From NCBI GenBank assembly GCA_029233985.1, contig JARGOK010000001.1, positions 557,096 to 621,095 of the forward strand: 64,000 nucleotides of DNA, given 5' to 3'. Below are positions 1 through 64,000 of the stretch, one piece after another; positions within the stretch are counted from its first letter, which is position 1; each line of letters starts with the position of its first letter. The notes below the pieces were generated by a model that was not told where the DNA came from, searched no databases, and saw nothing but the letters and a program-made list of their open reading frames with translations. Origin of the DNA: Candidatus Altimarinota bacterium. Lineage in GTDB: Bacteria > Patescibacteriota > Gracilibacteria > JAUYGZ01. Position numbers and translations under genes: made by a program.

Positions 1-624
1 TTGGTTTCCAGTGAGGAAGTAGGCTTTATCATCCCCTCTTTCTTGAGCTGGGAAATCCCAGTCCTTGTGCGGCTTGAATTTTTTTCCGAGATCGTATCCT
101 GCTTGAGCTGCTGCTTGGTTTCCCGAAACAATATCAGCTCCTTTTGAGGCGAATTGATCGGCTAAAACTTGTTTGTAGATTTCTATATCTACTCCAAGCA
201 TTGCAAAAGCAGCAGCGAGTCCGACGGTATTAAACATAATGGCATTGCCTGCTACCTCGACAGCTGTCTTGAAGAGCGGGAGAGAAATATAATGGAGATC
301 TTCTCTGGTCTTGTCTTCATCTTTAAGTTTGATTTTTTTTTCATCAACAATAATCACTCCTCCTGATTCCATCTGGTCCTGATATTTCCTCACCGTGTTT
401 TTATCGAGTGCGAGAAGAATATGAGTCTTGCTGTCGTGAGAGTGAATTTTCTCGTCAGCTGCACGTGCCCATAGCACATTGTGGCCACCTTTGATTAATG
501 ATGGATATTCATCATTATCATGGACATAGTACCCCAGTCGGAGCATTACTTTTCCAAAGTTAAACCCAACGGTTTTGATCCCTTGACCCGCAGGTCCTCC
601 GACACAAAAAGTAATATCTTTCAT
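1..624 (-). CDS. 2-oxoacid:acceptor (ferredoxin) oxidoreductase, alpha subunit, 3'-truncated by window edge
   Basis: This reading frame starts at the ATG complementary to 622-624 and runs off the left edge, so only about 208 N-terminal residues are visible. The start MKDITFCVGGPAGQGIKTVG, followed by EYPSLIKGGHN near residue 42, is the hallmark of the gamma domain of 2-oxoacid:ferredoxin oxidoreductases (KorA/PorA/VorA type with gamma fused in front of alpha). Family knowledge: these enzymes oxidise 2-oxoacids to acyl-CoA using thiamine pyrophosphate and Fe-S clusters and reduce ferredoxin. The beta subunit should lie to the left, outside the window. The 213-bp gap upstream contains a perfect 10-bp palindrome TTGACGTCAA at 689-698 that could serve a regulator. 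Substrate cannot be decided from this fragment. Confidence 0.85.
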   Translation of the reverse strand, partial: MKDITFCVGGPAGQGIKTVGFNFGKVMLRLGYYVHDNDEYPSLIKGGHNVLWARAADEKIHSHDSKTHILLALDKNTVRKYQDQMESGGVIIVDEKKIKLKDEDKTREDLHYISLPLFKTAVEVAGNAIMFNTVGLAAAFAMLGVDIEIYKQVLADQFASKGADIVSGNQAAAQAGYDLGKKFKPHKDWDFPAQERGDDKAYFLTGNQ

Positions 625-837
625 AAGTATATTTCAGCCAAAAGAGTACACCAAGTGTAGTTGATGCCATACAGAACTCCAACCGTTTTTGACGTCAAGA
701 CTCCTCAACAAGAAAAGGCGGTATTAGCGAGAACCATGCCTCTTTGACTTCATTGTGTTCCCGAGAGGAATCTCTTTATTTCTTTGCTTCCACTACTCTT
801 TATACTTTAACTGGGGCAACAAAACTGCGAAGTACTT

Positions 838-1569
838 TTAGACAAGACTCTCAAGTGCCATGACTCCAACCAAGAGGATCATGATAATTGGCACATGTAC
901 CAAATACACAAGAAGCGCATTCTGACCAAGTTTTTTAAAGAATTGAACTCCTCGCGTCTCCCTTGAAACTAATGGGTGGTTTTTCAAGATAATTTTTAAT
1001 GGACCTGAAACCAGAACCCCAAAACATATCCAAGCCAACCATGGGAAAATTGGGAACCAATCAATTGACCTGAATCCCTCCATCTTCGAACCAAGAACAA
1101 TTCCTCCCCAAGAATTAGATTCTATCGAACCAATAAAAAATGGCAAAAAAATACTACAGATAAGCAGGAGAACAACTCTCCTTTTATTCCCTACCAGAGG
1201 AAGGAGAAGCAAGCCCCCTAGAGCTATCATATGTAAAATCCCAAACCTTATAAACTCATCTGGAATATACAGCCAAGTTGAGAATGAAACAAACAAAGCT
1301 GCTGCTGCAATGACCCCTAGCCTTTTGAGTTGCTTCTTTAGGAAGCTCCATTGAGACGAACTATTGCTAAAAGAGAGCTCGAGAGAGACCCCAACCAAAA
1401 CAAGAAAACTCACTCGAATCAAAAAACCAAATACAACCCAAGGAGTTGAACTAAAATTAATAAATAATATTTTGAGATAATTGAGTGCGAAAAAGAAATG
1501 AAAAATAATCATACTGAAAACTGTAGCTCCTCTCCAGATATCAAAATCGATAATTCGGTTTGTTTTCAT
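838..1569 (-). CDS. DUF1624 (heparan-alpha-glucosaminide N-acetyltransferase-like) membrane protein
   Basis: The 243-residue product is strongly hydrophobic, with roughly six to seven membrane segments. It opens with RIIDFDIWRGATVFSMIIFH, the typical N-terminal signature of DUF1624/COG3503 integral membrane proteins related to the YeiB/HGSNAT acyltransferase group. The function in bacteria is not established; transfer of acyl groups across the membrane to envelope sugars is the family-based guess. It is the last gene of a vanW-GNAT-DUF1624 set, with 8 bp between it and the GNAT gene, so co-transcription is likely. No Shine-Dalgarno sequence precedes the ATG. Confidence 0.7.
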   Translation of the reverse strand: MKTNRIIDFDIWRGATVFSMIIFHFFFALNYLKILFINFSSTPWVVFGFLIRVSFLVLVGVSLELSFSNSSSQWSFLKKQLKRLGVIAAAALFVSFSTWLYIPDEFIRFGILHMIALGGLLLLPLVGNKRRVVLLLICSIFLPFFIGSIESNSWGGIVLGSKMEGFRSIDWFPIFPWLAWICFGVLVSGPLKIILKNHPLVSRETRGVQFFKKLGQNALLVYLVHVPIIMILLVGVMALESLV

Positions 1570-1577
1570 AATAAGGA

Positions 1578-2042
1578 TTATTCTTCAGAAACACCTAGAG
1601 ATTTTTCCACTAAAAAGAATTTCCTTCCTTTTTTGTAACCTCTTCTTTTTGTGAACTCAAGCATGTATTCATTGTCTTCGTGGACAAGTGCCCACACATC
1701 AACACAACCCTTTTTATTTAGGTTTTCTAGCGCATGATCCATAAGCATAGAAGCTATGCCCTTTTTTCTATAGGCTGCTTTGACAATAATGTTCTCCACA
1801 TACGCTACCTTTGTGTATTGACTATATGAGACCATAATGATTCCTAGAAGTTTACCAGCGTCGCTGATTGCTTTTAGGAACAGGTCATGTGGGCTTTTGA
1901 TATACCCACTCATCATATGCTCTGTCAAAAAACTAGGTGGGCCATCATGATCCTGACACTCTGGAGTAGACTTTCCAAGTTGAATAATCTCTTTGTTATC
2001 GGATTCTTGAACCTCAACAATAGAAAACTCCATGGAAATCAT
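1578..2042 (-). CDS. GNAT-family N-acetyltransferase
   Basis: This 154-residue protein has the GNAT fold pattern: the central strand YVENIIVKAAYRKKGIASML (about residues 80-99) contains the acetyl-CoA binding R/Q-x-x-G-x-G/A loop as RKKGIA, and the tail contains FTKRRGYKKGRKFFLVEKSL, the usual beta-strand pair near the C-terminus. The substrate cannot be told. An internal ATG nine bases downstream (MEFSIVEV) is an equally plausible start. It lies 7 bp after vanW and 8 bp before the DUF1624 gene, suggesting one transcript of envelope-related genes. Confidence 0.8.
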   Translation of the reverse strand: MISMEFSIVEVQESDNKEIIQLGKSTPECQDHDGPPSFLTEHMMSGYIKSPHDLFLKAISDAGKLLGIIMVSYSQYTKVAYVENIIVKAAYRKKGIASMLMDHALENLNKKGCVDVWALVHEDNEYMLEFTKRRGYKKGRKFFLVEKSLGVSEE

Positions 2043-2049
2043 TTAAAAA

Positions 2050-3774
2050 TTAGATCTCTGTTGGAATGACAATTTCTTCTGGTTTTTTCTCTGGCTGATA
2101 AACGGTATTAATAATTCTCTCTTCGACTTCATCGCCCTTGATAATTTTCCAAGACCATTTTTTATGTAAGTTATTGATGGCTTTCATTGGTGTCATCTCC
2201 ACCCTTCTTCCATCAGTTGTTCCATAAAACTCCATCACCGTCTCGAAACCTGGCATCATTGAGGCAAAAATGAGAATAGGACCTGGGGTGTCATTTACAA
2301 ACCTGAGATCTTGGCGGGTTTCTTGGTAGACCGTGGCATCGAGACCGTAGCCATACTTGTGATAATAAACGACATCTAAACTGTGGTGTTTATGTTCTGT
2401 GAGAGGCATTCCAGCATTTATAACAGACCTGTACATTGTCGTGGAAGACTGACAAACACCGCCTCCTACTCCTTCTTTCACCTCACCACCGATAATAACC
2501 TTTGTCTTATAATATCCTTTCGCTTGAGTAATCCATCCTGACACGCGGTTGAATGAGAATTCTTCCCCTTGAGGAATAATCACTCCGGTAAAGATTTCCA
2601 AGCTCTTCCTGATGTTTTCCTCTCTCTCAGTATAACTCCCCATGGCGTAACTCGTCTGTCCCATTGAAAGTTGCTGAGGAAACTCGAGACCCTCTACTTC
2701 AGAAATGATTTTTGGTGTAAGGGTTTCATATTCAACATCTATTTTTCGTGTATCGGAAGAAGTGAGCACTCTGCTTTTTATTTGTTGGAAGAGATTTTCT
2801 TGGTCCATCTTTCTTCCTTTGCTGAAATCTCCAGCTAGCACTGCTTTTTGATAAGTCTCCCCATCATATTCTGAGACAATATTTTCTATTCCCTTCACCA
2901 CAACATCTGGAGACTTGGAATCATATTGCAATGCAAAGACTGCAATCCAATTTTTAACAAATGGTTCATTTAGTTCTACCAAACCTTCATCGTACTGAAT
3001 CTTTATCCACTGGTCACTATTATTAATAGTTACCTGAAGATGATCATCCTGATAATGAAGGTCAATGGGTTTCTCAATCGTAGCGAGAAGTAATTCATAG
3101 AGTCCCTGAATATCTTGTGTAGTTCGTCCTGGTTGAGGCTGATTGAAACGCACCTTGAGTGCAGGTGGCTTGTCATATGAATAAGCAATATCTTGGATGT
3201 GATCGCTAATTCTTTCTAGCTCGTTTTCCTCCACTGCCCATCCTGATTGCTCAGGTGAAATATTCCAGGTGAGGTCTTCCCATGCAAGTGAAGCATCTTT
3301 TGGCAGACGTTGCTGAGCGGAGAGGTACTGGTCGACAATTGACTCCAGCTTTATATCATCCACGAAAACGATAGGTTTGAAATTTATTTCATCTCCAGAG
3401 CTTGCCTGCACGTTTGAGAAATTGTACCACCAACTCGTCACATCAAAGACATAGGCAACCGTCTCAGGGATAGCGTAATGAACCCCAAGGTCTTGGTAAG
3501 AAAACCTCCCTCTTCCACCACTGTGAGATTCGAGAACGATTTCAGCATCACTGAGAGCGCCAAGCTTTTCTTCGAGAAAGTCTTCTACCTGCCAACGGTT
3601 CATTCCTTGGACTGTTTTCCCCAGAATAAAAACATCTTCGTCTAGCGTCCTAAACAGATCATGCCCCCAAGCAATAACGATTGGTGACAAGAAAATCAGC
3701 ACAGCAATTACAACTTGCCCCAATGCTCTGAGACGAGTTTTTTCTTCGAACTGGATCACTTCAGTGTCTCTCAT
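2050..3774 (-). CDS. VanW family cell-wall protein
   Basis: The 574-residue protein has one N-terminal membrane anchor (about residues 17-38), then a long extracytoplasmic region with the alternating pattern of the putative peptidoglycan-binding domains found in YoaR/VanW proteins. A VanW domain occupies about residues 390-520: IIPQGEEFSFNRVSGW, then the GVGGGVCQSSTTMYRSVINA motif and the HKHHSLDVVYY segment. VanW proteins occur in some vancomycin-resistance clusters and widely in Gram-positive-type and CPR genomes; their biochemical role is unknown. No vanH/A/X genes are present, so this is a general envelope protein rather than a resistance locus. Confidence 0.88.
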   Translation of the reverse strand: MRDTEVIQFEEKTRLRALGQVVIAVLIFLSPIVIAWGHDLFRTLDEDVFILGKTVQGMNRWQVEDFLEEKLGALSDAEIVLESHSGGRGRFSYQDLGVHYAIPETVAYVFDVTSWWYNFSNVQASSGDEINFKPIVFVDDIKLESIVDQYLSAQQRLPKDASLAWEDLTWNISPEQSGWAVEENELERISDHIQDIAYSYDKPPALKVRFNQPQPGRTTQDIQGLYELLLATIEKPIDLHYQDDHLQVTINNSDQWIKIQYDEGLVELNEPFVKNWIAVFALQYDSKSPDVVVKGIENIVSEYDGETYQKAVLAGDFSKGRKMDQENLFQQIKSRVLTSSDTRKIDVEYETLTPKIISEVEGLEFPQQLSMGQTSYAMGSYTEREENIRKSLEIFTGVIIPQGEEFSFNRVSGWITQAKGYYKTKVIIGGEVKEGVGGGVCQSSTTMYRSVINAGMPLTEHKHHSLDVVYYHKYGYGLDATVYQETRQDLRFVNDTPGPILIFASMMPGFETVMEFYGTTDGRRVEMTPMKAINNLHKKWSWKIIKGDEVEERIINTVYQPEKKPEEIVIPTEI

Positions 3775-3852
3775 AAATAGAAAAAATCAGCTCATTTATT
3801 ATATGGTGTGTTGTGGCAAAGAGAAAGCGTTTGTGCTGTCTGAATTCGCTTC

Positions 3853-3895
3853 TTGACTTCAGCTTCTCTTTTGATATTATACCCCTATGGGGTAT
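3853..3895 (+). promoter_or_regulatory. Promoter of the copper operon with overlapping CsoR-type operator
   Basis: TTGACT at 3853-3858 and TATTAT at 3875-3880 form a sigma70-like promoter with a 16-bp spacer. Directly on the -10 end and the expected start point lies the perfect inverted repeat ATACCCC-TAT-GGGGTAT at 3879-3895. GC-rich TACCCC/GGGGTA repeats of this kind are the known operator type of copper-sensing CsoR, and a csoR gene lies 2 kb downstream. The placement would let CsoR block RNA polymerase until Cu(I) releases it. Confidence 0.8.
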
Positions 3896-3916
3896 CTAAT
3901 AATTAATTCTACTCTT

Positions 3917-5560
3917 ATGAAAAAAATGCTCTCTCAGCACACTATGATATTATCGATGATTGTCATCGTTTTCATTTCCCTCTCGGGCTGTACACTGACC
4001 ATGGAGAAAGCAAGCATGGATATGGACCATGAGATGATGATTGATGTACCATGCCACCAGATGCCAGACGGTACGATGATGGGAAATTGTGATGAAACAT
4101 CATCAGAAGCCCTTCCTTATTCTCAAAGCACTGAAGGTCTCTCGCCTGCTCTCCCCTCTGAAGTAGTCGAATTAGGAGATGGAGAGAGCTACGATTTAGT
4201 TGCCAAGATGGTCTCAAAGGAGATCAATGGTAATATCGTGAAAATGCTGGGTTACAATGGAATGATCCCCGGACCGATGCTAAAGGTGAAGCAAGGATCA
4301 CAAGTGACGATTAATTTTACGAATCAGACGGATGAAGAAGCCATGCTCCATTCACATGGTCTGCGACTCGAGAATCGTTTTGATGGAACAGCACTGGTGC
4401 AAAAACCTGTTCCTATTGGTGGAAGCTATACTTATGAGCTCATTTTCCCAGATACTGGTATTTATTGGTACCACCCACATATCAGAGAAGACTATACTCA
4501 AGAGCTTGGTCTTTATGGAAATTACTTCGTGCAATCTGAAGATCTAAACTACTGGTCACCTGTGAATCAGGAAGTTCCCTTAGTGCTGGACGACCTTATG
4601 ATGGATGATGAAGGAATCGTTTCTTTTGATAAGGAAAAAGCTTCTCATACTCTGATGGGGAGATTTGGTAACGTCATGCTGACGAATGGCGAAACAGATT
4701 GGGAGGTGGCAGTTAACATGAGAGATGTCGTCCGATTTTATGTCACGAATGTCTCCAATGCTCGGCCGTACCGTCTGACTATCCCAGGAGCGCAGATGAA
4801 ATGGGTAGGAGGTGATGCCAGCAAAGTCGAACGAGAAGAATTTTTAGAAGCTCTCATTCTCTCCCCTTCTGAGCGAGCAGTGATAGAAGTTCTCTTTGAA
4901 ACCCCAGGCCTTTTCAAAATCATGAATGACAACAAAGAAGGAACGACTGAACTCGGTTCTGTCACAGTCTCAAAACTCACCAGTGAAATGGATCACCGTG
5001 AAGCATTTAACAACGCCCGTGAAAACCAAGATGTCATTTCTGAGATCGACCCTTTCCGAGAATATTTTGACAGGCCTGTAGACAAAACCTTGGAGCTTAC
5101 AATGGATATGAATATGATGGAAGGAATGGAAATGAATATGGGAGCTAACCACAAGATCGAATGGGAGGATGAGATGAAGATGATGAACCAGTCTTCAACT
5201 TCTGAAAATCTTATTTGGAAACTTCTTGACCCTGAAACAGGGAAGGAAAATATGGACATCGATTGGAAATTTCAGAAGGGTGATGTCGTAAAAATTCGTC
5301 TCTTTAATGATCCGAACTCCATGCATCCTATGCAACACCCTATTCATCTCCATGGACAGAGATTTTTGGTACTGGAAACAAATGATGAGAGAAATACGAA
5401 TCTCGTCTGGAAAGACACCACTTTAGTTCAGACTGGCGATATTGTAGATATATTGGTTGAAATGTCGAACCCAGGAAAATGGATGCTACACTGTCACATA
5501 GCTGAACATCTCGAAGCTGACATGATGCTTGGCTTTGAAGTTTTGGATACTAATCTCTAA
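3917..5560 (+). CDS. Multicopper oxidase (CueO/laccase-like), predicted lipoprotein
   Basis: I place the start at 3917, not the in-frame ATG at 3887, because 3887 lies inside the CsoR operator at the expected transcription start. The 547-residue product begins with a lipoprotein signal (hydrophobic stretch then LSGC, Cys25). All four copper-binding motifs of multicopper oxidases are present: HSHG near residue 145, HPH near 185, HPMQHPIHLHG near 470, and HCHIAEHLEADMM near 525 with a Met as type-1 axial ligand. Two Met-rich stretches (after the lipobox, and MDMNMMEGMEMNMG near 395) resemble the copper-handling inserts of CueO. Likely role: oxidation of Cu(I) to less toxic Cu(II) outside the membrane. 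First gene of the copper island. Confidence 0.93.
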   Translation: MKKMLSQHTMILSMIVIVFISLSGCTLTMEKASMDMDHEMMIDVPCHQMPDGTMMGNCDETSSEALPYSQSTEGLSPALPSEVVELGDGESYDLVAKMVSKEINGNIVKMLGYNGMIPGPMLKVKQGSQVTINFTNQTDEEAMLHSHGLRLENRFDGTALVQKPVPIGGSYTYELIFPDTGIYWYHPHIREDYTQELGLYGNYFVQSEDLNYWSPVNQEVPLVLDDLMMDDEGIVSFDKEKASHTLMGRFGNVMLTNGETDWEVAVNMRDVVRFYVTNVSNARPYRLTIPGAQMKWVGGDASKVEREEFLEALILSPSERAVIEVLFETPGLFKIMNDNKEGTTELGSVTVSKLTSEMDHREAFNNARENQDVISEIDPFREYFDRPVDKTLELTMDMNMMEGMEMNMGANHKIEWEDEMKMMNQSSTSENLIWKLLDPETGKENMDIDWKFQKGDVVKIRLFNDPNSMHPMQHPIHLHGQRFLVLETNDERNTNLVWKDTTLVQTGDIVDILVEMSNPGKWMLHCHIAEHLEADMMLGFEVLDTNL

Positions 5561-5571
5561 TTTTTCTCCTT

Positions 5572-5856
5572 ATGGGTTCTTTGAATAATCTTGGCATGAT
5601 CTTACATATGCTCTCAGGTGTTGCTCTTCTCCTTGGATCCATCCTCTTTCTTCGATGGGCTTGGCTTCAAAAACCTGTTGAATTGATGAAGTGGGTCAAA
5701 TGGCTTGTCATCGCAGGTGTAATTGGTTCTCTCCTCTCAGCTGCTCTTGGGATCAGAGGGGGAAATCGGAAGCATAAAAAAATAATGAAAAACGATGAAA
5801 AAATGCTGGAAAGAATGATTGATAAAGATATGAGTAGCGAGAAAATTACTCAATAA
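5572..5856 (+). CDS. Small two-helix membrane protein of the copper operon
   Basis: The 94-residue protein has two hydrophobic helices (about residues 9-29 and 43-61) and a highly basic then mixed-charge tail. I do not recognise a family. It follows the multicopper oxidase by 11 bp and is followed by a perfect hairpin, so it is the last gene of the oxidase transcript. A role in copper handling is suggested only by position; the protein has no Cys and few His or Met residues that could bind copper. Confidence 0.6.
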   Translation: MGSLNNLGMILHMLSGVALLLGSILFLRWAWLQKPVELMKWVKWLVIAGVIGSLLSAALGIRGGNRKHKKIMKNDEKMLERMIDKDMSSEKITQ

Positions 5857-5864
5857 ACATAGTT

Positions 5865-5887
5865 AAATCCAGTCTGGGACTGGATTT
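5865..5887 (+). terminator. Strong hairpin after the oxidase transcript
   Basis: AAATCCAGTC-TGG-GACTGGATTT is a perfect 10-bp stem with a 3-base loop, just after the small membrane gene and before csoR. It lacks a long T-run (only TTT), so it may be an attenuating or processing hairpin rather than a full terminator, separating strong oxidase expression from the csoR-copA part. Confidence 0.6.
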
Positions 5888-5919
5888 AGGTCTGTTCTTC
5901 ACTCATGAAGCATAGACCT
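5888..5919 (+). other. Second stem-loop directly upstream of csoR
   Basis: AGGTCT at 5888-5893 pairs with AGACCT at 5914-5919, with an inner CTTCA/TGAAG stem (5898-5902 with 5906-5910). It abuts the preceding hairpin, so the csoR leader would carry two consecutive stem-loops. The role is unknown; it could protect the downstream csoR-copA message. Confidence 0.4.
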
Positions 5920-5941
5920 GAATAATTCACTTTCACTATAT

Positions 5942-6217
5942 ATGATAGAACCCTTTAAAGATAAGGCCATCAAAAGGCTCAAGCGAGCTAAAGGTCAGAT
6001 TGATGGCATCATCAAGATGATTGAAGAAGGAAAATACTGTAACGATATCACGACTCAAGTATTAGCTCTTCAAGGAGCCGTGAAAGGTGTCACCCCCCTC
6101 ATCTTAGAAAGTCACTTGAATACCTGTGGTGCGAAGCATTTGAACTCAAAGGATAAAGAGAGACGTGACAAATTCATTAAAGAAATCATTCGGACCTGCG
6201 AACTCTCTAGTCGCTAA
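5942..6217 (+). CDS. csoR: Copper-sensing transcriptional repressor CsoR
   Basis: This 91-residue all-helical protein has the metal-sensitive repressor (DUF156) pattern [20 protein letters not shown] and the Cu(I) ligand set Cys33, His58 and Cys62 (YC...ESH...NTC) that defines CsoR and excludes the RcnR and FrmR groups. CsoR tetramers bind GC-rich inverted repeats and release DNA on Cu(I) binding. The perfect repeat at 3879-3895 on the promoter of this island is the obvious target. The gene precedes copA by 8 bp. No strong operator copy was seen immediately upstream of csoR itself. Confidence 0.93.
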
Positions 6218-6225
6218 TCGAAGCC

Positions 6226-8406
6226 ATGAAAACCCAACGTTTTATCATAACCGGCATGAGCTGTGCCTCGTGTATAAGCCACATTGAAAAAGATGTAGGG
6301 AAGTTGGATGGGGTGAAGAGTATCTCAGTAAATCTTCCGGCTGAACGAGCCGAAGTTATTTTTGATGAAAAGAAGGTCACTGATCAGGATATTATCGATC
6401 AGGTAAAGAAAACAGGATACACTGCATCAATTTCTATTGCTGAAAAACAACAGGGCACGCATCACGACCATGCCTCTTCTGAGAAGGCTGCCTCTACTCG
6501 ATCGAAGTGGAACAAGATGATTTTTGGGATCATCATGAGTGTTGGTATCACCATCCTGATGTTTACTCCAGCTCTTCCTTTCAAGATGGACCTGATGGCA
6601 TTGGCTGCACTATCGGTGCTTCTCTACACCGGAAATGAATATTTCTTACGAGGGATACCATCTCTGTTTAAAGGTCGACCTCAAATGGACACGCTTATTG
6701 CACTGGGTTCTTCAGCTGCCTTTTTATACTCTATGTACTCAGTATTTATCCTGAATTCTCACAACGAGTACTTTATGGATGCCGCCTTTATTTCGACCTT
6801 TGTAATGATGGGTCGGTATTTGGAAGAGCGAACAAAAAATCAGGCTGGGAGTGCAATCAAGAAACTAATGGGATTGTCTGCGAAGAAAGCTCACTTGGTT
6901 ATTGGAAAAAATAAGACTCGAGATATCGACATTACTGAGGTGAAGATAGGAGACAACCTTTTGGTGAAGCCAGGCGAAAAGATTCCTACTGACGGAATTA
7001 TTATTACAGGTGCAGTGACACTAGATGAATCTATGGTGACGGGAGAAAGTGTTCCCGTAGAGAAGAAGGAGGGGGACAAAGTTATCGGAGCAACCGTAAA
7101 TGGGAACACTGCAATGAGTATTGAAGTGAAAAAAATTGGGGAAGAAACACTACTCTCTCAGATGATTGAATTGGTGAGACAAGCTCAAATGAGCAAAGCT
7201 CCTATTCAAAAACTCGTGGATATTATTTCGAGCTATTTTGTCTGGGGTGTTCTCTTGATAGCTGTCGTGACTTTTTCAGCTTGGACTTGGCATGGACTCG
7301 ACATGACAAATTCGCTTTTGATAACGGTTTCAGTATTAGTGATCGCATGTCCATGTGCTCTTGGTTTAGCGACTCCTATATCAATTGTTGTTGGGTCTGG
7401 GAAAGGAGCTCAATTGGGAATATTGATCAAGAGGTCTGAGAGCCTGGAGAAAGTGCATCAGATCACGACGATTTGTTTTGATAAGACGGGAACCATCACC
7501 AAAGGCCATCCAGAAATGCAGAGCTTTCAAGCTCTTGGAAAGCACAAGCCAAAAGAAGTATTGGAAGCTGCCTATGCTCTGGAGCTGCAATCCGAACACC
7601 CCCTTGCAAAAAGTATTGTCGAGTACTGTCAGAAGAAAAAAATAGCAGCAATTGAGGTAAAAAAATTTAGAGCTGAGATTGGGCTTGGAGTGACAGGTAT
7701 TGTAAACAAGAAGCACTATTTTCTTGGAAGCCAAAAGTATATGACTTCACTCAGTCGACCTCTGAATGGCGCTGAAAGATATTGCGAAGATCTTCATGAG
7801 CAAGGTCAGACCGTTCTTTTCGTTGCGAATTCAAAAGAGGTGATTGGATTTTTTGCTGTGGCTGATGCGGTGAAAGAAACCTCAAGGAAAGCAGTGAAGC
7901 TTCTTCACGACCGCGGCATCAAGATGGTGATGATGACAGGAGATCATTACCAAGTAGCACAGGCGATAGCAAAAGAAGTTGGGATAGATGAAGTAATTGC
8001 TGAAGTCTCCCCACAGCAAAAGACAAAAAAAATTAAGAGTCTTCAAAAAAAGGGTGAGATAGTAGCTATGGTGGGAGATGGGATCAATGACTCCCCTGCC
8101 TTGGCAACGGCTGATGTTGGAATCGCAATGGGAACTGGCACTGATGTCGCGATGGAGTCGGGTGACATTGTACTGGTAAAAGGCGACCTTATGAAAGCAG
8201 TGGAAGCAATTGAACTTTCCGAGGCAACTCTTCGGAACATCAAACAAAATCTCTTTTGGGCTTTTATCTATAATAGTCTTGGGATTCCCATTGCGGCACT
8301 AGGGTTTTTAAACCCAATAGTTTCTTCTGTAGCGATGGGGTTTTCTTCTCTCACTGTTGTTCTCAATGCTCTTCGGTTGAAATGGTTTCAAGTAAAGCAT
8401 TCTTAA
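6226..8406 (+). CDS. copA: Copper-exporting P-type ATPase CopA
   Basis: The 726-residue protein has one N-terminal heavy-metal-associated domain with GMSCASC (Cys13, Cys16), a His-rich linker (HHDH near residue 75), eight predicted membrane helices, the Cu(I) membrane motif CPC (Cys375-Pro-Cys377), TGES actuator loop, phosphorylation site DKTGT near 418, the SEHP nucleotide-binding motif near 457 and hinge GDGIND near 617. These are diagnostic of P1B-1 ATPases that pump Cu(I) out of the cytoplasm. A tail with [17 protein letters not shown] is standard. Co-transcribed with csoR. Confidence 0.96.
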
Positions 8407-8415
8407 TATTTCCTC

Positions 8416-9189
8416 ATGGAACTCCTCGAAAACATCAGACTCTATGCCTTTGTTTTAAACAGTACTTTGTTTTTTCTTCTGGAAACTGTTTGGGAATTCA
8501 AACCTCAGACGGAGTCCCGATGGTCTCATCTCATGAAGAACTTTGGAATCGCTTTTTCAAACGGGATCATTTATGGGATCAGTTTTGCAATAGCCGCAGA
8601 CTGGATTGTGAGAACTACAGAACAGATGAACTTTGGATTGATGAATTGGCTGAACCTGCCATTGATCTGGGAAATTGTTTTAAGCCTTGTGATATTGGAT
8701 CTTGTTATCTATATATGGCATATCTTACTCCACCGCATCCCATTCCTATGGAGATTTCACATTGTTCATCATATCGATAGTCGTTTGGATTTTTCGACGG
8801 GAACTCGTTTTCACCTGGGAGAACTCATAGCGATGTCACTCTTTCACCTGCCAATCTTTTTTCTTCTTGGGCTTTCCTTTGAAGCGCTTATTTTAAATCA
8901 GGCTCTGATGCTAGTCTTTACTCAATTTCAACATGCAAATGTACAAATCCCTTCTAGAATAGATAATGTTCTTCGGAAAATTATGATTACTACTAATTTT
9001 CACCAAGTTCATCACTCCACCAAGAATCAGGAGTTTAATTCGAACTATGGGACGGTACTCTCATGTTGGGATTACCTAGGGAAAACTTATAATCCTCAAA
9101 GAAATATTCAAAGTATCGAAACAGGTATACAAAAAACCCCCAAGGTAATGAACTTTAGGGATATTATGAAGTTTCCTTTTCAGAAGTGA
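8416..9189 (+). CDS. Fatty acid hydroxylase / sterol desaturase superfamily membrane protein
   Basis: The 257-residue protein has about four membrane helices and the eight-histidine di-iron pattern of the superfamily: HILLH near residue 101, HIVHH near 115, and HQVHH near 198. Such enzymes hydroxylate or desaturate lipids using O2. It lies 9 bp after copA and so probably shares its transcript, which is unusual; a link to copper stress or membrane lipid change is only inferred. The need for O2 matches the oxygen-using multicopper oxidase in the same island. The substrate is unknown. Confidence 0.85.
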   Translation: MELLENIRLYAFVLNSTLFFLLETVWEFKPQTESRWSHLMKNFGIAFSNGIIYGISFAIAADWIVRTTEQMNFGLMNWLNLPLIWEIVLSLVILDLVIYIWHILLHRIPFLWRFHIVHHIDSRLDFSTGTRFHLGELIAMSLFHLPIFFLLGLSFEALILNQALMLVFTQFQHANVQIPSRIDNVLRKIMITTNFHQVHHSTKNQEFNSNYGTVLSCWDYLGKTYNPQRNIQSIETGIQKTPKVMNFRDIMKFPFQK

Positions 9190-9525
9190 TTACCACATGC
9201 TTGCAGTTTTTGACCTGAGCTCCTTGGCTATTTTAAAAATACCAGAAGAGATCTTTTTTGCAGCACAATCATCTGCCGTAGGCATACCAACAAGCTCCTC
9301 TGCAACATAATGTGCCACTTCAGACGGAAATTCATCTGGTTCAGGAGTAGATACCAGCAATTTTTTGATATCTCGATCAGTACTTTTCATGAGTTCTTCT
9401 GCGACCTCTTGGTACTGATGTCCTGGAAGGACTAGATCTTCATCAAGATGTCCTTCAATGTTTTCTGAGATGCCTTGCACCATTTTAAGTGATTTATCAT
9501 ATATAAAGGTCCTCAAACCCGACAC
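9190..9525 (-). CDS. Hypothetical acidic protein, 111 residues
   Basis: I do not recognise a family. The protein is mainly helical and acidic, with no membrane segment or Cys motif apart from one Cys in DDCAAKK. Its stop codon abuts the stop of the hydroxylase gene on the other strand (9189/9190), a tight convergent pair. The ATG lies right at the edge of the intergenic region. Codon use looks like that of its neighbours, which supports a real gene, but this rests on the open frame alone. Confidence 0.5.
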   Translation of the reverse strand: MSGLRTFIYDKSLKMVQGISENIEGHLDEDLVLPGHQYQEVAEELMKSTDRDIKKLLVSTPEPDEFPSEVAHYVAEELVGMPTADDCAAKKISSGIFKIAKELRSKTASMW

Positions 9526-9639
9526 ATTTTAGAGCATATCACCAAAATATCAATGCATTTGTGCTATTTCTGCTCCATTACTCCTTTTTAGTATTCTGAC
9601 ATTCATCACTGAATAGAGTCGATTGAAAGCTTGATATAT

Positions 9640-9648
9640 GATATAATG
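9640..9648 (+). promoter_or_regulatory. Extended -10 promoter of the nuclease-translin-rmuC-helicase block
   Basis: TGATATAAT contains a consensus TATAAT (9643-9648) preceded by the TGn extension. A TTGAAA lies too close (13 bp) to act as a normal -35. Expected transcription start is near 9655, giving a 15-nt leader to the ATG at 9670. Confidence 0.6.
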
Positions 9649-9669
9649 GGATGATTATCTTACATATAT

Positions 9670-10509
9670 ATGGCACAAAAACTTTACAAGGTCCTGAAGG
9701 GAAATGGCGAGATGCAGTATTTCAACTCTGAAAAACTGTTTCACTCACTGAAACGTGGTGGGGCTACTGATGATGCAGCGAATATGATTGTGACCCATAT
9801 TGAAGGTGAACTAGAAGATGGAATGAAAACCTTTGATATTTATCATCATGCTTTTGAGCTGCTCAAAGACAAGCATCCTGCTGTGGCGGCAAAGTATGAT
9901 CTCAAAAGAGCTCTTATGCGGCTAGGACCGAGTGGGTACCCTTTTGAGGAATTTGTGGCGAAGATTTGGGAAGGTCTGGGATACACAACACAAGTAGGTG
10001 TGATGGTATCGGGAATATGTATTGAGCACGAAGTGGATGTTGTTGCAGAAAGCAAGGAAGACGTGGTCATGATGGAGTGTAAGTATCATAATATGAATGC
10101 GACGAAGAGTGATGTAAAGACAGCACTCTATGTTCATTCACGAATGCAAGATCTCAAGGCTCGTTGGGAAAAAGATCATCCAGGGAGCAAGAAGAACTTT
10201 AGAGGTATCCTTGTGACCAATACTCAATTTAGCAGCGCTGCTATTCAATATGCTGAATGTGCTGGACTAGAAATAATTTCATGGGATCGACCAAGAGATG
10301 CCGGACTCAAAGATATGATTGATCAAGCCGGTCTTCACCCTATTACTTCTTTGACGAGCCTAAACGAACACCATGTAAAAGACCTTCTCAAAAAAGGCCA
10401 TGTTTTGTGCAAGGATATCAAAAAGGGTATGAAGAGTTTGAAACTAAAGAAAGGGCAAAGAGAGCAAATTGAGGACGAAGCTGCTGCTTTGTGTGGTTTG
10501 GAGATTTAA
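9670..10509 (+). CDS. ATP-cone domain fused to Mrr-like restriction endonuclease fold
   Basis: The 279-residue protein has two recognisable parts. Residues about 1-88 form an ATP-cone (NrdR/ribonucleotide-reductase type nucleotide-binding domain): YKVLKGNGEMQYFNSEKLFH. Residues about 90-220 match the Mrr/YraN PD-(D/E)xK fold: GYPFEEFVAKIWEGLGY, then HEVDVV with Asp123 and MMECK with Glu136 and Lys138 as the catalytic set, followed by a Q/H-containing helix. The remaining tail is basic. Family knowledge: ATP-cone-Mrr proteins occur in bacteria and archaea but their job is unclear; DNA repair or nucleotide-regulated cleavage of foreign DNA are both possible. First gene of a four-gene same-strand block. 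Confidence 0.85.
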   Translation: MAQKLYKVLKGNGEMQYFNSEKLFHSLKRGGATDDAANMIVTHIEGELEDGMKTFDIYHHAFELLKDKHPAVAAKYDLKRALMRLGPSGYPFEEFVAKIWEGLGYTTQVGVMVSGICIEHEVDVVAESKEDVVMMECKYHNMNATKSDVKTALYVHSRMQDLKARWEKDHPGSKKNFRGILVTNTQFSSAAIQYAECAGLEIISWDRPRDAGLKDMIDQAGLHPITSLTSLNEHHVKDLLKKGHVLCKDIKKGMKSLKLKKGQREQIEDEAAALCGLEI

Positions 10510-10563
10510 ACTTTCCCATTGAGAATCGGCACGCTAGTATGGAGTCACTTCTCATCAATAGAT

Positions 10564-11118
10564 ATGAAATTTGATCTTCCTCTCGATTCCTTTCAACAGT
10601 TTGAATCAGACCGTGGCATGGGATTGGGATATAGTAATGACCTTCGGATAGAATCCAAGGCGGCTATTGGTCATCTCCTGAAAGGAAAAATGGATGAGGC
10701 AAATGAACGACTAGTAAAAGCTGAACAACTGAATAATGACCTGCAGGATTTGATGGAAAAAACACCATACCTTATCAGTGTCGGTGGATTTCATGTTGGC
10801 CCTGAAGAGTATGTTGAGGCAAAGCTACTGTCAGACTATCTCGAAGAAAAGCCACTGAGCTCCCCAGAAGACTTGAGAGTTCATCATGAGTCATATCTCT
10901 GCGGTCTTTGTGATATGAGTGGAGAACTTCTGAGGTTGGCTCGCTTTAATCCAGGCCAAATGGAACAAATTCTCAATGATATTACCGAACTCTACCAGAG
11001 TTATATGGAAGCCGTCGTTACTAGAAATTCTTCGATCCGAAAAAAAATGGAAGACCTCGAGCGCAACATGAAACGAATGGAAGAAATGATCTATACCTGG
11101 AATCTTAAACACTCTTAA
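10564..11118 (+). CDS. Translin-family protein (possible C3PO-like RNase/DNA-binding subunit)
   Basis: I chose ATG 10564 (184 residues) over an upstream TTG at 10519 because the extra residues do not resemble the family. The core carries the translin signatures EEYVEAKLL (about 81-89) and YLCGLCDMSGELLRLA (about 111-126). Glu82, Glu85, Asp117 and Glu121 sit at the spacing of the catalytic acidic residues known in TRAX and in the archaeal translin octamer, so nuclease activity on single-stranded RNA is plausible. The last 40 residues are a charged coiled coil. Translin is mainly known from eukaryotes and archaea; bacterial copies are few. It lies between an ATP-cone nuclease and rmuC, 10 bp before the latter. 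Confidence 0.82.
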   Translation: MKFDLPLDSFQQFESDRGMGLGYSNDLRIESKAAIGHLLKGKMDEANERLVKAEQLNNDLQDLMEKTPYLISVGGFHVGPEEYVEAKLLSDYLEEKPLSSPEDLRVHHESYLCGLCDMSGELLRLARFNPGQMEQILNDITELYQSYMEAVVTRNSSIRKKMEDLERNMKRMEEMIYTWNLKHS

Positions 11119-11128
11119 TACTTGAACT

Positions 11129-12250
11129 ATGAGCGATACACTTCTCATTATCTTGTCTCTTGCAACTGTTGGCGCTGTTGCCCTGTTTAGTTACCTTATC
11201 TTTCTGATCAAGAAGATCAAAATGGTAGATGATGAAGACGAGAGCAAAGGGATCAAGCTCCTCTTTCAACAAGTCAATGATTTGAAGAATTCTGTGAATG
11301 ACTCATTGTCCAAACAAGAACGAGCGCTTCTTGAGAAATTCTCTGTCCAAGACAAAACCCTTCACAACCAAACACGTTCCTTGACTGAAAACCAACAAAA
11401 AATGTTTGCAGAAAGCTCAAAGCTTATTGAATCAGTCACAAAAAAGTTGACGGAACTCGATAGCACCAATAAACAAGTAGTAGGATTTGCTGAGCAAATG
11501 CAAAGTTTGGAAAACATCTTAAAAAACCCCAAGCAAAGAGGAGTCCTTGGAGAGTATTTTCTTGATTCACTTTTGGGGTCTGTCCTGGCACCAACCCAGT
11601 ACCAAATGCAGTATAAATTTCCGAATGGAGAAATTGTAGATGCAGCTATTTTTATTCAAGAACAAATCATCCCTATTGACTCTAAGTTTTCCCTGGAGAA
11701 CTTCAACCAAATGATGCAGACCGTCGACCCAAAGAAACGTGCAAAGCTTGAACAAGATTTTCGTGCTGATGTAAAAAAACGTATCGATGAAACCTCTAAA
11801 TATGTGCGACCAGAACAAAATACGATGGAGTTTTCTTTTATGTATGTTCCGGCTGAAGGCGTCTACCATGCATTACTAGTAAATACTGTTGGGACAACTG
11901 TAAACATGCAAAACCTGATGGAGTATGCCTTCTCGAAGAAAGTAATTATTGTTTCTCCTTCCTCTTTCCTTGCCTATCTGCAGACCGTGATGCAAGGACT
12001 CAAGCAACTCAAAATGGAAGAAGGATTTAAAGAAATTCAGAAAAATGTCATCAAGCTAGGCAAACACATCCTTAGCTTTGACGAAAAAATGCAAAAAATG
12101 GGGAATCATCTGGGAACGACTGTTTCGATGTTTAACCAATCGTACAAGGAATTTAAAAAAATTGACAAGGATGTATATAAAATTTCAGAGGAATCAATCG
12201 GTGGTGATATTGAAGTAATGGAGCTGGAGAAGCCTCAGCAGACGGTGTAA
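11129..12250 (+). CDS. rmuC: DNA recombination protein RmuC
   Basis: The 373-residue protein has an N-terminal membrane helix (residues 5-27), a coiled coil to about residue 130, then the RmuC domain with the family signatures QRGVLGEYFLDSLLGSVL, IDSKFSLENF, KKRIDETSKYV and FMYVPAEGVYHALL. RmuC is a predicted PD-(D/E)xK-like nuclease that limits rearrangements at inverted repeats and, in some bacteria, protects against mobile DNA. Its start is 10 bp after the translin gene and its stop is 9 bp before the helicase start, so all four genes are probably one transcript. Confidence 0.92.
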   Translation: MSDTLLIILSLATVGAVALFSYLIFLIKKIKMVDDEDESKGIKLLFQQVNDLKNSVNDSLSKQERALLEKFSVQDKTLHNQTRSLTENQQKMFAESSKLIESVTKKLTELDSTNKQVVGFAEQMQSLENILKNPKQRGVLGEYFLDSLLGSVLAPTQYQMQYKFPNGEIVDAAIFIQEQIIPIDSKFSLENFNQMMQTVDPKKRAKLEQDFRADVKKRIDETSKYVRPEQNTMEFSFMYVPAEGVYHALLVNTVGTTVNMQNLMEYAFSKKVIIVSPSSFLAYLQTVMQGLKQLKMEEGFKEIQKNVIKLGKHILSFDEKMQKMGNHLGTTVSMFNQSYKEFKKIDKDVYKISEESIGGDIEVMELEKPQQTV

Positions 12251-12259
12251 AATTAGATT

Positions 12260-15200
12260 ATGGGATACGAAGAACTGTACAAGCAACTCAACGAAGAACA
12301 AACCCTTGCGGTGGATTCTATTGAAGGTGCTGTGATGGTCCTGGCGGGTCCAGGCACAGGAAAAACACAGCTTCTCTCGGTGAGAACAGCAAATATTTTG
12401 AAACAAACCGATTTGTATCCGAGCAATATCTTGATCTTGACCTACACGAATGCCGGAGTGAAAGCCATGAGAGAGAGGCTCTCGAGTATTATTGGACCCA
12501 ATGGGTATGAAGTGGTGGTAGAAACTTTTCATGGTTTTGCAAACAACCTCCTAATGGAATCTGAACAGGCCGCGAAGCTCAGAGGTGATCGCGTAGAAAT
12601 GACAGATTTGGAACGGATAAACCTCTTGGAATATCTATTAGACAACCTAGAAGGGGTGAAAGCTATTCGTCATCCCAATGCTCCATACTTGTATAGAGGA
12701 GATATCCAGTCGAATATTGGAGCTCTAAAGAGGGATGGGATAACACCAGATGATCTCAATGTTTTTTTAAAGCATTACAAAGCAGATGGAAAAGTGATTG
12801 AAGAGAAACATGTCACTCGACTAAAGGCTTTTGCAAAAGTTTATGAAGCCTATGAAGGAGCAAAGTCATCAGAAGGTAGTACTCCTGTTTTTGACAAGCG
12901 TGGACGTTATGATTTTGATGACATGATCGTAATGGCAACACAGATACTGAAATCAGAACCGGACCTCTTGGCTCAGGTAAAGGAACAGTACCAGTATGTC
13001 ATGATAGATGAGTTTCAAGATACCAATGGGTCACAATTAAAATTCATACTGAGTATTTTTGATGAGAAGCGATCGAATATTTGTGTCGTAGGAGATGACG
13101 ACCAATCGATCTATAGATTTCAAGGAGCAAGCGCTGGAAACTTCGCCCTTTTTGACAAGCTTTTTGATGGCGTAAAAAAAATACTTCTCCACAAAAATTA
13201 TCGATCTCGAGAAGAAATTCTGACTTCGAGCGCAGCCATCATCAGACAGGTTCCACTTGTTGAACGAGTCATGGACAAAGAACTATATGCCGTCCGAGGA
13301 GCTTCAGAAAAACAAGCTATTGAATCCCATCAGTATGGAACCGTCGAAGAAGAACTCACTGCACTGGTTGGAGATATTAAAAAAATGGAGAAAAATGAGC
13401 AGAACAATACTGCCATCTTGGTTAGAACAAGAAAGTCTGCTCAACTGATCATTGAATCTTTTCTTCAGGCAGGTATTCCATACACAACAGATGGAAAGGA
13501 AGATATCAGAGGTGAATTTCGAGTTCAGCAACTTTTGAAAGTTCTTCGACTTGCAGTTGGAGATCTAGATTTTGAACAAAAAGATTTACTTTTGTTTGAA
13601 GTACTTCTAAGTGACTTTTGGGAAATTGATCATCATGATCTGATGAGCTTTGCTTCTTATGTTAGCAAGAAAAAACGAGAATATCGATCGAAGAATAAAA
13701 GAACAAGTAATAAAAAACCAAAAGAGTATCAGATGGAAGAAGAACATTATCGGATGTTTCAAGATGAAGAAGTCAGTTCTGAAAAACACCAAGTAGACAA
13801 GCCTTCTCTCTTTGAGGAACTCTTGCTTCGATTCCCTTCTCCATTACGAGTTCAAGCAACCGAACATGACGCCCCAAGTGATGGTGAAACTTGTGAGCTA
13901 ACAATCTTGAAAGAACTACAGCTCAAAAAACCCAATGCGGTTCACCGAGCTGCTTGGGTGATCAAAAGACTCATGGAGCGATCGGCAAACTTTCCAGTCT
14001 ATGGACTCATGATGGAATTTTTGCAGGACGCAGGAATGGTTGATTTTGTTTTGAAGCACTATGAAGACGATGATGTCCTTCGGCTCAGAGAACTTCGATC
14101 GATCAGTAGTTTTGTTCAGAACTTAAAGAAGGCCAATCAAGCTGATCCAGGAATTCAAACAGCGGCTTATGTGAGAGATTTGGCACAACTAGAAAAACAT
14201 CAGATTGCATTATCAGGTGAGATGGTTTCGAGCGAACAAAAGGGGGTGAAAATCCTGACGTCACATGGTTCGAAAGGGTTGGAATTTCAAAATGTCTATA
14301 TCCCTTTCTGCATACAGGATAAGGCTTGGCCGAAGAGAGCAATGACAAATAAAATTCCGCTACCGCATGAACTGATGATTGGGCAAGAACATATTGATGA
14401 AAAGGAACAACAAAAGAAACTCCATATTTTTGATGAAAACCGTCTTTTTTATGTGGCTTGCACTCGCGCAAAGGATCGACTTATTTTTTCTGCAGCACCA
14501 AAAGATAAACAAGTCACTTCACAATTTTTGAGCAATGCAAAAATGACACCAGATGAGATTACCAGTATCTCTGAAGAAAGTACGCTTATTCAGCTCTTAA
14601 AAAAAGAGCCGATGCCAGATCCAGTTCAATTCACACAAGAAACCTTATCTGGGCTGGTGAGTGAATTGAGTCTTAGTCCATCTTCAGTAAATACTTATCT
14701 TCGATGCAAACGACAATTTTTATACCACAATCTTTTGCGCGCTCCTCAGCCAAAGAATATGGCATTGGTATACGGACAGTGTGTTCATAAAGGACTTGAA
14801 AAATCTTACCGGAGATATATGAACGAAGGTAAGCTTCCGGCTCTTGATTATTTTGTTGACCAGTTCATCCAAGAGTTAGAATGGCATGGCGTCGATCAGG
14901 CGATACGACAGGGGTGTCTTCACAAGCTCGAGGATGCTAAGAAATGGTACCAACAACAGTTGGACCATGGGAGTGTAATGCCTTTGGAACTGGAACGAAA
15001 GCTCACGAAGAAATTGAATGACAACCTCGTCTTCACTGGACAATTTGATAAGGTCGAAGCGGTGGGGAATCAAGGAGAAGTCCGGGTCATTGATTATAAA
15101 ACAGGAACTCCAGATAAACACATCAAGGCTATTGAAAACTGTGGAGATCTTCTCGATGATGACTGTGATGAATATTTGAGACAACTGGTAGCTTACAAAC

Positions 15201-15472
15201 TTTTGTACGACAGAAAACATCGTGGCTTGAGGGTCACGAGTGCATCTCTTGTCTTTGTCGATCCTGTGAAAGCAAGCGTAAAAAAATACGGACTGGAAGA
15301 AGGAACCTTTGTCTCAAAAACAGTCACCATAACAGATGACATGCTCAAGCAATATGAAACCTTGCTTCAAAAAGTCTGGGCTGGTGTAAGAGAGCTAGAG
15401 TTTGCACGACTAGAAGAGTTTGACCCGAAGAAATGTGAATACTGCCCATACAAAGGTGTGTGCTGGAAGTAA
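12260..15472 (+). CDS. UvrD/Rep-type helicase fused to RecB-like Fe-S nuclease
   Basis: The 1070-residue protein is a superfamily-1A helicase with Walker A GPGTGKT (residues 30-36), DEFQD box near 249, GDDDQSIYRFQGA near 275, and late motifs ILTSHGSKGLEFQNVYI near 672 and VACTRAKDRL near 732. The C-terminal third is a PDDEXK_1 nuclease with IDYKTG near 944. One Cys near 815 (YLRCKRQF) and the closing CEYCPYKGVC supply the four Cys of an AddB/RecB-type Fe-S staple. Such proteins unwind and trim DNA ends, like AddAB or RecBCD but in one chain. It is the last gene of the nuclease block. The name PcrA/AddA would be over-specific. Confidence 0.93.
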   Translation: MGYEELYKQLNEEQTLAVDSIEGAVMVLAGPGTGKTQLLSVRTANILKQTDLYPSNILILTYTNAGVKAMRERLSSIIGPNGYEVVVETFHGFANNLLMESEQAAKLRGDRVEMTDLERINLLEYLLDNLEGVKAIRHPNAPYLYRGDIQSNIGALKRDGITPDDLNVFLKHYKADGKVIEEKHVTRLKAFAKVYEAYEGAKSSEGSTPVFDKRGRYDFDDMIVMATQILKSEPDLLAQVKEQYQYVMIDEFQDTNGSQLKFILSIFDEKRSNICVVGDDDQSIYRFQGASAGNFALFDKLFDGVKKILLHKNYRSREEILTSSAAIIRQVPLVERVMDKELYAVRGASEKQAIESHQYGTVEEELTALVGDIKKMEKNEQNNTAILVRTRKSAQLIIESFLQAGIPYTTDGKEDIRGEFRVQQLLKVLRLAVGDLDFEQKDLLLFEVLLSDFWEIDHHDLMSFASYVSKKKREYRSKNKRTSNKKPKEYQMEEEHYRMFQDEEVSSEKHQVDKPSLFEELLLRFPSPLRVQATEHDAPSDGETCELTILKELQLKKPNAVHRAAWVIKRLMERSANFPVYGLMMEFLQDAGMVDFVLKHYEDDDVLRLRELRSISSFVQNLKKANQADPGIQTAAYVRDLAQLEKHQIALSGEMVSSEQKGVKILTSHGSKGLEFQNVYIPFCIQDKAWPKRAMTNKIPLPHELMIGQEHIDEKEQQKKLHIFDENRLFYVACTRAKDRLIFSAAPKDKQVTSQFLSNAKMTPDEITSISEESTLIQLLKKEPMPDPVQFTQETLSGLVSELSLSPSSVNTYLRCKRQFLYHNLLRAPQPKNMALVYGQCVHKGLEKSYRRYMNEGKLPALDYFVDQFIQELEWHGVDQAIRQGCLHKLEDAKKWYQQQLDHGSVMPLELERKLTKKLNDNLVFTGQFDKVEAVGNQGEVRVIDYKTGTPDKHIKAIENCGDLLDDDCDEYLRQLVAYKLLYDRKHRGLRVTSASLVFVDPVKASVKKYGLEEGTFVSKTVTITDDMLKQYETLLQKVWAGVRELEFARLEEFDPKKCEYCPYKGVCWK

Positions 15473-15673
15473 TTTTACAAACAAATCATTATTTGCACTG
15501 AATTATGTACAAATTATTTTTACCTGTCTTTTTTTTGTCAGCACATTGAACAAGTTGCTGATCAAAATATTTAAGTAACAGGGTCTACAATAAAAAACTG
15601 CAAGCGTATTTCGAGCACTCTATTGAATACCTTCATTTACAAATATCGAAAGTTCCTCTAACTCATATTTCTT

Positions 15674-17461
15674 TTATGCCTTCTTGATCTGCTTATTCCA
15701 AAGCCGGTAAAACTCACCTTTCTTTTGCATGAGATACTGAAAGCTTCCCTGCTCTGAGATCCTTCCTTCTTTCATGACAACGATCCGATCCATTTCCTTT
15801 ATTGTCGACAGGCGATGAGCGATCACAACTGCGGTAATACCTGAGAGAAACTTTTTTAAGGAGTCTTGAATCATCTGTTCTGAATCGATATCAAGATGAG
15901 AGGTCGCCTCATCCATGAAGAGAATTTGAGGGTTTTTATATACAGCTCGTGCAATTCCTACTCGTTGCTTTTCACCTCCAGAAAGCTTGACACCTTTCTC
16001 TCCTATAAGAGTATTATCACCTTCTGGTAATTTATGGAGAAATTCTTTGATATGGGCAACTTCCATGGCTTTCTCGAGCTGTTTTTCATTCTTCTTTTTT
16101 CCTGCAAGAGAGATGTTGTCTGCCAATGAAAAATTGAAAACCTCTGTCTCTTGGAGAACTACTGCTGTGTGCTCGAGGTAAGAGCTGCGTTTTATTTCTG
16201 AGAGAGGAGTTTTGTCGAAAAGGATTTGTCCTTCATAATTTTCATACAAACTGAGGAGGAGTTTAAAGAGTGTTGTTTTACCTGCGCCTGACAACCCAAC
16301 GATTCCAATCTTTTCCCCTCTCTTAATGGTGAGATCCAATCTATTAATATACTTGCGTGTATTGTAAGCGAAACTGAGGTTTTTTATCTCTAACTGCTTC
16401 CACCGGATAGGAAAATTCTTTCCCCCTGTAAGCTCTACTGTAGGAACCTGCTTTAGAATACCCATCATTCTTCTAATCCTGATTTTTTGGATAATGAATT
16501 CCGCCGTCACCATTGCCAGTTCGTCTGCAGCATTTTGAATTTTCGTAAAATAACTGAAGAAAATTGCTAAAATACCAACTTTAAAATCCCCATTTGAAAT
16601 CCCAACTATTATATAAAAGAGCAGTGAAATTCGAAATATATCATTATAGATCCCGAGAACTCCTGCTCTTCTTCGGAAGTAAAGAATTCTCTTTCTGATT
16701 TCTGAGAGAAGTTGAGTAAGGATACCTTTGAAGCGAGGCAGGAGTGTCCTATCAAGGCCCAACCACTTGACCGTGTTGATGTTATTTATTATTTGATAAA
16801 ACTGCCCTTGGACATGCTCCTCCTCTTTATTTACGACATATGCTTGATCCTTTGCTTTCCTGAGAAAAAAAAGAGAAATAATGTAGTAGGTCATCATATA
16901 CAGAAACATTCCTCCTGCTATAACTGGATCAAAAGTGGCCAGAATAAGCAGCACAAAGACAGCATTTACACTCGACTCACACACCAGGTCGACAAAAATT
17001 CTGATAAGTCGATTAAACCCTTCATAACCATGCATAATACGTTTCATCTTATTTCCAGAGTTTTCTTTTTCTTGCCAAGAGAGATCGAGACTAATGAGAT
17101 GCTTGAGGGTTTTATATGATGCATCGAGACCAGACTGCTCTGCAACATAATAGATAAAGTACTTCGCCGTGTCTCTTCCCAAGTAATGAAGAAGTGAAGC
17201 AACTGCCCATAATACAAGAATGACAGAAATATACTGCTGGTCGTATTGTGGTGACTCTGTGAGATGATCGATCATCAGACCCACTGCGACAGCTGGATAC
17301 AACCATACGATATCTGATACCAGCCGGATGACCGTCCCTAATAGAAATTTCTTTCGATATGGTTTCACAAAACTCCCAAGATCTCTTATGAGATCTAACG
17401 TAGTGTATTGAATTTTCGATTCTTTCATAAACTGTAGATTGAGGAGTCCACAGTTTATCAT
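15674..17461 (-). CDS. ABC transporter, fused permease and ATPase (exporter type)
   Basis: The 595-residue protein has a six-helix exporter domain (about residues 35-320) and a nucleotide-binding domain with Walker A GLSGAGKTT near 390, signature LSGGEKQR near 495 and Walker B ILFMDEATSHLD near 515. It would work as a homodimer exporting lipid, peptide or drug; the substrate is not evident. An internal Met 11 residues in (MKESKIQYTT, at 17428) may be the true start. It lies 90 bp downstream of murC on the same strand. The 201-bp gap to the helicase gene shows no feature I can name. Confidence 0.9.
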   Translation of the reverse strand: MINCGLLNLQFMKESKIQYTTLDLIRDLGSFVKPYRKKFLLGTVIRLVSDIVWLYPAVAVGLMIDHLTESPQYDQQYISVILVLWAVASLLHYLGRDTAKYFIYYVAEQSGLDASYKTLKHLISLDLSWQEKENSGNKMKRIMHGYEGFNRLIRIFVDLVCESSVNAVFVLLILATFDPVIAGGMFLYMMTYYIISLFFLRKAKDQAYVVNKEEEHVQGQFYQIINNINTVKWLGLDRTLLPRFKGILTQLLSEIRKRILYFRRRAGVLGIYNDIFRISLLFYIIVGISNGDFKVGILAIFFSYFTKIQNAADELAMVTAEFIIQKIRIRRMMGILKQVPTVELTGGKNFPIRWKQLEIKNLSFAYNTRKYINRLDLTIKRGEKIGIVGLSGAGKTTLFKLLLSLYENYEGQILFDKTPLSEIKRSSYLEHTAVVLQETEVFNFSLADNISLAGKKKNEKQLEKAMEVAHIKEFLHKLPEGDNTLIGEKGVKLSGGEKQRVGIARAVYKNPQILFMDEATSHLDIDSEQMIQDSLKKFLSGITAVVIAHRLSTIKEMDRIVVMKEGRISEQGSFQYLMQKKGEFYRLWNKQIKKA

Positions 17462-17551
17462 GAATTTCTTAAAAGTAAAAGTTTTGAGAAAGAGAGATAA
17501 TGTGAGTTCTTAGTTAGCATCTTTCCGCCAGAATAATAATGACAATTATTT

Positions 17552-18823
17552 TTAGTCAAATAACTGGTCAAATATCGTACCAATACTGCCTGCTCCCATT
17601 ACGAGATATACATGGTACGGATCAGCATGTTTTCTTATTTCTACAGGTAGTTGATCAAAGGGAATATACCGACTTTCAATATTATTTATAGACGATACCA
17701 ATTTTTCTGATGAGGTAGCATCTAAGTCATCTTGAGTATCTCGTGCAGAGTAAATATCAGTAATCCATACATCTGAAGCCTCATCGAATGAATGAGAGAA
17801 TTCTTCGAAGAAGGCATGAGTACGGGAATACTGATGAGGCTGAAAAACAACCGTGAGATGTTTGTCTGGATACCATTCTCTGGCTGCTTGGATAGTTGCA
17901 ACTATCTCTGTGGGGTGATGCCCGTAGTCGTCATAAATTTTCGCTCCATTGACCTCACCCTTATACTCAAACCTTCGCCAAGTGCCTTTGAAATCTTTGA
18001 GACCGTGTTGGATCAGCTTCATTGGAACTCCACATTTCTCTGCAACTTTAGATACTGCATAGGCATTTTGTTGGTTGTGATTTCCAGGAACTTTGAGAGT
18101 GTATATTTCTTTTCTACATTCTTCTTTTGCAAGCTGCATCACCTTTCCTTTTACTTTCGACAGGTCCAAATAGTTGGAATCTTCTTTAAAGAGAATTAAC
18201 CACCCATGTGCGGGAATTTTTTCAATGAGTTTTTGATATGCTGCGTAGTAGTTTTCGTCTGTCTTGAAATAATCAATGTGGTCAGGTTCTAAATTATTAA
18301 TGAGAACAATTTCCGGATTGAGAGGGAGAAAATTTTCGCGATACTCACAAGCTTCTGCAAGAAACCATTCCGAAGAACCAAGCCTAAAGTTCTGATTATT
18401 TAACTTGTCCATGGTAGAGCCAATCACAATTGTTGGATCCAGGTTTGCATCTATCAAGACAGAACTGAGCATTCCAGTAACGGTTGTCTTTCCATGCGTT
18501 CCAGTAATGGCGATAAGTCGCCTCCCTTCGCTAACCATCGCCAGCGCGTGAGCATAATTCATCTGTTTGATACCAAGCTCTGTTGCTCTGACTCGCTCAG
18601 GGTTGTCTTCTGAAACTGCTTCAGAATAGATGATTAATTCAAGATCTGTTGTAATATTCTCTGCCACTTGTGAAGAAAAGGTATGAATCCCACTTCCTGA
18701 CAAGTTTTTCTCTAAACTAGCTTTAGAAGAATCAGAACCACTCACTTCGTGTCCCTGATGAGAAAGAATCTTTGCTACTGCAGAGAGTCCTATGCCACCG
18801 ATACCAATACAATAAACTTTCAT
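17552..18823 (-). CDS. murC: UDP-N-acetylmuramate--L-alanine ligase MurC
   Basis: The 423-residue protein has the N-terminal Rossmann-like start VYCIGIGGIGLSAVAKIL, the ATP-binding loop GTHGKTTVTGML near residue 108 and the Mur-ligase pattern DDYGHHPTEI near residue 295 that is typical of MurC, plus FQPHQYSRT. It adds the first amino acid, L-alanine, to UDP-N-acetylmuramate in peptidoglycan synthesis in the cytoplasm. It is somewhat shorter than the 450-490 residues usual in the family. No other mur genes are adjacent, so the mur set is scattered in this genome. Confidence 0.95.
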   Translation of the reverse strand: MKVYCIGIGGIGLSAVAKILSHQGHEVSGSDSSKASLEKNLSGSGIHTFSSQVAENITTDLELIIYSEAVSEDNPERVRATELGIKQMNYAHALAMVSEGRRLIAITGTHGKTTVTGMLSSVLIDANLDPTIVIGSTMDKLNNQNFRLGSSEWFLAEACEYRENFLPLNPEIVLINNLEPDHIDYFKTDENYYAAYQKLIEKIPAHGWLILFKEDSNYLDLSKVKGKVMQLAKEECRKEIYTLKVPGNHNQQNAYAVSKVAEKCGVPMKLIQHGLKDFKGTWRRFEYKGEVNGAKIYDDYGHHPTEIVATIQAAREWYPDKHLTVVFQPHQYSRTHAFFEEFSHSFDEASDVWITDIYSARDTQDDLDATSSEKLVSSINNIESRYIPFDQLPVEIRKHADPYHVYLVMGAGSIGTIFDQLFD

Positions 18824-19225
18824 AAGAGAGTGTGTTTCTAAGGGCTCTCATTATAAGGCATGGCAACCCATACTCCAACCCAAGCATCTCTCTCAAAAGA
18901 AGCACTTTTTTGTTATTTCGACCGAAGTGAAGTGAGGCGGAGAAATCTCTTCTGCAGATGCCACTTAATAAGAAGCATTATCAGCAAGTATTCCTTTGTG
19001 GAAAAGATTTTTCCAACCCACATCCTTTGCACAGATACTTAAACTCGTCTAAATGATACAATGAGTATTTTAAGTTTGTAAATCAATCTCAGCACGCCTC
19101 TTTGTGTGCAAAAAAAGAGTTCTTATACTAGATACTCATTTTTGAAAAACGGAATGGATAATCATTGAACTGATTTATGAAGAGTATAGTATAAATAAGA
19201 ATTCTAATTCGTTATATTTTCATTT
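18824..19225. other. 402-bp intergenic region with repeat copy and a candidate promoter
   Basis: This divergent gap between murC and the H1-tail membrane gene holds one arm of the dispersed repeat (18909-18960). Near its right end TTGAAC (19165-19170), TATAGT (19185-19190) and TATAAA (19190-19195) look promoter-like, but the spacings of 14 and 19 bp are not ideal. No coding frame here looks real. Confidence 0.5.
18909..18960 (+). repeat. Dispersed repeat, single arm (TTGTTATTTCGACCG type)
   Basis: The start TTGTTATTTCGACCGAAGTG followed by GGCGGAGAAATCTCTTC matches the left arms of the elements at 28641 and 57790. A clear opposing arm is not seen here, so this copy is partial or decayed. Confidence 0.65.
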
Positions 19226-19669
19226 ATGAGATCTCATCTGCGCAAACGAGACTTTAAGTTTGTTTCCATCTCTGTGATGGTACTTGAAGTGGCATCATTC
19301 CTCGTGTTTATCTTTGGTACGCTCGGTGCGATCCTAGGAACATACAGAGGTATCGGTTTAGACGACTTCATTATCCTTGGTTTTGGAGGTATCTTTATGT
19401 CATTGGTCCTGATGGCTATGGCTGAAGTTCTTCAGATTATGATGAGAATTGAACACAATACTCGAAAAGAAAACTTGCTAGCTATGGAATCAATGGAAAT
19501 GCAAAGGCAAGAAGTTGCTGCTACAAAGCAGGTTGCTGCAGCAATAAAAAAACCAACAAAGAGAAAAGCGGCATCGAAAAAGAAAGCTGTACGGAAAGCT
19601 CCTGCAAAAAGAAAAGCAGCTGTGAAACGACCTACTGTGAGAAAAGTAAAACCACGAAAAAAGAAATAG
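19226..19669 (+). CDS. Membrane protein with histone H1-like Lys/Ala-rich tail
   Basis: The 147-residue protein has two membrane helices (about residues 14-38 and 46-69), a short helical linker and a C-terminal tail of about 40 residues made almost only of Lys, Arg, Ala, Pro and Val (KKPTKRKAASKKKAVRKAP is a sample). The tail resembles bacterial histone H1-like AlgP/HC1 repeats, which bind DNA. I do not recognise the membrane part. A DNA- or RNA-tethering role at the membrane is an inference from composition only. A terminator for this gene lies inside the 3' end of the convergent CofE-like gene. Confidence 0.7.
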   Translation: MRSHLRKRDFKFVSISVMVLEVASFLVFIFGTLGAILGTYRGIGLDDFIILGFGGIFMSLVLMAMAEVLQIMMRIEHNTRKENLLAMESMEMQRQEVAATKQVAAAIKKPTKRKAASKKKAVRKAPAKRKAAVKRPTVRKVKPRKKK

Positions 19670-20362
19670 CTACCCAATGGGAAACATATCATCAAAAGGC
19701 GAGATGACCATCTCGTCTTTTTTTGTATCTGATGTTTCAGCCCATTGATAGTTGCAGATGAGTGCCATTGGAGTTAGTTCTGAACCTTCCCCCATCACCA
19801 GGTTTGCAGAGGTTGCCAGTGAATCGATCATATTCAGTGAGCTGTACTTCAGTTCGTTGCCAAATGCATCTTTTTCTCCAACAAGATTTTGTACTCCTTG
19901 CATACCCGAGTAGCCGATGGCAACGGACACCGTCCCCTTTCGTCCAGGAATACAAATAGAATCTGAGATGATGACAGCTATTTTTTGGAGATCAAATTGA
20001 TTCTTCAGTGCTTGTTGTATCCTTTCAGCTGAATCAAAAGGCTCTTTTGGCCAAAGCACTGCGTAGCCTTCTTCTACATTACTCGTATCTACTCCAGCAT
20101 TAGCACAATATATTCCATTTTTACGAGTCAAAGAAACAAACGGAGTATCTGCAACAACCTCATCAGCCTCATCAGAGATATTTACTTCTTCAGCAGGAAT
20201 GATGCGCCCTTCAAAATAACTCACTAGCTTTGAACTGATCACAATGATGTCAGATTCTTGAAGATGGACATTGTTTGCACGAAGGGACTCAACTATCCAA
20301 TCGATGATTGGGGTTTTGATGTCTCTTTCAACTCGAGATGTTTTAATGGGGATGATCTTCAT
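19670..20362 (-). CDS. CofE-like F420-0:gamma-glutamyl ligase family protein
   Basis: I place the start at 20362, where the ATG overlaps the stop of the upstream gene as ATGA; a longer frame to 20392 lies inside that gene. The 230-residue product matches the CofE family: DIIVISSKLVSYFEGRIIP, GIYCANAGVDTSNV and AVIISDSICIPGRKGTVSVA are its core motifs (SxG-type GTP/metal-binding surfaces). CofE adds glutamates to coenzyme F420, but no other F420 gene is here, and stand-alone CofE-like proteins in CPR genomes probably add amino acids to another substrate. Its stop abuts the converging H1-tail gene. Confidence 0.82.
   Translation of the reverse strand: MKIIPIKTSRVERDIKTPIIDWIVESLRANNVHLQESDIIVISSKLVSYFEGRIIPAEEVNISDEADEVVADTPFVSLTRKNGIYCANAGVDTSNVEEGYAVLWPKEPFDSAERIQQALKNQFDLQKIAVIISDSICIPGRKGTVSVAIGYSGMQGVQNLVGEKDAFGNELKYSSLNMIDSLATSANLVMGEGSELTPMALICNYQWAETSDTKKDEMVISPFDDMFPIG
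19698..19724 (+). terminator. Rho-independent terminator for the H1-tail gene
   Basis: CGAGAT-GACC-ATCTCG (19700-19715) followed by TCTTTTTTTT is a good intrinsic terminator on the plus strand. It lies inside the last codons of the CofE-like gene on the other strand. Confidence 0.75.
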
Positions 20363-20865
20363 GTTTTTCTTAAATGAATATGTCGATACCAACCTACTAT
20401 ACTACTCCCCAAGAAAAAGCCATTTGAGATAATAGCCACAAGAGACCCAATTAATATTCCATAAATAAGCCAGCCAAGTGATCCTAAAATAATCACAACC
20501 CTCATCCAGTGGTCTGACTCTAGAAATGTTGAGATGATAATAAAGGTAGCGGCTATGTAAGAAACTCCTGACAGGAGATACCCTTCGAAAACAAATGGTA
20601 CTGCTGCTGAATTAATAAGAAGAAACACGATAAGCCATCGTTTATCTGTAGAGTATATTGAGACTGTAAAACGGACTACTCCAATGAGAGCTAACACAAA
20701 ACCTGTCATTGCACCCAGAAGAAGAAAATGAATGGAATTGAGAAGATTACCAGCAATAAATGCCAACAGCATTTTTTTTCTAGCCTTATATTGCTGACTC
20801 GAAATGTTAACAATCATCGCTAATGCAGCTAGTATTTGTGAAATGAGGTATGAGATTGTAAGCAT
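20359..20865 (-). CDS. YgjV-like inner membrane protein
   Basis: The open frame extends up to 21021, but that part reads through the tRNA-Leu; the true start is the ATG at 20865 (MLTISYLISQILAALAMI). The 168-residue product has five to six membrane helices and the pattern QQYKARKKMLLAFIAGNLLNS seen in the YgjV (Imp-YgjV) family of unknown function. It overlaps the CofE-like gene by 4 bp (ATGA), so the two are translationally coupled. Family match is by pattern only. Confidence 0.6.
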   Translation of the reverse strand: MLTISYLISQILAALAMIVNISSQQYKARKKMLLAFIAGNLLNSIHFLLLGAMTGFVLALIGVVRFTVSIYSTDKRWLIVFLLINSAAVPFVFEGYLLSGVSYIAATFIIISTFLESDHWMRVVIILGSLGWLIYGILIGSLVAIISNGFFLGSSIVGWYRHIHLRKT

Positions 20866-20930
20866 ATCTACTATTGAATAAAGCCCTAAAGAAGTTGTCC
20901 TGCAAACCGAAGCCCTACAAGAGCGCAGGT

Positions 20931-21015
20931 TGGTGCCCGAGAGAGGACTCGAACTTCCACGACCGAAGTCACGCGAACCTGAATCGCTCGCGTCTACCAA
21001 TCGTGCCACCAGATC
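20931..21015 (-). tRNA. tRNA-Leu (CAG), degenerate stems, possible pseudo-tRNA
   Basis: The 85-nt sequence, including encoded CCA, aligns without gaps to the two other tRNA-Leu genes in the window and has loop TTCAGGT (anticodon CAG). Pairing is damaged in every stem: acceptor 2-71 A-G and 5-68 T-C plus two G-T wobbles, D-stem 12-23 A-C, anticodon stem 27-43 A-G, and T-stem 52-62 A-C. The variable arm and loops are intact. The tRNA-Leu(UAG) at 30502 can read CUG codons, so this gene may be dispensable and decaying. Confidence 0.65.
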
Positions 21016-21127
21016 TTTCACTGGAATAGTATAAAGGAGTCTGAATAAATGAAAAGGTTCGATAACAACACACTATAGCAAGTCTTGGGTAAATCACTCC
21101 AAATAGTGCTTTCTAGAACCACAAATC

Positions 21128-21155
21128 TTGACTTTTAGGCTTTATTCGATAAACT
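21128..21155 (+). promoter_or_regulatory. Promoter of initiator tRNA
   Basis: TTGACT (21128-21133) and TAAACT (21150-21155) are spaced by 16 bp. The expected start point is only about 6 bases after the -10 element, at the tRNA 5' end. The same TTGACT-16-TAAACT pair is found at the suf operon. Confidence 0.55.
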
Positions 21156-21160
21156 ATCTC

Positions 21161-21235
21161 TGCGGGGTAGAGCAGTGGCAGCTCGTCGGGCTCATAACCC
21201 GGAGGTCGACGGTTCGAATCCGTCCCCCGCAACCA
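21161..21235 (+). tRNA. Initiator tRNA-fMet (CAT)
   Basis: The gene is 75 nt with encoded CCA, loop CTCATAA (anticodon CAT) and the three G-C pairs GGG/CCC in the anticodon stem that mark initiators. Position 1 is T opposite A72, a weak T1-A72 pair in place of the usual C1-A72 mismatch; both keep the acceptor end breathable for formylation. Confidence 0.95.
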
Positions 21236-21415
21236 ATTACAAAAATCGTGATGAAGAACTCTATTCACAACAGTAGTACTTGCATTTGCAGTTCTCTACT
21301 TTGACATACTACAGCATCAAGTTGAAAAATTGGATTGCCATATTGGATGGAGTGGAGAGCACTGTCATGACTACTGGCTTGGAACACACTTTCACTAAAG
21401 ATGAATCAATCCACC

Positions 21416-22288
21416 TCAATCAATCAATACCTCTTCTTTTTTGCTGTGCTTTGCAGACTCAAGAAGAACTGCTATCAGGATGATCGCGCCTCCAAGAAGT
21501 TCTCTCCAGGAAGGTACTTCTAAGAAAATAAATGAGGCAAATACGATTGAATAGACCACTTGAAAACTCGTAATTATGGAAGCTGTTTTTGCGCTGATAT
21601 ACTTGAGGCTTTTGACAAATAAGGTGTGAGCAATAGCTGTTGTGAACACCCCCATTAGAAAGATATTAAGGATATCTACATGTGAAGCGGTAAAATTCCA
21701 CATTGAAATAAATGGAAATGAAACAACAAGTACTCCAATCAGCTGAGTCCTCATAACATATATCCCACCATATTGCTTCACATACTTTTTACTGAAGATA
21801 TTTCGAAATGAATAAGCGAGAGATGAAATGAGCCCCCAAAAAACTCCCTGTGTCGTGTTACTAAAAAAATCAATTTCAGGAGTAATACATATGACTCCCA
21901 ACATTATCAAGAATGCCAGCATGAGATCTGACCTCACCCAAGATTCTTTATGAATCAAAGGTTCGAGCAACGCTGTCACAATTGGAAAGGTGAAGGTTGA
22001 AATCACACCAATAGCAATTGTTGAAGTTTGAATGGAATGGAATAACGTAATCCAGTGGATACCTAAGAGACCACCTAGAAAAATGATCATATGATGATGG
22101 TTTCGTTGAACGGATGTCTTGTCTTCTGATATTTTTTGAAAAAGAAAAAGAACACTAAAGGCAATCAGTGATCGTAAAAAGATTATTACTCCAGGCTGAA
22201 GCGAGATAGCTTTTGCAAAGATTCCGTTAAATCCCAACATCACTGTAGCAATGTTGATCTCGAGGAATTTCTTGGAATGAAAATTCAT
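21416..22288 (-). CDS. EamA/DMT-family transporter
   Basis: The 290-residue protein has ten membrane helices arranged as two EamA repeats (about residues 8-135 and 145-280), with the typical pattern FNGIFAKAISLQPGVIIFLRSL in helix 1-2 and a second repeat beginning WGLISSLAYSFRNIFSKKYV. DMT transporters move small metabolites such as amino acids, nucleosides or drugs; substrate is not predictable. It lies 12 bp downstream of ackA on the same strand and may share that transcript. Confidence 0.88.
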   Translation of the reverse strand: MNFHSKKFLEINIATVMLGFNGIFAKAISLQPGVIIFLRSLIAFSVLFLFQKISEDKTSVQRNHHHMIIFLGGLLGIHWITLFHSIQTSTIAIGVISTFTFPIVTALLEPLIHKESWVRSDLMLAFLIMLGVICITPEIDFFSNTTQGVFWGLISSLAYSFRNIFSKKYVKQYGGIYVMRTQLIGVLVVSFPFISMWNFTASHVDILNIFLMGVFTTAIAHTLFVKSLKYISAKTASIITSFQVVYSIVFASFIFLEVPSWRELLGGAIILIAVLLESAKHSKKEEVLID

Positions 22289-22300
22289 AGACAGTAAGAG

Positions 22301-23449
22301 TTAGAGGCGTTGGTTTATCTCCAATGCTTCATCAATATGAAGGTAGCATACTTTTGCTTTTGAAAAAATTCTGCTCAATTCCTGACCAGGTTTAGAAACT
22401 TTGTTTCGCCCTTTGTTGATAGATATCTTAAAGCACTTGAGATGATCGATGACTGCTTGGCGAACTTCATGAGAGTTTTCCCCAATCCCTCCGGAGAAGA
22501 CTATGCGATCGACCCCTTTAAGAGTAACGATATATGTAGCAATTTTTTGTGCGATTTTCTGACAAAAAATCTCAAAAGCTAGAGTGGCTGCGGGATGTTT
22601 CAAAAGCTTCATCCCAATAATCATTCTCATGTCGCTCGTCCCAGTGAGCCCAATGAGTCCTGATTCACTATTGAGGATTTCTAAAAGCTGATCAGGAGAT
22701 TTCTTGAGTACCTTTTGAAGATACAAAAGTAAACCTGGATCGATGTCCCCCGCCCGTGTCCCCATCACTAATCCTTCCAGAGGTGTAAAACCCATACTAG
22801 TATCAATAGACTTTCCATTGCGAAGAGCAGTAACACTGCACCCTCCACCGAGATGACAAGCAATAATGTTCTTTGATAGCTTTCTTTGTTTTTTTAATTG
22901 GCGAACAATAGACTGATAAGCAATTCCATGAAACCCATATTTTTTCAGTCCAAACTGTTCAGATATTTTTTTTGGCAGTGCGTATGTTGAATTAATCTTT
23001 GGAAGAGAGTTGTGAAACGTTGTGTCGAAGACCAAGATCTTCTTGAGTTTTGGAAATTTCTTCTCGGTCTCTTCGATCAGCTTTCGGGCAAAAGGATTGT
23101 GGAGAGGGGCTAGATGGTCGAGCTTTTTGAGTTGGTTTAAAATTTTCTTGGAAACTTCAGTTGGCTCATCAAAGAGATTTCCACCATGCACGATTCGAAA
23201 ACCAATTACTTCCAATGCCCCTTCTGCCAGCAATGATTTTACAACACTACGTTTGAAGAGATCATTGAGAGAACGAGTGAAGATTGCTTTACTCACATCA
23301 ACTGACTGACTCAATTCATCTTTAGATATGATAATTTCATAGCCTCCCCTTCCTTTTTTTTGGTAAACAACTTTAAGAAGCTTTTCGTTTTTTAAAAAAA
23401 AACTGTACTTCGTAGTGGCACTACCGGTATTGATGACAAGATTTATCAT
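22301..23449 (-). CDS. ackA: Acetate kinase
   Basis: I use ATG 23449 (MINLVINTGSATTKYSFFL), which overlaps the phosphoketolase stop as ATGA; the longer frame to 23488 lies in that gene. The 382-residue product carries acetate kinase motifs: NTGSATTKYS near the N-terminus, GFHGIAYQSIV (residues near 175), CHLGGGCSVTALRNGKSIDTSMG near 200 and VFSGGIGENS near 320. It converts acetyl phosphate and ADP to acetate and ATP. Position directly after xfp makes it the energy-yielding partner of phosphoketolase. Somewhat diverged in the N-terminal strand, but key residues are retained. Confidence 0.93.
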   Translation of the reverse strand: MINLVINTGSATTKYSFFLKNEKLLKVVYQKKGRGGYEIIISKDELSQSVDVSKAIFTRSLNDLFKRSVVKSLLAEGALEVIGFRIVHGGNLFDEPTEVSKKILNQLKKLDHLAPLHNPFARKLIEETEKKFPKLKKILVFDTTFHNSLPKINSTYALPKKISEQFGLKKYGFHGIAYQSIVRQLKKQRKLSKNIIACHLGGGCSVTALRNGKSIDTSMGFTPLEGLVMGTRAGDIDPGLLLYLQKVLKKSPDQLLEILNSESGLIGLTGTSDMRMIIGMKLLKHPAATLAFEIFCQKIAQKIATYIVTLKGVDRIVFSGGIGENSHEVRQAVIDHLKCFKISINKGRNKVSKPGQELSRIFSKAKVCYLHIDEALEINQRL

Positions 23450-25833
23450 AGTTCCGTAAACTCTACTGGATATTCTCCCCATCTCCAATTGGTGAGATAG
23501 TCGGGATCAACTCCTTTTCGATGAACGTACTTATAATGATAATCTATTCTGCTGTTCACCAATTTCTTTACATGATTTGCTCGTGATCTGGTTATCTTCT
23601 TATTAGAAACAAGAAATGAGACTGCCTGTAGAACAAGCTGGTAACGAGAAGTATTGTTTCTCATTTGAAGATCAAATGGAGTCGTTGTCGAACCTTCTTC
23701 TGTGTACCCATTGATCTGTACTCGACTTGCTGAACTTCTTCCAAAGAACATTTTTTTGATAACCGTTGGATAAGCGTGAAAATTGAAAATAATTGGCTTA
23801 TCCTTGGTGAAGTACTGAATGAAATCTTTATCTGTCATCTGTGAATCTTCATCACCGAGCCCGAGTGCTGTTAGCTCTGAGACATTCACGTAACGGAACC
23901 TGACATCTGGCAACAAGTGTTTTAAAATATTCACAGCTGACAGAGCCTCTTGGGTCGGGTAGTCCCCTGCTGAAGCGACAACAAGATCAGGGTTTTTATC
24001 ACTGGCAAAGTCCCATATCGCGAGCCCTTTCTTTTGCTGGCTCTTCGCTTGTTCGAGTGTTCTCCATTGAGGGAGGTAGTTTTTTCCAGCGACCACAATA
24101 TTAATCCGATCCGTATCATTGAAGATATCCTCTAGTGTCACGAGCATCATATTGGCATCAGCGGGAAAATAGACCGAACAAAAATCTCCGTGCTTGAGGA
24201 GCATACTTCCGATGAAACCCGGGTTTTGGTGAGAAAAACCATTGTGATCTTGTCTCCACCCCAAACTACTCAGAATGTAATTGAGAGAAGGGACAGGTTT
24301 TCTCCACTTGAATTCTTGAGAAGCCTTGATGAACTTGGCGTACTGATCGACCATACTCCCGATGATCTGTATAAATGCTTCGTAAGATACGAAAAGAGCA
24401 TGCCTTCCAGTAAGAACATACCCCTGCATAAATCCTTGTAGCGTGTGCTCACTCAACATTTCCATAACCCTTCCATCATGCGCCATATCTTTGTCAAAGC
24501 TTTTATTTGGCCACTGCCAAGCCCTGGTGGTTTCTTGAAATACAGCTTGTATCCGATTGGAGTAAGTTTCGTCAGGAGACATAAGACGGAAATTCTTTTG
24601 TTTCCTATTCAGTTTAAAAATATCACGGAGGTAATCACCAGCTTTGTACATGGAGTTTCCACTTATGCATCCTGGCTTGAGAAGCTTGACCTGATGTTCT
24701 TTGAGTTTTGGGAGATGCAGTGGTTTTCTGATTTCTCCAGCGAAGGCGTGTTTGTTCATTCCCATTCGGAGCTTTGGAGATGGAAGACAAGCAAGAACAT
24801 CTTTATGAAAACCTTGCTGAGGATTGTAGAGCTTTTCAAAATGATATGAGTGAAGCCATTTTTCAACAGCTTCTCTTTCGAGGTCATCTTTTTTGCAGTT
24901 TTTTCCAATGACCTGATGGGAAAGAAAGTTTCCTTCTAAAATATTTTCACCGAGTTTGCGAATCCCTGTCCATCCTTTTGGAGACTTGAGGATAATCATT
25001 GGCCATCGAGGAGAAGTAATCTCTTCTCCTTTTTCTCTTGCTCGCTTTTGAATACTTCGAATTTCTTTGTAAGCTCTTTCTATAGCTTTCTGCATTGGTC
25101 TATAGAGCTCTTTCCCCTCAACGATGATAGGCAAATATCCATATCCATAGAAAAGGTGATGCAACTCTTTGTTGCTCATTCGCCCGAAAATTGTTGGGCC
25201 AGAAATCTTGTAGCCATTTACGTGAAGTATAGGCAGTACGGCTCCACAGGTCTTTGGATCCAAGAACTTATTTGCATGCCATGCAGTTGCTGTTGGTCCT
25301 GTTTCCGCTTCTCCGTCTCCTATGAGACAGGTCACGATAAGCTTGGGATTGTCGAGGACTGCTCCATATGAAGTAGAAAGTGCATAGCCTAATTCTCCGC
25401 CTTCGAGAATAACACCAGGTGCTCCGGGATTGGAATGGCTAGGATACCCATATGGCCAACTAAACTTTGAGATCATCTCTGACATTCCTTTTTCATTGTA
25501 GGGGATTTTTTTGTAGTATTTGCTAAGGGCTTTTTCAACGAATAGATTCGCCTGGATAGCTGGGAAACCATGACCTGGTCCAAGGACGAACAGCATCTCC
25601 TGATCGTATTTCTTAATAATGTAATTGCAGAAGGCATAAACGAAATTGATACCTGGAACAGTCCCCCAGTGCCCGAGCAACCGATCCTTGATATGAGCAG
25701 GCTTGAGAGTCTCTTCTAAGAGCACATTATCCTTTAAATAAATCTGAGCTGCCCCTAAATAATTCGTCGCACGGACGAATTTCTTTATTTGAACTAATGA
25801 TGGGGCTTTTCGATTCCAAAACATAAAAGTCAT
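23446..25833 (-). CDS. xfp: Phosphoketolase (xylulose-5-P/fructose-6-P)
   Basis: The 795-residue protein has the full phosphoketolase architecture: N-terminal thiamine-diphosphate domain with NYLGAAQIYLKDN, HWGTVPGINF and GPGHGFPA, then the cofactor loop GDGEAETGP near residue 182 followed by AWHANKFLDP, a middle domain with SWRQDHNGFSHQNPGF-like sequence (SSLGWRQDHNGFSHQNPGF near 545), and a transketolase-like C-terminus. It cleaves xylulose 5-phosphate or fructose 6-phosphate with phosphate to acetyl phosphate. Translationally coupled ackA then makes ATP. The pair allows sugar fermentation without complete glycolysis. Confidence 0.97.
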   Translation of the reverse strand: MTFMFWNRKAPSLVQIKKFVRATNYLGAAQIYLKDNVLLEETLKPAHIKDRLLGHWGTVPGINFVYAFCNYIIKKYDQEMLFVLGPGHGFPAIQANLFVEKALSKYYKKIPYNEKGMSEMISKFSWPYGYPSHSNPGAPGVILEGGELGYALSTSYGAVLDNPKLIVTCLIGDGEAETGPTATAWHANKFLDPKTCGAVLPILHVNGYKISGPTIFGRMSNKELHHLFYGYGYLPIIVEGKELYRPMQKAIERAYKEIRSIQKRAREKGEEITSPRWPMIILKSPKGWTGIRKLGENILEGNFLSHQVIGKNCKKDDLEREAVEKWLHSYHFEKLYNPQQGFHKDVLACLPSPKLRMGMNKHAFAGEIRKPLHLPKLKEHQVKLLKPGCISGNSMYKAGDYLRDIFKLNRKQKNFRLMSPDETYSNRIQAVFQETTRAWQWPNKSFDKDMAHDGRVMEMLSEHTLQGFMQGYVLTGRHALFVSYEAFIQIIGSMVDQYAKFIKASQEFKWRKPVPSLNYILSSLGWRQDHNGFSHQNPGFIGSMLLKHGDFCSVYFPADANMMLVTLEDIFNDTDRINIVVAGKNYLPQWRTLEQAKSQQKKGLAIWDFASDKNPDLVVASAGDYPTQEALSAVNILKHLLPDVRFRYVNVSELTALGLGDEDSQMTDKDFIQYFTKDKPIIFNFHAYPTVIKKMFFGRSSASRVQINGYTEEGSTTTPFDLQMRNNTSRYQLVLQAVSFLVSNKKITRSRANHVKKLVNSRIDYHYKYVHRKGVDPDYLTNWRWGEYPVEFTEL

Positions 25834-25915
25834 TACTTTATTTCATTCTAGCACTTAGAAAGTTTGTTCCGGAGTGAAGGTGAGTATTCAAAGCATATGA
25901 AAAGCGTTCAGCTAC

Positions 25916-25943
25916 TTGAAATAATAGAAAATATGATTATAAT
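25916..25943 (+). promoter_or_regulatory. Promoter of the TPR gene
   Basis: TTGAAA (25916-25921) and consensus TATAAT (25938-25943) are spaced by 16 bp, 25 bp before the ATG at 25968. Confidence 0.6.
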
Positions 25944-25967
25944 ATCGTCTCAATAGTAATTTAAAAT

Positions 25968-27470
25968 ATGAAACTCCCTCAAGTCCTGAGTGACATCAAA
26001 AAACTCAACAATATCTACACCAACTCCTCAAAAATCGAAGGAAATCCAAAGACCTCTCCTCAAGAACTTTTTTCAACTTCATCTATTGAACAAATACAAT
26101 CTCGCCTGACAGATGTTCTTGCCCTACTCCCAACAGAATGCGGTTCTTTTGCTGCTGAGCTCTTTCTCCACGAAAAATCTCTACTTCAAGAATCACTCGA
26201 AACACTCACGACACTAAAAAAAGCTGAGATACTGATCACAATACATACCAAAATCATTCAGATCAGATCTCGGATGCTCAAAGGAATTGGAATTGACCTG
26301 CAGCAACAAAAAAAAGCTGTTTCTGAAATCAATACGTCTATTTTAAGAACCCTCCGCGCCTCTATTTCAAAAGGAAAGCGCCAGAAACAACCTCAATTGA
26401 TAAACAAGGCTTCACTCATGCTTTGCAAGTTTCTTTGCTCGAAGAACAATCAAGTGGCAGGTCTACGCACTTTGGAAGATGCTATCAAAATCAATAAAGA
26501 TAAAACTACTTCGGAAATATATACAAATGCTGGATTATTGAGCCTCAAAACAAATCCAACAAATAATGGCAGTGCAGCTGAAGAATACCTTCTTAAAGCT
26601 ATACAAAAAGATCCATCATACTATCCAGCTCTTAAAATCTATCTCCAGCTCCTTGAAAGACAAAAAAGATTTAAGGAGATGATTGAATTACTGAATGTGC
26701 ATATGGAAAATACAGCTGATCACTCTTCAGGCTTATTCAATGAGCTAGCCACCATTCATAAAAATAAATATAATCATGACACTACTCAGCTTCGTGAGCT
26801 TGTCTATAAAATCAGCAATATCTCTGGTGAATATGTTCAAATTATTCAAAACTCCCCTGAGCTCTCTCTGGTTCGAGAACAAATCCTTGCATTCTTGTCA
26901 CAATACAAAAAACTCAGCAGTTCTCAGAAACCCAAACCTGATGAGAAGCAGATAACACCATTAAAACGCCGTGAAGAAAAACTGAAGTGTTTTTCTGATA
27001 TTTGCGATCAGTTGGAGCTTTGCTTTTCTTCTGAAGAGATCATTAGTTTGAAAGAATCTCAAGAGGAAGCAAGTATGATGATTGACCTTTATGAGCAATT
27101 ATTTAGAGATGTTCTTGTATTCGAAAATGATTCCAATGACTTGTATCTTTCATACCAGTACTACCAAAAAGCTATGGATCATCCTGAACCCTTCCCAGGC
27201 ATTCACCATAATATTGCTCTTACTTATGAACTCATGTGTCGCTATGATTTAGCCCGAAAACATTTTTTGCAAGCGGTCGATAATGGACATAATATTGCCT
27301 ATTTTAGACTCGGACTCCTTGAATTGAACTGCAGCACTCCAGACCCTATAGCATCTGTCTCATACTTTCAGAAATACCTCGACGCATCTCAGATGAAGTA
27401 TGATCGAGTAAGCAAAATTTATAGGACTCAGGCTGAAAAACTAATAAAAGAACATAGCACGACTTCCTGA
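25968..27470 (+). CDS. TPR-repeat protein, 500 residues, function unknown
   Basis: The product is fully helical and has no signal peptide. Tetratricopeptide-like repeats are visible around residues 175-245 (AEEYLLKAIQKDPSYYPALK, then QRLFKEMIELLNVH-type helix pair) and again near the end (YQYYQKAMDHPEPFPGIHHN and YDLARKHFLQAVDNGHNIAY). The middle is a charged helical region. TPRs mediate protein-protein contacts; the partner is unknown. It is a single-gene unit with its own promoter, between xfp (divergent) and a convergent AlaX gene. I cannot assign a specific family. Confidence 0.75.
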   Translation: MKLPQVLSDIKKLNNIYTNSSKIEGNPKTSPQELFSTSSIEQIQSRLTDVLALLPTECGSFAAELFLHEKSLLQESLETLTTLKKAEILITIHTKIIQIRSRMLKGIGIDLQQQKKAVSEINTSILRTLRASISKGKRQKQPQLINKASLMLCKFLCSKNNQVAGLRTLEDAIKINKDKTTSEIYTNAGLLSLKTNPTNNGSAAEEYLLKAIQKDPSYYPALKIYLQLLERQKRFKEMIELLNVHMENTADHSSGLFNELATIHKNKYNHDTTQLRELVYKISNISGEYVQIIQNSPELSLVREQILAFLSQYKKLSSSQKPKPDEKQITPLKRREEKLKCFSDICDQLELCFSSEEIISLKESQEEASMMIDLYEQLFRDVLVFENDSNDLYLSYQYYQKAMDHPEPFPGIHHNIALTYELMCRYDLARKHFLQAVDNGHNIAYFRLGLLELNCSTPDPIASVSYFQKYLDASQMKYDRVSKIYRTQAEKLIKEHSTTS

Positions 27471-27667
27471 GAGAAAATTAAATAACAGGGATTTCTTATT
27501 TTGTGGCAGTACAGAATTCATCTCAGAAATGTAATTACGATGTAAGGAATTGATCTATATCCAATTTCAGCAGTAGAGTTTACGGACCTTATCTCTGAGC
27601 TTTCGCCTACTTCATCACCTTCTTCAATCTTTATGCATTTTTTACAATATTGGTTCATGGAAGAAGA
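27471..27667. other. Intergenic region before a small ORF
   Basis: No convincing gene, tRNA or terminator is seen in this stretch. The frames open here on the minus strand are antisense to the small membrane ORF that follows and have no recognisable product. Confidence 0.4.
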
Positions 27668-27805
27668 ATGAGCTGGCTTGCCCTCAAACCAAACAGCTTT
27701 CAAGAGTTTCAGGAGCGACAACGAACGGTAATGATCATCATTGCTGCGATCTATACGTTTTCAATTGGACTCAATATATTTGTCATTTTTCTTGCGTTGC
27801 CTTAA
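27668..27805 (+). CDS. Possible 45-residue single-helix membrane peptide
   Basis: ATG at 27668 opens a 45-codon frame: a short amphipathic basic start (MSWLALKPNSFQEFQERQR) followed by a clear hydrophobic helix (about residues 21-44) and a TAA at 27803. This basic-then-hydrophobic layout is typical of real small membrane proteins and unlike random sequence. It lies in an otherwise empty 350-bp gap, converging on the AlaX gene 14 bp away. No family is recognised and no homology can be tested here. Confidence 0.4.
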   Translation: MSWLALKPNSFQEFQERQRTVMIIIAAIYTFSIGLNIFVIFLALP

Positions 27806-27819
27806 CCCGGGAGTGTTTT

Positions 27820-28494
27820 TTAGGAATCAATTAATTCACAATAGATCCGTTGCCCCTGACTACTCAATCCTTTTCGTTTGAGTTTAAATTCTCTGATTTC
27901 TCCACTGCTTTTTGGATGAGTTCCTCCACACGGCATGGTTCCCAAAGGCTTCATTTCCCAGACTCGTCGTACCTCATTGCCGTCCTCTCCATAAGTTCTT
28001 ATTTCATGGTCCCCATCAATGAGACCCTGAACTTCCCGAGCCAAGATATCGAGATCGATTTTTTCGAAGAATTCATAATCCATCCGCCCCCTATCTGAGA
28101 TATTTGAACCAATACACTTTTGTGGTCCCACCATTTTTTCAAAGGCCATTCCCGCCAGATGAAGGAGCGAATGCAAACGCATGTTTTTGTAGCGGTAATC
28201 CCAATTGATCTGGCAAGTCACAGTATCTCCAATCTTGAATTGTGTGTCTTCAGACATAAAGTGATGAATTAGGACTTTTTCACCAGAAGCATATCGAGTA
28301 TCCACAACTTGCTCCTCTCCACTCGACCCTGTCATTATCCCCTTATCTCCAGGCTGCCCTCCACTCATAGCGTAGAAAAGGGTTTGATCGAGTATGATGA
28401 TTTGTCGACCCTCTTGGTCTTTTTTGACTTCGAGAACGATGGCTTCACACATTTTTTGGTAAGAATCTTCTAAGTAAAGTTTGTGAGTTTTCAT
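27820..28494 (-). CDS. alaX: AlaX-type alanyl-tRNA editing protein
   Basis: The 224-residue protein is a stand-alone second-domain of alanyl-tRNA synthetase. It has YAMSGGQPGDKG near residue 41, the zinc ligands His108 and His112 (HSLLH) and Cys188 and His192 (CGGTH). AlaX proteins hydrolyse Ser or Gly wrongly attached to tRNA-Ala. The glycine-rich GGQPGD loop indicates the AlaX-M type. The gene is monocistronic and convergent with a small ORF. Confidence 0.9.
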   Translation of the reverse strand: MKTHKLYLEDSYQKMCEAIVLEVKKDQEGRQIIILDQTLFYAMSGGQPGDKGIMTGSSGEEQVVDTRYASGEKVLIHHFMSEDTQFKIGDTVTCQINWDYRYKNMRLHSLLHLAGMAFEKMVGPQKCIGSNISDRGRMDYEFFEKIDLDILAREVQGLIDGDHEIRTYGEDGNEVRRVWEMKPLGTMPCGGTHPKSSGEIREFKLKRKGLSSQGQRIYCELIDS

Positions 28495-28845
28495 AATATT
28501 TCTTTAACTGTCAATAATAATTACTTATATTTTATTGCGTATAAACATCTATTCAAGATGTTTTATACAAATACTGTCAATATTTTTTGTTGATGATTTT
28601 ATTCTTTTCACCTATGCTCTCTAGGCGCACCTACCCTGTCTTGTCATCTCGACCGGAATGGAGTGATAACGGAATGAAGCGGAGAGATCTTTACCACATA
28701 CATCGAATAATAATAGCCATCACAGGTAAGTTAAAGAATCATAATTCTTGTACTCCAATATGTCTGTGGAAGAGACCTCTCTGCTACATATCCTTCGCAA
28801 AGCTACGGATTCTCCGGTTGAAATGACAAAAAATAAAACTGTAAT
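28495..28845. other. 351-bp intergenic region carrying the best repeat copy
   Basis: This divergent gap between alaX and a TrmB gene is mostly filled by a repeat element with two opposed arms (28641-28829). The rest is AT-rich. No gene is supported; frames that open across the repeat are not real. Confidence 0.5.
28641..28829. repeat. Dispersed inverted-repeat element, two arms
   Basis: The left arm starts TTGTCATCTCGACCGGAATG and ends GGAGAGATCT (28641-28690). The right arm (about 28769-28829) is its imperfect reverse complement, ending GGTTGAAATGACAAA. The two arms are separated by about 75 bp. Related sequences lie at 18909 and 57790. No transposase is present, so it resembles a REP/MITE-like non-coding element. 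Confidence 0.75.
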
Positions 28846-29583
28846 ATGAAGCATCTACTAGAAAAACTCGGCTGGAAAGAAAAAGAGATCAGCTGCTATC
28901 TCTGCCTCCTCGAGTACGGACAACAGCCCGCCTCTGTAATTGCAAAAAAACTCAGTATGCCCAAGGCAACCGTGCTTTTTGTCCTTCATCGACTAGTAGA
29001 GAAAAGCTATGTCAGAATGAGTAAGCGCGGGAAAACCGAATATTTTTATGCTGATCCAAATGATCTCGAAGCATCTAAAAAACAAGAAATGGAGAGCCAG
29101 CTTGATTCTCTCATAGAGCTCGTTCCCCTTCTTCAAGAATACAAAAACCCCCTCACCTCTCCTCCAAAATTGAATCTTTTTGAGGGGGTGATGGCCTGCA
29201 AGAATGCTTATGCCGAGATACTCAACAGCACGACAAACGTGCTTGAATTCGCTACTCACGACGACCTTGCAGAAAAGTTTGGAGAAAAATGGATGGACAA
29301 CTTTATTTCCCAACGGGTAAAAAACCAGGTCTTCATGCGTTCGGTGTGTCATGATACTCCTACCGACAGAGCTTTGGAAAAACTCGACAAGATACAGCTC
29401 CGTGAAACGAAATTTGTCCCTGAAAAGAGCGGGAAAATGTACTCGTGTATTGCTCTTTATGAGGATAAGCTACTCATGCTCAATCTTGGCTCTGATGCTT
29501 TTGGAATTCTAATTCAAAATGCTTCTCTCGTTGAAACAATGAAGACAATCCATGGTCTTACTTGGTCCTCAAAAGATCTCTAA
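28846..29583 (+). CDS. TrmB-family transcriptional regulator
   Basis: The 245-residue protein has an N-terminal winged helix (EKLGWKEKEISCYLCLLEYG ... AKKLSMPKATVLFVLHRLVE) typical of TrmB, followed by a coiled coil and a C-terminal effector-type domain with no obvious sugar-binding motif. TrmB proteins control sugar transport and metabolism in archaea; in CPR bacteria they are common and mostly uncharacterised. It lies 9 bp before a membrane protein gene and 16 bp after a repeat element. A paralogue is at 55469-56218. Target unknown. Confidence 0.85.
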   Translation: MKHLLEKLGWKEKEISCYLCLLEYGQQPASVIAKKLSMPKATVLFVLHRLVEKSYVRMSKRGKTEYFYADPNDLEASKKQEMESQLDSLIELVPLLQEYKNPLTSPPKLNLFEGVMACKNAYAEILNSTTNVLEFATHDDLAEKFGEKWMDNFISQRVKNQVFMRSVCHDTPTDRALEKLDKIQLRETKFVPEKSGKMYSCIALYEDKLLMLNLGSDAFGILIQNASLVETMKTIHGLTWSSKDL

Positions 29584-29592
29584 CCTCTGCCT

Positions 29593-30456
29593 ATGAAGAA
29601 CTCCACTCAACCAAGCTTGTTTTCATCCCTAATCCTCAGCTGTAGTAGTACGGAACTTTACTCTCAAGTTTCCAGCATACCTTGGTGGAAATCCTTACTT
29701 TTCCTAGTCTTCTACAACTTTCTTGGTGCACTGGCTCTTATCGCCCTCCTCTACAGCCATCTATTTACTTCTGGGACCCTCCAACAAGATATTTTGGGTA
29801 TCTATGATCGAATCATTCCAGAAATCGAAGGAGCTTATAGTGATGGGAATCTAGAAACTGAACCCCACGAGCTCACTGCTGTAATCGGAATAGATGAAGC
29901 CTCTGATTTTTATATTCAAAAAAACCCCCTGAAAGACTCTGTCTTGGAGTACGCCTTCAAACTCGACACCCTCAAGAACATCTCCGAACACACTGAGAGC
30001 TATATCGGTATATCTGTTTATCGCAATGGAGTCGTCATCAATTCTGGACTTGGAAACCAGGAGCTGGCTTTCTCAGAAATAGGAATAGAAAATGACTTCC
30101 TCATCACCATAGGTTCTCTTAGAGATCATTTATCAGAGCTTCTTCCAGAAATCTTAGAATCGATTCGTATATTTACGATCACCGCAGGACCTTTACTTCT
30201 CACTCTTTACTTTGTCTTTTCTGGCTTTTTCCAAGCCCTCCTCTTCGCATTTTTTGGAAGTTTCTCACTCCTGATCCGCAAAGCAGATTTTGCCTACTTT
30301 GACCTCCTAAAGCTGTCGTTTTATGCGGGAGTCCCCTCTCTTCTCTTCCTTGTGGTAACCCACATCCTAGGAATCTCTATCAGCTGGATGCCAGTGATGA
30401 TTCATATTTGTTTCTATTTTATTGGATTGCAGCACTACTCTCTCAAAAAGTCGTAA
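29593..30456 (+). CDS. DUF1189-like membrane protein
   Basis: The 287-residue protein has one N-terminal helix (about residues 33-57), a roughly 135-residue extracytoplasmic region, and four helices in the last 110 residues. The arrangement (SFSSLILSCSSTELYSQVSS-type start near a WWKSLLFLVFYN helix, and a C-terminal block ending in a FIGLQHY-type helix) resembles DUF1189 membrane proteins of Gram-positives. The assignment is weak. It follows a TrmB regulator by 9 bp and is likely its operon partner. Confidence 0.5.
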   Translation: MKNSTQPSLFSSLILSCSSTELYSQVSSIPWWKSLLFLVFYNFLGALALIALLYSHLFTSGTLQQDILGIYDRIIPEIEGAYSDGNLETEPHELTAVIGIDEASDFYIQKNPLKDSVLEYAFKLDTLKNISEHTESYIGISVYRNGVVINSGLGNQELAFSEIGIENDFLITIGSLRDHLSELLPEILESIRIFTITAGPLLLTLYFVFSGFFQALLFAFFGSFSLLIRKADFAYFDLLKLSFYAGVPSLLFLVVTHILGISISWMPVMIHICFYFIGLQHYSLKKS

Positions 30457-30501
30457 AAAACTGTGTTTAGCAGATAAAATATGATACATTTCGATCTGCC
30501 T

Positions 30502-30586
30502 GCCCAGGTGGCGGAATTGGTAGACGCGCTGGTCTTAGGAACCAGTGACTTCGGTCGTGGAGGTTCGAGTCCTCTCCTGGGCACCA
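30502..30586 (+). tRNA. tRNA-Leu (TAG)
   Basis: The 85-nt gene with encoded CCA has acceptor GCCCAGG/CCTGGGC, the long variable arm of class II tRNAs, and anticodon loop CTTAGGA (anticodon TAG). All stems pair. The 170 bp between it and the next tRNA-Leu contain an 11-base copy (ATGCCGTGGTG) of the 5' end of that tRNA, possibly a duplication relic. Confidence 0.95.
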
Positions 30587-30756
30587 TTTTTCTCTCTAGA
30601 TTTTATGAGAGAATTCGAATACTCTATTTTTAGATGCCGTGGTGTTAACCACCGAGCAGAAGTGTTCCGAAGCGGAAGAGCTGAGGGACGAAGATCTGGA
30701 GTAAAGGACAGTAATCTGTTAAAAATTGTAAATTTTTGGCAGATAACTGAACTTAT

Positions 30757-30841
30757 GCCGTGGTGGCGGAACTGGTAGACGCGCGCGACTCAAAATCGCG
30801 TGGCTTCGGTCGTGAGGGTTCGAGTCCCTCCCGCGGCACCA
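30757..30841 (+). tRNA. tRNA-Leu (CAA)
   Basis: The 85-nt gene with encoded CCA has acceptor GCCGTGG/CCGCGGC (one T-G wobble), class II variable arm, and anticodon loop CTCAAAA (anticodon CAA). It reads UUG codons. Confidence 0.95.
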
Positions 30842-30960
30842 TCTTATGCTCTTTATGAGCTCCGGATGGCTGGCCATCATTTATCGTTATGGTATGTAAA
30901 GACTTTGTCTTGGATTGTTTGGTGTGTGAAGCCTATAATAGACATACTCTTAACACTGAT

Positions 30961-31548
30961 ATGCCAAACTACCTAAAACGCATACTCTTCTCGAAATTCC
31001 TTGAAGATGGAGAAACTTTGTTTTACTCACTCCATCGTCACTGGACCCTCGTATACCGAAAAATGATCAAGGTTTCGTTGTTTGGAGTGACACTCCCCCT
31101 TTTTACCGCCATTTTTTTTGTTGGAGAACTCAATGAGCTGACATATTTCTTGCTGGCGTGGACTGGGATAGGTTTTTTGTACTCTCTCCTGACTTTCTTT
31201 GACTGGTATATGGATGCTTGGTTATTGACAGATGTCAGTATTATCGATCTGCAATGGGACGGGTTTTTCAATCAAAGAAGTAGCCGGATTGATTACGAAT
31301 CAATTGAATCCATTGACTACGATATCCAGGGATTCAAGCAGTCTATCCTTGGATATGGGCAATTGGTTTTGATTAAGGTCTCTGGAGTAAATGCTGTTGT
31401 CGACTCCATTAGTAGCCCAGAGAAGGCAAGCCATTATATTAGTCGAATCAAAACGGAACTCTACTCAAAGCGAAACACCCATGACTCAGATGCCATCAAA
31501 GACCTGCTAGCTGAAATCATTTCTGAACGCATTAGCCTCGATGCCTAA
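30961..31548 (+). CDS. Membrane protein with PH-like (YdbT/bPH2-type) domain
   Basis: I place the start at ATG 30961 (MPNYLKRILFSKFLEDGE); the open frame to 30889 adds residues unlike the family. The 195-residue product has two membrane helices (about residues 35-75) followed by WLLTDVSIIDLQWDGFFNQRSSRI, the beta-strand pattern of bacterial PH-like domains, with IDYDIQGFKQSILGYGQLVL resembling the second sheet. The role of such proteins is unknown. It begins a plus-strand group (PH, HEPN-like, rlmH, carA, capA). Confidence 0.7.
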   Translation: MPNYLKRILFSKFLEDGETLFYSLHRHWTLVYRKMIKVSLFGVTLPLFTAIFFVGELNELTYFLLAWTGIGFLYSLLTFFDWYMDAWLLTDVSIIDLQWDGFFNQRSSRIDYESIESIDYDIQGFKQSILGYGQLVLIKVSGVNAVVDSISSPEKASHYISRIKTELYSKRNTHDSDAIKDLLAEIISERISLDA

Positions 31549-31574
31549 CTCCTTATCTCATTCTGATTAATTTT

Positions 31575-31982
31575 ATGATGGAAGCCTGGATGATTCTTAT
31601 TTCTGTCTCGTTGCTCATCATCCTCTTTGGGATGTATGTCATGTTTTATAAAAAAAAGAGATTTAGCGCACGACAACAAACCAATATCCGCAAATACTGG
31701 AAAGAAGTTGAAGTCCTCGAAAAACACAACCCTGAACAAGCTATTTTGCGCGCAGACAAGCTCTTGGACCATGCCCTTGAGATAGCCGGATATAAGGGAA
31801 CGCTTGGACAAAAGCTGAAAGATGCCCGCTATATTTTCTCGAGCAATAACGAGATCTGGAATGCCCACAAGATCCGAAATAAGATTGCTCATGATATTCA
31901 CTTTCGACCCTCTATGGTACAAATAAAAGCCTCCTTAAAAGGATTCCGAAGAGCTTTTAATGACCTAGGAGTAAAACTCTAA
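31575..31982 (+). CDS. Membrane-anchored HEPN-like protein
   Basis: The 135-residue protein has one N-terminal helix (about residues 6-24), a basic stop-transfer, and a cytosolic helical domain. IRNKIAHDIHF contains Arg101-x4-His106, the Rx4-6H motif that forms the RNase centre in HEPN nucleases, with Asn next to Arg as usual. HEPN proteins act in toxin-antitoxin, CRISPR and RNA processing systems. No cognate antitoxin (MNT) is beside it; the next gene is rlmH, 9 bp on. The nuclease role is an inference from a short motif. Confidence 0.65.
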   Translation: MMEAWMILISVSLLIILFGMYVMFYKKKRFSARQQTNIRKYWKEVEVLEKHNPEQAILRADKLLDHALEIAGYKGTLGQKLKDARYIFSSNNEIWNAHKIRNKIAHDIHFRPSMVQIKASLKGFRRAFNDLGVKL

Positions 31983-31991
31983 TGAATAACT

Positions 31992-32456
31992 ATGAAGATC
32001 CGATTGCTCATGTTTGGGAAGAATAAAGACTCATATACTGAGCAAATGGTGAAGGATTTTGAAAAAAAGATCCGTCCTTTTTGTGAACTGGATCTGCAAT
32101 ACCTAAAGGATGAAAAAGTTCATGATGATGTTGAAAAAATCCTCAAAAAAGAGTCTGAAAGACTGTTCAACAAACTTGAGAACCGTGATTATCTTATTAT
32201 TCTCGACGACAAAGGTCAGAGTTTATCATCCATCACCTTTTCTCAGAAGTTTCAAAATATTATTGATTCAGGTCCTTCTTCGATCGTTTTTGTAATAGGG
32301 AGTGCACATGGACTCTCTATGGAAGTAAAGGAACGAGCTGATTTACTGCTTTCTCTCTCTACCCTCACCATGACTCATCAGATCGTGCGACTGGTTTTAC
32401 TTGAACAGATCTATCGAGCCTTTACTATCCTGCGCGGAATGAAGTATCATAAATAG
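31992..32456 (+). CDS. rlmH: 23S rRNA pseudouridine-1915 methyltransferase RlmH
   Basis: The 154-residue protein has the SPOUT-family signature: FVIGSAHGLSMEVKERADLL near residue 95, the LSLSTLTMTHQIVRLVLLEQ helix, and the C-terminal YRAFTILRGMKYHK ending that is diagnostic of RlmH. It methylates N3 of pseudouridine 1915 in 23S rRNA on the assembled ribosome. Length is standard. Confidence 0.97.
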   Translation: MKIRLLMFGKNKDSYTEQMVKDFEKKIRPFCELDLQYLKDEKVHDDVEKILKKESERLFNKLENRDYLIILDDKGQSLSSITFSQKFQNIIDSGPSSIVFVIGSAHGLSMEVKERADLLLSLSTLTMTHQIVRLVLLEQIYRAFTILRGMKYHK

Positions 32457-32538
32457 AGGAGGTTGAGTGTTGATTGCATATAGTCTATTGTTATCTTAAA
32501 GACTTTCCAGAACCCCAAATAATTAATTTTCCCCACTT

Positions 32539-33618
32539 ATGTTTAAGCTGAAGCTCGTTTTGCAAGATGGAACTGAATTTGTAGGAGAATCCTTTGGAAA
32601 ACTCAAAGAAGCCTCTGGAGAAGTGGTCTTTTCTACAGGGATGACTGGTTATCCAGAATCACTGACTGATCCAAGCTATACTGGGCAGATTTTGGTTCTC
32701 ACCTACCCGCTTCAAGGAAATTATGGAGTAGAAGAGATGATGAGAGACCACGGTGTGATCCAAAATTTTGAATCTGGAAAAATTCATGTTGCCGGATTGA
32801 TTGTCTCTGAATACAGTGACTCTTTCTCGCACTGGGCAGCAAAGAAGAGCCTAGGAGAATGGCTCGAAGAGCACGAAATACCAGCTATTACAGGCATTGA
32901 CACACGAATGCTCACTAAGCAACTCCGTGAAAAAGGATCTACGCTCGGGAAAATTGTAGCCCTAAGCAATGACAAATCAAATGACTTTGATGATCCGAAT
33001 ACTCGAAACCTCGCAGCTGAAGTATCTTGCCAAGAACCAATCATTTACCCGGCTGGTAAGAAAATGGTGATTGTGCCAGATACTGGAGTAAAAGAAAATA
33101 TTATCCGATCACTCCTTGAACGAGATGTCACTGTTGCTCGAGTGCCATGGGACTACGATTTTTTTGAAGACAAAGAACTGAAGAGATTTAGTGGTCTGCT
33201 TTTCCCAAATGGCCCTGGAGATCCAAAGAAGGTAAAGAAAACTATTGAACTGATGGAGTATGCCCTAGAGCATCAAAAAAAACCAGTTATGGGTATTTGC
33301 CTAGGGAGCCAAATGATGGCCCTTGCAGCTGGAGCACGGACATTTAAGATGAAATACGGAAACCGATCGCACAATCAACCGGTACAAGATCTGAAAACGG
33401 GTCAATGCTATATTACATCTCAAAACCATGGATATGCCGTGCGACCTCGCTCGCTTCCAAAAGAATTTGAAGTATGGTTCAAAAACTTGAATGACAACAC
33501 TGTGGAAGGCATACACCATAAGACAAAACCTTTTTATGCCGTTCAATTCCACCCTGAAGCGACGCCAGGACCTGAGGATACGAATTGGATCTTTGATAAG
33601 TTTGTCGCAGACCTCTAG
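32539..33618 (+). CDS. carA: Carbamoyl-phosphate synthase small (glutaminase) subunit
   Basis: The 359-residue protein has the CarA N-terminal domain (DGTEFVGESFGKLKEASGEVVF and TGMTGYPESLTDPSYTGQIL) and a class-I glutamine amidotransferase with GICLGSQMMALAAGAR (active Cys near residue 254), SQNHGYAV and the FHPEATPGP His/Glu pair. It supplies ammonia to CarB, which is not in the window; carA and carB are thus separated here. It is followed by capA after 9 bp. A stand-alone carA may also serve another amidotransferase partner. Confidence 0.95.
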   Translation: MFKLKLVLQDGTEFVGESFGKLKEASGEVVFSTGMTGYPESLTDPSYTGQILVLTYPLQGNYGVEEMMRDHGVIQNFESGKIHVAGLIVSEYSDSFSHWAAKKSLGEWLEEHEIPAITGIDTRMLTKQLREKGSTLGKIVALSNDKSNDFDDPNTRNLAAEVSCQEPIIYPAGKKMVIVPDTGVKENIIRSLLERDVTVARVPWDYDFFEDKELKRFSGLLFPNGPGDPKKVKKTIELMEYALEHQKKPVMGICLGSQMMALAAGARTFKMKYGNRSHNQPVQDLKTGQCYITSQNHGYAVRPRSLPKEFEVWFKNLNDNTVEGIHHKTKPFYAVQFHPEATPGPEDTNWIFDKFVADL

Positions 33619-33627
33619 CATTACCTC

Positions 33628-34581
33628 ATGGAAGATGTCCTGAATACTCTGCTGTCTGTCTTCCTAGGAGCTTCCCTCCTGTCATATTCAGATTTCCCTA
33701 TCCGAGACACTGCTGAGTATCTTGTTCAGCCTATTCCAGAAGTCCGAATGCTATCTTTTGGTGACCTTATGCTAGGAAGAGATGTGGAGCGCTTGATGAA
33801 ATTGAATGGTGAAAACTATCCTTTTGAAGTTATCTTTGATGAAAAAGGATTAAACCCTGAAGACTATGACCTGATGACAGCAAACCTTGAGGGGCCTGTC
33901 TTAAAAGCAAAGAAACGCGCTGACCTGGAGCCTTTCTTTGCTTTTGACCCTGAAGTGACTCCTCGGCTACTTAAGAAGTGGGGTTTTGACCTCCTAGGAT
34001 TGGCAAACAACCACACATGGGATCATGGAGCACATGGCTGGGAATCGACTTTGAAAGAACTGCATGAAGTGGGTTTGATGACTTTTGGAAACCCGAAAAA
34101 CATGTTTGATCATGATATTCATGAAACTGAATTAAATGGTGTAAAACTGGCTTTTATGGGCCTTTCCTTTATTCCTTTTGATATTGATTGGGATCATGCA
34201 AAGAAGGTCGTTCAAAACCTAGATACCCGAAATGACTTTGTTATTTTAATGCCTCATTGGGGAATTGAATACCAGACACAATCCAGTGTTTTTCAACGAG
34301 ATAAAGCACATGGCATGATTGAAGCTGGAGTAGACCTCATTATTGGGCATCATCCACATGTTATTCAGGAGTCAGAGGTTTTTATGGGAAAACATATCTA
34401 CTATTCTCTGGGGAATTTTGTCTTTGACCAGTATTTCTCAGAAAATGTTCAAAAAGGGCTAGGTTTAGATATTACGCTGATAAAAGGAGGTGAGGTACTG
34501 ATTGAAGAGATTCCTTTTTCCATAAAAAAGGGGCAGCCTTACTTTCCAGTAAAAGATCAGTCAGATTCTCTTGAAATTTAA
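33628..34581 (+). CDS. CapA-family (poly-gamma-glutamate synthesis-like) metallophosphatase
   Basis: The 317-residue protein has the PGA_cap pattern: SFGDLMLGRDVERLMKL, ANLEGPVL, LLGLANNHTWDHG, MPHWGIEYQ and IIGHHPHVIQ, then SLGNFVFDQ. These contain the metal-binding Asp, Asn and His residues of the calcineurin-like fold. CapA takes part in poly-gamma-glutamate export in Bacillus; elsewhere it is a likely envelope phosphatase or hydrolase. It has a weak N-terminal hydrophobic segment. Nothing else of a capsule operon is beside it. Confidence 0.85.
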   Translation: MEDVLNTLLSVFLGASLLSYSDFPIRDTAEYLVQPIPEVRMLSFGDLMLGRDVERLMKLNGENYPFEVIFDEKGLNPEDYDLMTANLEGPVLKAKKRADLEPFFAFDPEVTPRLLKKWGFDLLGLANNHTWDHGAHGWESTLKELHEVGLMTFGNPKNMFDHDIHETELNGVKLAFMGLSFIPFDIDWDHAKKVVQNLDTRNDFVILMPHWGIEYQTQSSVFQRDKAHGMIEAGVDLIIGHHPHVIQESEVFMGKHIYYSLGNFVFDQYFSENVQKGLGLDITLIKGGEVLIEEIPFSIKKGQPYFPVKDQSDSLEI

Positions 34582-34598
34582 AAACGGGTTGCTATAGT
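34571..34598 (+). promoter_or_regulatory. Promoter of tRNA-Gly
   Basis: TTGAAA (34571-34576), inside the last codons of capA, and TATAGT (34593-34598) are spaced by 16 bp, 17 bp before the tRNA. Confidence 0.65.
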
Positions 34599-34615
34599 AT
34601 TCAGGCAGTAGATCT

Positions 34616-34690
34616 GCACGTGTCGTATAATGGCTATTACCTCGGCCTTCCAAGCCGATGATAGGGGTTCGATCCCCCTCACGTGCTCCA
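34616..34690 (+). tRNA. tRNA-Gly (TCC)
   Basis: The 75-nt gene with encoded CCA has acceptor GCACGTG/CACGTGC, loop CTTCCAA (anticodon TCC), and discriminator T. All stems pair. Confidence 0.96.
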
Positions 34691-34698
34691 TTCTTTCC

Positions 34699-34724
34699 AA
34701 CAATGCCTGAGGCATTGTTTTTTT
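34699..34724 (+). terminator. Rho-independent terminator after tRNA-Gly
   Basis: AACAATGCC-TGA-GGCATTGTT is a perfect 9-bp stem, running into an eight-T tract (34717-34724). Confidence 0.9.
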
Positions 34725-34757
34725 GTGTATTTACAATAGAAAATATCTATACCTTTC

Positions 34758-34789
34758 ACCTTGACTCAAGGTTTCACAAAGTCTACCTT
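34758..34789 (+). promoter_or_regulatory. Promoter of the trp operon with palindromic operator over the -35 box
   Basis: TTGACT (34761-34766) with 17-bp spacing to TACCTT (34784-34789) is a reasonable promoter. ACCTTGA-C-TCAAGGT (34758-34772) is a perfect inverted repeat covering the -35 box. It is a natural binding site for the TrpR-like protein encoded just downstream. Confidence 0.55.
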
Positions 34790-34813
34790 AATAATGTACT
34801 ATTACAATAGAAT

Positions 34814-35080
34814 ATGTCTGATAAAAAATACATCAACGAACTCTCCGCAGCCTTTGGCCTCATCAAGGATAAAAAGCATGCAGAAGAATTTCTTCGAAAT
34901 ATCCTCACCCCAAAAGAACTTGATGAAATAGCCCGCAGACTTCAAATCGTCAAAATGCTCCACAAAGGTGTATCTCAACGAGAAGTTGCTGAAAAACTCC
35001 ATGTCAGCATTGGAACTGTCAGCCGTGGTTCACGAGAACTCCAATATGGACCTCCAGGATTTCTCAAACTCTTATCATGA
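34814..35080 (+). CDS. TrpR/YerC-type regulator
   Basis: The 88-residue helical protein matches the TrpR-like YerC/YecD family: FLRNILTPKELDEIARRLQI then a helix-turn-helix KGVSQREVAEKLHVSIGTVS followed by RGSRELQYG, the family's recognition and end helices. It leads directly into the trp operon, so a role as tryptophan repressor (sensing tryptophan with binding near the promoter palindrome at 34758-34772) is likely. YerC proteins in general are not proven tryptophan sensors. Its stop codon overlaps the start of a leader peptide. Confidence 0.88.
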   Translation: MSDKKYINELSAAFGLIKDKKHAEEFLRNILTPKELDEIARRLQIVKMLHKGVSQREVAEKLHVSIGTVSRGSRELQYGPPGFLKLLS

Positions 35081-35112
35081 AGCCTCTTTTTCAAAAATCA
35101 TACTGGCATTGA
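35077..35112 (+). CDS. Candidate Trp leader peptide, 11 codons
   Basis: ATG at 35077 overlaps the regulator's TGA as ATGA, so its translation would be coupled to that gene. The frame reads MKPLFQKSYWH and stops at 35110-35112; the single Trp codon (35104-35106) is the second-last sense codon. It is followed directly by alternative hairpins and a T-run. Such placement is that of a transcription attenuator leader. Only one Trp codon is present, where two or more are usual. Confidence 0.5.
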   Translation: MKPLFQKSYWH

Positions 35113-35122
35113 CTGAACGAAT

Positions 35123-35198
35123 GAGGTGAGACCTGATATTTTTATGAGTCTATCACCCCAAAGAGGTGAGTTTTTTATAATTACACTCTCCTCTCACC
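35123..35198 (+). promoter_or_regulatory. Candidate trp attenuator with alternative hairpins
   Basis: Four segments alternate: GAGGTGAG (35123-35130), TCACC (35153-35157), GAGGTGAG (35163-35170) and CTCACC (35193-35198). Segments 2 and 3 form a 5-bp stem followed by six T (35171-35176), a terminator. Segments 1 and 2 form a longer stem (GGTG plus AGAC with GTCT plus CACC, two-base bulge), an antiterminator. A ribosome paused at the Trp codon would free segment 1; one that reaches the leader stop would cover it. This fits classical attenuation. Confidence 0.6.
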
Positions 35199-35263
35199 CA
35201 CATTGTAGTCCACAACTTTTTGCAACTTTTAAAGCCTGAACCACTCTTCTCTTTCCCATACTA

Positions 35264-36757
35264 ATGATCCAAACCACACACCAAACTAACCACTTCCTAG
35301 AAGGAAGACGTGAGCTCCCCTACTTAGAAGCTCACGAAGTCTTCCATAAGATTTACCAGAGCTGTGAGCACCCCATGCTTATGGAATCAAAACAGGTCTC
35401 TCTTTTTTCTGGGCGCTTTAGTATGATCGGGATTAACCCGGTACTAAAAATTACAGGGAAAGATAACACATATCAGGTTCAGCAACTTTTAGAGAGAGGT
35501 CGTTACTACTTGGAAACCCTCAAGCCTCACCTCGAAAGTCTCTCACCAATAAAAACTAGTGACCAAATGATCGAGGGAACAATAGAACGATCTTTTGGAC
35601 TGCAAGACGAACAATTTCGATCTCAATCGGAAAATATTTCTTCTTCCTTAAGAGCACTCCTGAGTTGTTTTCAAACATCAGACAAAACATTGCAGGGTCT
35701 TTATGGAGCAATGAGCTATGACTTTGTTAGGCTTTTTGAAGATCTTGATGACACCCTTCCAGAAAATGATATTCCCGATTTCCAGTTTTTACTTCATGAT
35801 ACCTTCCTCTTCTTTGATCACATCAAAGAAAAAACTGAGATTGTTGTTTACCGGAGAAATACAAATGATATTTCCAAGGCTTTAGTCGATGTCGAACTCT
35901 TATTCCATGAAGCAAGTATTCCTGTGACATCATATGATATTCGAGACGTAAAATTCTCACTCGATCAAGAGGCCTTTGAAGGCATGGTAAAAACTGCACG
36001 TGAAGATATTATCCAAGGTGAGTATTTTCAGATTGTTGTCTCGAACATCTTACGAGCGAAGTTTTCAGGTGATCCTTTTGCTTTTTACCTGAAATACCGA
36101 GAGGCGAATCCTTCCCCCTATCTCTTTTACTATGACTTTGGAAATGAGCAGCTCGTTGGAGCTTCTCCAGAGATGATGATTCGGTATGAAGAAGGAAAAG
36201 TTCACCTTCGCCCTCTGGCAGGAACGGTAAAGAGAGGTGGAGATCCTTTTGAAGATCATGACCAGATGCTGAAACTACTTAATGACCCCAAAGAACGTGC
36301 CGAACTGGATATGCTAGTAGACTTAGGAAGAAATGACCTTTCGAGAATTTGCAAGCCAGGCATCGAAGTGAGTGACTATCGTTTTATAGAAAAATATTCA
36401 CGAGTGATGCATACTGCAGCACATCTTACCGGTGCACTGAAAGAAGGTTTTACGGGACTGGATGCACTCATAACATGTGCCAATGCAGGGACTCTTACTG
36501 GTGCGCCGAAAGTAGCAGCAATGAGAAAGATTGAGAAACTCGAAAAAGAACGACGAGGATACTATGGTGGAGCCCTGGGCCAACTGAGTTTTTCTGGAGA
36601 TGTTGATACCTGTATTTTAATCCGCTCGGCACAAATCAAAAACCATGAAATACGCTATCAAAGCGGTGCAGGGCTGGTGTATGATTCAGATCCGACCCGG
36701 GAGTATCAGGAAACTTTCAAAAAAGCGCAGGCATTCTTGGATACTTTTTCACAATAA
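35264..36757 (+). CDS. trpE: Anthranilate synthase component I
   Basis: The 497-residue protein has the TrpE N-terminal domain and the chorismate-binding domain with FQIVVSNILRAKFSGDPFAF, RPLAGTVKRG (residues near 310), ELDMLVDLGRNDLSRIC and TGAPKVAAMRKIEKLE. It makes anthranilate from chorismate with the TrpG glutaminase partner. The N-terminal feedback-binding motif (LLES in many TrpE) is read here as LMESKQVS, so tryptophan inhibition is plausible. trpG starts 2 bp after the stop. Confidence 0.96.
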   Translation: MIQTTHQTNHFLEGRRELPYLEAHEVFHKIYQSCEHPMLMESKQVSLFSGRFSMIGINPVLKITGKDNTYQVQQLLERGRYYLETLKPHLESLSPIKTSDQMIEGTIERSFGLQDEQFRSQSENISSSLRALLSCFQTSDKTLQGLYGAMSYDFVRLFEDLDDTLPENDIPDFQFLLHDTFLFFDHIKEKTEIVVYRRNTNDISKALVDVELLFHEASIPVTSYDIRDVKFSLDQEAFEGMVKTAREDIIQGEYFQIVVSNILRAKFSGDPFAFYLKYREANPSPYLFYYDFGNEQLVGASPEMMIRYEEGKVHLRPLAGTVKRGGDPFEDHDQMLKLLNDPKERAELDMLVDLGRNDLSRICKPGIEVSDYRFIEKYSRVMHTAAHLTGALKEGFTGLDALITCANAGTLTGAPKVAAMRKIEKLEKERRGYYGGALGQLSFSGDVDTCILIRSAQIKNHEIRYQSGAGLVYDSDPTREYQETFKKAQAFLDTFSQ

Positions 36758-36759
36758 CT

Positions 36760-37347
36760 ATGGATACTTTTCACAATATTTTGGTCATCGACAATTATGA
36801 TTCTTTCACCTTCAATTTGGTGGATTACATTGAGCAACTCGGATGTGATGTGACCGTTTATAGAAACGATATAAATGTAGAGACTGTCGAAGAAGTGGAT
36901 CCTGATCTGATTGTATTTTCACCAGGACCTTCTATTCCAAAAAATGCTGGGAATATGATGGAGATGATTGAAAAATATCACCAACAATATCCGATGTTTG
37001 GAGTCTGCCTTGGCCATGAAGCCTTCATTGAATTTTTTGGTGGAAGCCTCAAGCTGACTGATCCAGTTCATGGAAAATCATCCCCTATTCACCACAACCA
37101 AGAAACCATTTTCTCAGGTCTTGACCAGGATTTTCTAGGAGGACGCTATCATTCTCTTGTTGCAGATGAAGTGCCAGACTGTTTTGAGATTACGGCGAAT
37201 GTTGATGATCTGGTAATGGGAATACGGCATAAACAACTGCCTATCGAAGGAGTTCAGTTTCATCCAGAGTCTGTTCTCTCGATGAAGGGTAAAAATGGAA
37301 TGCTCCTTATGAAAAATGTAATCCATAAAAAATTTACGAATGTATAA
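36760..37347 (+). CDS. trpG: Anthranilate synthase glutamine amidotransferase component
   Basis: The 195-residue protein is a class-I amidotransferase: NYDSFTFNLVDYIEQLG at the start, SPGPSIPKNAG, GVCLGHEAFIEFFGG with the active Cys near residue 85, and QFHPESVLS with the His/Glu pair. It supplies ammonia to TrpE. It overlaps trpD by 8 bp, and no fusion to TrpD is present. Confidence 0.96.
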   Translation: MDTFHNILVIDNYDSFTFNLVDYIEQLGCDVTVYRNDINVETVEEVDPDLIVFSPGPSIPKNAGNMMEMIEKYHQQYPMFGVCLGHEAFIEFFGGSLKLTDPVHGKSSPIHHNQETIFSGLDQDFLGGRYHSLVADEVPDCFEITANVDDLVMGIRHKQLPIEGVQFHPESVLSMKGKNGMLLMKNVIHKKFTNV

Positions 37348-39727
37348 AGAACTCATTTCACAATTGACCAATAAAAAATCATTAAAGAATGAAAATATTC
37401 ATGAGTTCCTCAGGAAGAGTAGTGATGGGAAACTTTCTCAAGTAGAGCAAGCTGCTGTCTTAATTGCTCTTCAGACCAAAGGTGTCTCTTCTTCTGAGCT
37501 CAAATCATTTGTTTCATTTCTTCAAAAACACATGCAGGGAGAAATTGCTTTCCCTGGAGCTATAGATATTTGTGGTACGGGTGGATCTGGGCTTGCACGG
37601 ATTAATACTTCCACTATTTCTGCTTTTATCTTGTCTGCACTTGGAGTGTCAGTCGCAAAGCATGGAAACAAAGCTGCCAGTGGTCGCTTTGGAAGCTTTG
37701 ATCTCTTGGAAAAACTGGGAGTAAAGCTTGATCAAGATGCTGAGACGATTGAACGTATTGCCGAACAAACTCAACTCGCATTTCTCTACGCCAGATCATT
37801 TCACCCCGTCATGAAGCACTTTGCTCCAGTTCGAAAAGCTCTGGGAACCCCTACAGTCTTTAATATCATTGGCCCTCTTTTAAATCCTGCTGGAACGAAA
37901 AAACAAATTATTGGAACTACATTTGAAGACCAGATGGAACTCATTGCTGAGACCTGCAAGAAGCTTGGAAGAAGCCAGGTGATGGTTGTTTGTGGAGAAG
38001 ATGGACTAGATGAAGTAACTCTCACAGGGAAAACAAAAGTTGTTGAGCTCGTGAATGGAACGATTAAGAAGTACATCCTTAGTCCGAAAAGCTTTGGTAT
38101 CTCCAGCTGTGAATTTAAAGAGATCTCTGGAGGGAATGCCAAGATGAATACCAAGATTGCGAGGGATATTATTGCTGGAACCTGTAAAACTCGACATCTT
38201 GACCTTGTTTTGATGAATACTGCCCTCGCATTGAAACTCAGCGGAACTCAAAAAAACCTTAAAAAAGGATATAACATAGCAAAAGAGGCCGTGCTTTCTG
38301 GAGCGGTAAATTCACACTTTCAGAATTTCCTCCATGCTGATCATGCACCGAGTATTCTCTTGAGGATCAAGGCAACGAAAAAAAAAGAAGTGGAACGAAG
38401 AAAAAAGAAACTTTCTCTGAAGAAAATTCAAAAATCTCTAAAACCTTCACGGAGAGATTTTCGAAATGCATTGGTCCGCCATGGACTCTCTCTTATCGCT
38501 GAAGTGAAACAGGCTTCTCCAAGTGCTGGCATGATTAAGAAAGAAGGATTCTCTCCGAAGAAAATCGCAAAGATGTATGAAGCGAATGGTGCCCGTGCTA
38601 TCTCAGTCTTGACGGACAAGACTTTCTTTGGGGGAGAACTGAAGTACTTGGCAGATGTAAAAGAAGCAACATCACTGACCCCCCTGCTCTGCAAAGATTT
38701 CATTATCGATGAATACCAGATATTTGAAGCTCGTCGCTATGGAGCTGATGCAATTCTTTTAATAGCAGCTCTCTTGAATACACAAGAAATGGAGCACTTT
38801 CTCCAAATAGCAAAATCGCTCCAGATGGATGTACTCTGTGAAGTGCACAATGAAGAAGAACTCTCTCAAGTACTACAAACCTCAGCTGAAATCATCGGCG
38901 TAAACAATCGAAACCTTCATGACTTTACGATCGACCTCATGACGACTCACAAGCTTTCAAAAAAAATTCCTCAGGGAAAGATCATCGTGAGTGAAAGTGG
39001 GATCTCCTCCAAAGCTCATGTAAAAAAATTGCCTCCAAAAGTCGATGCTATTCTCGTCGGGACGAGCTTGATGAAAAGCAAGAATATTGGTGAGAAAATC
39101 AAACAACTTGTAGGCAAAAATCAACCACTCATAAAAATTTGTGGTGTTCAATCGATCAGAGAAGCTCAGCTTTGCCAAAAACTTGATGTGGATTTCATCG
39201 GGCTCAATATGGTTTCTACGAGTGACAGACAAGTCTCCTACCAAATGGCTCAGAATATATGTGATCAGATCAAAAAGAATCCAAAGTCTCCTACACGTGT
39301 GGTTGGGGTTTTCCAAGACCAGACCGTAGAAGAGATCAATAAAGCATCTATAATGATACATTTTGATTTTGTCCAGCTTTCTGGGAAAGAGAACACTTCA
39401 TTTATACGGAAGATCAATAAACCCTTAATTAAAGGGGTTTCTATTCACTCTGAAAAAGACATAAAACGTGCACAAAAATTGATCAAAGTGTCAGATTACA
39501 TCCTTTTTGATGGAAAAACTCCTGGATCTGGTCAAGCCTTCAATCATGGACTGGCTCGAGGCTTTAAACACCCCTTTCTACTTGCTGGAGGCATTACCCC
39601 AAGCAATGTCAAAGCTTTCATCCAGCTCGTTCAACCTCTGGGAGTAGATATCGCCAGTGGCGTGGAGTCAAAAGGGAAAAGAGACCTCAAGAAAATTGAA
39701 AAACTCTGCCAGCAAGTCCGTTCTTAA
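37340..39727 (+). CDS. Trifunctional TrpD-TrpC-TrpF fusion
   Basis: One 795-residue chain carries three enzymes. Residues about 1-335 are TrpD, anthranilate phosphoribosyltransferase (DICGTGGSGLARINTSTISA, KHGNKAASGRFGSFD). Residues about 345-590 are TrpC, indole-3-glycerol-phosphate synthase (LIAEVKQASPSAGMI, LTDKTFFGGEL, CKDFIIDEYQ, VGVNNRNLHDF-type, SESGISSKAHV). Residues about 595-795 are TrpF, phosphoribosylanthranilate isomerase (IKICGVQSIREA with active Cys, FIGLNMV, FDGKTPGSGQAF, LLAGGITPSNV). A basic linker joins D and C. The three successive steps are thus in one chain; trpC-trpF fusions are common but trpD-C-F is unusual. It overlaps trpG. Confidence 0.95.
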   Translation: MYKELISQLTNKKSLKNENIHEFLRKSSDGKLSQVEQAAVLIALQTKGVSSSELKSFVSFLQKHMQGEIAFPGAIDICGTGGSGLARINTSTISAFILSALGVSVAKHGNKAASGRFGSFDLLEKLGVKLDQDAETIERIAEQTQLAFLYARSFHPVMKHFAPVRKALGTPTVFNIIGPLLNPAGTKKQIIGTTFEDQMELIAETCKKLGRSQVMVVCGEDGLDEVTLTGKTKVVELVNGTIKKYILSPKSFGISSCEFKEISGGNAKMNTKIARDIIAGTCKTRHLDLVLMNTALALKLSGTQKNLKKGYNIAKEAVLSGAVNSHFQNFLHADHAPSILLRIKATKKKEVERRKKKLSLKKIQKSLKPSRRDFRNALVRHGLSLIAEVKQASPSAGMIKKEGFSPKKIAKMYEANGARAISVLTDKTFFGGELKYLADVKEATSLTPLLCKDFIIDEYQIFEARRYGADAILLIAALLNTQEMEHFLQIAKSLQMDVLCEVHNEEELSQVLQTSAEIIGVNNRNLHDFTIDLMTTHKLSKKIPQGKIIVSESGISSKAHVKKLPPKVDAILVGTSLMKSKNIGEKIKQLVGKNQPLIKICGVQSIREAQLCQKLDVDFIGLNMVSTSDRQVSYQMAQNICDQIKKNPKSPTRVVGVFQDQTVEEINKASIMIHFDFVQLSGKENTSFIRKINKPLIKGVSIHSEKDIKRAQKLIKVSDYILFDGKTPGSGQAFNHGLARGFKHPFLLAGGITPSNVKAFIQLVQPLGVDIASGVESKGKRDLKKIEKLCQQVRS

Positions 39728-39737
39728 TACCATTTTT

Positions 39738-40994
39738 ATGAATGATTCACCAATACCACTGAAGGAATACCTCATGAATAAAAGTGGTCACTTTGGCCCA
39801 TACGGAGGTCGCTATATTCCCGAACTTCTCATCCCGCTCATGGAAGAACTAGAGGCAGGTTTTGATGAAGCAATTCAAGATGAAAACTTTTTGAAAGATT
39901 TGAAAAACTTGTACAACCACTACTCTGGAAGACCCACCCCTCTCTACTATTGTGAAAACCTTACGAAAAAATTGGGAGGAGCAAAAATATACCTTAAAAA
40001 TGAAGGACTCAATCATACTGGTGCTCATAAGATTAACCACTGCCTAGGCCAGATTCTCCTTGCAAAGAGACTCGGAAAAACACGCATCATTGCTGAAACT
40101 GGAGCAGGTCAACATGGACTCGCTAGTGCCACTGTGGCAGCAAAGTTTGGGATGAAGTGCACTGTCTACATGGGAGCGAAGGACTATGCTCGGCAACGCC
40201 CGAATGTTTTCTGGATGGAAAGAATGGGAGCAGAAGTCATACCAGTACATACAGGAGGACAGATATTAAGAGATGCTATTAATGAAGCTCTGCGAGACTT
40301 GATCACAAATCCAACCGACTCTCATTTTCTCCACGGAACTGTATGTGGTCCAAGTCCATACCCTAAAATTAACACCTACTTTCAAAAGATTATTGGTGAA
40401 GAAGTTCGAAACCAGCTTATGGAACAAGAAGGCAAGCTCCCTGATTATCTCGTGGCATGTGTAGGAGGCGGAAGCAATGCTATAGGTCTTTTCTATGATT
40501 TTGTTGATGATTTAAAAGTGAGGATGATCGGAGTGGAGGCAGGTGGAAAGAAGATCGAAAATACTGCTGGGAAGTTTGAACATGCAGCGAGATTTCAGCA
40601 TCCAGAAGTCGGCGTGGTAGAAGGGTTCAAGTCTTACTTTCTCCAAGATGAGCATGGGCAGGTCGGTGACACCAAGAGTATTTCTGCAGGACTAGACTAC
40701 TCTGGCGTCGGCCCTCAGCATGCCTACCTTCACGATACTGGCCGAGTGAAGTATACCTACGCACTAGATAAAGAAGTGATCTCTGCTTACGAACTCTTGT
40801 GTAAAACTGAAGGGATTATTCCAGCAATGGAATCAACACATGCGTTGGTCGAAGTGATCAAGCTAGCTCCGACCTTGAGTAAAGATAAAGTGATCGTTTT
40901 CAATCTCTCTGGTCGAGGAGACAAAGACCTCTTCATCACCACCCAACACCTGGATAAAGAAAATTTTAATCAGTTTCTTAAAACCTTCAAATGA
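39738..40994 (+). CDS. trpB: Tryptophan synthase beta chain
   Basis: I use ATG 39738; a longer frame from a GTG at 39657 lies inside the previous gene. The 418-residue protein shows YGGRYIPELLIP, LKNEGLNHTGAHKINHCLGQ with the PLP-binding Lys near residue 98, ETGAGQHGLASATV, and the GGGSNAIGLF phosphate loop near 235. It is a TrpB1-type enzyme, condensing indole and serine to tryptophan, coupled with TrpA. trpA overlaps it by 4 bp. Confidence 0.96.
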   Translation: MNDSPIPLKEYLMNKSGHFGPYGGRYIPELLIPLMEELEAGFDEAIQDENFLKDLKNLYNHYSGRPTPLYYCENLTKKLGGAKIYLKNEGLNHTGAHKINHCLGQILLAKRLGKTRIIAETGAGQHGLASATVAAKFGMKCTVYMGAKDYARQRPNVFWMERMGAEVIPVHTGGQILRDAINEALRDLITNPTDSHFLHGTVCGPSPYPKINTYFQKIIGEEVRNQLMEQEGKLPDYLVACVGGGSNAIGLFYDFVDDLKVRMIGVEAGGKKIENTAGKFEHAARFQHPEVGVVEGFKSYFLQDEHGQVGDTKSISAGLDYSGVGPQHAYLHDTGRVKYTYALDKEVISAYELLCKTEGIIPAMESTHALVEVIKLAPTLSKDKVIVFNLSGRGDKDLFITTQHLDKENFNQFLKTFK

Positions 40995-41725
40995 ACACCC
41001 TCATGACCCATATCGTAGCTGGATACCCGAGCATGCAAGAATCAGAGCAGATTGCTTTGACAATGCTGGAGTCCGGAGTGAAGTATTTAGAAATTCAAAT
41101 CCCTTTCTCTGATCCGATTGCAGATGGTGCTACTATAATGCAGGCGAACCAAGACTCTCTTCAAAATGGTACGACTCCTGAAGACTGTTTTTCGCTCATG
41201 AATCGACTGAGCATGAAGACTGACACTCCACTGCTCTTCATGACATACTTTAATATCGTCCATCACTATGGTGTCGAAGAATTTTGCAAACGAGCACAGG
41301 AAGTCGGATGCTGGGGACTGATTGTGCCGGATATCCCTATGGACGAAGAAGAGTATGACCACTATTTGGAACTCTGCAAAAAATACAAGCTCAATGCTAT
41401 TCAAGTAATCTCCCCTATTACCCCCGAACATCGTTTGAAGAAAATTGGCGAGGTGGCTTCTGGATTTGTCTACTGTGTCTCACGAACGGGGACAACTGGT
41501 GCTCGTTCTGACTTTAATGTTTCTCAACTGGAATACCTAGAAAACGTTCGCAAGCACGTATCTACCCCACTGGCGACTGCCTTTGGACTTTCAAATCGAA
41601 AGCAAATAGACCAGGCTCTTAAAAAGGCTGATATTGCAGTGGTTGGGAGCAAGATCATCAAGGTTTATGATGAAGACAATGATATGCAAAACCTCTCCTC
41701 ATTTTTATCCGACTTGATCCAATAA
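40991..41725 (+). CDS. trpA: Tryptophan synthase alpha chain
   Basis: The 244-residue TIM-barrel protein has HIVAGYPSMQESEQIALTML, the EIQIPFSDPIADGATIMQAN motif with catalytic Glu and Asp, IVPDIPMDEE and a late GTTGAR phosphate loop. It releases indole to TrpB through the tunnel. It is slightly short (usual about 260-270). The start ATGA overlap with trpB implies coupled translation. Confidence 0.96.
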   Translation: MNTLMTHIVAGYPSMQESEQIALTMLESGVKYLEIQIPFSDPIADGATIMQANQDSLQNGTTPEDCFSLMNRLSMKTDTPLLFMTYFNIVHHYGVEEFCKRAQEVGCWGLIVPDIPMDEEEYDHYLELCKKYKLNAIQVISPITPEHRLKKIGEVASGFVYCVSRTGTTGARSDFNVSQLEYLENVRKHVSTPLATAFGLSNRKQIDQALKKADIAVVGSKIIKVYDEDNDMQNLSSFLSDLIQ

Positions 41726-41726
41726 T

Positions 41727-42650
41727 ATGGCAAACCTTCTGAATGCTTTTCGTTGGCTCATCAGTTCAATTCTTCTTTTAATTCTTTTGTTTTCCCTAAT
41801 AGCAGGAGTGTATATAAAAGCTCTTGTTGATATTTCTTTAGATGAGGATAACATTAAGAGATACCTAAGTGAAGGAAGGGTATATGAAGAAGTCGTAAAC
41901 CAATCTTATGAATATGCACAGCATCGACTGAAACAAACTGGTGAAACAAAAACGCTTCAGCTTTTTCAGACTGAAGGTATTCACGATCGAATAAAGAGCG
42001 TTGTTTCTGAAAACTGGATCCAAACCCAGACAGAGACTTTTATTGATGGAATATATACCTGGCTCAAAGGTGGTTCAAACAAACCTTATTTTTCTATAGA
42101 CCTCTCATCGATCAAAGAACCAGTCAGCTCACTCTCATCTAACCTGTCAGAAATCGCTCTTGTTCCCACCTCTACAATCGATAGGTTTTTTGAAACTCAG
42201 TCTGACCTCACTTTCAATGAACAAGATATCGAGTGGAACACGAACCTCCTTAAGAATGGTCCAATCATTTACTCCTGGATTGAACATTTTTCATTCCTCT
42301 TTTTTCCGCTAGTACTTGTATTTACAACCCTTCTTTTTTTCATCATTCCAGGAAAAACACCTCGTCTTCTTGGTGCCGGCGGTGTTTTTCTTATTTCCTC
42401 ACTTCTTCAATTAACCGGAAGCAATCAATTCTCTTCTACTGTTGAAAATATTATTGGTGGGAATATTGAGTTGGCAATGAACCCATCTGCTATTGAAATA
42501 CTGATGATCTTGAAGATTTTTAAAAAAGCTAGCATTCTCTTTGAAAGAGATTTTTTTGGGATCATTCAATTCCAATCACTTATGATGTTGATAGCTGGCC
42601 TCTTGCTTTTTGGATGGGGAATATTTGAACTGAATAAGAACAACACATGA
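41727..42650 (+). CDS. Hypothetical membrane protein, 307 residues, at the end of the trp operon
   Basis: I do not recognise this protein. It has an N-terminal helix (about residues 9-31), a roughly 155-residue outside region with Ser/Thr-rich parts (SIKEPVSSLSSNLSEIAL), then three helices near residues 190-305. The layout (one helix, external domain, C-terminal helices) is that of an uncharacterised envelope protein. It starts one base after the trpA stop, so it is probably carried on the trp transcript, with no evident link to tryptophan. Confidence 0.7.
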   Translation: MANLLNAFRWLISSILLLILLFSLIAGVYIKALVDISLDEDNIKRYLSEGRVYEEVVNQSYEYAQHRLKQTGETKTLQLFQTEGIHDRIKSVVSENWIQTQTETFIDGIYTWLKGGSNKPYFSIDLSSIKEPVSSLSSNLSEIALVPTSTIDRFFETQSDLTFNEQDIEWNTNLLKNGPIIYSWIEHFSFLFFPLVLVFTTLLFFIIPGKTPRLLGAGGVFLISSLLQLTGSNQFSSTVENIIGGNIELAMNPSAIEILMILKIFKKASILFERDFFGIIQFQSLMMLIAGLLLFGWGIFELNKNNT

Positions 42651-43105
42651 AACATCAGTATGCTGTGATATCGAACCCTAGCGATATAGATTTTCTCAGA
42701 GAAAAAACTTCCTCTTATCAAAACTTTGTCATTTCCTACGATGAAGAAATGCTAGAACTCTTACATCAGCACTTCAAAAATTCTAAGAACCTTTAGCTAA
42801 AGGTTCTTGGTGAAGGGAAAAGGATCGGATTTTTTTCCATCGATTGTGAGTAGTGGGAAGACAAGTATTTCTTTTTGAGAGAGGTATTTATCAACCCAGC
42901 ATTTCAAGCACAGAAGATTGGCGAGGAACTGATGAAACGATGTATTGAACATGCATGTAATCAAGGTGCGACTGGCGTGGTCACTGAAACTGATTTCAAA
43001 AACATACCAATACGAAAACTCTGTATAAAATTGGGATTTAAAGAATGGAAAAATCTTGAGTGGAATGAAAGAATTACATACAAGATTCTGTTCGGTGACG
43101 ATTAG
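42647..43105 (+). pseudogene. GNAT acetyltransferase broken by two in-frame TAG codons
   Basis: A single reading frame of 152 codons starts at ATG 42647 (overlapping the previous stop as ATGA) and ends at 43105. It would encode a GNAT protein: MKHQYAVISNPSDIDFLRE, then GEGKRIGFFSI, then REVFINPAFQAQKIGEELMK (acetyl-CoA loop QAQKIG) and KLGFKEWKN. TAG codons at 42794-42796 and 42851-42853 interrupt it with no frameshift. The part from 42875 can be read from a TTG. TAG is a normal stop elsewhere in the window (rlmH, carA, lysE), so a recent pseudogene is the plain reading; suppression is the alternative. Confidence 0.75.
42785..42808. repeat. Perfect 24-bp palindrome containing the first TAG of the broken GNAT gene
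   Basis: AAGAACCTTTAG is followed directly by its exact reverse complement CTAAAGGTTCTT, with no spacer. The first in-frame TAG is the last three bases of the left arm. No T-run follows. It may form a hairpin or bind a dimeric protein. Confidence 0.8.
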
Positions 43106-43108
43106 AAA

Positions 43109-44170
43109 TCATCTCTTCATGTGAACTGTCCGAGTTGGGAAGGCGAAATCTATTTTGTTCTTTTCGAAAAATTTTTGAATCTCAAGATTTACTTCTTCGA
43201 GACGGTCCATGTAAGTGTAGTAATCTTTTGACTCAACAAAAAAAACGAGCTCAAAATCCTTACTAGAGTCTGAGTATTCTTTGAAATGAGCCCTGTCAAA
43301 AGTTGCGTCTTCAATACTGTTGATGATTTTACTGAGGCCTTTTGGAATTTTTCTCATCTGAGCCAGCTTTGTGTCGTAGGTTACTCCAAGAGAAATAACA
43401 GCTCTTCTTTTTTTCATTTTTCCAAAGTTATTCACATCACTCTCTGTCAGTTTTTTATTAGACATCACAATTTCTTCACCCTGGATACTTGTCAATCTTG
43501 TGGTTTTTAAACCAATGCTTTTTACTGTTCCCATATGGCTTCCTACAGTAATAAAATCGCCAACCTTAAATGGCTTGTCTAAATAAATGGAAAGACAACT
43601 GATCAGATCTCCTAGAATATTTTGAACAGCGAGTGCCACAGCAATACCTCCAACTCCTAGTCCTGTAAGGAGCGAACTAATGTTGTACCCAAATGATGAG
43701 ACCAAAAAGAGAAACCCTAAAACCCAAAGAATAATTGAGATCCCTTTTCCTACAAGATGCAAAACCGTCCGCTCTTGTTCGGATGTTCTTCTCCCAGCTG
43801 CTTTGAGAATAAAATATTCCAACCAATGAGATGCGACCTTCACAAAGAGTAGGATCGACAATACATCAAGCAGTCCATTGGCAGTCGTCGTCAGGACTTC
43901 ACTTTTCACCAGCGTCAACTTGATGTAGCCAAATGCTATAAGAGCAAAAACCCACCACTTTGTGCGCTGCACCATATGCAGAATGCTGTCATCAAAGTCT
44001 GTTTCGGTCTTATCAGAGACAAGTGTTAGTAGCTTTACGAGTGCCGCTACTGTAATACGGAAGGCAATATACAGAGCAACAATCCATCCAAATGAAATAA
44101 GATAGGTCTCCATAGAATGACTGAAGAGCGGAAGATCGAGAATGTACTGAATAATTTCTTTCATAAACAT
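43109..44170 (-). CDS. MscS-family mechanosensitive channel
   Basis: The 353-residue protein has four to five membrane helices in the first half and the MscS pore and beta domain with SSLLTGLGVGGIAVALAVQNILGD (pore helix), KPFKVGDFITVGSHMGTVKSIGL and a mixed alpha/beta C-terminus. MscS opens on membrane tension to release solutes in osmotic downshock. The start is either 44170 or the Met two codons later. It converges with the broken GNAT gene, with 3 bp between. Confidence 0.92.
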   Translation of the reverse strand: MFMKEIIQYILDLPLFSHSMETYLISFGWIVALYIAFRITVAALVKLLTLVSDKTETDFDDSILHMVQRTKWWVFALIAFGYIKLTLVKSEVLTTTANGLLDVLSILLFVKVASHWLEYFILKAAGRRTSEQERTVLHLVGKGISIILWVLGFLFLVSSFGYNISSLLTGLGVGGIAVALAVQNILGDLISCLSIYLDKPFKVGDFITVGSHMGTVKSIGLKTTRLTSIQGEEIVMSNKKLTESDVNNFGKMKKRRAVISLGVTYDTKLAQMRKIPKGLSKIINSIEDATFDRAHFKEYSDSSKDFELVFFVESKDYYTYMDRLEEVNLEIQKFFEKNKIDFAFPTRTVHMKR

Positions 44171-44269
44171 AGGGTACGATGTCCTAAGGCTAGAGACAAG
44201 ACACCAGACTATAATGCCTATAAACTGTCTTCATTTCTTGGTAGAATAGTGACTCGTCATAATGCTGAT

Positions 44270-45253
44270 ATGAATACTCAAGATGCTGCAGATCGATTAC
44301 AAAAAGGTGAGCTTGTTGTCTTTCCTACCGAAACCGTTTATGGGATCGGAGCTCTTGCTTCGAACGATGATGCTGTTCAGAAAATATTTGAAGTAAAAGG
44401 CAGGCCGCAAGAGAATCCTCTTATTTTGCATATTGCAGATCGCAGCCAACTAGATGAACTAGTAAAAGAGATTCCTGGTGGAGCTGTAAAACTGATGGAT
44501 GCCTTTTGGCCTGGCCCTCTAACTATCTGCTTTCAGAAATCTGACCAGGTATCTGATCTCGTCACCGCTGGACTTTCAAGTGTTTGCTTGCGCAATCCTG
44601 ACCACCCCCTAACTCACGATCTCCTTTCTCGAGTTGGTTCGGCGGTCGCTGCTCCGAGTGCAAATATAAGTGGGCGTCCGAGTACAACGACTTTTGGACA
44701 CGCCACCGCACAGCTAAAAGAAAAAGGGGTTCATATAATAGACGGAGGAAACACGGTGCTTGGACTAGAAAGCACAGTCGTGGACTGTACTAGAACTGAT
44801 ATTCGAATTCTCCGACCGGGTGTTGTGAGTAAAGATCAGCTTGAGAAATGCTTAGGCTTTGAAGTCAATGAAGAACATATAGAAAAGATTACAAGTCCTG
44901 GTCAACTCTTGGAACATTATGCTCCACAAGGAAAACTCCACGTCATTATTGGAGATGCAACTCAACGAAGGGAATGGATATCAAAACATGCTACAAGTCA
45001 GGCAACCCTTGGTGTCGTCGGAACACACCTCGAAGGACAGAGTATTTCACCTTATCAAGTCTTATGTGAGAAAGAAGACAACCTGAAAATTTACGCACAA
45101 AACCTTTACCAATTCTTAAATTGGTGTGATGAGACCAATGCTACAGATATTATCTTGGAACTTCCTGCACTCAGGGAACACCAACTCTATTCGGCCCTTC
45201 TAAACCGCCTCAATAAAGCTTCGCAAGGGAATATTTTGAACCTTGACCAGTAA
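44270..45253 (+). CDS. L-threonylcarbamoyladenylate synthase (Sua5-type)
   Basis: I use ATG 44270 (MNTQDAADRLQKGELVVFPTE); the open frame extends to 44117 but that part overlaps mscS. The 327-residue product has the TsaC/YrdC core (ETVYGIGALASNDDAVQKIF, KGRPQENPLILHI, PSANISGRPSTT, GLESTVVDC) and the extra C-terminal Sua5 domain (SPGQLLEHYAPQ onward). It makes the precursor of the t6A37 modification of ANN-reading tRNAs from threonine, bicarbonate and ATP. Confidence 0.93.
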   Translation: MNTQDAADRLQKGELVVFPTETVYGIGALASNDDAVQKIFEVKGRPQENPLILHIADRSQLDELVKEIPGGAVKLMDAFWPGPLTICFQKSDQVSDLVTAGLSSVCLRNPDHPLTHDLLSRVGSAVAAPSANISGRPSTTTFGHATAQLKEKGVHIIDGGNTVLGLESTVVDCTRTDIRILRPGVVSKDQLEKCLGFEVNEEHIEKITSPGQLLEHYAPQGKLHVIIGDATQRREWISKHATSQATLGVVGTHLEGQSISPYQVLCEKEDNLKIYAQNLYQFLNWCDETNATDIILELPALREHQLYSALLNRLNKASQGNILNLDQ

Positions 45254-45278
45254 TAAAGCTGTGGTTTTGACTACTCAA

Positions 45279-45313
45279 CAACAATTGTTGGAACCACTGA
45301 GATCAGGTATACT
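45279..45313 (+). promoter_or_regulatory. Promoter of dsbA with palindrome over the -35 box
   Basis: TTGTTG (45285-45290) and TATACT (45308-45313) are spaced by 17 bp, 26 bp before ATG 45340. The perfect 12-bp palindrome CAACAATTGTTG (45279-45290) covers the -35 box and may be an operator. Confidence 0.6.
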
Positions 45314-45339
45314 TTTTGTTGTACATCTTAACTTTTTTT

Positions 45340-46152
45340 ATGAGCGAACATCCAGAATCATCATCTCATCCATCTAACAATGGGCTTATAATGGCTATTG
45401 TCTTTGCCTCACTAGTTATCGGTGCCTCTGTTAGCTTCTTGGCTTTTCAGATGTATCAACAAAACAGTGTCCAAGCAAACCTCCTCGATTCAAAAGGAGA
45501 CATTGATATTGAAAAACTCATAGCTGAACTTGACTTAGAAAATAATGGAGCTCCTCCATCAGCCCCTACTCCTCCAGCTGCACCAGAAATAACTGCCTCT
45601 GAAGAAGCTATTGTTGGAGATGACCCTTTCATGGGAAGCAATAACGCACCTGTTACGATTGTAGAATTTTCTGACTACCAATGTCCATTCTGCCAGCGGC
45701 ACACCAACCAAACGCTTCCTTTGATCAAAGAAAATTATGTTGATACTGGAAAGGTAAAGTATGTATACAGAGACTTTCCACTTGGTTTTCATGCTGCTGC
45801 TGGACCAGCTGCAGAGGCAGCAAATTGTGCCAGAGAGCAAGGAGGTGACAAAGTGTACTTTGACATGCATACAATCATTTTTGATGCCCAAAACAAACTT
45901 GGATCTGCTGTTCTCTCAGAACTCTTTTCTGGATTTGCTTCAGGATTAGGTCTCGATGTCGCATCGTTTGACACCTGTTTTTCTTCTGGTAAATACAAGA
46001 GCGAGGTAGAGAATGATTATGCAGAAGGTTCACAATTTGGTGTGAGCGGTACTCCTGGATTTGTCTTGATAGGAGCGGACGGATCAAAAAAAGTGATTTC
46101 AGGTGCGCAACCTTATTCTGTCTTCAAAAATGAAATAGATGCTGCCCTTTAA
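45340..46152 (+). CDS. DsbA-family thiol-disulfide oxidoreductase, membrane-anchored
   Basis: I use ATG 45340; the open frame begins at a TTG at 45316. The 270-residue product has one N-terminal helix (about residues 17-40), an acidic/Pro-rich linker, and a thioredoxin-like domain with SDYQCPFCQRHTNQ (active CPFC, Cys115 and Cys118), then YRDFPLGFH and cis-Pro region GVSGTPGFVLIG. It forms disulfides in exported proteins. The four-helix CxxC protein 4 bp downstream is a likely partner. Such anchored DsbA forms are common in Patescibacteria and Actinobacteria. Confidence 0.93.
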   Translation: MSEHPESSSHPSNNGLIMAIVFASLVIGASVSFLAFQMYQQNSVQANLLDSKGDIDIEKLIAELDLENNGAPPSAPTPPAAPEITASEEAIVGDDPFMGSNNAPVTIVEFSDYQCPFCQRHTNQTLPLIKENYVDTGKVKYVYRDFPLGFHAAAGPAAEAANCAREQGGDKVYFDMHTIIFDAQNKLGSAVLSELFSGFASGLGLDVASFDTCFSSGKYKSEVENDYAEGSQFGVSGTPGFVLIGADGSKKVISGAQPYSVFKNEIDAAL

Positions 46153-46156
46153 AACT

Positions 46157-46645
46157 ATGAACAAGAACCTCTTCTCACAACCGATTCTTACTCAACTCAA
46201 AAACCCAGCCTTGCTCATTGCAGCGCTGGGTTTTGCAGTGTTGTTTTTTGATCTTCAACTATGGATGATGTGGAACCTTCCAGGATATGAAAGTGAGATG
46301 TGTGTGATGGGTGCAGGACTGAAACCTGATAATATCATCTACGCCATCGTGATGAGTCTTCTTTTTGGTATGTTTCTTATGGGGTTTTACACTACTCTCA
46401 AAGTAAAACAGGCCTCTCTTGGTGGCTTGTCTCTATCTACCGCTGCAATGGCTCTTGGAACGCTTACCGTTATTTGTGCGTCCTGCACCTTTCAAGCCAT
46501 TAGTATTTTTGGATTTGTGATAGGTGTTCACTTCCTGACTGATCTCAATATTTGGTTTAAACTGATCTCGTTCATGATGATGCTGCTCGGGATCTATCAA
46601 GTAAACAAACAGCTCAAAGGAGAATGTTCGAGCTGTGTAAAATAA
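46157..46645 (+). CDS. Four-helix membrane protein with CxxC motifs (possible DsbA partner)
   Basis: I use ATG 46157 (MNKNLFSQ); an earlier ATG at 46139 overlaps dsbA. The 162-residue product has four helices. Cysteines occur in MCVMG (near residue 48, outside loop), CASC (Cys107, Cys110, in helix three) and CSSC (157-160, C-terminus). The layout resembles VKOR, which re-oxidises DsbA and has a helical CxxC plus loop Cys, but the VKOR core motif is not recognised, so I do not call it VKOR. Context (4 bp after dsbA) supports a redox role. Confidence 0.6.
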   Translation: MNKNLFSQPILTQLKNPALLIAALGFAVLFFDLQLWMMWNLPGYESEMCVMGAGLKPDNIIYAIVMSLLFGMFLMGFYTTLKVKQASLGGLSLSTAAMALGTLTVICASCTFQAISIFGFVIGVHFLTDLNIWFKLISFMMMLLGIYQVNKQLKGECSSCVK

Positions 46646-46665
46646 CCCCACCTTTCATCATTATA

Positions 46666-47235
46666 TTATACCTGTGAAGGATTTGTTATCTTGAAACCTT
46701 CTCCTTTTTCTGTGACGACGTAATCAATCTTGATGCCGTTGAGTTTTTCATATTCTCGTTTGTCGAGAAGTATCGTAACTGTTTGATCGCCTGATTTTTT
46801 TTCAATGAGTTTGTCAAACTCTGATGCCTTTTCTTCGAAATCCATCGCATACCGATTTTTTTCTCCAACTTTTTTGGCCTTGATACGAAGAGGCCATCCA
46901 GCCTTCTTTTCACCTTCTGCTACAGTGATGACTTTCTCAGCTGCTTTTTTTGTGACCGTAGCTTTCATCTTCTCAGCATCAGGATGGATTTCTTTTGGCT
47001 CAGATTTCTTGTCTCCATAAACTTCGTCCCAACAATCATTCAGTTCTTCCAACATATCTCCCAACTGTTCTTGAGTGAACCCATGCCCCATCATCCCCTG
47101 CTCGAGAGTCTCGTACATGTTGACATGGCACCCAACACAATGGAGGCCGTAGCTCAGCATGATATCAGTCGCCTCTGGAAACATCCCGACGATTTCTCCA
47201 ATGATCATACCTGGTTTGATTGTTTTCTCTGCCAT
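46666..47235 (-). CDS. DUF1858-HesB/IscA-like fusion, last gene of the suf operon
   Basis: I use ATG 47235 (MAEKTIKPGMIIGEIVGMFP), 2 bp after sufU. Residues 1-75 match DUF1858, a hybrid-cluster-associated domain, with LHCVGCHVN (Cys33, Cys36) and Cys68. Residues about 90-189 match A-type Fe-S carriers (HesB/IscA): KATVTKKAAEKVITVAEG at the start, PLRIKAKKVGEKNRYAMDFE where GxSG usually binds, and LNGIKIDYVVTEKGEGFKIT at the end. All three IscA cysteines are missing in this half. The fused DUF1858 Cys pair may bind the cluster in their place. This is an inference from motif comparison. Confidence 0.75.
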   Translation of the reverse strand: MAEKTIKPGMIIGEIVGMFPEATDIMLSYGLHCVGCHVNMYETLEQGMMGHGFTQEQLGDMLEELNDCWDEVYGDKKSEPKEIHPDAEKMKATVTKKAAEKVITVAEGEKKAGWPLRIKAKKVGEKNRYAMDFEEKASEFDKLIEKKSGDQTVTILLDKREYEKLNGIKIDYVVTEKGEGFKITNPSQV

Positions 47236-47237
47236 GG

Positions 47238-47606
47238 CTATTTGCGATAAGAAATAATTGCTTCGTGTATGGACTCTAATCCGAGAAGTGCACATTTGAG
47301 ACGAACTGGACCGAGCTCTATGCCGAGCATATCGATAACTTCTTCTTTCTTCATTCCCATAACTCCAGCAAGACCCTCCCCTTTTATGTTTTCAGTCAAC
47401 ATAGAGACGGCAGCTTGGCTGATGGCACACCCTACTCCTCGGTGTCGGACATCTTTAATTTTATCATCCTCGACAATCAGGTCCACTGTAATGTCATCTC
47501 CACAGAGCGGATTGTAAGCCCGATGCGTAATAGTAGCGTCTTTTAATTTTCCATGATTGAGTGGATTTTTGTAGAGATCGATGATGTTTTCCATGTAGAT
47601 ACTCAT
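47238..47606 (-). CDS. sufU: Fe-S scaffold SufU
   Basis: The 122-residue protein has the SufU/IscU signature: YNPLCGDDITVDL (Cys35 and Asp37), GVGCAISQAAVSML (Cys60) and VRLKCALLG (Cys105), with the three conserved cysteines. In SUF systems of Gram-positive and related bacteria SufU shuttles sulfur from SufS. It overlaps sufS by 4 bp (ATGA). Start at 47606, or MENIIDLY 12 bases later. Confidence 0.95.
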   Translation of the reverse strand: MSIYMENIIDLYKNPLNHGKLKDATITHRAYNPLCGDDITVDLIVEDDKIKDVRHRGVGCAISQAAVSMLTENIKGEGLAGVMGMKKEEVIDMLGIELGPVRLKCALLGLESIHEAIISYRK

Positions 47607-48844
47607 TCTTCATCTAGTTTAAAAATTTTTTTAGCTTCCTCTATTGATTTAATCATCCGATCAATTTCTTCTTGAGTATTGTATATATACAAACTTACTC
47701 TGGCAGTAGCTGGCACCTTTAGACGATCCATAAGTGGCTGTGCACAATGATGCCCTGCTCGGATGCACACTCCTCTTTCGGAAAGGATTGAGGCAAGGTC
47801 ATGGGGATGAATACCTTGGAGAGAAAAACTATAGGTAGCTCCTCTTTCATTCATTTCCTGAGGACCAAACAGCTTGAGACCCTTTACACTCTTGAGTTTG
47901 CTAAGCGCATATTCTCCGAGTTTTTTTTCATAATTGTGTATTGTTTCCATTTCAATTTTTTCTAAGTACTCAACAGCAGCACCCAATCCTATTGCACCAG
48001 CAATGTTTGGAGTACCAGCTTCAAATTTGTACGGAAGAATATTCCAAGTGCTTTCTTTGCAAGTTACAGACCGGATCATATCTCCTCCCCCCATAAAGGG
48101 TGGCATATTTTCGAGAAGATTTTTTTTTCCATACAAAACACCAATCCCGGTAGGTCCTAACATCTTGTGACCAGTGATGACAAGGAAGTCCGCATCAAGA
48201 TCCTGAACATCGACTTTCATATGCGGCACTGACTGACAAGCATCGGCCATGAAAAGTGATCCATTTTGATGAGCAATACCTGCCATTTCTTTTATGGGGT
48301 TTACTGTTCCCAAAACATTCGACTGGTGAACTAAGGAAACAATTTTTACATTTTTTTTCTGAAGAACTGATTGATAGTGTTCTAGGTCTATTCTTCCTTC
48401 ATCAGTCAGATCGAGGAAGACGATTTCAAATTCTTTATCTTTTTGCAGAAGCTGCCAAGGAACAATATTGCTGTGGTGTTCCATCATCGATAGTAAAACG
48501 ACGTCTCCTTTTGAAAGATTTTCTCTCCCCCATGTCTGAGCTACAAGGTTTATCGCCTCAGTTCCGTTCCTAGTGAAAATAACTTCTTCTGGTAATTCTG
48601 CATTGATGAAGTGTTGGATTTTCCCTCTGGCTTCATCCATCTTGGCGGTTGCTTTTTCACTGAGGTGATAGACGGCTCGGTGGACGTTGGCATTGTATTC
48701 ATTGTAGTACTCATCCATGGCAGTTGTGACTTGTGTGGGTGTGAGACTTGTATTGGTACTGTCGAGATAGGACAAAGGATAGTCTCCAGCCTGCTGAGAA
48801 AGAATGGGGAAATCTGATCTGATCTGTGAAATATCAATACTCAT
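47603..48844 (-). CDS. sufS: Cysteine desulfurase SufS
   Basis: The 413-residue PLP enzyme has the class-V aminotransferase pattern: SYLDSTNTSLTPTQV, SMMEHHSNIVPWQLL, VHQSNVLGTVNPIKE, DACQSVPHMKVD, VITGHKMLGPTGIGVLYGKK with the PLP Lys, and RAGHHCAQPLM with the sulfur-accepting Cys near residue 372. It releases sulfur from cysteine for Fe-S assembly. It overlaps sufD and sufU by 4 bp each, which indicates coupled translation. Confidence 0.96.
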   Translation of the reverse strand: MSIDISQIRSDFPILSQQAGDYPLSYLDSTNTSLTPTQVTTAMDEYYNEYNANVHRAVYHLSEKATAKMDEARGKIQHFINAELPEEVIFTRNGTEAINLVAQTWGRENLSKGDVVLLSMMEHHSNIVPWQLLQKDKEFEIVFLDLTDEGRIDLEHYQSVLQKKNVKIVSLVHQSNVLGTVNPIKEMAGIAHQNGSLFMADACQSVPHMKVDVQDLDADFLVITGHKMLGPTGIGVLYGKKNLLENMPPFMGGGDMIRSVTCKESTWNILPYKFEAGTPNIAGAIGLGAAVEYLEKIEMETIHNYEKKLGEYALSKLKSVKGLKLFGPQEMNERGATYSFSLQGIHPHDLASILSERGVCIRAGHHCAQPLMDRLKVPATARVSLYIYNTQEEIDRMIKSIEEAKKIFKLDEE

Positions 48845-50133
48845 GATGAAGCGAAGAGTTTAGATTCTAAAGCTTCCTTTACGGATTCATAAAAACAATG
48901 GTTTGGAATCTCTGAAAGAAGGTCTTCGAAAAACCCTTGGACCATAAGAGTCTTCGCTTCCTTTTCAGAAAGCCCTCGAGTCATGAGATAAAAAAGTTTT
49001 TCTTCGTCAGCTTGAGATACAGAAGCTGAATGAGATACGAGAACATCATCGGTATTAATATCGAGAGCAGGGAGAGCATCGCAACGGGCTTTTTCACTCA
49101 GCAGAAGAGTGTGTTCTTCCAAACGAGAATGTGATTTGTTTGCGATTGGTTGAACTGAAATGAGTCCATCGAGATCCGAGTAAGATTCATCCTTTAAAAT
49201 ACCACGGTATTTCATCATTCCTTCTGTAGCAGGTGCGGCATGATTGATCTCTGCAATAATTTTAAATCGTTCCCGATCTCCTCCGACGAAAATCCCGTTG
49301 TGTTCGATAGAAGCTCCTTCTTCAATAGCATCTCCTGTGATCGACATTCTTCCTCCTCGTGACCCCAATAGAGCAAAAAGAGCCTTGAGATGAGCATACT
49401 TTTTTACAGTGAAGCGCCTGGTGCTGAGATCATAAACCTGATTCCCCCACTGTTGGGTTGAAAAATATTTACACGAACTCTGTTCTTCGAGAAATACTTC
49501 GGTAGTCATTGCGCAAAAACTTGCTTCAGATTTTTCACTCTCTGATTCTTGGATTTCTTCGAGAACAAGTGATGAGCTCTTATCGGCAATGATAACATTT
49601 CGGAATAAGAGGTCAGCATGATCTGATTGGATAATCTGCACTTGGAAAGGTTTTTCGACAATGAGCCCCTTTGGGATAAAAAGAAAATACCCGTTTTCCC
49701 AAAGAGCCTTGTGCATAAAAGTCAGCTTGTCTTCATGTCCCCACTTGGAATCGATGAGACACCTATCTATGAGATCGGCTCTTTCGAGAATGGCTGTTTG
49801 CATATCACAGAAAATCACTCCTTTGTATGCGAGCTCAGGATCAAGAGAAATTCTCCAAACTTTTCCATTTTTAAAAGTAATCTTCCCTGCATATCCCTTG
49901 GGTGGTTTCTTTTCAATCTTGAGCTCATCAATCTTTCCAGATGGAAACTCCAACTGAAACTGAGTCAGATCAATTTCAAGTGTTTTACTTTTCTTCCAGC
50001 TTATTTGAGGAGCATCTTCAAAAGCTTTCCAAGACTGCTCTCGTTGTTGACGCATCCATCTAGGTTCGTGCGTGAGAAGCCCTCTATCTTTGATAACCTC
50101 TTCGTTGATGTCGTGAATTTTTATCATTTGCAT
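48841..50133 (-). CDS. sufD: Fe-S assembly protein SufD
   Basis: The 430-residue protein has a helical N-terminus (residues 1-130) and the SufBD beta-helix core (residues about 140-400) with HNGIFVGGDRERFKI, RGILKDESYSDLDGLISVQP, HTLLLSEKARCDALPALDIN and DVLVSHSASVSQADEEKLFY, the last being the SufD/B end motif. It partners SufB and SufC in a SufBC2D scaffold. It follows sufB by 7 bp. Confidence 0.93.
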   Translation of the reverse strand: MQMIKIHDINEEVIKDRGLLTHEPRWMRQQREQSWKAFEDAPQISWKKSKTLEIDLTQFQLEFPSGKIDELKIEKKPPKGYAGKITFKNGKVWRISLDPELAYKGVIFCDMQTAILERADLIDRCLIDSKWGHEDKLTFMHKALWENGYFLFIPKGLIVEKPFQVQIIQSDHADLLFRNVIIADKSSSLVLEEIQESESEKSEASFCAMTTEVFLEEQSSCKYFSTQQWGNQVYDLSTRRFTVKKYAHLKALFALLGSRGGRMSITGDAIEEGASIEHNGIFVGGDRERFKIIAEINHAAPATEGMMKYRGILKDESYSDLDGLISVQPIANKSHSRLEEHTLLLSEKARCDALPALDINTDDVLVSHSASVSQADEEKLFYLMTRGLSEKEAKTLMVQGFFEDLLSEIPNHCFYESVKEALESKLFASS

Positions 50134-50140
50134 AGTAATA

Positions 50141-51583
50141 TTAAGCTCCTTCCATCTCTAATTCAATTAACCTGTTGAGCTCCACTGCATACTCCAGAGG
50201 CAACTCCTTCACAATCGGTTCAATGAACCCTTGAACAATCATCGCAATTGCTTCTTCTTCTGATAGTCCTCTGCTCATGGTGTAAAATAGTTCTTCTTCA
50301 CCGATAGATCCTACTTTTGCTTCATGTGAAACTTCTGCAGAATCCTCATGAATTTCCATGACTGGGTCTGCACATGAGATGGATGATCGATCTAAGATAA
50401 GATTGTCACAGTTGACTGAAGCTTGAGACCCGGAGGCATTGGGAAGTATTCTGAGAAGTCCTCGGTAGTTGGATGTCCCCCCGTCTTTACTGAGCCCCTT
50501 GGAAAGGACATTAGACTTTGTCTCTTTTCCCACATGTATAACTTTTGCACCCGTGTCTTGGAACTGTCCATCTCCAGCAAAAGCCACCGAAAGATGGTCA
50601 GCACGAGACCGATCTCCTTTGAGAATAGTACAGGGATAGAGCATGGTCACACCTGAACCAAGATTCCCACCTACCCATTCCATAATCCCATCGTCTTCTA
50701 CAATGGCTCTTTTAGTATTGAGATTGTAGGTATTTTTGCTCCAATTTTCGACGGATGAATATCTGAAGCGGGCTCCTTTCTTGACGAAGACCTCAACACA
50801 TCCAGCGTGAAGAGAACTCATGCCGTACTGCGGAGCAGAACACCCTTCGATATAATGAGCCTGCGCTCCTTCTTCGATAATAATAAGCGTGTGTTCGAAC
50901 TGTCCTCCACGAGAAGCATTCATTCGAAAGTAGGCTTGAAGTGGCGCCGTCACGTCGACATCTTTTGGAATGTACAAGAAGGTTCCCCCACTCCAGACAG
51001 CTGCGTGAAGAGCTGCGAACTTGTGGTCTTTGATCGGGACGCACTTGTTCATAAAGTATTCTTTCACCAACTCTGGATGCTCTTGGATAGCAACATCCAT
51101 GTCTTCGAAGATTACTCCTTTTGAAGTCCATTCTTCTTTTAATTTGTGATACACATTTTCAGATTCGTACTGAGCTCCTACACCCGCAAGAACAGCACGC
51201 TCTGCTTCTGGTATTCCGAGTTTTTCAAAGGTGGTCTTTACATCTTCTGGGACATCTTCCCAAGTCTTAGCATTTCCTTCTTCGTCAGCTCTTCGGTAAT
51301 AACAAATCTCATCTAGATTGAGTTTTTTAAGTGATGGGCCAAAGTTTGGCATGTGTAACTCTTGAAACGCCTTCAACCCATCGAGCCTTTTTTTTAGCAT
51401 CCATTCTGGCTCATTTTTTTCAGAAGAGATCCACCGAACCAGTTTTTCATTTATTCCATAATTGACGTCTCCAACTGAACGCTCTTCATTTTTGTCATCA
51501 AAACGTGAACGGTCGATGTCTTGGAAAGCCTTGATGGGCTTTGTTGTAATGATGTCTGATGCTGTACCTGCGGTAGTAGACAT
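50141..51583 (-). CDS. sufB: Fe-S assembly protein SufB
   Basis: The 480-residue protein is the SufB subunit: KNEPEWMLKKRLDGLKAFQ, AGVGAQYESENVYHKLKEEW, YIPKDVDVTAPLQAYFRMN, IIEEGAQAHYIEGCSAPQYG, AVVENWSKNTYNLNTKRA-type region, and EVSHEAKVGSIGEEELFYTMSRG near the end. SufB carries the scaffold cysteines and assembles the cluster with SufC and SufD. It is separated from sufC by 128 bp, the largest gap in the operon. Confidence 0.96.
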   Translation of the reverse strand: MSTTAGTASDIITTKPIKAFQDIDRSRFDDKNEERSVGDVNYGINEKLVRWISSEKNEPEWMLKKRLDGLKAFQELHMPNFGPSLKKLNLDEICYYRRADEEGNAKTWEDVPEDVKTTFEKLGIPEAERAVLAGVGAQYESENVYHKLKEEWTSKGVIFEDMDVAIQEHPELVKEYFMNKCVPIKDHKFAALHAAVWSGGTFLYIPKDVDVTAPLQAYFRMNASRGGQFEHTLIIIEEGAQAHYIEGCSAPQYGMSSLHAGCVEVFVKKGARFRYSSVENWSKNTYNLNTKRAIVEDDGIMEWVGGNLGSGVTMLYPCTILKGDRSRADHLSVAFAGDGQFQDTGAKVIHVGKETKSNVLSKGLSKDGGTSNYRGLLRILPNASGSQASVNCDNLILDRSSISCADPVMEIHEDSAEVSHEAKVGSIGEEELFYTMSRGLSEEEAIAMIVQGFIEPIVKELPLEYAVELNRLIELEMEGA

Positions 51584-51711
51584 GAGGAGGGGCTAAGAAA
51601 GAAAAGGATTACTAGGATTGCAAGGATATGTAGGATGGAGTGGATAATTGATGGCCTTATGGAACCCATTCAGAGATGTGGAGCCAGTAAATTACTGATG
51701 TCATTTGATCA

Positions 51712-52548
51712 TTAATCAATCATGGCAAACGGACTCGAAGGCTCTTCTGGTTCACTTTTTTCTTCTTCATTTTTTTCAACTACTTCTGTTGCCGGCTGCT
51801 CTACAACCTCAGTCACTCCAAATTTTTGAAAGCCATTTTGTTCAATTTCTTTCGCAAGCTCTGACCCACCAGTCTCTACAAGCTCTCCATCTTTGAGCAC
51901 AAATACAACGTCTGGCGTCAGGTATTCTAATATTTTGAAGTAATGAGTGATCAGAATAATTGCTTTGTCTGGAGTCTGAAGTTTTTTCACTCCTTCTGCT
52001 ACGATTTTTAGTGCATCAACATCGAGGCCAGAATCCGTTTCGTCCATGATGATTACTTTCGGGTCAAGAATCATCGCCTGGAGGATTTCCGCTTTCTTTT
52101 TTTCTCCGCCGGAAAACCCTTCATTTACATGTCTGTCGGCAAAGTATTCTGGAATACTGAGTGTTTCCATTTTATCCTTAAGTTTTTTTTTGAAATCAAA
52201 GACTCGAATCTCTTCACTTTTTACAGACTTGTATGCTGAACGGAGAAAATTTGAGAGAGACACTCCTGGAATTGTTTTGGGGTACTGAAATGAAAGAAAG
52301 AGTCCCTGCTTGGCTCGGTCGTCTGGACCTGCGGCAGTAATGTCTTCGCCACCAGCGAAGATCTGACCAGACTCTACCTTGTATTTGGGATGTCCCATCA
52401 CCGTCTTTGACAAGGTGCTTTTCCCAGATCCATTGGGCCCCATAAGGGCATAAATCTTTCCTGGCTCGATCTCGAGTGAGACATCCTTGAGGATATTCTT
52501 GTCTTCGATGGAAACTGTGAGATTTTTAATGTGGAGGAGAGGATCCAT
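51712..52548 (-). CDS. sufC: Fe-S assembly ATPase SufC
   Basis: The 278-residue ABC ATPase has Walker A GPNGSGKST near residue 37, the SufC-specific FLSFQYPKTIPGVS, signature GFSGGEKKKAE near 143 and DETDSGLDVDAL. It powers the SufBCD scaffold. The last 30 or so residues form an acidic tail (KNEEEKSEPEEPSSPFAMID) not usual for SufC. It lies 108 bp after the Rrf2 regulator. Confidence 0.96.
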   Translation of the reverse strand: MDPLLHIKNLTVSIEDKNILKDVSLEIEPGKIYALMGPNGSGKSTLSKTVMGHPKYKVESGQIFAGGEDITAAGPDDRAKQGLFLSFQYPKTIPGVSLSNFLRSAYKSVKSEEIRVFDFKKKLKDKMETLSIPEYFADRHVNEGFSGGEKKKAEILQAMILDPKVIIMDETDSGLDVDALKIVAEGVKKLQTPDKAIILITHYFKILEYLTPDVVFVLKDGELVETGGSELAKEIEQNGFQKFGVTEVVEQPATEVVEKNEEEKSEPEEPSSPFAMID

Positions 52549-52656
52549 GGGAGGTATTAGGTTTTAGGAATTAGGACTTCATTTTTGTAAAGGAGGGAAA
52601 CTGTAGGCTCCAGTCCGGGACATGGAACTAGTTGAAAAGACTCAGGACCAGGAAGG

Positions 52657-53055
52657 TCATCTAAAGTCTGCTAATGTCTTCTTTTCTAAATAACCCACCA
52701 TCATCTTCTGGAGGTCTCCCCAAAGATTTTTGGTAGGACAGGTTTTTTCACTGGCGCAGTGCTTTTCAGTTTTCTGACAATCAACAAATCGAGGATTTCC
52801 TTCAACAGCTTCAAAAACCTCTGAAAGAGTAATTTTAGCACAATCACGAGACAGCTGATACCCTCCGCCTACCCCTTCTCGAGAAGCTACTAGGCCAGCC
52901 TTTTTGAGCGGCATCATCACTTGGTGAAGATACCCTTCGGAGAGGTTTTTTTCTGTAGCAATGTCATGAATTGATCTGAATTCTTGTGATCCATTCATGG
53001 GGAGGCTAGCGAGAACCATGACTCCGTAGTCGACTTTTTTTGAGACTTGCAGCAT
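52657..53055 (-). CDS. Rrf2-family Fe-S regulator (IscR/SufR-like)
   Basis: The 132-residue protein has a winged helix (KVDYGVMVLASLPM, then EKNLSEGYLHQVMMPLKKAG, GGGYQLSRD) and three cysteines at 93, 100 and 106 (CX6CX5C), close to the cluster-binding spacing of IscR. It heads the suf operon and faces a perfect inverted repeat on its own promoter, so Fe-S-dependent autoregulation is likely. Assigning IscR or SufR would be too specific. Confidence 0.9.
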   Translation of the reverse strand: MLQVSKKVDYGVMVLASLPMNGSQEFRSIHDIATEKNLSEGYLHQVMMPLKKAGLVASREGVGGGYQLSRDCAKITLSEVFEAVEGNPRFVDCQKTEKHCASEKTCPTKNLWGDLQKMMVGYLEKKTLADFR

Positions 53056-53076
53056 CTGTATTGACGTGTGAAAAAC

Positions 53077-53125
53077 AACTATTAGTAAGACACTAATAGT
53101 TTACTATTTGGCTTGCAGAAGTCAA
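53077..53125 (-). promoter_or_regulatory. suf operon promoter with Rrf2-type operator
   Basis: On the minus strand, TTGACT (53125-53120) and TAAACT (53103-53098) are spaced by 16 bp. A perfect 10-bp inverted repeat, AACTATTAGT-AAGAC-ACTAATAGTT (53077-53101), overlaps the -10 box and the start point. It is the likely site for the Rrf2 regulator encoded next. Confidence 0.75.
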
Positions 53126-53131
53126 TACTTG

Positions 53132-54436
53132 TTATTCCACAAATCTTTTAGCTCTTCCTCTAAATCTCATTGCATCGGTCACTCTCTTGATGGCCACCAT
53201 GTAGGCTGCAGTTCTCATATCAACTTTTTCCTTGTCTTTCATCTCCCAAACCGTCTCAAAAGCTTCATCCATAATTTTCTTGAGTTTTGCGAGTGTTTCA
53301 TCCTCTTCCCAATAGTAGTTGTAGGAGTTTTGGACTTGTTCGAAGTAACTGACTGTCACTCCCCCAGCATTTGCCAGTATATCAGGCACCACCACAACCT
53401 TTTGTTTTACTAATTCTTTGTCTGCGTCTGGTGTGGTTGGACCATTAGCAAGCTCAATGATGGCTTTTGCCTTAATTTTCTTGGCATTCTTCTTCGTAAT
53501 AACATTTTCCAAAGCAGCAGGCACCAAGATATCGACATCCAATTCGAGCACTTCGTCATTATTGATAGTTCTGAAGTCTTTTCCCTGTTTGAGCTTAGTG
53601 ATATCACATACTTGGCCTTCTTCGTAGCAAGCAAGATGAGCTTTTTGGCTTTTCACGTCTAGTGCCTTACTCGGGTCTATTCCCGCCTTGTTGTAAACAC
53701 CCCCTTTTGAATCAGTGATGGCAACTACTCTGTATCCCGCATCATGAAGAAGCATCGCCATAACACTTCCAGCATTCCCAAATCCCTGGATTGCGATAGT
53801 CGTATCATACTTGTCCCAACCCATTTTTTCTGCCAGCTTTTCGATACAGTAAAACCCCCCTTGTGCAGTAGCTGTGCTCCTTCCTTTTGCCCCTCCAAGC
53901 TCTAATGGCTTTCCGGTAATCATCCCTGGTGATTTTTCTCCAACAAGGACCTCATATTCATCATTCATCCAAGCCATGATCTGAGGAGTGGTATATACAT
54001 CTGGTGCTGGAACATCCTGAGTGGGACCAATGTATTTGTAAATACCACGAATATATCCTCGTGAAAGCCGCTCAATCTCTCCTTCTGACATTTCCTTTGG
54101 GTTGCAGATCACCCCCCCTTTTCCTCCACCAAGTGGAATATTTACCGTTGCACATTTCATGGTCATCCAGACTGAGAGTGCCATGACTTCGTCTCTGGTC
54201 ACACTTGGATGGAAGCGAATCCCGCCCTTCATTGGGCCTTTCGCATCATTATGTTGAGATCGAAATCCCTTGAAGACTTTTGTCGTCCCATCATGCATCC
54301 GTACTGGGATATTAACTTCGAGAACTCTCATGGGTTGTAGAATTTGTTCAAGAAGTGAGTTTTCGAGATCGTTCAGTTTTTTTGCAGCTGTTTTGATCTG
54401 TTTTTGTGCTGACTCGAAGGGATTGATGTCTGACAT
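53132..54436 (-). CDS. gdhA: Glutamate dehydrogenase
   Basis: I use ATG 54436 (MSDINPFESAQKQIKTAAKK); the frame continues to 54565 without family similarity. The 434-residue protein has KGPMKGGIRFHPSVT with the catalytic Lys region, PLGGGKGGVICNPKEMS, DVPAPDVYT, the Rossmann motif QGFGNAGSVMA and ANAGGVTVSYFEQVQN. It is the hexameric class that interconverts glutamate with 2-oxoglutarate and ammonia. The NAD/NADP preference is not clear. Monocistronic. Confidence 0.95.
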   Translation of the reverse strand: MSDINPFESAQKQIKTAAKKLNDLENSLLEQILQPMRVLEVNIPVRMHDGTTKVFKGFRSQHNDAKGPMKGGIRFHPSVTRDEVMALSVWMTMKCATVNIPLGGGKGGVICNPKEMSEGEIERLSRGYIRGIYKYIGPTQDVPAPDVYTTPQIMAWMNDEYEVLVGEKSPGMITGKPLELGGAKGRSTATAQGGFYCIEKLAEKMGWDKYDTTIAIQGFGNAGSVMAMLLHDAGYRVVAITDSKGGVYNKAGIDPSKALDVKSQKAHLACYEEGQVCDITKLKQGKDFRTINNDEVLELDVDILVPAALENVITKKNAKKIKAKAIIELANGPTTPDADKELVKQKVVVVPDILANAGGVTVSYFEQVQNSYNYYWEEDETLAKLKKIMDEAFETVWEMKDKEKVDMRTAAYMVAIKRVTDAMRFRGRAKRFVE

Positions 54437-54607
54437 AATTTGAGGGGTAATAGCTGACCCTAGCTTACCCTCTTTTTGTTCTGAGACAAGATATGAAATA
54501 TATCTGATGTAGCATGAATCATGAGCTGTTGTACTCCCTAGACAACCTTTAAGGGTTTCAATCATTAATTTTCAAGAGTAACGTGAAATCATCTTATCAT
54601 TCTTCCT

Positions 54608-54982
54608 ATGACACCTTTTGAAAAAACCATTGGTGGCAATCCTCTCGATACTACGGACAAATTGAGGGGGCTTTTTTATTTGAGAAGTCTCTACTTTGAT
54701 TCCCAAGATACAATTCTGCTCAATGTCCTCACGTTTCTTTCTGATGGACATACCCCAAGCCATCTTGAGCCTGTATGTCATAATATGAAGACTCGAATAA
54801 TAGAGGCTCTCTCATCTCAAAACAAAACTCAGATGATGGATATTCTTGTGGAATTCCGTACTGCTGTCCGGAAAAAAATGAGCAATGAACTCTTTGAATA
54901 CTGGAATGAACTCTCATTTGTCCCTCAAATACAAGAACTTTCAAACTATGAGATAAGAAAGACACCAAAAAAGCCTTTTTGA
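54608..54982 (+). CDS. Hypothetical protein, 124 residues
   Basis: I do not recognise this protein. It is a soluble, mostly helical product with two Cys-free charged helices (SQNKTQMMDILVEFRTAVRK). It diverges from gdhA. A perfect 8-bp hairpin (54992-55010) lies 9 bases after its stop. Confidence 0.5.
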   Translation: MTPFEKTIGGNPLDTTDKLRGLFYLRSLYFDSQDTILLNVLTFLSDGHTPSHLEPVCHNMKTRIIEALSSQNKTQMMDILVEFRTAVRKKMSNELFEYWNELSFVPQIQELSNYEIRKTPKKPF

Positions 54983-54991
54983 AATGACTCC

Positions 54992-55010
54992 ATACCTCTT
55001 AGAGAGGTAT
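54992..55010. terminator. Hairpin after the hypothetical gene
   Basis: ATACCTCT-TAG-AGAGGTAT is a perfect 8-bp stem with a 3-base loop; no T-run follows, so termination efficiency is doubtful. Confidence 0.4.
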
Positions 55011-55130
55011 TCTCGCAAGACAATGTGATTGGGAAATACTTTACGAGAGAACATTGCTGCCATATTTAGATATGGTGTTTGAATCTGGCCTTTAAGGTTT
55101 TGATTTTTCCTGATTGGCTTAGAATAGATT

Positions 55131-55478
55131 ATGATCTCACCAAATATTATGCTGCACCTCATTTCCAACATCTTCATCCAAATCTTTGACCTACTCGCCA
55201 TAGCGATGTTGGTTTTTGCGGGTTTGAATCTGGTGTATAAATTTTTCACCTGTAAGAAGATGAAAGGGAGCTACTCTCTGACCCACAAGAACTACCACTT
55301 GCTACGAAGTCGTTTTATTCATCGGCTTATCTTGGCTTTCGATCTGTTCATTTTGGCTGATATGTTTAAGATTGCCATCACAACTGGAACTGATGAGCTA
55401 CTGCAAATACTCCTGATCGTTATTATTCGAACCATTTTGAGTTATTTCTTGAATAAGGAAATTGAGTTTCACGAATGA
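55131..55478 (+). CDS. DUF1622-family membrane protein
   Basis: The 115-residue protein has about three hydrophobic helices with LLRSRFIHRLILAFDLFILAD and a C-terminal ILLIVIIRTILSYFLNKEI, resembling DUF1622 membrane proteins, whose function is unknown. Its last bases overlap the end of the converging TrmB gene by 10 bp. Confidence 0.6.
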   Translation: MISPNIMLHLISNIFIQIFDLLAIAMLVFAGLNLVYKFFTCKKMKGSYSLTHKNYHLLRSRFIHRLILAFDLFILADMFKIAITTGTDELLQILLIVIIRTILSYFLNKEIEFHE

Positions 55479-56218
55479 TTTTTGAGATTTTTCTCAAGCA
55501 TTTTAAAAACCATCTTGAAGGTGGCACTAATATCGTCGTTTTCTATATAGACTCCGACGGGATCGTTTTTTTGTGAAGTAAAGAGCAGGACTGAATGGTC
55601 GTAAATATGCACACTTGCTGGGAGTTTGAAATCTCGAATGGGATAGGTTGTACGATAGAATTCTTTATCACTGTTGATTTCTGATTGGAGCCAATTGGAA
55701 TGACTAGCGATAACGCGTGTTGGAATCTTCTCTTGGATTCTTCGCTGGGTGTACTCTGGGATGTGATCTTTTTTTGGATTGTGTTGTCCGATGACGAGAA
55801 TTTCTGAAGGCTTTTCATCGAGTGTTTTTTTAAGGAGATTGTTGACTCCCTGCTCCCCTTCAAAGATGGTCACTCTTGGCGTGGTGACCTTCTTTTCGTG
55901 GATGACTTTGAGATCATTTGAGATATTTTCCAGAAGTGCTTTTTGTTGGTTGAGCTCTTGCTGTTTTGCTTCGAGGAGATCCGACAAACAAGTGGGGTCT
56001 GTAGCCTGATACTGCTTTACTCCTTCTATCTGCGTCAAACTGACCAAGCCTTTCTCTATCAGAGCGTCAACTATGGTATATACCGTGCTTCTTTTCATTC
56101 CCAAATGCTTTGCCAAGACTCCTGCAGTGGTCAGCTGGCGGCGAAGCAGACCGAGGTAAACCTGTGATTCGAAGGCTGAGAGTCCGAGCTGGATGAGTTG
56201 GCGAGTGAGATCTTTCAT
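55469..56218 (-). CDS. TrmB-family transcriptional regulator
   Basis: The 249-residue protein has a winged helix (LIQLGLSAFESQVYLGLLRR, then KHLGMKRSTVYTIVDALIEK) and coiled coil, followed by an effector-like domain with RVTIFEGEQGVNNLLKKTL. It is a paralogue of the TrmB protein at 28846-29583. The divergent LysE gene at 56293 is a candidate target. Its ligand is unknown. Confidence 0.85.
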   Translation of the reverse strand: MKDLTRQLIQLGLSAFESQVYLGLLRRQLTTAGVLAKHLGMKRSTVYTIVDALIEKGLVSLTQIEGVKQYQATDPTCLSDLLEAKQQELNQQKALLENISNDLKVIHEKKVTTPRVTIFEGEQGVNNLLKKTLDEKPSEILVIGQHNPKKDHIPEYTQRRIQEKIPTRVIASHSNWLQSEINSDKEFYRTTYPIRDFKLPASVHIYDHSVLLFTSQKNDPVGVYIENDDISATFKMVFKMLEKNLKNHS

Positions 56219-56292
56219 GACGTCATTGTGTTACGGCATATTGACTATATCTCGTATTTCGAGAAAATGGAATCACTTTTAACCCCCACAGC

Positions 56293-56877
56293 ATGTCATC
56301 AATTGAATTTATCACCCTTGGAATAATCAGCGGCTTGTCACCAGGCCCTGTCATGGCTCTTATGTTTGGAGAAACCTTTCGCCATGGAGGACGACGAGCG
56401 CTTGGAGTTCCCTTAGCACTCTTTGTGAGTAACCTGTTTATTACTCCAGCAATGCTCCTCGTCCTGATCATGGGAAATACCATTGATGGATTTATCCAGA
56501 TCATCCCCTACTTTGGTGCTCTTATACTCATTTTTATGGGGATTCAAGAATGGAGAGCTTCACCACGATTTGAGACACAAGTCTCCACTCGCCCTTTTAT
56601 CAAGAGCTTCCTCATCGATTTGGTCAGTCCCTTTGGATACCTCATATGGCTGACAGTACTGGGGCCAACGATGCTTGCCTTCTTTCAAACCCAGCAATAC
56701 TCAGAGATGGTTCTCTTTTGGGTCTTGTTTATTGGAAGTGCTGTGATGACGCTGTGCTGCTTAATCGCTACAGCTCATCAAATAAAACCCTTTATGAAGA
56801 GTCATCAGGTGGTTTTTGTTCTCCGATTTATGGCCCTCCTTCTAATCTTCTTTGGACTGAAGCTGTTGATTTCCTAG
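56293..56877 (+). CDS. LysE-family exporter
   Basis: The 194-residue protein has six helices and the LysE/RhtB pattern: FITLGIISGLSPGPVMALMF near the N-terminus, GVPLALFVSNLFI and PFGYLIWLTVLGP. LysE proteins export amino acids and related metabolites. Its start is 74 bp from the divergent TrmB regulator, a common regulator-target arrangement. The next gene begins 47 bp on. Confidence 0.85.
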   Translation: MSSIEFITLGIISGLSPGPVMALMFGETFRHGGRRALGVPLALFVSNLFITPAMLLVLIMGNTIDGFIQIIPYFGALILIFMGIQEWRASPRFETQVSTRPFIKSFLIDLVSPFGYLIWLTVLGPTMLAFFQTQQYSEMVLFWVLFIGSAVMTLCCLIATAHQIKPFMKSHQVVFVLRFMALLLIFFGLKLLIS

Positions 56878-56924
56878 GAGATCAAGAGTATGGTTTTTGT
56901 ACCTTTGTACATATTTTTTCGGTA

Positions 56925-57710
56925 ATGGCAAAAAAGTACGACTACATTACTTCTCTAGTTGCCTCGATCGAGGAAAAAGTACTGCGAGAAATCGTGACGG
57001 AGTTTGCGAAGAGTGAAAAGACTTTCGAAGCTTTTGTGATAGAAAAATCTGGGAAGACGGTCGACACAGGTCAAAACTTTGATGATTTTGTAGCCGAACT
57101 GGCGAAACTCATGAAGAAGTGCCGTACTCGTAGAGGATTCTTCAAGGTGACAAGACTAAACAATGCTGGACTCAGTAGCTTTCACAAGAATCTGGTCGCC
57201 CATTTTTCAAATGAAAATTTTGAGACTGCAGCCTGGATGAGCCTTGCTCTCATGGATATGCTGCATCAAGTGATCTTGTCTAATATACGATACCGCACAT
57301 ATCTCAAGCCCTACAAAACCTTTGAGAAAGTCTTTATAGACTGCAAAGAGCGTCTCGATTCATCCCTAAAGGTCTTTAAACCAGGAAGAGAATACCGAGC
57401 TCAGCTCTTTAAAACTCTGGTGGATTGCTGGTGGAGAGAACAAGAGCGAGACTACGAGCAGACCTATTTTTCTCCAGAAGATCTCTTCACCTATGCTGAA
57501 CGAGATGAAGACTACCTAGCCCTCCAAGAATCTTTTTTAGCTCTACAAGAATCAGCGCTCACACTCGACAAGAACCAAACCCTCCACAGTAGTGCCTGGA
57601 AACGGTTTTGGGGAGAATTTGCCGAACCAAAGAATGAAGAGGATACCTATGAATTTTTGATTGATAGCTTGCTGAAGAAAAGCAGAGAGGAGATGGATGA
57701 GTGGAAGTAG
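56925..57710 (+). CDS. Hypothetical protein, 261 residues
   Basis: I use ATG 56925 (MAKKYDYITSLVASIEEKVL); the frame open to 56646 runs inside lysE in another frame. The protein is all-helical and charged, with two similar segments LALQESFLALQESALTLDKN near the end. No family is recognised. It follows lysE by 47 bp and may share its transcript. Confidence 0.65.
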   Translation: MAKKYDYITSLVASIEEKVLREIVTEFAKSEKTFEAFVIEKSGKTVDTGQNFDDFVAELAKLMKKCRTRRGFFKVTRLNNAGLSSFHKNLVAHFSNENFETAAWMSLALMDMLHQVILSNIRYRTYLKPYKTFEKVFIDCKERLDSSLKVFKPGREYRAQLFKTLVDCWWREQERDYEQTYFSPEDLFTYAERDEDYLALQESFLALQESALTLDKNQTLHSSAWKRFWGEFAEPKNEEDTYEFLIDSLLKKSREEMDEWK

Positions 57711-57789
57711 AGAGACCTGGGCATGACTCCTACACCCTAAAAAGGGAAACCGAACACCCCTCCCTAGCCTATAAAAAGAAACACTCCCC

Positions 57790-57970
57790 TTGTCATTTCG
57801 ATCGGAGTATTCAAAGTGTTAGAGGAGAATACGAAGCGGAGAAATCTCTTCCCCTCGTATACTTCAAAGTGGGACCATTATTCTCTCATCCATGAATAGT
57901 GTGCGTACCAATATCATGTTTGTGGTAGAGATCTCTCCTCAGCATACCGCTACGCTTCATTTCGATCAGT
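57790..57970. repeat. Dispersed inverted-repeat element, two arms
   Basis: The left arm begins TTGTCATTTCGATCGGAGTA and ends ACGAAGCGGAGAAATCTC (57790-57848). The right arm (57925-57970) is a partial reverse complement containing GAGATCTCTCC, CGCTTCATTTCGATCA. It matches the elements at 18909 and 28641. Confidence 0.72.
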
Positions 57971-58168
57971 AGGTATTCCTCTAGTACTCCACTATGATCA
58001 GAATGGCCCAGAGAGCCATTAAGTCCTGTCGAGATATATTCTTCATCCTCTCCTCGAGTCAGAGCAAGCTCCCTTCAAGGTCTGAGACCAGGGTAGAAGA
58101 TGGAGTCGATGACTGATTAACAGGGTTTGATAAATATACTTTCTTTCGACCATCTGCAACAATTCGGT

Positions 58169-58196
58169 TGAATTTTCAGCCATTCTTCGTATAATT
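58169..58196 (+). promoter_or_regulatory. Promoter of tRNA-Gln
   Basis: TTGAAT (58169-58174) and consensus TATAAT (58191-58196) are spaced by 16 bp, 14 bp before the tRNA. Confidence 0.7.
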
Positions 58197-58210
58197 GTTT
58201 GGCAAAACGT

Positions 58211-58285
58211 TGGGGCATGGCCAAATGGTAAGGCAGCCGGTTTTGGTCCGGAAGATTCGGGGTTCGACTCCCTGTGCCCCAGCCA
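58211..58285 (+). tRNA. tRNA-Gln (TTG)
   Basis: The 75-nt gene with encoded CCA has acceptor TGGGGCA/TGCCCCA, discriminator G and anticodon loop TTTTGGT (anticodon TTG). Confidence 0.94.
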
Positions 58286-58495
58286 AGTTATTCACTTCAC
58301 TAGAATATAGGTTCTCACAATATTGCTTTTATTGATGGACAAAATCTCTATCTTGAGACCACACAAATGGGTTGGAGAGTTGATCTCAAAGAAAATTCAG
58401 TATAAGTGAAAAAGGCTCCTTAGGCATGAAAACCGTTTGGATCCTTCTTCGTCTTGATACATACACAGTATGTTAAACATCACTCAAAAGTCACT

Positions 58496-59572
58496 CTACG
58501 AGTAAATGATCACCAACACTGCACCAAATACTCCTAAAAGAACAATATCGCTCGCCAGTCTTTTTGAGAGAAAGTAATGTCTGAGAGAAAGGAGTCCGTA
58601 AAAAGTGAAGAGGGTTATCACCAATTGCTTGAAGACTGTGGTGTCGAAAATTCGTACGAGGACGTTTTCGTCGAAACCAGACCGCTTGAGGTAGTAGGCG
58701 ACGAAGAAGCACGCGATGTAAAAGAAAAAAAGTGCACCCATAAAACGCTGAAGCTCAACCCACACTGATTCGTACTGCTGCTTTACCAATACCTCCTGCT
58801 CTGACCTAATGTTAGGGCTGTCAAAGGCTTGGATCTTTTCTTTTGCTTCATGTACCTTTCTTTTAAAGAGGCTAACCTTTACGGGTTTTTCATTGAAATC
58901 GGTATAGGATTCTACGGATTCAGAGGGTGATTTTTTCTCGAGCTCATCCCATTTCTGTTGTTCGTATTCTTCTACTTCACGTTTAAAACTCTTGAAGTGA
59001 TCTCGCAGCTGGTACTTGAGTCTTTTCCAGTGTTTTTTGTTTTGACTCTTTGAGACTAGGTCAAGTTTTTCAAGGAGCTGATCGATTATTTCTTTTGATT
59101 TGTCTGAAAGGGCTGCACCTTTCTCTGTCAGAAGTTCTTCGAGCTGTTGTTGTGCTTCACGAACTTTCTCAAGAGGAATATCTGATTTTTTATGAGTAAT
59201 AGTAGGTTCGCTACTGAAGATAATTGAGGATTCACTTGTTTGACTCTTTGGCTCATGAAAAACTTCACTTTGTCTCTCGTCTTTGACATTAATATTATTA
59301 ACCACATACCCAAAATCTCCTTCTAGGACTTTTTTTACAGACGCCCTATCAACTCCCTGAATAGTTCCTTGGATAGTATCCCCTTCTTTATCCATAGCAT
59401 CGAAGATGAACGGCCTGATCTCACCGGCATGCCCATTTATTTGTTCGAGTGTCTGCAGTTCCAGTCCTCTTCCTTGAATCTCCTTAGTGGCATCAGAAAC
59501 ACGGTCCACTTCAATGGTGCCAGAGATAGTTTCTCCAGATTCGTCTATCGCTGTGTACTGAAAAGATTTCAT
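58496..59572 (-). CDS. Membrane protein with two PilC/GspF N-terminal-like repeats
   Basis: The 358-residue protein begins with two similar segments, residues about 3-43 (FQYTAIDESGETISGTIEVD) and 53-94 (FIFDAMDKEGDTIQGTIQGV), matching the short N-terminal repeat of the type IV pilus inner-membrane protein PilC/GspF (pattern F-x-Y-x-A-x-D-x-x-G). A charged coiled-coil region follows (about 125-265), and three helices form the C-terminus. The PilC core domains are absent. Function unknown; an adaptor for an envelope or pilus machine is an inference. Confidence 0.65.
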   Translation of the reverse strand: MKSFQYTAIDESGETISGTIEVDRVSDATKEIQGRGLELQTLEQINGHAGEIRPFIFDAMDKEGDTIQGTIQGVDRASVKKVLEGDFGYVVNNINVKDERQSEVFHEPKSQTSESSIIFSSEPTITHKKSDIPLEKVREAQQQLEELLTEKGAALSDKSKEIIDQLLEKLDLVSKSQNKKHWKRLKYQLRDHFKSFKREVEEYEQQKWDELEKKSPSESVESYTDFNEKPVKVSLFKRKVHEAKEKIQAFDSPNIRSEQEVLVKQQYESVWVELQRFMGALFFFYIACFFVAYYLKRSGFDENVLVRIFDTTVFKQLVITLFTFYGLLSLRHYFLSKRLASDIVLLGVFGAVLVIIYS

Positions 59573-59632
59573 AGAAAAAAGAGCAAAGCCTAAGCCTTGC
59601 TCCTATTCTAACATTCCTATTGGGAGTGAACA

Positions 59633-60388
59633 CTATTTTTTGTTGACTGATTCAATTGCTCTCAATGCTTCGATTGGCACCATCCAAATCGTGGTGTTTG
59701 ACTGATCTGAAGAAAGGTCATTGATAGACTGAAGTGTCCGGAGATGAAGAGCACCTGGAGATTTAGCAAGTGTATTAGCAGCCTTGTGGAGATTTTCTGC
59801 TGAAGCGACTTCTCCCTCTGCTTTGATAATAACGGCTCTTTTTTCTCGTTCTGCTTCGGCTTCTTTGGCCATTGTTCGCTTGAGGTTTTCTGGAAGGATG
59901 ACGTCCTTGAGCTCTACACTCATCACGTCTATCCCCCACGGGTCTGTTGCCTTGTCTACGATGGCCTCAATCTTATCTGAGATTTCTATTCGATTACTCA
60001 AAAGCTGATCCAGTGTTGCCTCCCCCACCACATTTCTCATAGTCGTTTGAGCCAACTGACTCACGGCATAGTAGTAGTTTTCTACTTCGATAATCGCTTT
60101 TCCTGCTTCTTTTACTTTGTAATAGATAACAGCATTTACCCGAGCAGAGACATTGTCTTTTGTAATGGCTTCTTGTGATGGAACATCAACAGCCTTCACA
60201 CGCATATCGACTTTCGTCATCGACTGGAAGATTGGGATAATAATTCTCCATCCTGGATTCTTCACACCAGAAAATTTTCCCATAGTGAATACAACTCCTC
60301 GTTCGTACTCTTTGATCTGACGAATAAGAACTACGAGTAAGACGATGATAAAGGGGGCCAGTCCAAACATTCCAATGATTGCATCCAT
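59633..60388 (-). CDS. Slipin/stomatin-like SPFH protein
   Basis: The 251-residue protein has one N-terminal helix (about residues 5-22) and the SPFH/band-7 domain (VVFTMGKFSGVKNPGWRIII, VDMRVKAVDVPSQEAITKDN, YAVSQLAQTTMRNVVGEATL, WGIDVMSVELKDVILPENLK) followed by a helical tail. SPFH proteins organise membrane microdomains and regulate membrane proteases. The usual NfeD partner is not next to it. Confidence 0.93.
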   Translation of the reverse strand: MDAIIGMFGLAPFIIVLLVVLIRQIKEYERGVVFTMGKFSGVKNPGWRIIIPIFQSMTKVDMRVKAVDVPSQEAITKDNVSARVNAVIYYKVKEAGKAIIEVENYYYAVSQLAQTTMRNVVGEATLDQLLSNRIEISDKIEAIVDKATDPWGIDVMSVELKDVILPENLKRTMAKEAEAEREKRAVIIKAEGEVASAENLHKAANTLAKSPGALHLRTLQSINDLSSDQSNTTIWMVPIEALRAIESVNKK

Positions 60389-60527
60389 ATGAATTGATGA
60401 GTAATAAGCAACTCTATGCTAGTCTTTTCCTCAAAAAAGGCAAGTGAGATGAAGACAAACAGAACGGAGGAATCCTTTACTTTTTTGTACATAAGGAGGA
60501 TAATAAAACCATGACTAGAATCACGCT

Positions 60528-61646
60528 ATGAATCTTGAATCTCATCCTCTTCTCGAGAAAAAGTCTCTAGGATATGTCTTATTGACTGCTGATGTTGACT
60601 TTTCTGCTGAGAAATCAGCACTTTTTGTCTTGTTCCATGCTCTTCAGAGGATGCTCATGCATCCCAGAATTTCTGAATCAGACTATACCTGGATGCTCTC
60701 ATTGGTTGCACTTCGTCAAATAGAGCGTTGGGGCAAAGAAGCCAGTATTTTGGAAATAAAAATAATGCATCACCTGAGAGAACTCGAAAACATGAAAGAA
60801 CTTCAACATGGTCCTCGAAATGCCATTGAAAGAATCCTCAAACCTCATGATGAATTTCCAACATCAGCAAGTGTCTGCATTAATAGATCATATGCTCGAT
60901 ACAGAGACAAAGACCGTGATTTGTTTCTGAAAGAAGCATCAGAAATAGAATATCGAAACCTCTGGTTTTACATGGCTTTTTCCCACTTAGAAACATCCAA
61001 CCAACTTGAAAACCGGTATGATTTTGGAGATATTAGAAAGAATGGCCTTCTTTGTCAGCTCGATGAACAAATTCAAGATCAAGGTCTTCACCATCCTGGA
61101 AAACTCCACGATGCTATTTGTCAAAATGTCTTTGGTATAGACCGTAATGCCTTTCTGCATGAGCGAGACATGCCTATAATAGGGAGTGCTGAAAGAGGTG
61201 CTCGACTATCTGCTTTCATTACGATGATCAACCACTTGGAGGTCATGTCTGTCAGGATTTCTCGTGAAGTAGAGTGTCCACTCCGTCCACTTGATCTCAC
61301 CCCCCAACAACAACAAGTCTTCGCACAAGTCCTCAAAAATATCCAAAGCTGGAATTTACGGGGGCTTTTTGGTTCTGATAATAGCGAGCATAGTGAAAAA
61401 GCAAGTCTGATCATTCAAATGATCCATGAACAAAAACACCCAGCTATCAGACAACATCTCAAAAATGCTATCATGCGAAATATTCATGAAGCGATTGAGG
61501 TCTTTGAAGATATTTTTTTTATGACTCAAAGTGACCCTTCAGCGCATTTTTTAGAAAGAGCTACTGAAGATGAAAAAAGATCTGACCCCATACAACTTAC
61601 GCCGAATCCTCTTTTTCAGGGCTACTCTGAGCGTCGCGCAATGTAA
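60528..61646 (+). CDS. Hypothetical helical protein, 372 residues
   Basis: I do not recognise this protein. It is nearly all-helical with no membrane segment or clear motif; several Cys and His residues are scattered (ICQNVFG, HPGKLHDAIC). The last 50 bp overlap the end of the converging gene at 61597-62133, an unusually deep antisense overlap. Confidence 0.65.
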   Translation: MNLESHPLLEKKSLGYVLLTADVDFSAEKSALFVLFHALQRMLMHPRISESDYTWMLSLVALRQIERWGKEASILEIKIMHHLRELENMKELQHGPRNAIERILKPHDEFPTSASVCINRSYARYRDKDRDLFLKEASEIEYRNLWFYMAFSHLETSNQLENRYDFGDIRKNGLLCQLDEQIQDQGLHHPGKLHDAICQNVFGIDRNAFLHERDMPIIGSAERGARLSAFITMINHLEVMSVRISREVECPLRPLDLTPQQQQVFAQVLKNIQSWNLRGLFGSDNSEHSEKASLIIQMIHEQKHPAIRQHLKNAIMRNIHEAIEVFEDIFFMTQSDPSAHFLERATEDEKRSDPIQLTPNPLFQGYSERRAM

Positions 61647-62133
61647 GATACCCGTTTTTAATTATTACCTTCATCCCCGGATGGAGTTTCCCCTCTATAG
61701 CGAGCTTGATAAGGTCATCGAGCGCAGGCTGAGGAACCATTTTACTGACGATAGATTTAAGCCAAGAATTGGCGGTGCCAAAACTTTGAACTTTATTAAT
61801 GAGATCAGCTGTGAGCACTACTTCTGTTTCCTTGTTTTTTCCTGTGCTGAATTTGAAGTTTTTTGTTCCCATCATTACCGTGGTAGTTTTTTCAGATGAC
61901 TGAACCTGAGGCTCTGGTGATGGAGTACTGACAATGTTTTTATCCTCTTTCAAGATAGGTTGAGCTTGTACTGAGGGACGAGAAGTTGGTGGTATTTGGT
62001 ACTGAAAGTTGATCCACCATTCTTTGATGAAGTAGATGACAAGAAGACCTCCGATAATGAGAGCGGTTTGGATGACGGGTCCGTAGGAAAAAAATTCAAA
62101 AGGCATAGAGGAAGAAAAAGAATGTACCTCCAT
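61597..62133 (-). CDS. Membrane-anchored protein with Pro-rich linker, function unknown
   Basis: The 178-residue protein has a helix near residues 20-38, a Pro/Gln-rich linker (about 45-85), and a C-terminal domain with FGTANSWLKSIVSKMVPQPALDD. Its start overlaps the previous gene's stop by one base (TAATG), indicating coupling. MPFEFFSYGP nine residues in is an alternative start. No family is recognised. Confidence 0.6.
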   Translation of the reverse strand: MEVHSFSSSMPFEFFSYGPVIQTALIIGGLLVIYFIKEWWINFQYQIPPTSRPSVQAQPILKEDKNIVSTPSPEPQVQSSEKTTTVMMGTKNFKFSTGKNKETEVVLTADLINKVQSFGTANSWLKSIVSKMVPQPALDDLIKLAIEGKLHPGMKVIIKNGYLTLRDAQSSPEKEDSA

Positions 62134-63029
62134 TAGAGCACTTTCCAGTCGAAAGAATCAAACATTTTCTTATTCTCCTTAGCAATCTTTAAATCATACC
62201 TCTTTCGAGTAACGAACCCAGAAACAACATCAGCTTTCCAGAGAATGAATAATTTTGATCGTCTTGGTAATTCAACATGATCTCTAATAACACTCCCTAG
62301 CCCTTCTTCCTCGACTTCTTCAAAGCCAGTATACTTACCAAATGCCCCAATAAAATCACTGTAGTTATTTGTAGCGATGAGGAGATTGTTTTCACCGTAC
62401 TCACCTCGAGATGTAATTCTTGTTTTCTGCTTATCTATCATCCCTAAGAAATGAATGTTTTGGGTTGGGAGAAGAATACCGTTATCACTCCGTATGATCC
62501 TTCCATTATATGGAGAAATATCTTTCTCATTTGTAATGATCATATCGGCATACTTGTCTTTGCATATTATCCTGAAGACAGAGTATCTGTCCAACAACGC
62601 TGCGAATTCTTCTCTTTGGCATGCAATTAATTTTATAACCTGTTCATCAATAATATCAATACTCGGCTGGACATGAGAAAGAGCCATAAAGTGAATTTTC
62701 TCATCAAAATACGGGAGTACTTTATTTCGGAGATCTTCAGGTACATCCTCTCTTATAAGATGGCTATTGGAAAATAACTTCTGAATAATTTTTGGTCTCG
62801 TTGTTGCAATCACAACAATAATTGTAGAAGATCCATCTTCATATTTTACACTGGCGAATTCAACTAGTTGACTCTCAGCAATATCTCCATGCCTCTCTCC
62901 CCTGAGAACAGAACTCCCTACAATCTTTCCTGGAATAGTTGGAAGTGTTGGTTTTACAAAGAGTTCATCGGCGATAAAATTTGCAGAATGATGAGAATCC
63001 TCTGTTGAAGTAAGTTTTATTGAGTACAT
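62133..63029 (-). CDS. Hypothetical protein, 298 residues
   Basis: I do not recognise this soluble, mixed alpha/beta protein. It has strand-rich parts such as GSSTIIVVIATTRPKIIQ and YADMIITNEKDISPYNGRII. It overlaps the next gene by one base, forming a two-gene operon that follows clpB after about 185 bp. Confidence 0.6.
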   Translation of the reverse strand: MYSIKLTSTEDSHHSANFIADELFVKPTLPTIPGKIVGSSVLRGERHGDIAESQLVEFASVKYEDGSSTIIVVIATTRPKIIQKLFSNSHLIREDVPEDLRNKVLPYFDEKIHFMALSHVQPSIDIIDEQVIKLIACQREEFAALLDRYSVFRIICKDKYADMIITNEKDISPYNGRIIRSDNGILLPTQNIHFLGMIDKQKTRITSRGEYGENNLLIATNNYSDFIGAFGKYTGFEEVEEEGLGSVIRDHVELPRRSKLFILWKADVVSGFVTRKRYDLKIAKENKKMFDSFDWKVL

Positions 63030-63214
63030 ATGATGTCACAAATTATGAGATCGCATCTTACTCGTCAAGAGGGCTTTGTGCAAATAGATAGTGGAGTACT
63101 GATACCCTGACACTCGGTCCCTTAAAAACGAAGACAATCTCAAAACCATACGAACGTTTATTCGTCTCATTCTTCGATTCCTATTATAAGGGGTTAGGCG
63201 CCTCACCTCACTCA

Positions 63215-64000
63215 CTACCCAAAAAATATCTTACCACCCTTCACCTCCACACTCACCACCGACATCTTATTAGCTATCCCTTGTTTTATTTCCTGACCTA
63301 TAATTTTCATTGCAAGAGGATCGAGCAGTTCGTTTTGTATGACACGCTTGAGCGGCCGAGCTCCGAAGACGGGATCGTATCCTTTTTCGGCGAGGTGATC
63401 CATAGCTTTCTTACTGACTTCTAACTTGATCCCTTGCTGCTCAAGACGTGCAGAAACTTCGTGAATCTGGATGTCGACAATGGAACGGATCTCTTCTTTG
63501 CTCAATGCTTCGAAGGTGACGATGTCGTCGATCCGGTTGAGAAACTCTGGTCGAAACTGCTTGCCGAGTTCTTGCTTGAGAGTTGCATCTAGTTCTTCTC
63601 GCTTTATTTTTCCATTGGCAAATTCTTGAATGAATTGTGACCCCACATTGGAGGTCATGATAATAATCGTATTCGTGAAGTTCACCACACGGCCTTTAGA
63701 ATCAGTCAGTCTCCCATCATCTAAAATCTGAAGCATGATGTTGAACACATCACGATGAGCTTTTTCGATTTCATCGAAGAGGATAATGGAATACGGCCGG
63801 CGTCGAACAGCTTCGGTAAGCTGTCCTCCTTCGTCGTATCCGACATAACCTGGAGGAGCTCCAATAAGTCGAGCGACAGCGTGTTGTTCCATGTACTCAC
63901 TCATGTCGATACGGACCATAGCGTGTTCGTCATCGAAGAGAATTTCTGCGAGGGCTTTTGCCAGCTCTGTTTTTCCTACTCCCGTTGGTCCCATGAAGAT
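63215..64000 (-). CDS. clpB: Disaggregase ClpB, C-terminal part, cut by window edge
   Basis: The gene runs in from the right edge; 261 C-terminal residues are visible. They contain the second AAA+ module: [17 protein letters not shown] (Walker A), the pore loop [20 protein letters not shown], Walker [11 protein letters not shown], sensor 1 TSNVGS, the arginine finger region [10 protein letters not shown] and sensor 2 [10 protein letters not shown]. The absence of a ClpP-binding IGF/IGL loop and the GYVG..GG pattern fit ClpB, although ClpC differs mainly upstream. It would reactivate aggregated proteins with DnaK. Confidence 0.88.

Follow-up and report, generated by a model that had tools for sequence, protein, structure and literature searches.

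A putative ribosome-mediated trp attenuator linked to trpR in a class of Patescibacteria

The region between a trpR-like repressor gene and trpE on contig JARGOK010000001.1 of a Candidatus Altimarinota bacterium is best explained as a ribosome-mediated transcription attenuator of the trp operon, in a form common to many members of this class of Patescibacteria (probability roughly 0.8). The locus lies in a stretch of 64,000 nt, which is called the window here. The anatomy of the device is conserved among relatives, its arms fold in mutually exclusive ways, and arm and terminator co-vary. An earlier note on this DNA had proposed a classical Trp attenuator; the kind of device, its nesting between an autoregulated trpR-like gene and the operon, its coupled start and its conservation across families are borne out, whereas the fourth pairing segment of that proposal is not, and the covering of the first segment by a ribosome at the leader stop is doubtful in the window.

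Under the proposed mechanism, transcription would begin from a promoter 5′ of trpR that overlaps a TrpR operator-like site, and ribosomes that finish trpR would re-start at an overlapping ATGA and translate a short, Trp-containing leader. When charged tRNA-Trp is scarce, the ribosome would stall at the Trp codons and leave arm 1, near the leader stop, free to pair with arm 2; the terminator would thereby be blocked and RNA polymerase would enter trpE. When Trp is plentiful, a ribosome at the stop would cover arm 1, arms 2 and 3 would terminate transcription, and only trpR would be transcribed. Where leader and TrpR are fused, as in some relatives, the sensor would be the repressor's own tail. 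We infer that translation, stalling and termination take this course in vivo.

Patescibacteria (CPR) commonly have a reputation for being minimal and having little regulation. The present locus points to two layers of control over Trp synthesis, repression and attenuation, in a Patescibacteria lineage, and attenuation implies coupled transcription and translation in these bacteria. No report of trp or other leader-peptide attenuation in Patescibacteria was found in the open-access library searched, and the attenuator of this clade is probably a genuine control system that seems not to have been described before.

The trpR-trp locus of the window

The control region and the genes on either side of the attenuator are the following:
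34773..34802, + strand: putative sigma-70-like promoter of trpR, TTCACA-18-TACTAT, from a match to the consensus only
34796..34813, no strand given: TrpR operator-like site GTACTATTACAATAGAAT, aligned by eye with the GTACTATTACAATAGAAC sites of relatives
34814..35080, + strand: trpR-like repressor gene, 88 amino acids, PF01371 Trp_repressor family
35264..36757, + strand: trpE, the first structural gene controlled, PF00425 and PF04715
36760..41725, + strand: rest of the operon, trpG, a trpD-C-F fusion, trpB and trpA, from open reading frames, Pfam, NCBIfam and homology

The product of the trpR-like gene belongs to the PF01371 family (E 2.7e-22; 79 bits against a cut-off of 27) and matches solved TrpR and TrpR-like structures in the PDB. 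It scores 55.1 bits against the NCBIfam TrpR equivalog TIGR01321, below the cut-off of 67.25, and 42.2 against the NCBIfam YerC/YecD model, equal to the cut-off of 42.2. A tRNA and a terminator (34699-34719) lie 5′ of the gene, which therefore probably heads its own transcription unit. The promoter listed above is the sole sigma-70-like site returned by the promoter scan, where 1.8 were expected. The site GTACTATTACAATAGAAT overlaps its −10 element, abuts the trpR ATG and resembles the E. coli trp operator; the operator scan in the window picked an overlapping frame of the same site. Across the loci, a GTACTAGTTAACTAGTAC-like operator at the regulated promoter is well supported: at 16 of 18 loci the scan of the region before trpR finds a site that scores above shuffles, and in relatives these sites are of the GTACTATTACAATAGAAC type. 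A second, more distant TrpR-like gene (32% identical) is found elsewhere in the same genome (G000:C3:60380-60616).

Downstream of the attenuator, the anthranilate synthase TrpE of the window matches Chorismate_bind with an E of 6.9e-77. trpG and trpDCF were identified by Pfam and NCBIfam, and trpB and trpA by sequence and by homology among the loci; trpD, trpC and trpF form a single fused frame of 795 amino acids (37340-39727).

Leaders, arms and terminators in the window and its relatives

Between trpR and trpE, the window holds these elements:
35077..35112, + strand: leader peptide MKPLFQKSYWH followed by a stop, read directly, with homologous WW/WWW leaders at the same place in relatives
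35123..35130, + strand: arm 1, GAGGTGAG, the 5′ half of the antiterminator, from folding, with TGAGGTGA common to the sister genus G001
35153..35159, + strand: arm 2, TCACCCC, pairing with arm 1 (antiterminator) or arm 3 (terminator), from folding
35163..35170, + strand: arm 3, GAGGTGAG, the 3′ half of the terminator, from sequence and folding
35153..35176, + strand: intrinsic terminator, stem TCACC/GGTGA (35153-35169), then G and T6 (35171-35176), from the terminator scan

The leader ATG (35077-35079) overlaps the trpR stop TGA (35078-35080) as ATGA, and the leader has only one Trp codon, TGG at 35104-35106, which is codon 10 of 11. On direct reading, the earlier description of this 11-codon frame, with its overlap with the regulator stop, penultimate Trp, complementary segments and T6, is correct base for base. 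The hairpin at 35153-35169 is among four sites found by the terminator scan in the region, against 0.5 expected. The same description had added a fourth segment to the switch, CTCACC at 35193-35198; this lies 3′ of the T run and is not conserved, and in G001 its place is occupied by trpE, and it was rejected as a part of the device. The device is three-armed: arm 2 pairs either with arm 1 as antiterminator or with arm 3 as terminator, and the three correspond to arms 2-3-4 of E. coli. The T run of the terminator extends into TATAAT (35176-35181), a possible internal −10 element at which the promoter scan made no call.

Taken alone, one Trp codon among 11 has no statistical weight, and a 5-bp stem adds little to it; the significance of the window leader comes from the Trp-rich frames at homologous loci. 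The clade surveyed comprised 24 trpE loci of Candidatus Peregrinibacteria/Gracilibacteria (Patescibacteria). Of the 24, 12 have a short Trp-rich frame (WW, WWW or three or more Trp codons) in the 200 nt before trpE, the single-Trp leader of the window not being counted; dinucleotide shuffling repeated 200 times gives 0.65 on average and 3 at most. Outside the clade, 51 trpE loci (mostly from Bacteroidota and archaea) gave three Trp-rich leaders where 1.1 were expected and the shuffle maximum was 5, which is no clear excess.

Relatives show the device far more plainly than the window does. In G001, the nearest relative that has trpR, the gap between trpR and trpE contains MISLLSTFHDSWWTHSF and a stop, read from the ATGA overlap, and then TGAGGTGATGAG, CTCTCACC and GAGGTGTTTTTTTT, and trpE begins almost directly past the T run. 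In G002, of the same family, MTVTDFKLTWWNNSLRR and a stop, with a terminator, precede trpE; no trpR was found in this MAG, which is 88% complete. The TrpE tree joins both sister genera to the window (100/99). Elsewhere in the clade, leaders carry WWW (G260, G257, G256, G270 and L085, a MAG labelled Uhrbacteria), WWNW (G279), W-W-W (G302) or WW (G291, G284 and G052). A terminator hairpin with a T run follows 18–40 nt after the leader stop at all leader-bearing loci (the hairpin of L085, CCTCGG/CCGAGG, was set by hand), and at most loci the sequence about the leader stop complements the 5′ arm of this hairpin, so that the antiterminator arm sits at the stop.

Homologous operons that lack both leader and hairpins, which the earlier note had counted against its reading, do occur in some lineages, while WW leaders and terminators persist in both sister genera, G001 and G002. 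The leader is absent where trpE overlaps or abuts trpR, as in about a third of the clade loci (including G262, G274, G027 and G277). At two loci (G002/L033 and G052/L081), a WW leader precedes trpE with no adjacent trpR; in G052 a trpR-like gene lies behind trpBA on the same contig, and the trpE leader stands directly behind a promoter with an operator, as in E. coli. In family f6 (L005, L008, L014, L054 and L204), a palindrome of the type GTACCGTTGTAACGGTAC lies downstream of trpR and before the next gene; L204 has a WW leader and a terminator after it, and L014 a one-Trp leader before a trpG-trpE fusion. Two contigs labelled as Deltaproteobacteria MAGs (L102 and L120) encode TrpE proteins that are 51–57% identical to that of the window and close to those of Peregrinibacteria, a possible case of mis-binning or transfer.

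Folding, co-variation and the state of the window copy

At 16 loci, including the window, folding was run on the RNA not covered by a ribosome that has stalled at the first Trp codon (stall) or reached the leader stop (stop); that codon was placed in the A site and the leading edge 12 nt beyond its first base. The terminator probability rises from below 0.2 on stalling to above 0.9 at the stop in 11 of the 16 loci, and partially, from 0.00 to 0.46, in G252; G256, G279 and G052 show no switch in equilibrium folding and keep the terminator in both states. Against shuffled spacers, the combined Fisher p is 1.6e-13, with relatedness among the loci ignored, and most loci are insensitive to the footprint between 9 and 17 nt. 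Six of seven further loci from other families also switch in folding; these were chosen for their Trp-rich frames or tails, except G053, which was chosen after its pairing had been noticed. A position-dependent antiterminator is thus found in silico in most loci of both sets, and in the window only if at least 15 nt are covered. With no ribosome at all, the terminator forms at some loci (G002, G260, G291 and L085) and not at others, so a protecting 1:2 hairpin is optional.

The earlier note had proposed looking for covariation in related genomes. Arm swapping was used in place of a covariance model because the arms co-vary by pairing and not by shared sequence. Each locus's own arm suits its own terminator better than arms from other loci do: when spacers are exchanged for those of other loci, the mean stall-state terminator probability rises from 0.21 to 0.80 (Wilcoxon p 1.5e-4). 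Co-variation of arm and terminator follows from this; a switch depends on it, whereas an ordinary terminator has no need of it.

This result bears on a rival account, in which an ordinary terminator lies behind trpR, trpE has its own promoter at TATAAT and the small frame is there by chance. The window frame taken alone, with its one Trp codon, would fit that account, as would a T run that merges into a −10-like hexamer with trpE 88 nt further on; however, the promoter scan finds nothing at the hexamer, trpE of G001 starts straight after the T run, the Trp-rich frames of relatives at the same place are far above chance, and co-variation with an upstream arm is needless for a plain terminator. 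We consider it improbable. Control of the terminator by a T-box, a TRAP-type system or another Trp-binding RNA switch, and not by the ribosome, would use an identical terminator/antiterminator logic, but in-frame Trp codons, which in the fusions have moved into the trpR frame itself, are explained only by translation. Furthermore, at E up to 1 the leaders of the window and of 14 homologous loci match no Rfam family, T-box included; the hits obtained are unrelated. An RNA switch of this kind is very improbable. The Rfam Trp_leader family (RF00513) likewise gave no match at gathering in the window, nor at E up to 1 in the same 15 loci.

Ribosome-mediated attenuation being the preferred reading for the clade, the window copy is one of the weakest members of the conserved group. 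Its terminator stem of 5 bp, at −4.5 kcal/mol, is one of the two weakest among the 16 loci, and its leader, with one Trp codon, is shorter than those of both sister genera. The stop comes only 6 nt after the start of the Trp codon (18–36 nt at other loci) and arm 1 starts 10 nt past the stop. The switch is mostly clean in the relatives, but the covering of the first segment by a ribosome at the stop is doubtful in the window: with a 12-nt edge arm 1 stays uncovered and the terminator probability is 0.17 on stalling and 0.22 at the stop, whereas it reaches 0.96 only with an edge of at least 15 nt, that is, with the leading edge reaching 35125.

These features would suit a decayed attenuator, a leaky constitutive terminator that is unresponsive to Trp and sets a fixed ratio of trpR to trpE, with control left to TrpR at the promoter. 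With readthrough of the TGA at 35110-35112, the next stop in frame would be the TGA at 35122, adjacent to GGTGAG in the manner of G002, and the early stop in the window may have truncated an ancestral leader. Against decay, all arms are retained, arm 1 still blocks the terminator (probability 0.17 with its own arm and 0.73 with the arms of other loci), the distance from TGG to TGAGGTGA is 18 nt, near the 21 nt of G001, and covering 15 nt would restore the switch. We hold decay to be a serious possibility, a little short of even odds, and the chance that the window copy still responds to Trp is about one half. Since sister genera with WW leaders group with the window in the TrpE tree, its leader is best read as derived, and the copy has probably been weakened from the WW form of its ancestors.

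Recoding of TGA was also considered behind the short leader of the window and was rejected, given that prfB has a single internal TGA and that TGA ends 10 of 42 long open reading frames in the window. A single internal TGA in prfB is what the usual RF2 frameshift shows; the gene lies at L207 (G000:C3:546800-547813) and is consistent with classical RF2 programmed frameshifting in this lineage.

Known systems and coupling to the repressor gene

The system shares with E. coli trpL a short leader with tandem Trp codons, a terminator before trpE, an antiterminator that folding predicts to be set by ribosome position, and use together with repression of the same promoter by TrpR. It differs in having no match to RF00513, in requiring the equivalents of arms 2-3-4 only, in placing the antitermination arm at the leader stop, and in having trpR precede the leader in the same transcript, with the leader starting inside the trpR stop or fused to the gene; trpR would thus be transcribed even when the operon is attenuated. 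The nearest known precedent is the chlamydial trpR-IGR-trp arrangement, where trpR is also the first gene and a putative trpL lies between trpR and the structural genes. As portrayed in the portions of the sources available (PMC7755916, PMC3937554), C. trachomatis has a putative TrpL of 59 codons that is atypical and unvalidated, lacks tandem Trp codons and is predicted to be a poor attenuator, C. felis has a putative leader frame with tandem Trp for which an attenuator structure is not reported, chlamydial leaders run to about 40–59 codons, and neither coupling by stop overlap nor fusion to TrpR is described. Outside Proteobacteria, comparative evidence exists for RNA regulatory elements of amino acid genes (leader-peptide attenuators) in Actinobacteria, a different phylum, and the abstract of that source does not note coupling to a repressor gene (PMC1262725). 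In YtgCR of C. trachomatis, Trp codons in the regulator's own frame similarly link its output to Trp supply; there, WWW lies in a permease domain and acts in trans through the repressor level (PMC7755916), whereas here the TrpR tail would also be the cis leader of a terminator/antiterminator switch.

Coupling to trpR takes two forms. Eight of the 11 leaders that lie between trpR and trpE overlap the trpR stop by ATGA (the window, G001, G257, G291, G279, G270, G284 and L085/JACRJV); of the remaining three, that of G260 overlaps trpR by 8 nt and those of G302 and G256 are separated from it by 8–14 nt. A Shine-Dalgarno motif at normal spacing is missing from all 11, which would be consistent with ribosomes re-initiating as they come off trpR. 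In at least six genomes (G252, G304, G268, G321, G266 and G048), the Trp codons lie inside the C-terminal tail of TrpR and are followed by a terminator. G252, G304 and G268 have no separate leader; the trpR frame runs into a tail ending in LNQVIAWWQPSTIWQMWS, LKKLWRLNPSGRLRE or KNKNWRNTEKSRQSLA before its stop, and arm 1 lies within the tail. Among the other tail cases, G321 and G048 switch in folding and G266 does not. The three fusions linked to trpE stand on different branches of the TrpE tree, beside leaders of the separate type (inner support is modest), and fusion of the leader to TrpR has therefore probably happened more than once, judging by this tree.

We lean towards the view that the repressor gene is itself the sensing part of the attenuator, with ribosomes loading through the overlapping stop and with the leader having become the TrpR tail independently in several lineages. 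If so, one passage of a ribosome would both make the repressor and gauge charged tRNA-Trp, and stalling would lower repressor output and open the operon together. From separate leaders, through leaders coupled to the repressor stop, to leaders fused into the repressor, the loci form a graded series in which the merging of a trans regulator with a cis sensor becomes open to test. A TrpR-like protein at L176 (G295) ends in NSNWWRDYSSSTHPSF before its stop, with no clear terminator or trp gene after it. At L169 (G266), a TrpR with a WW tail and a terminator precedes a radical SAM-like gene, by look no trp enzyme, an arrangement that hints at a wider Trp regulon.
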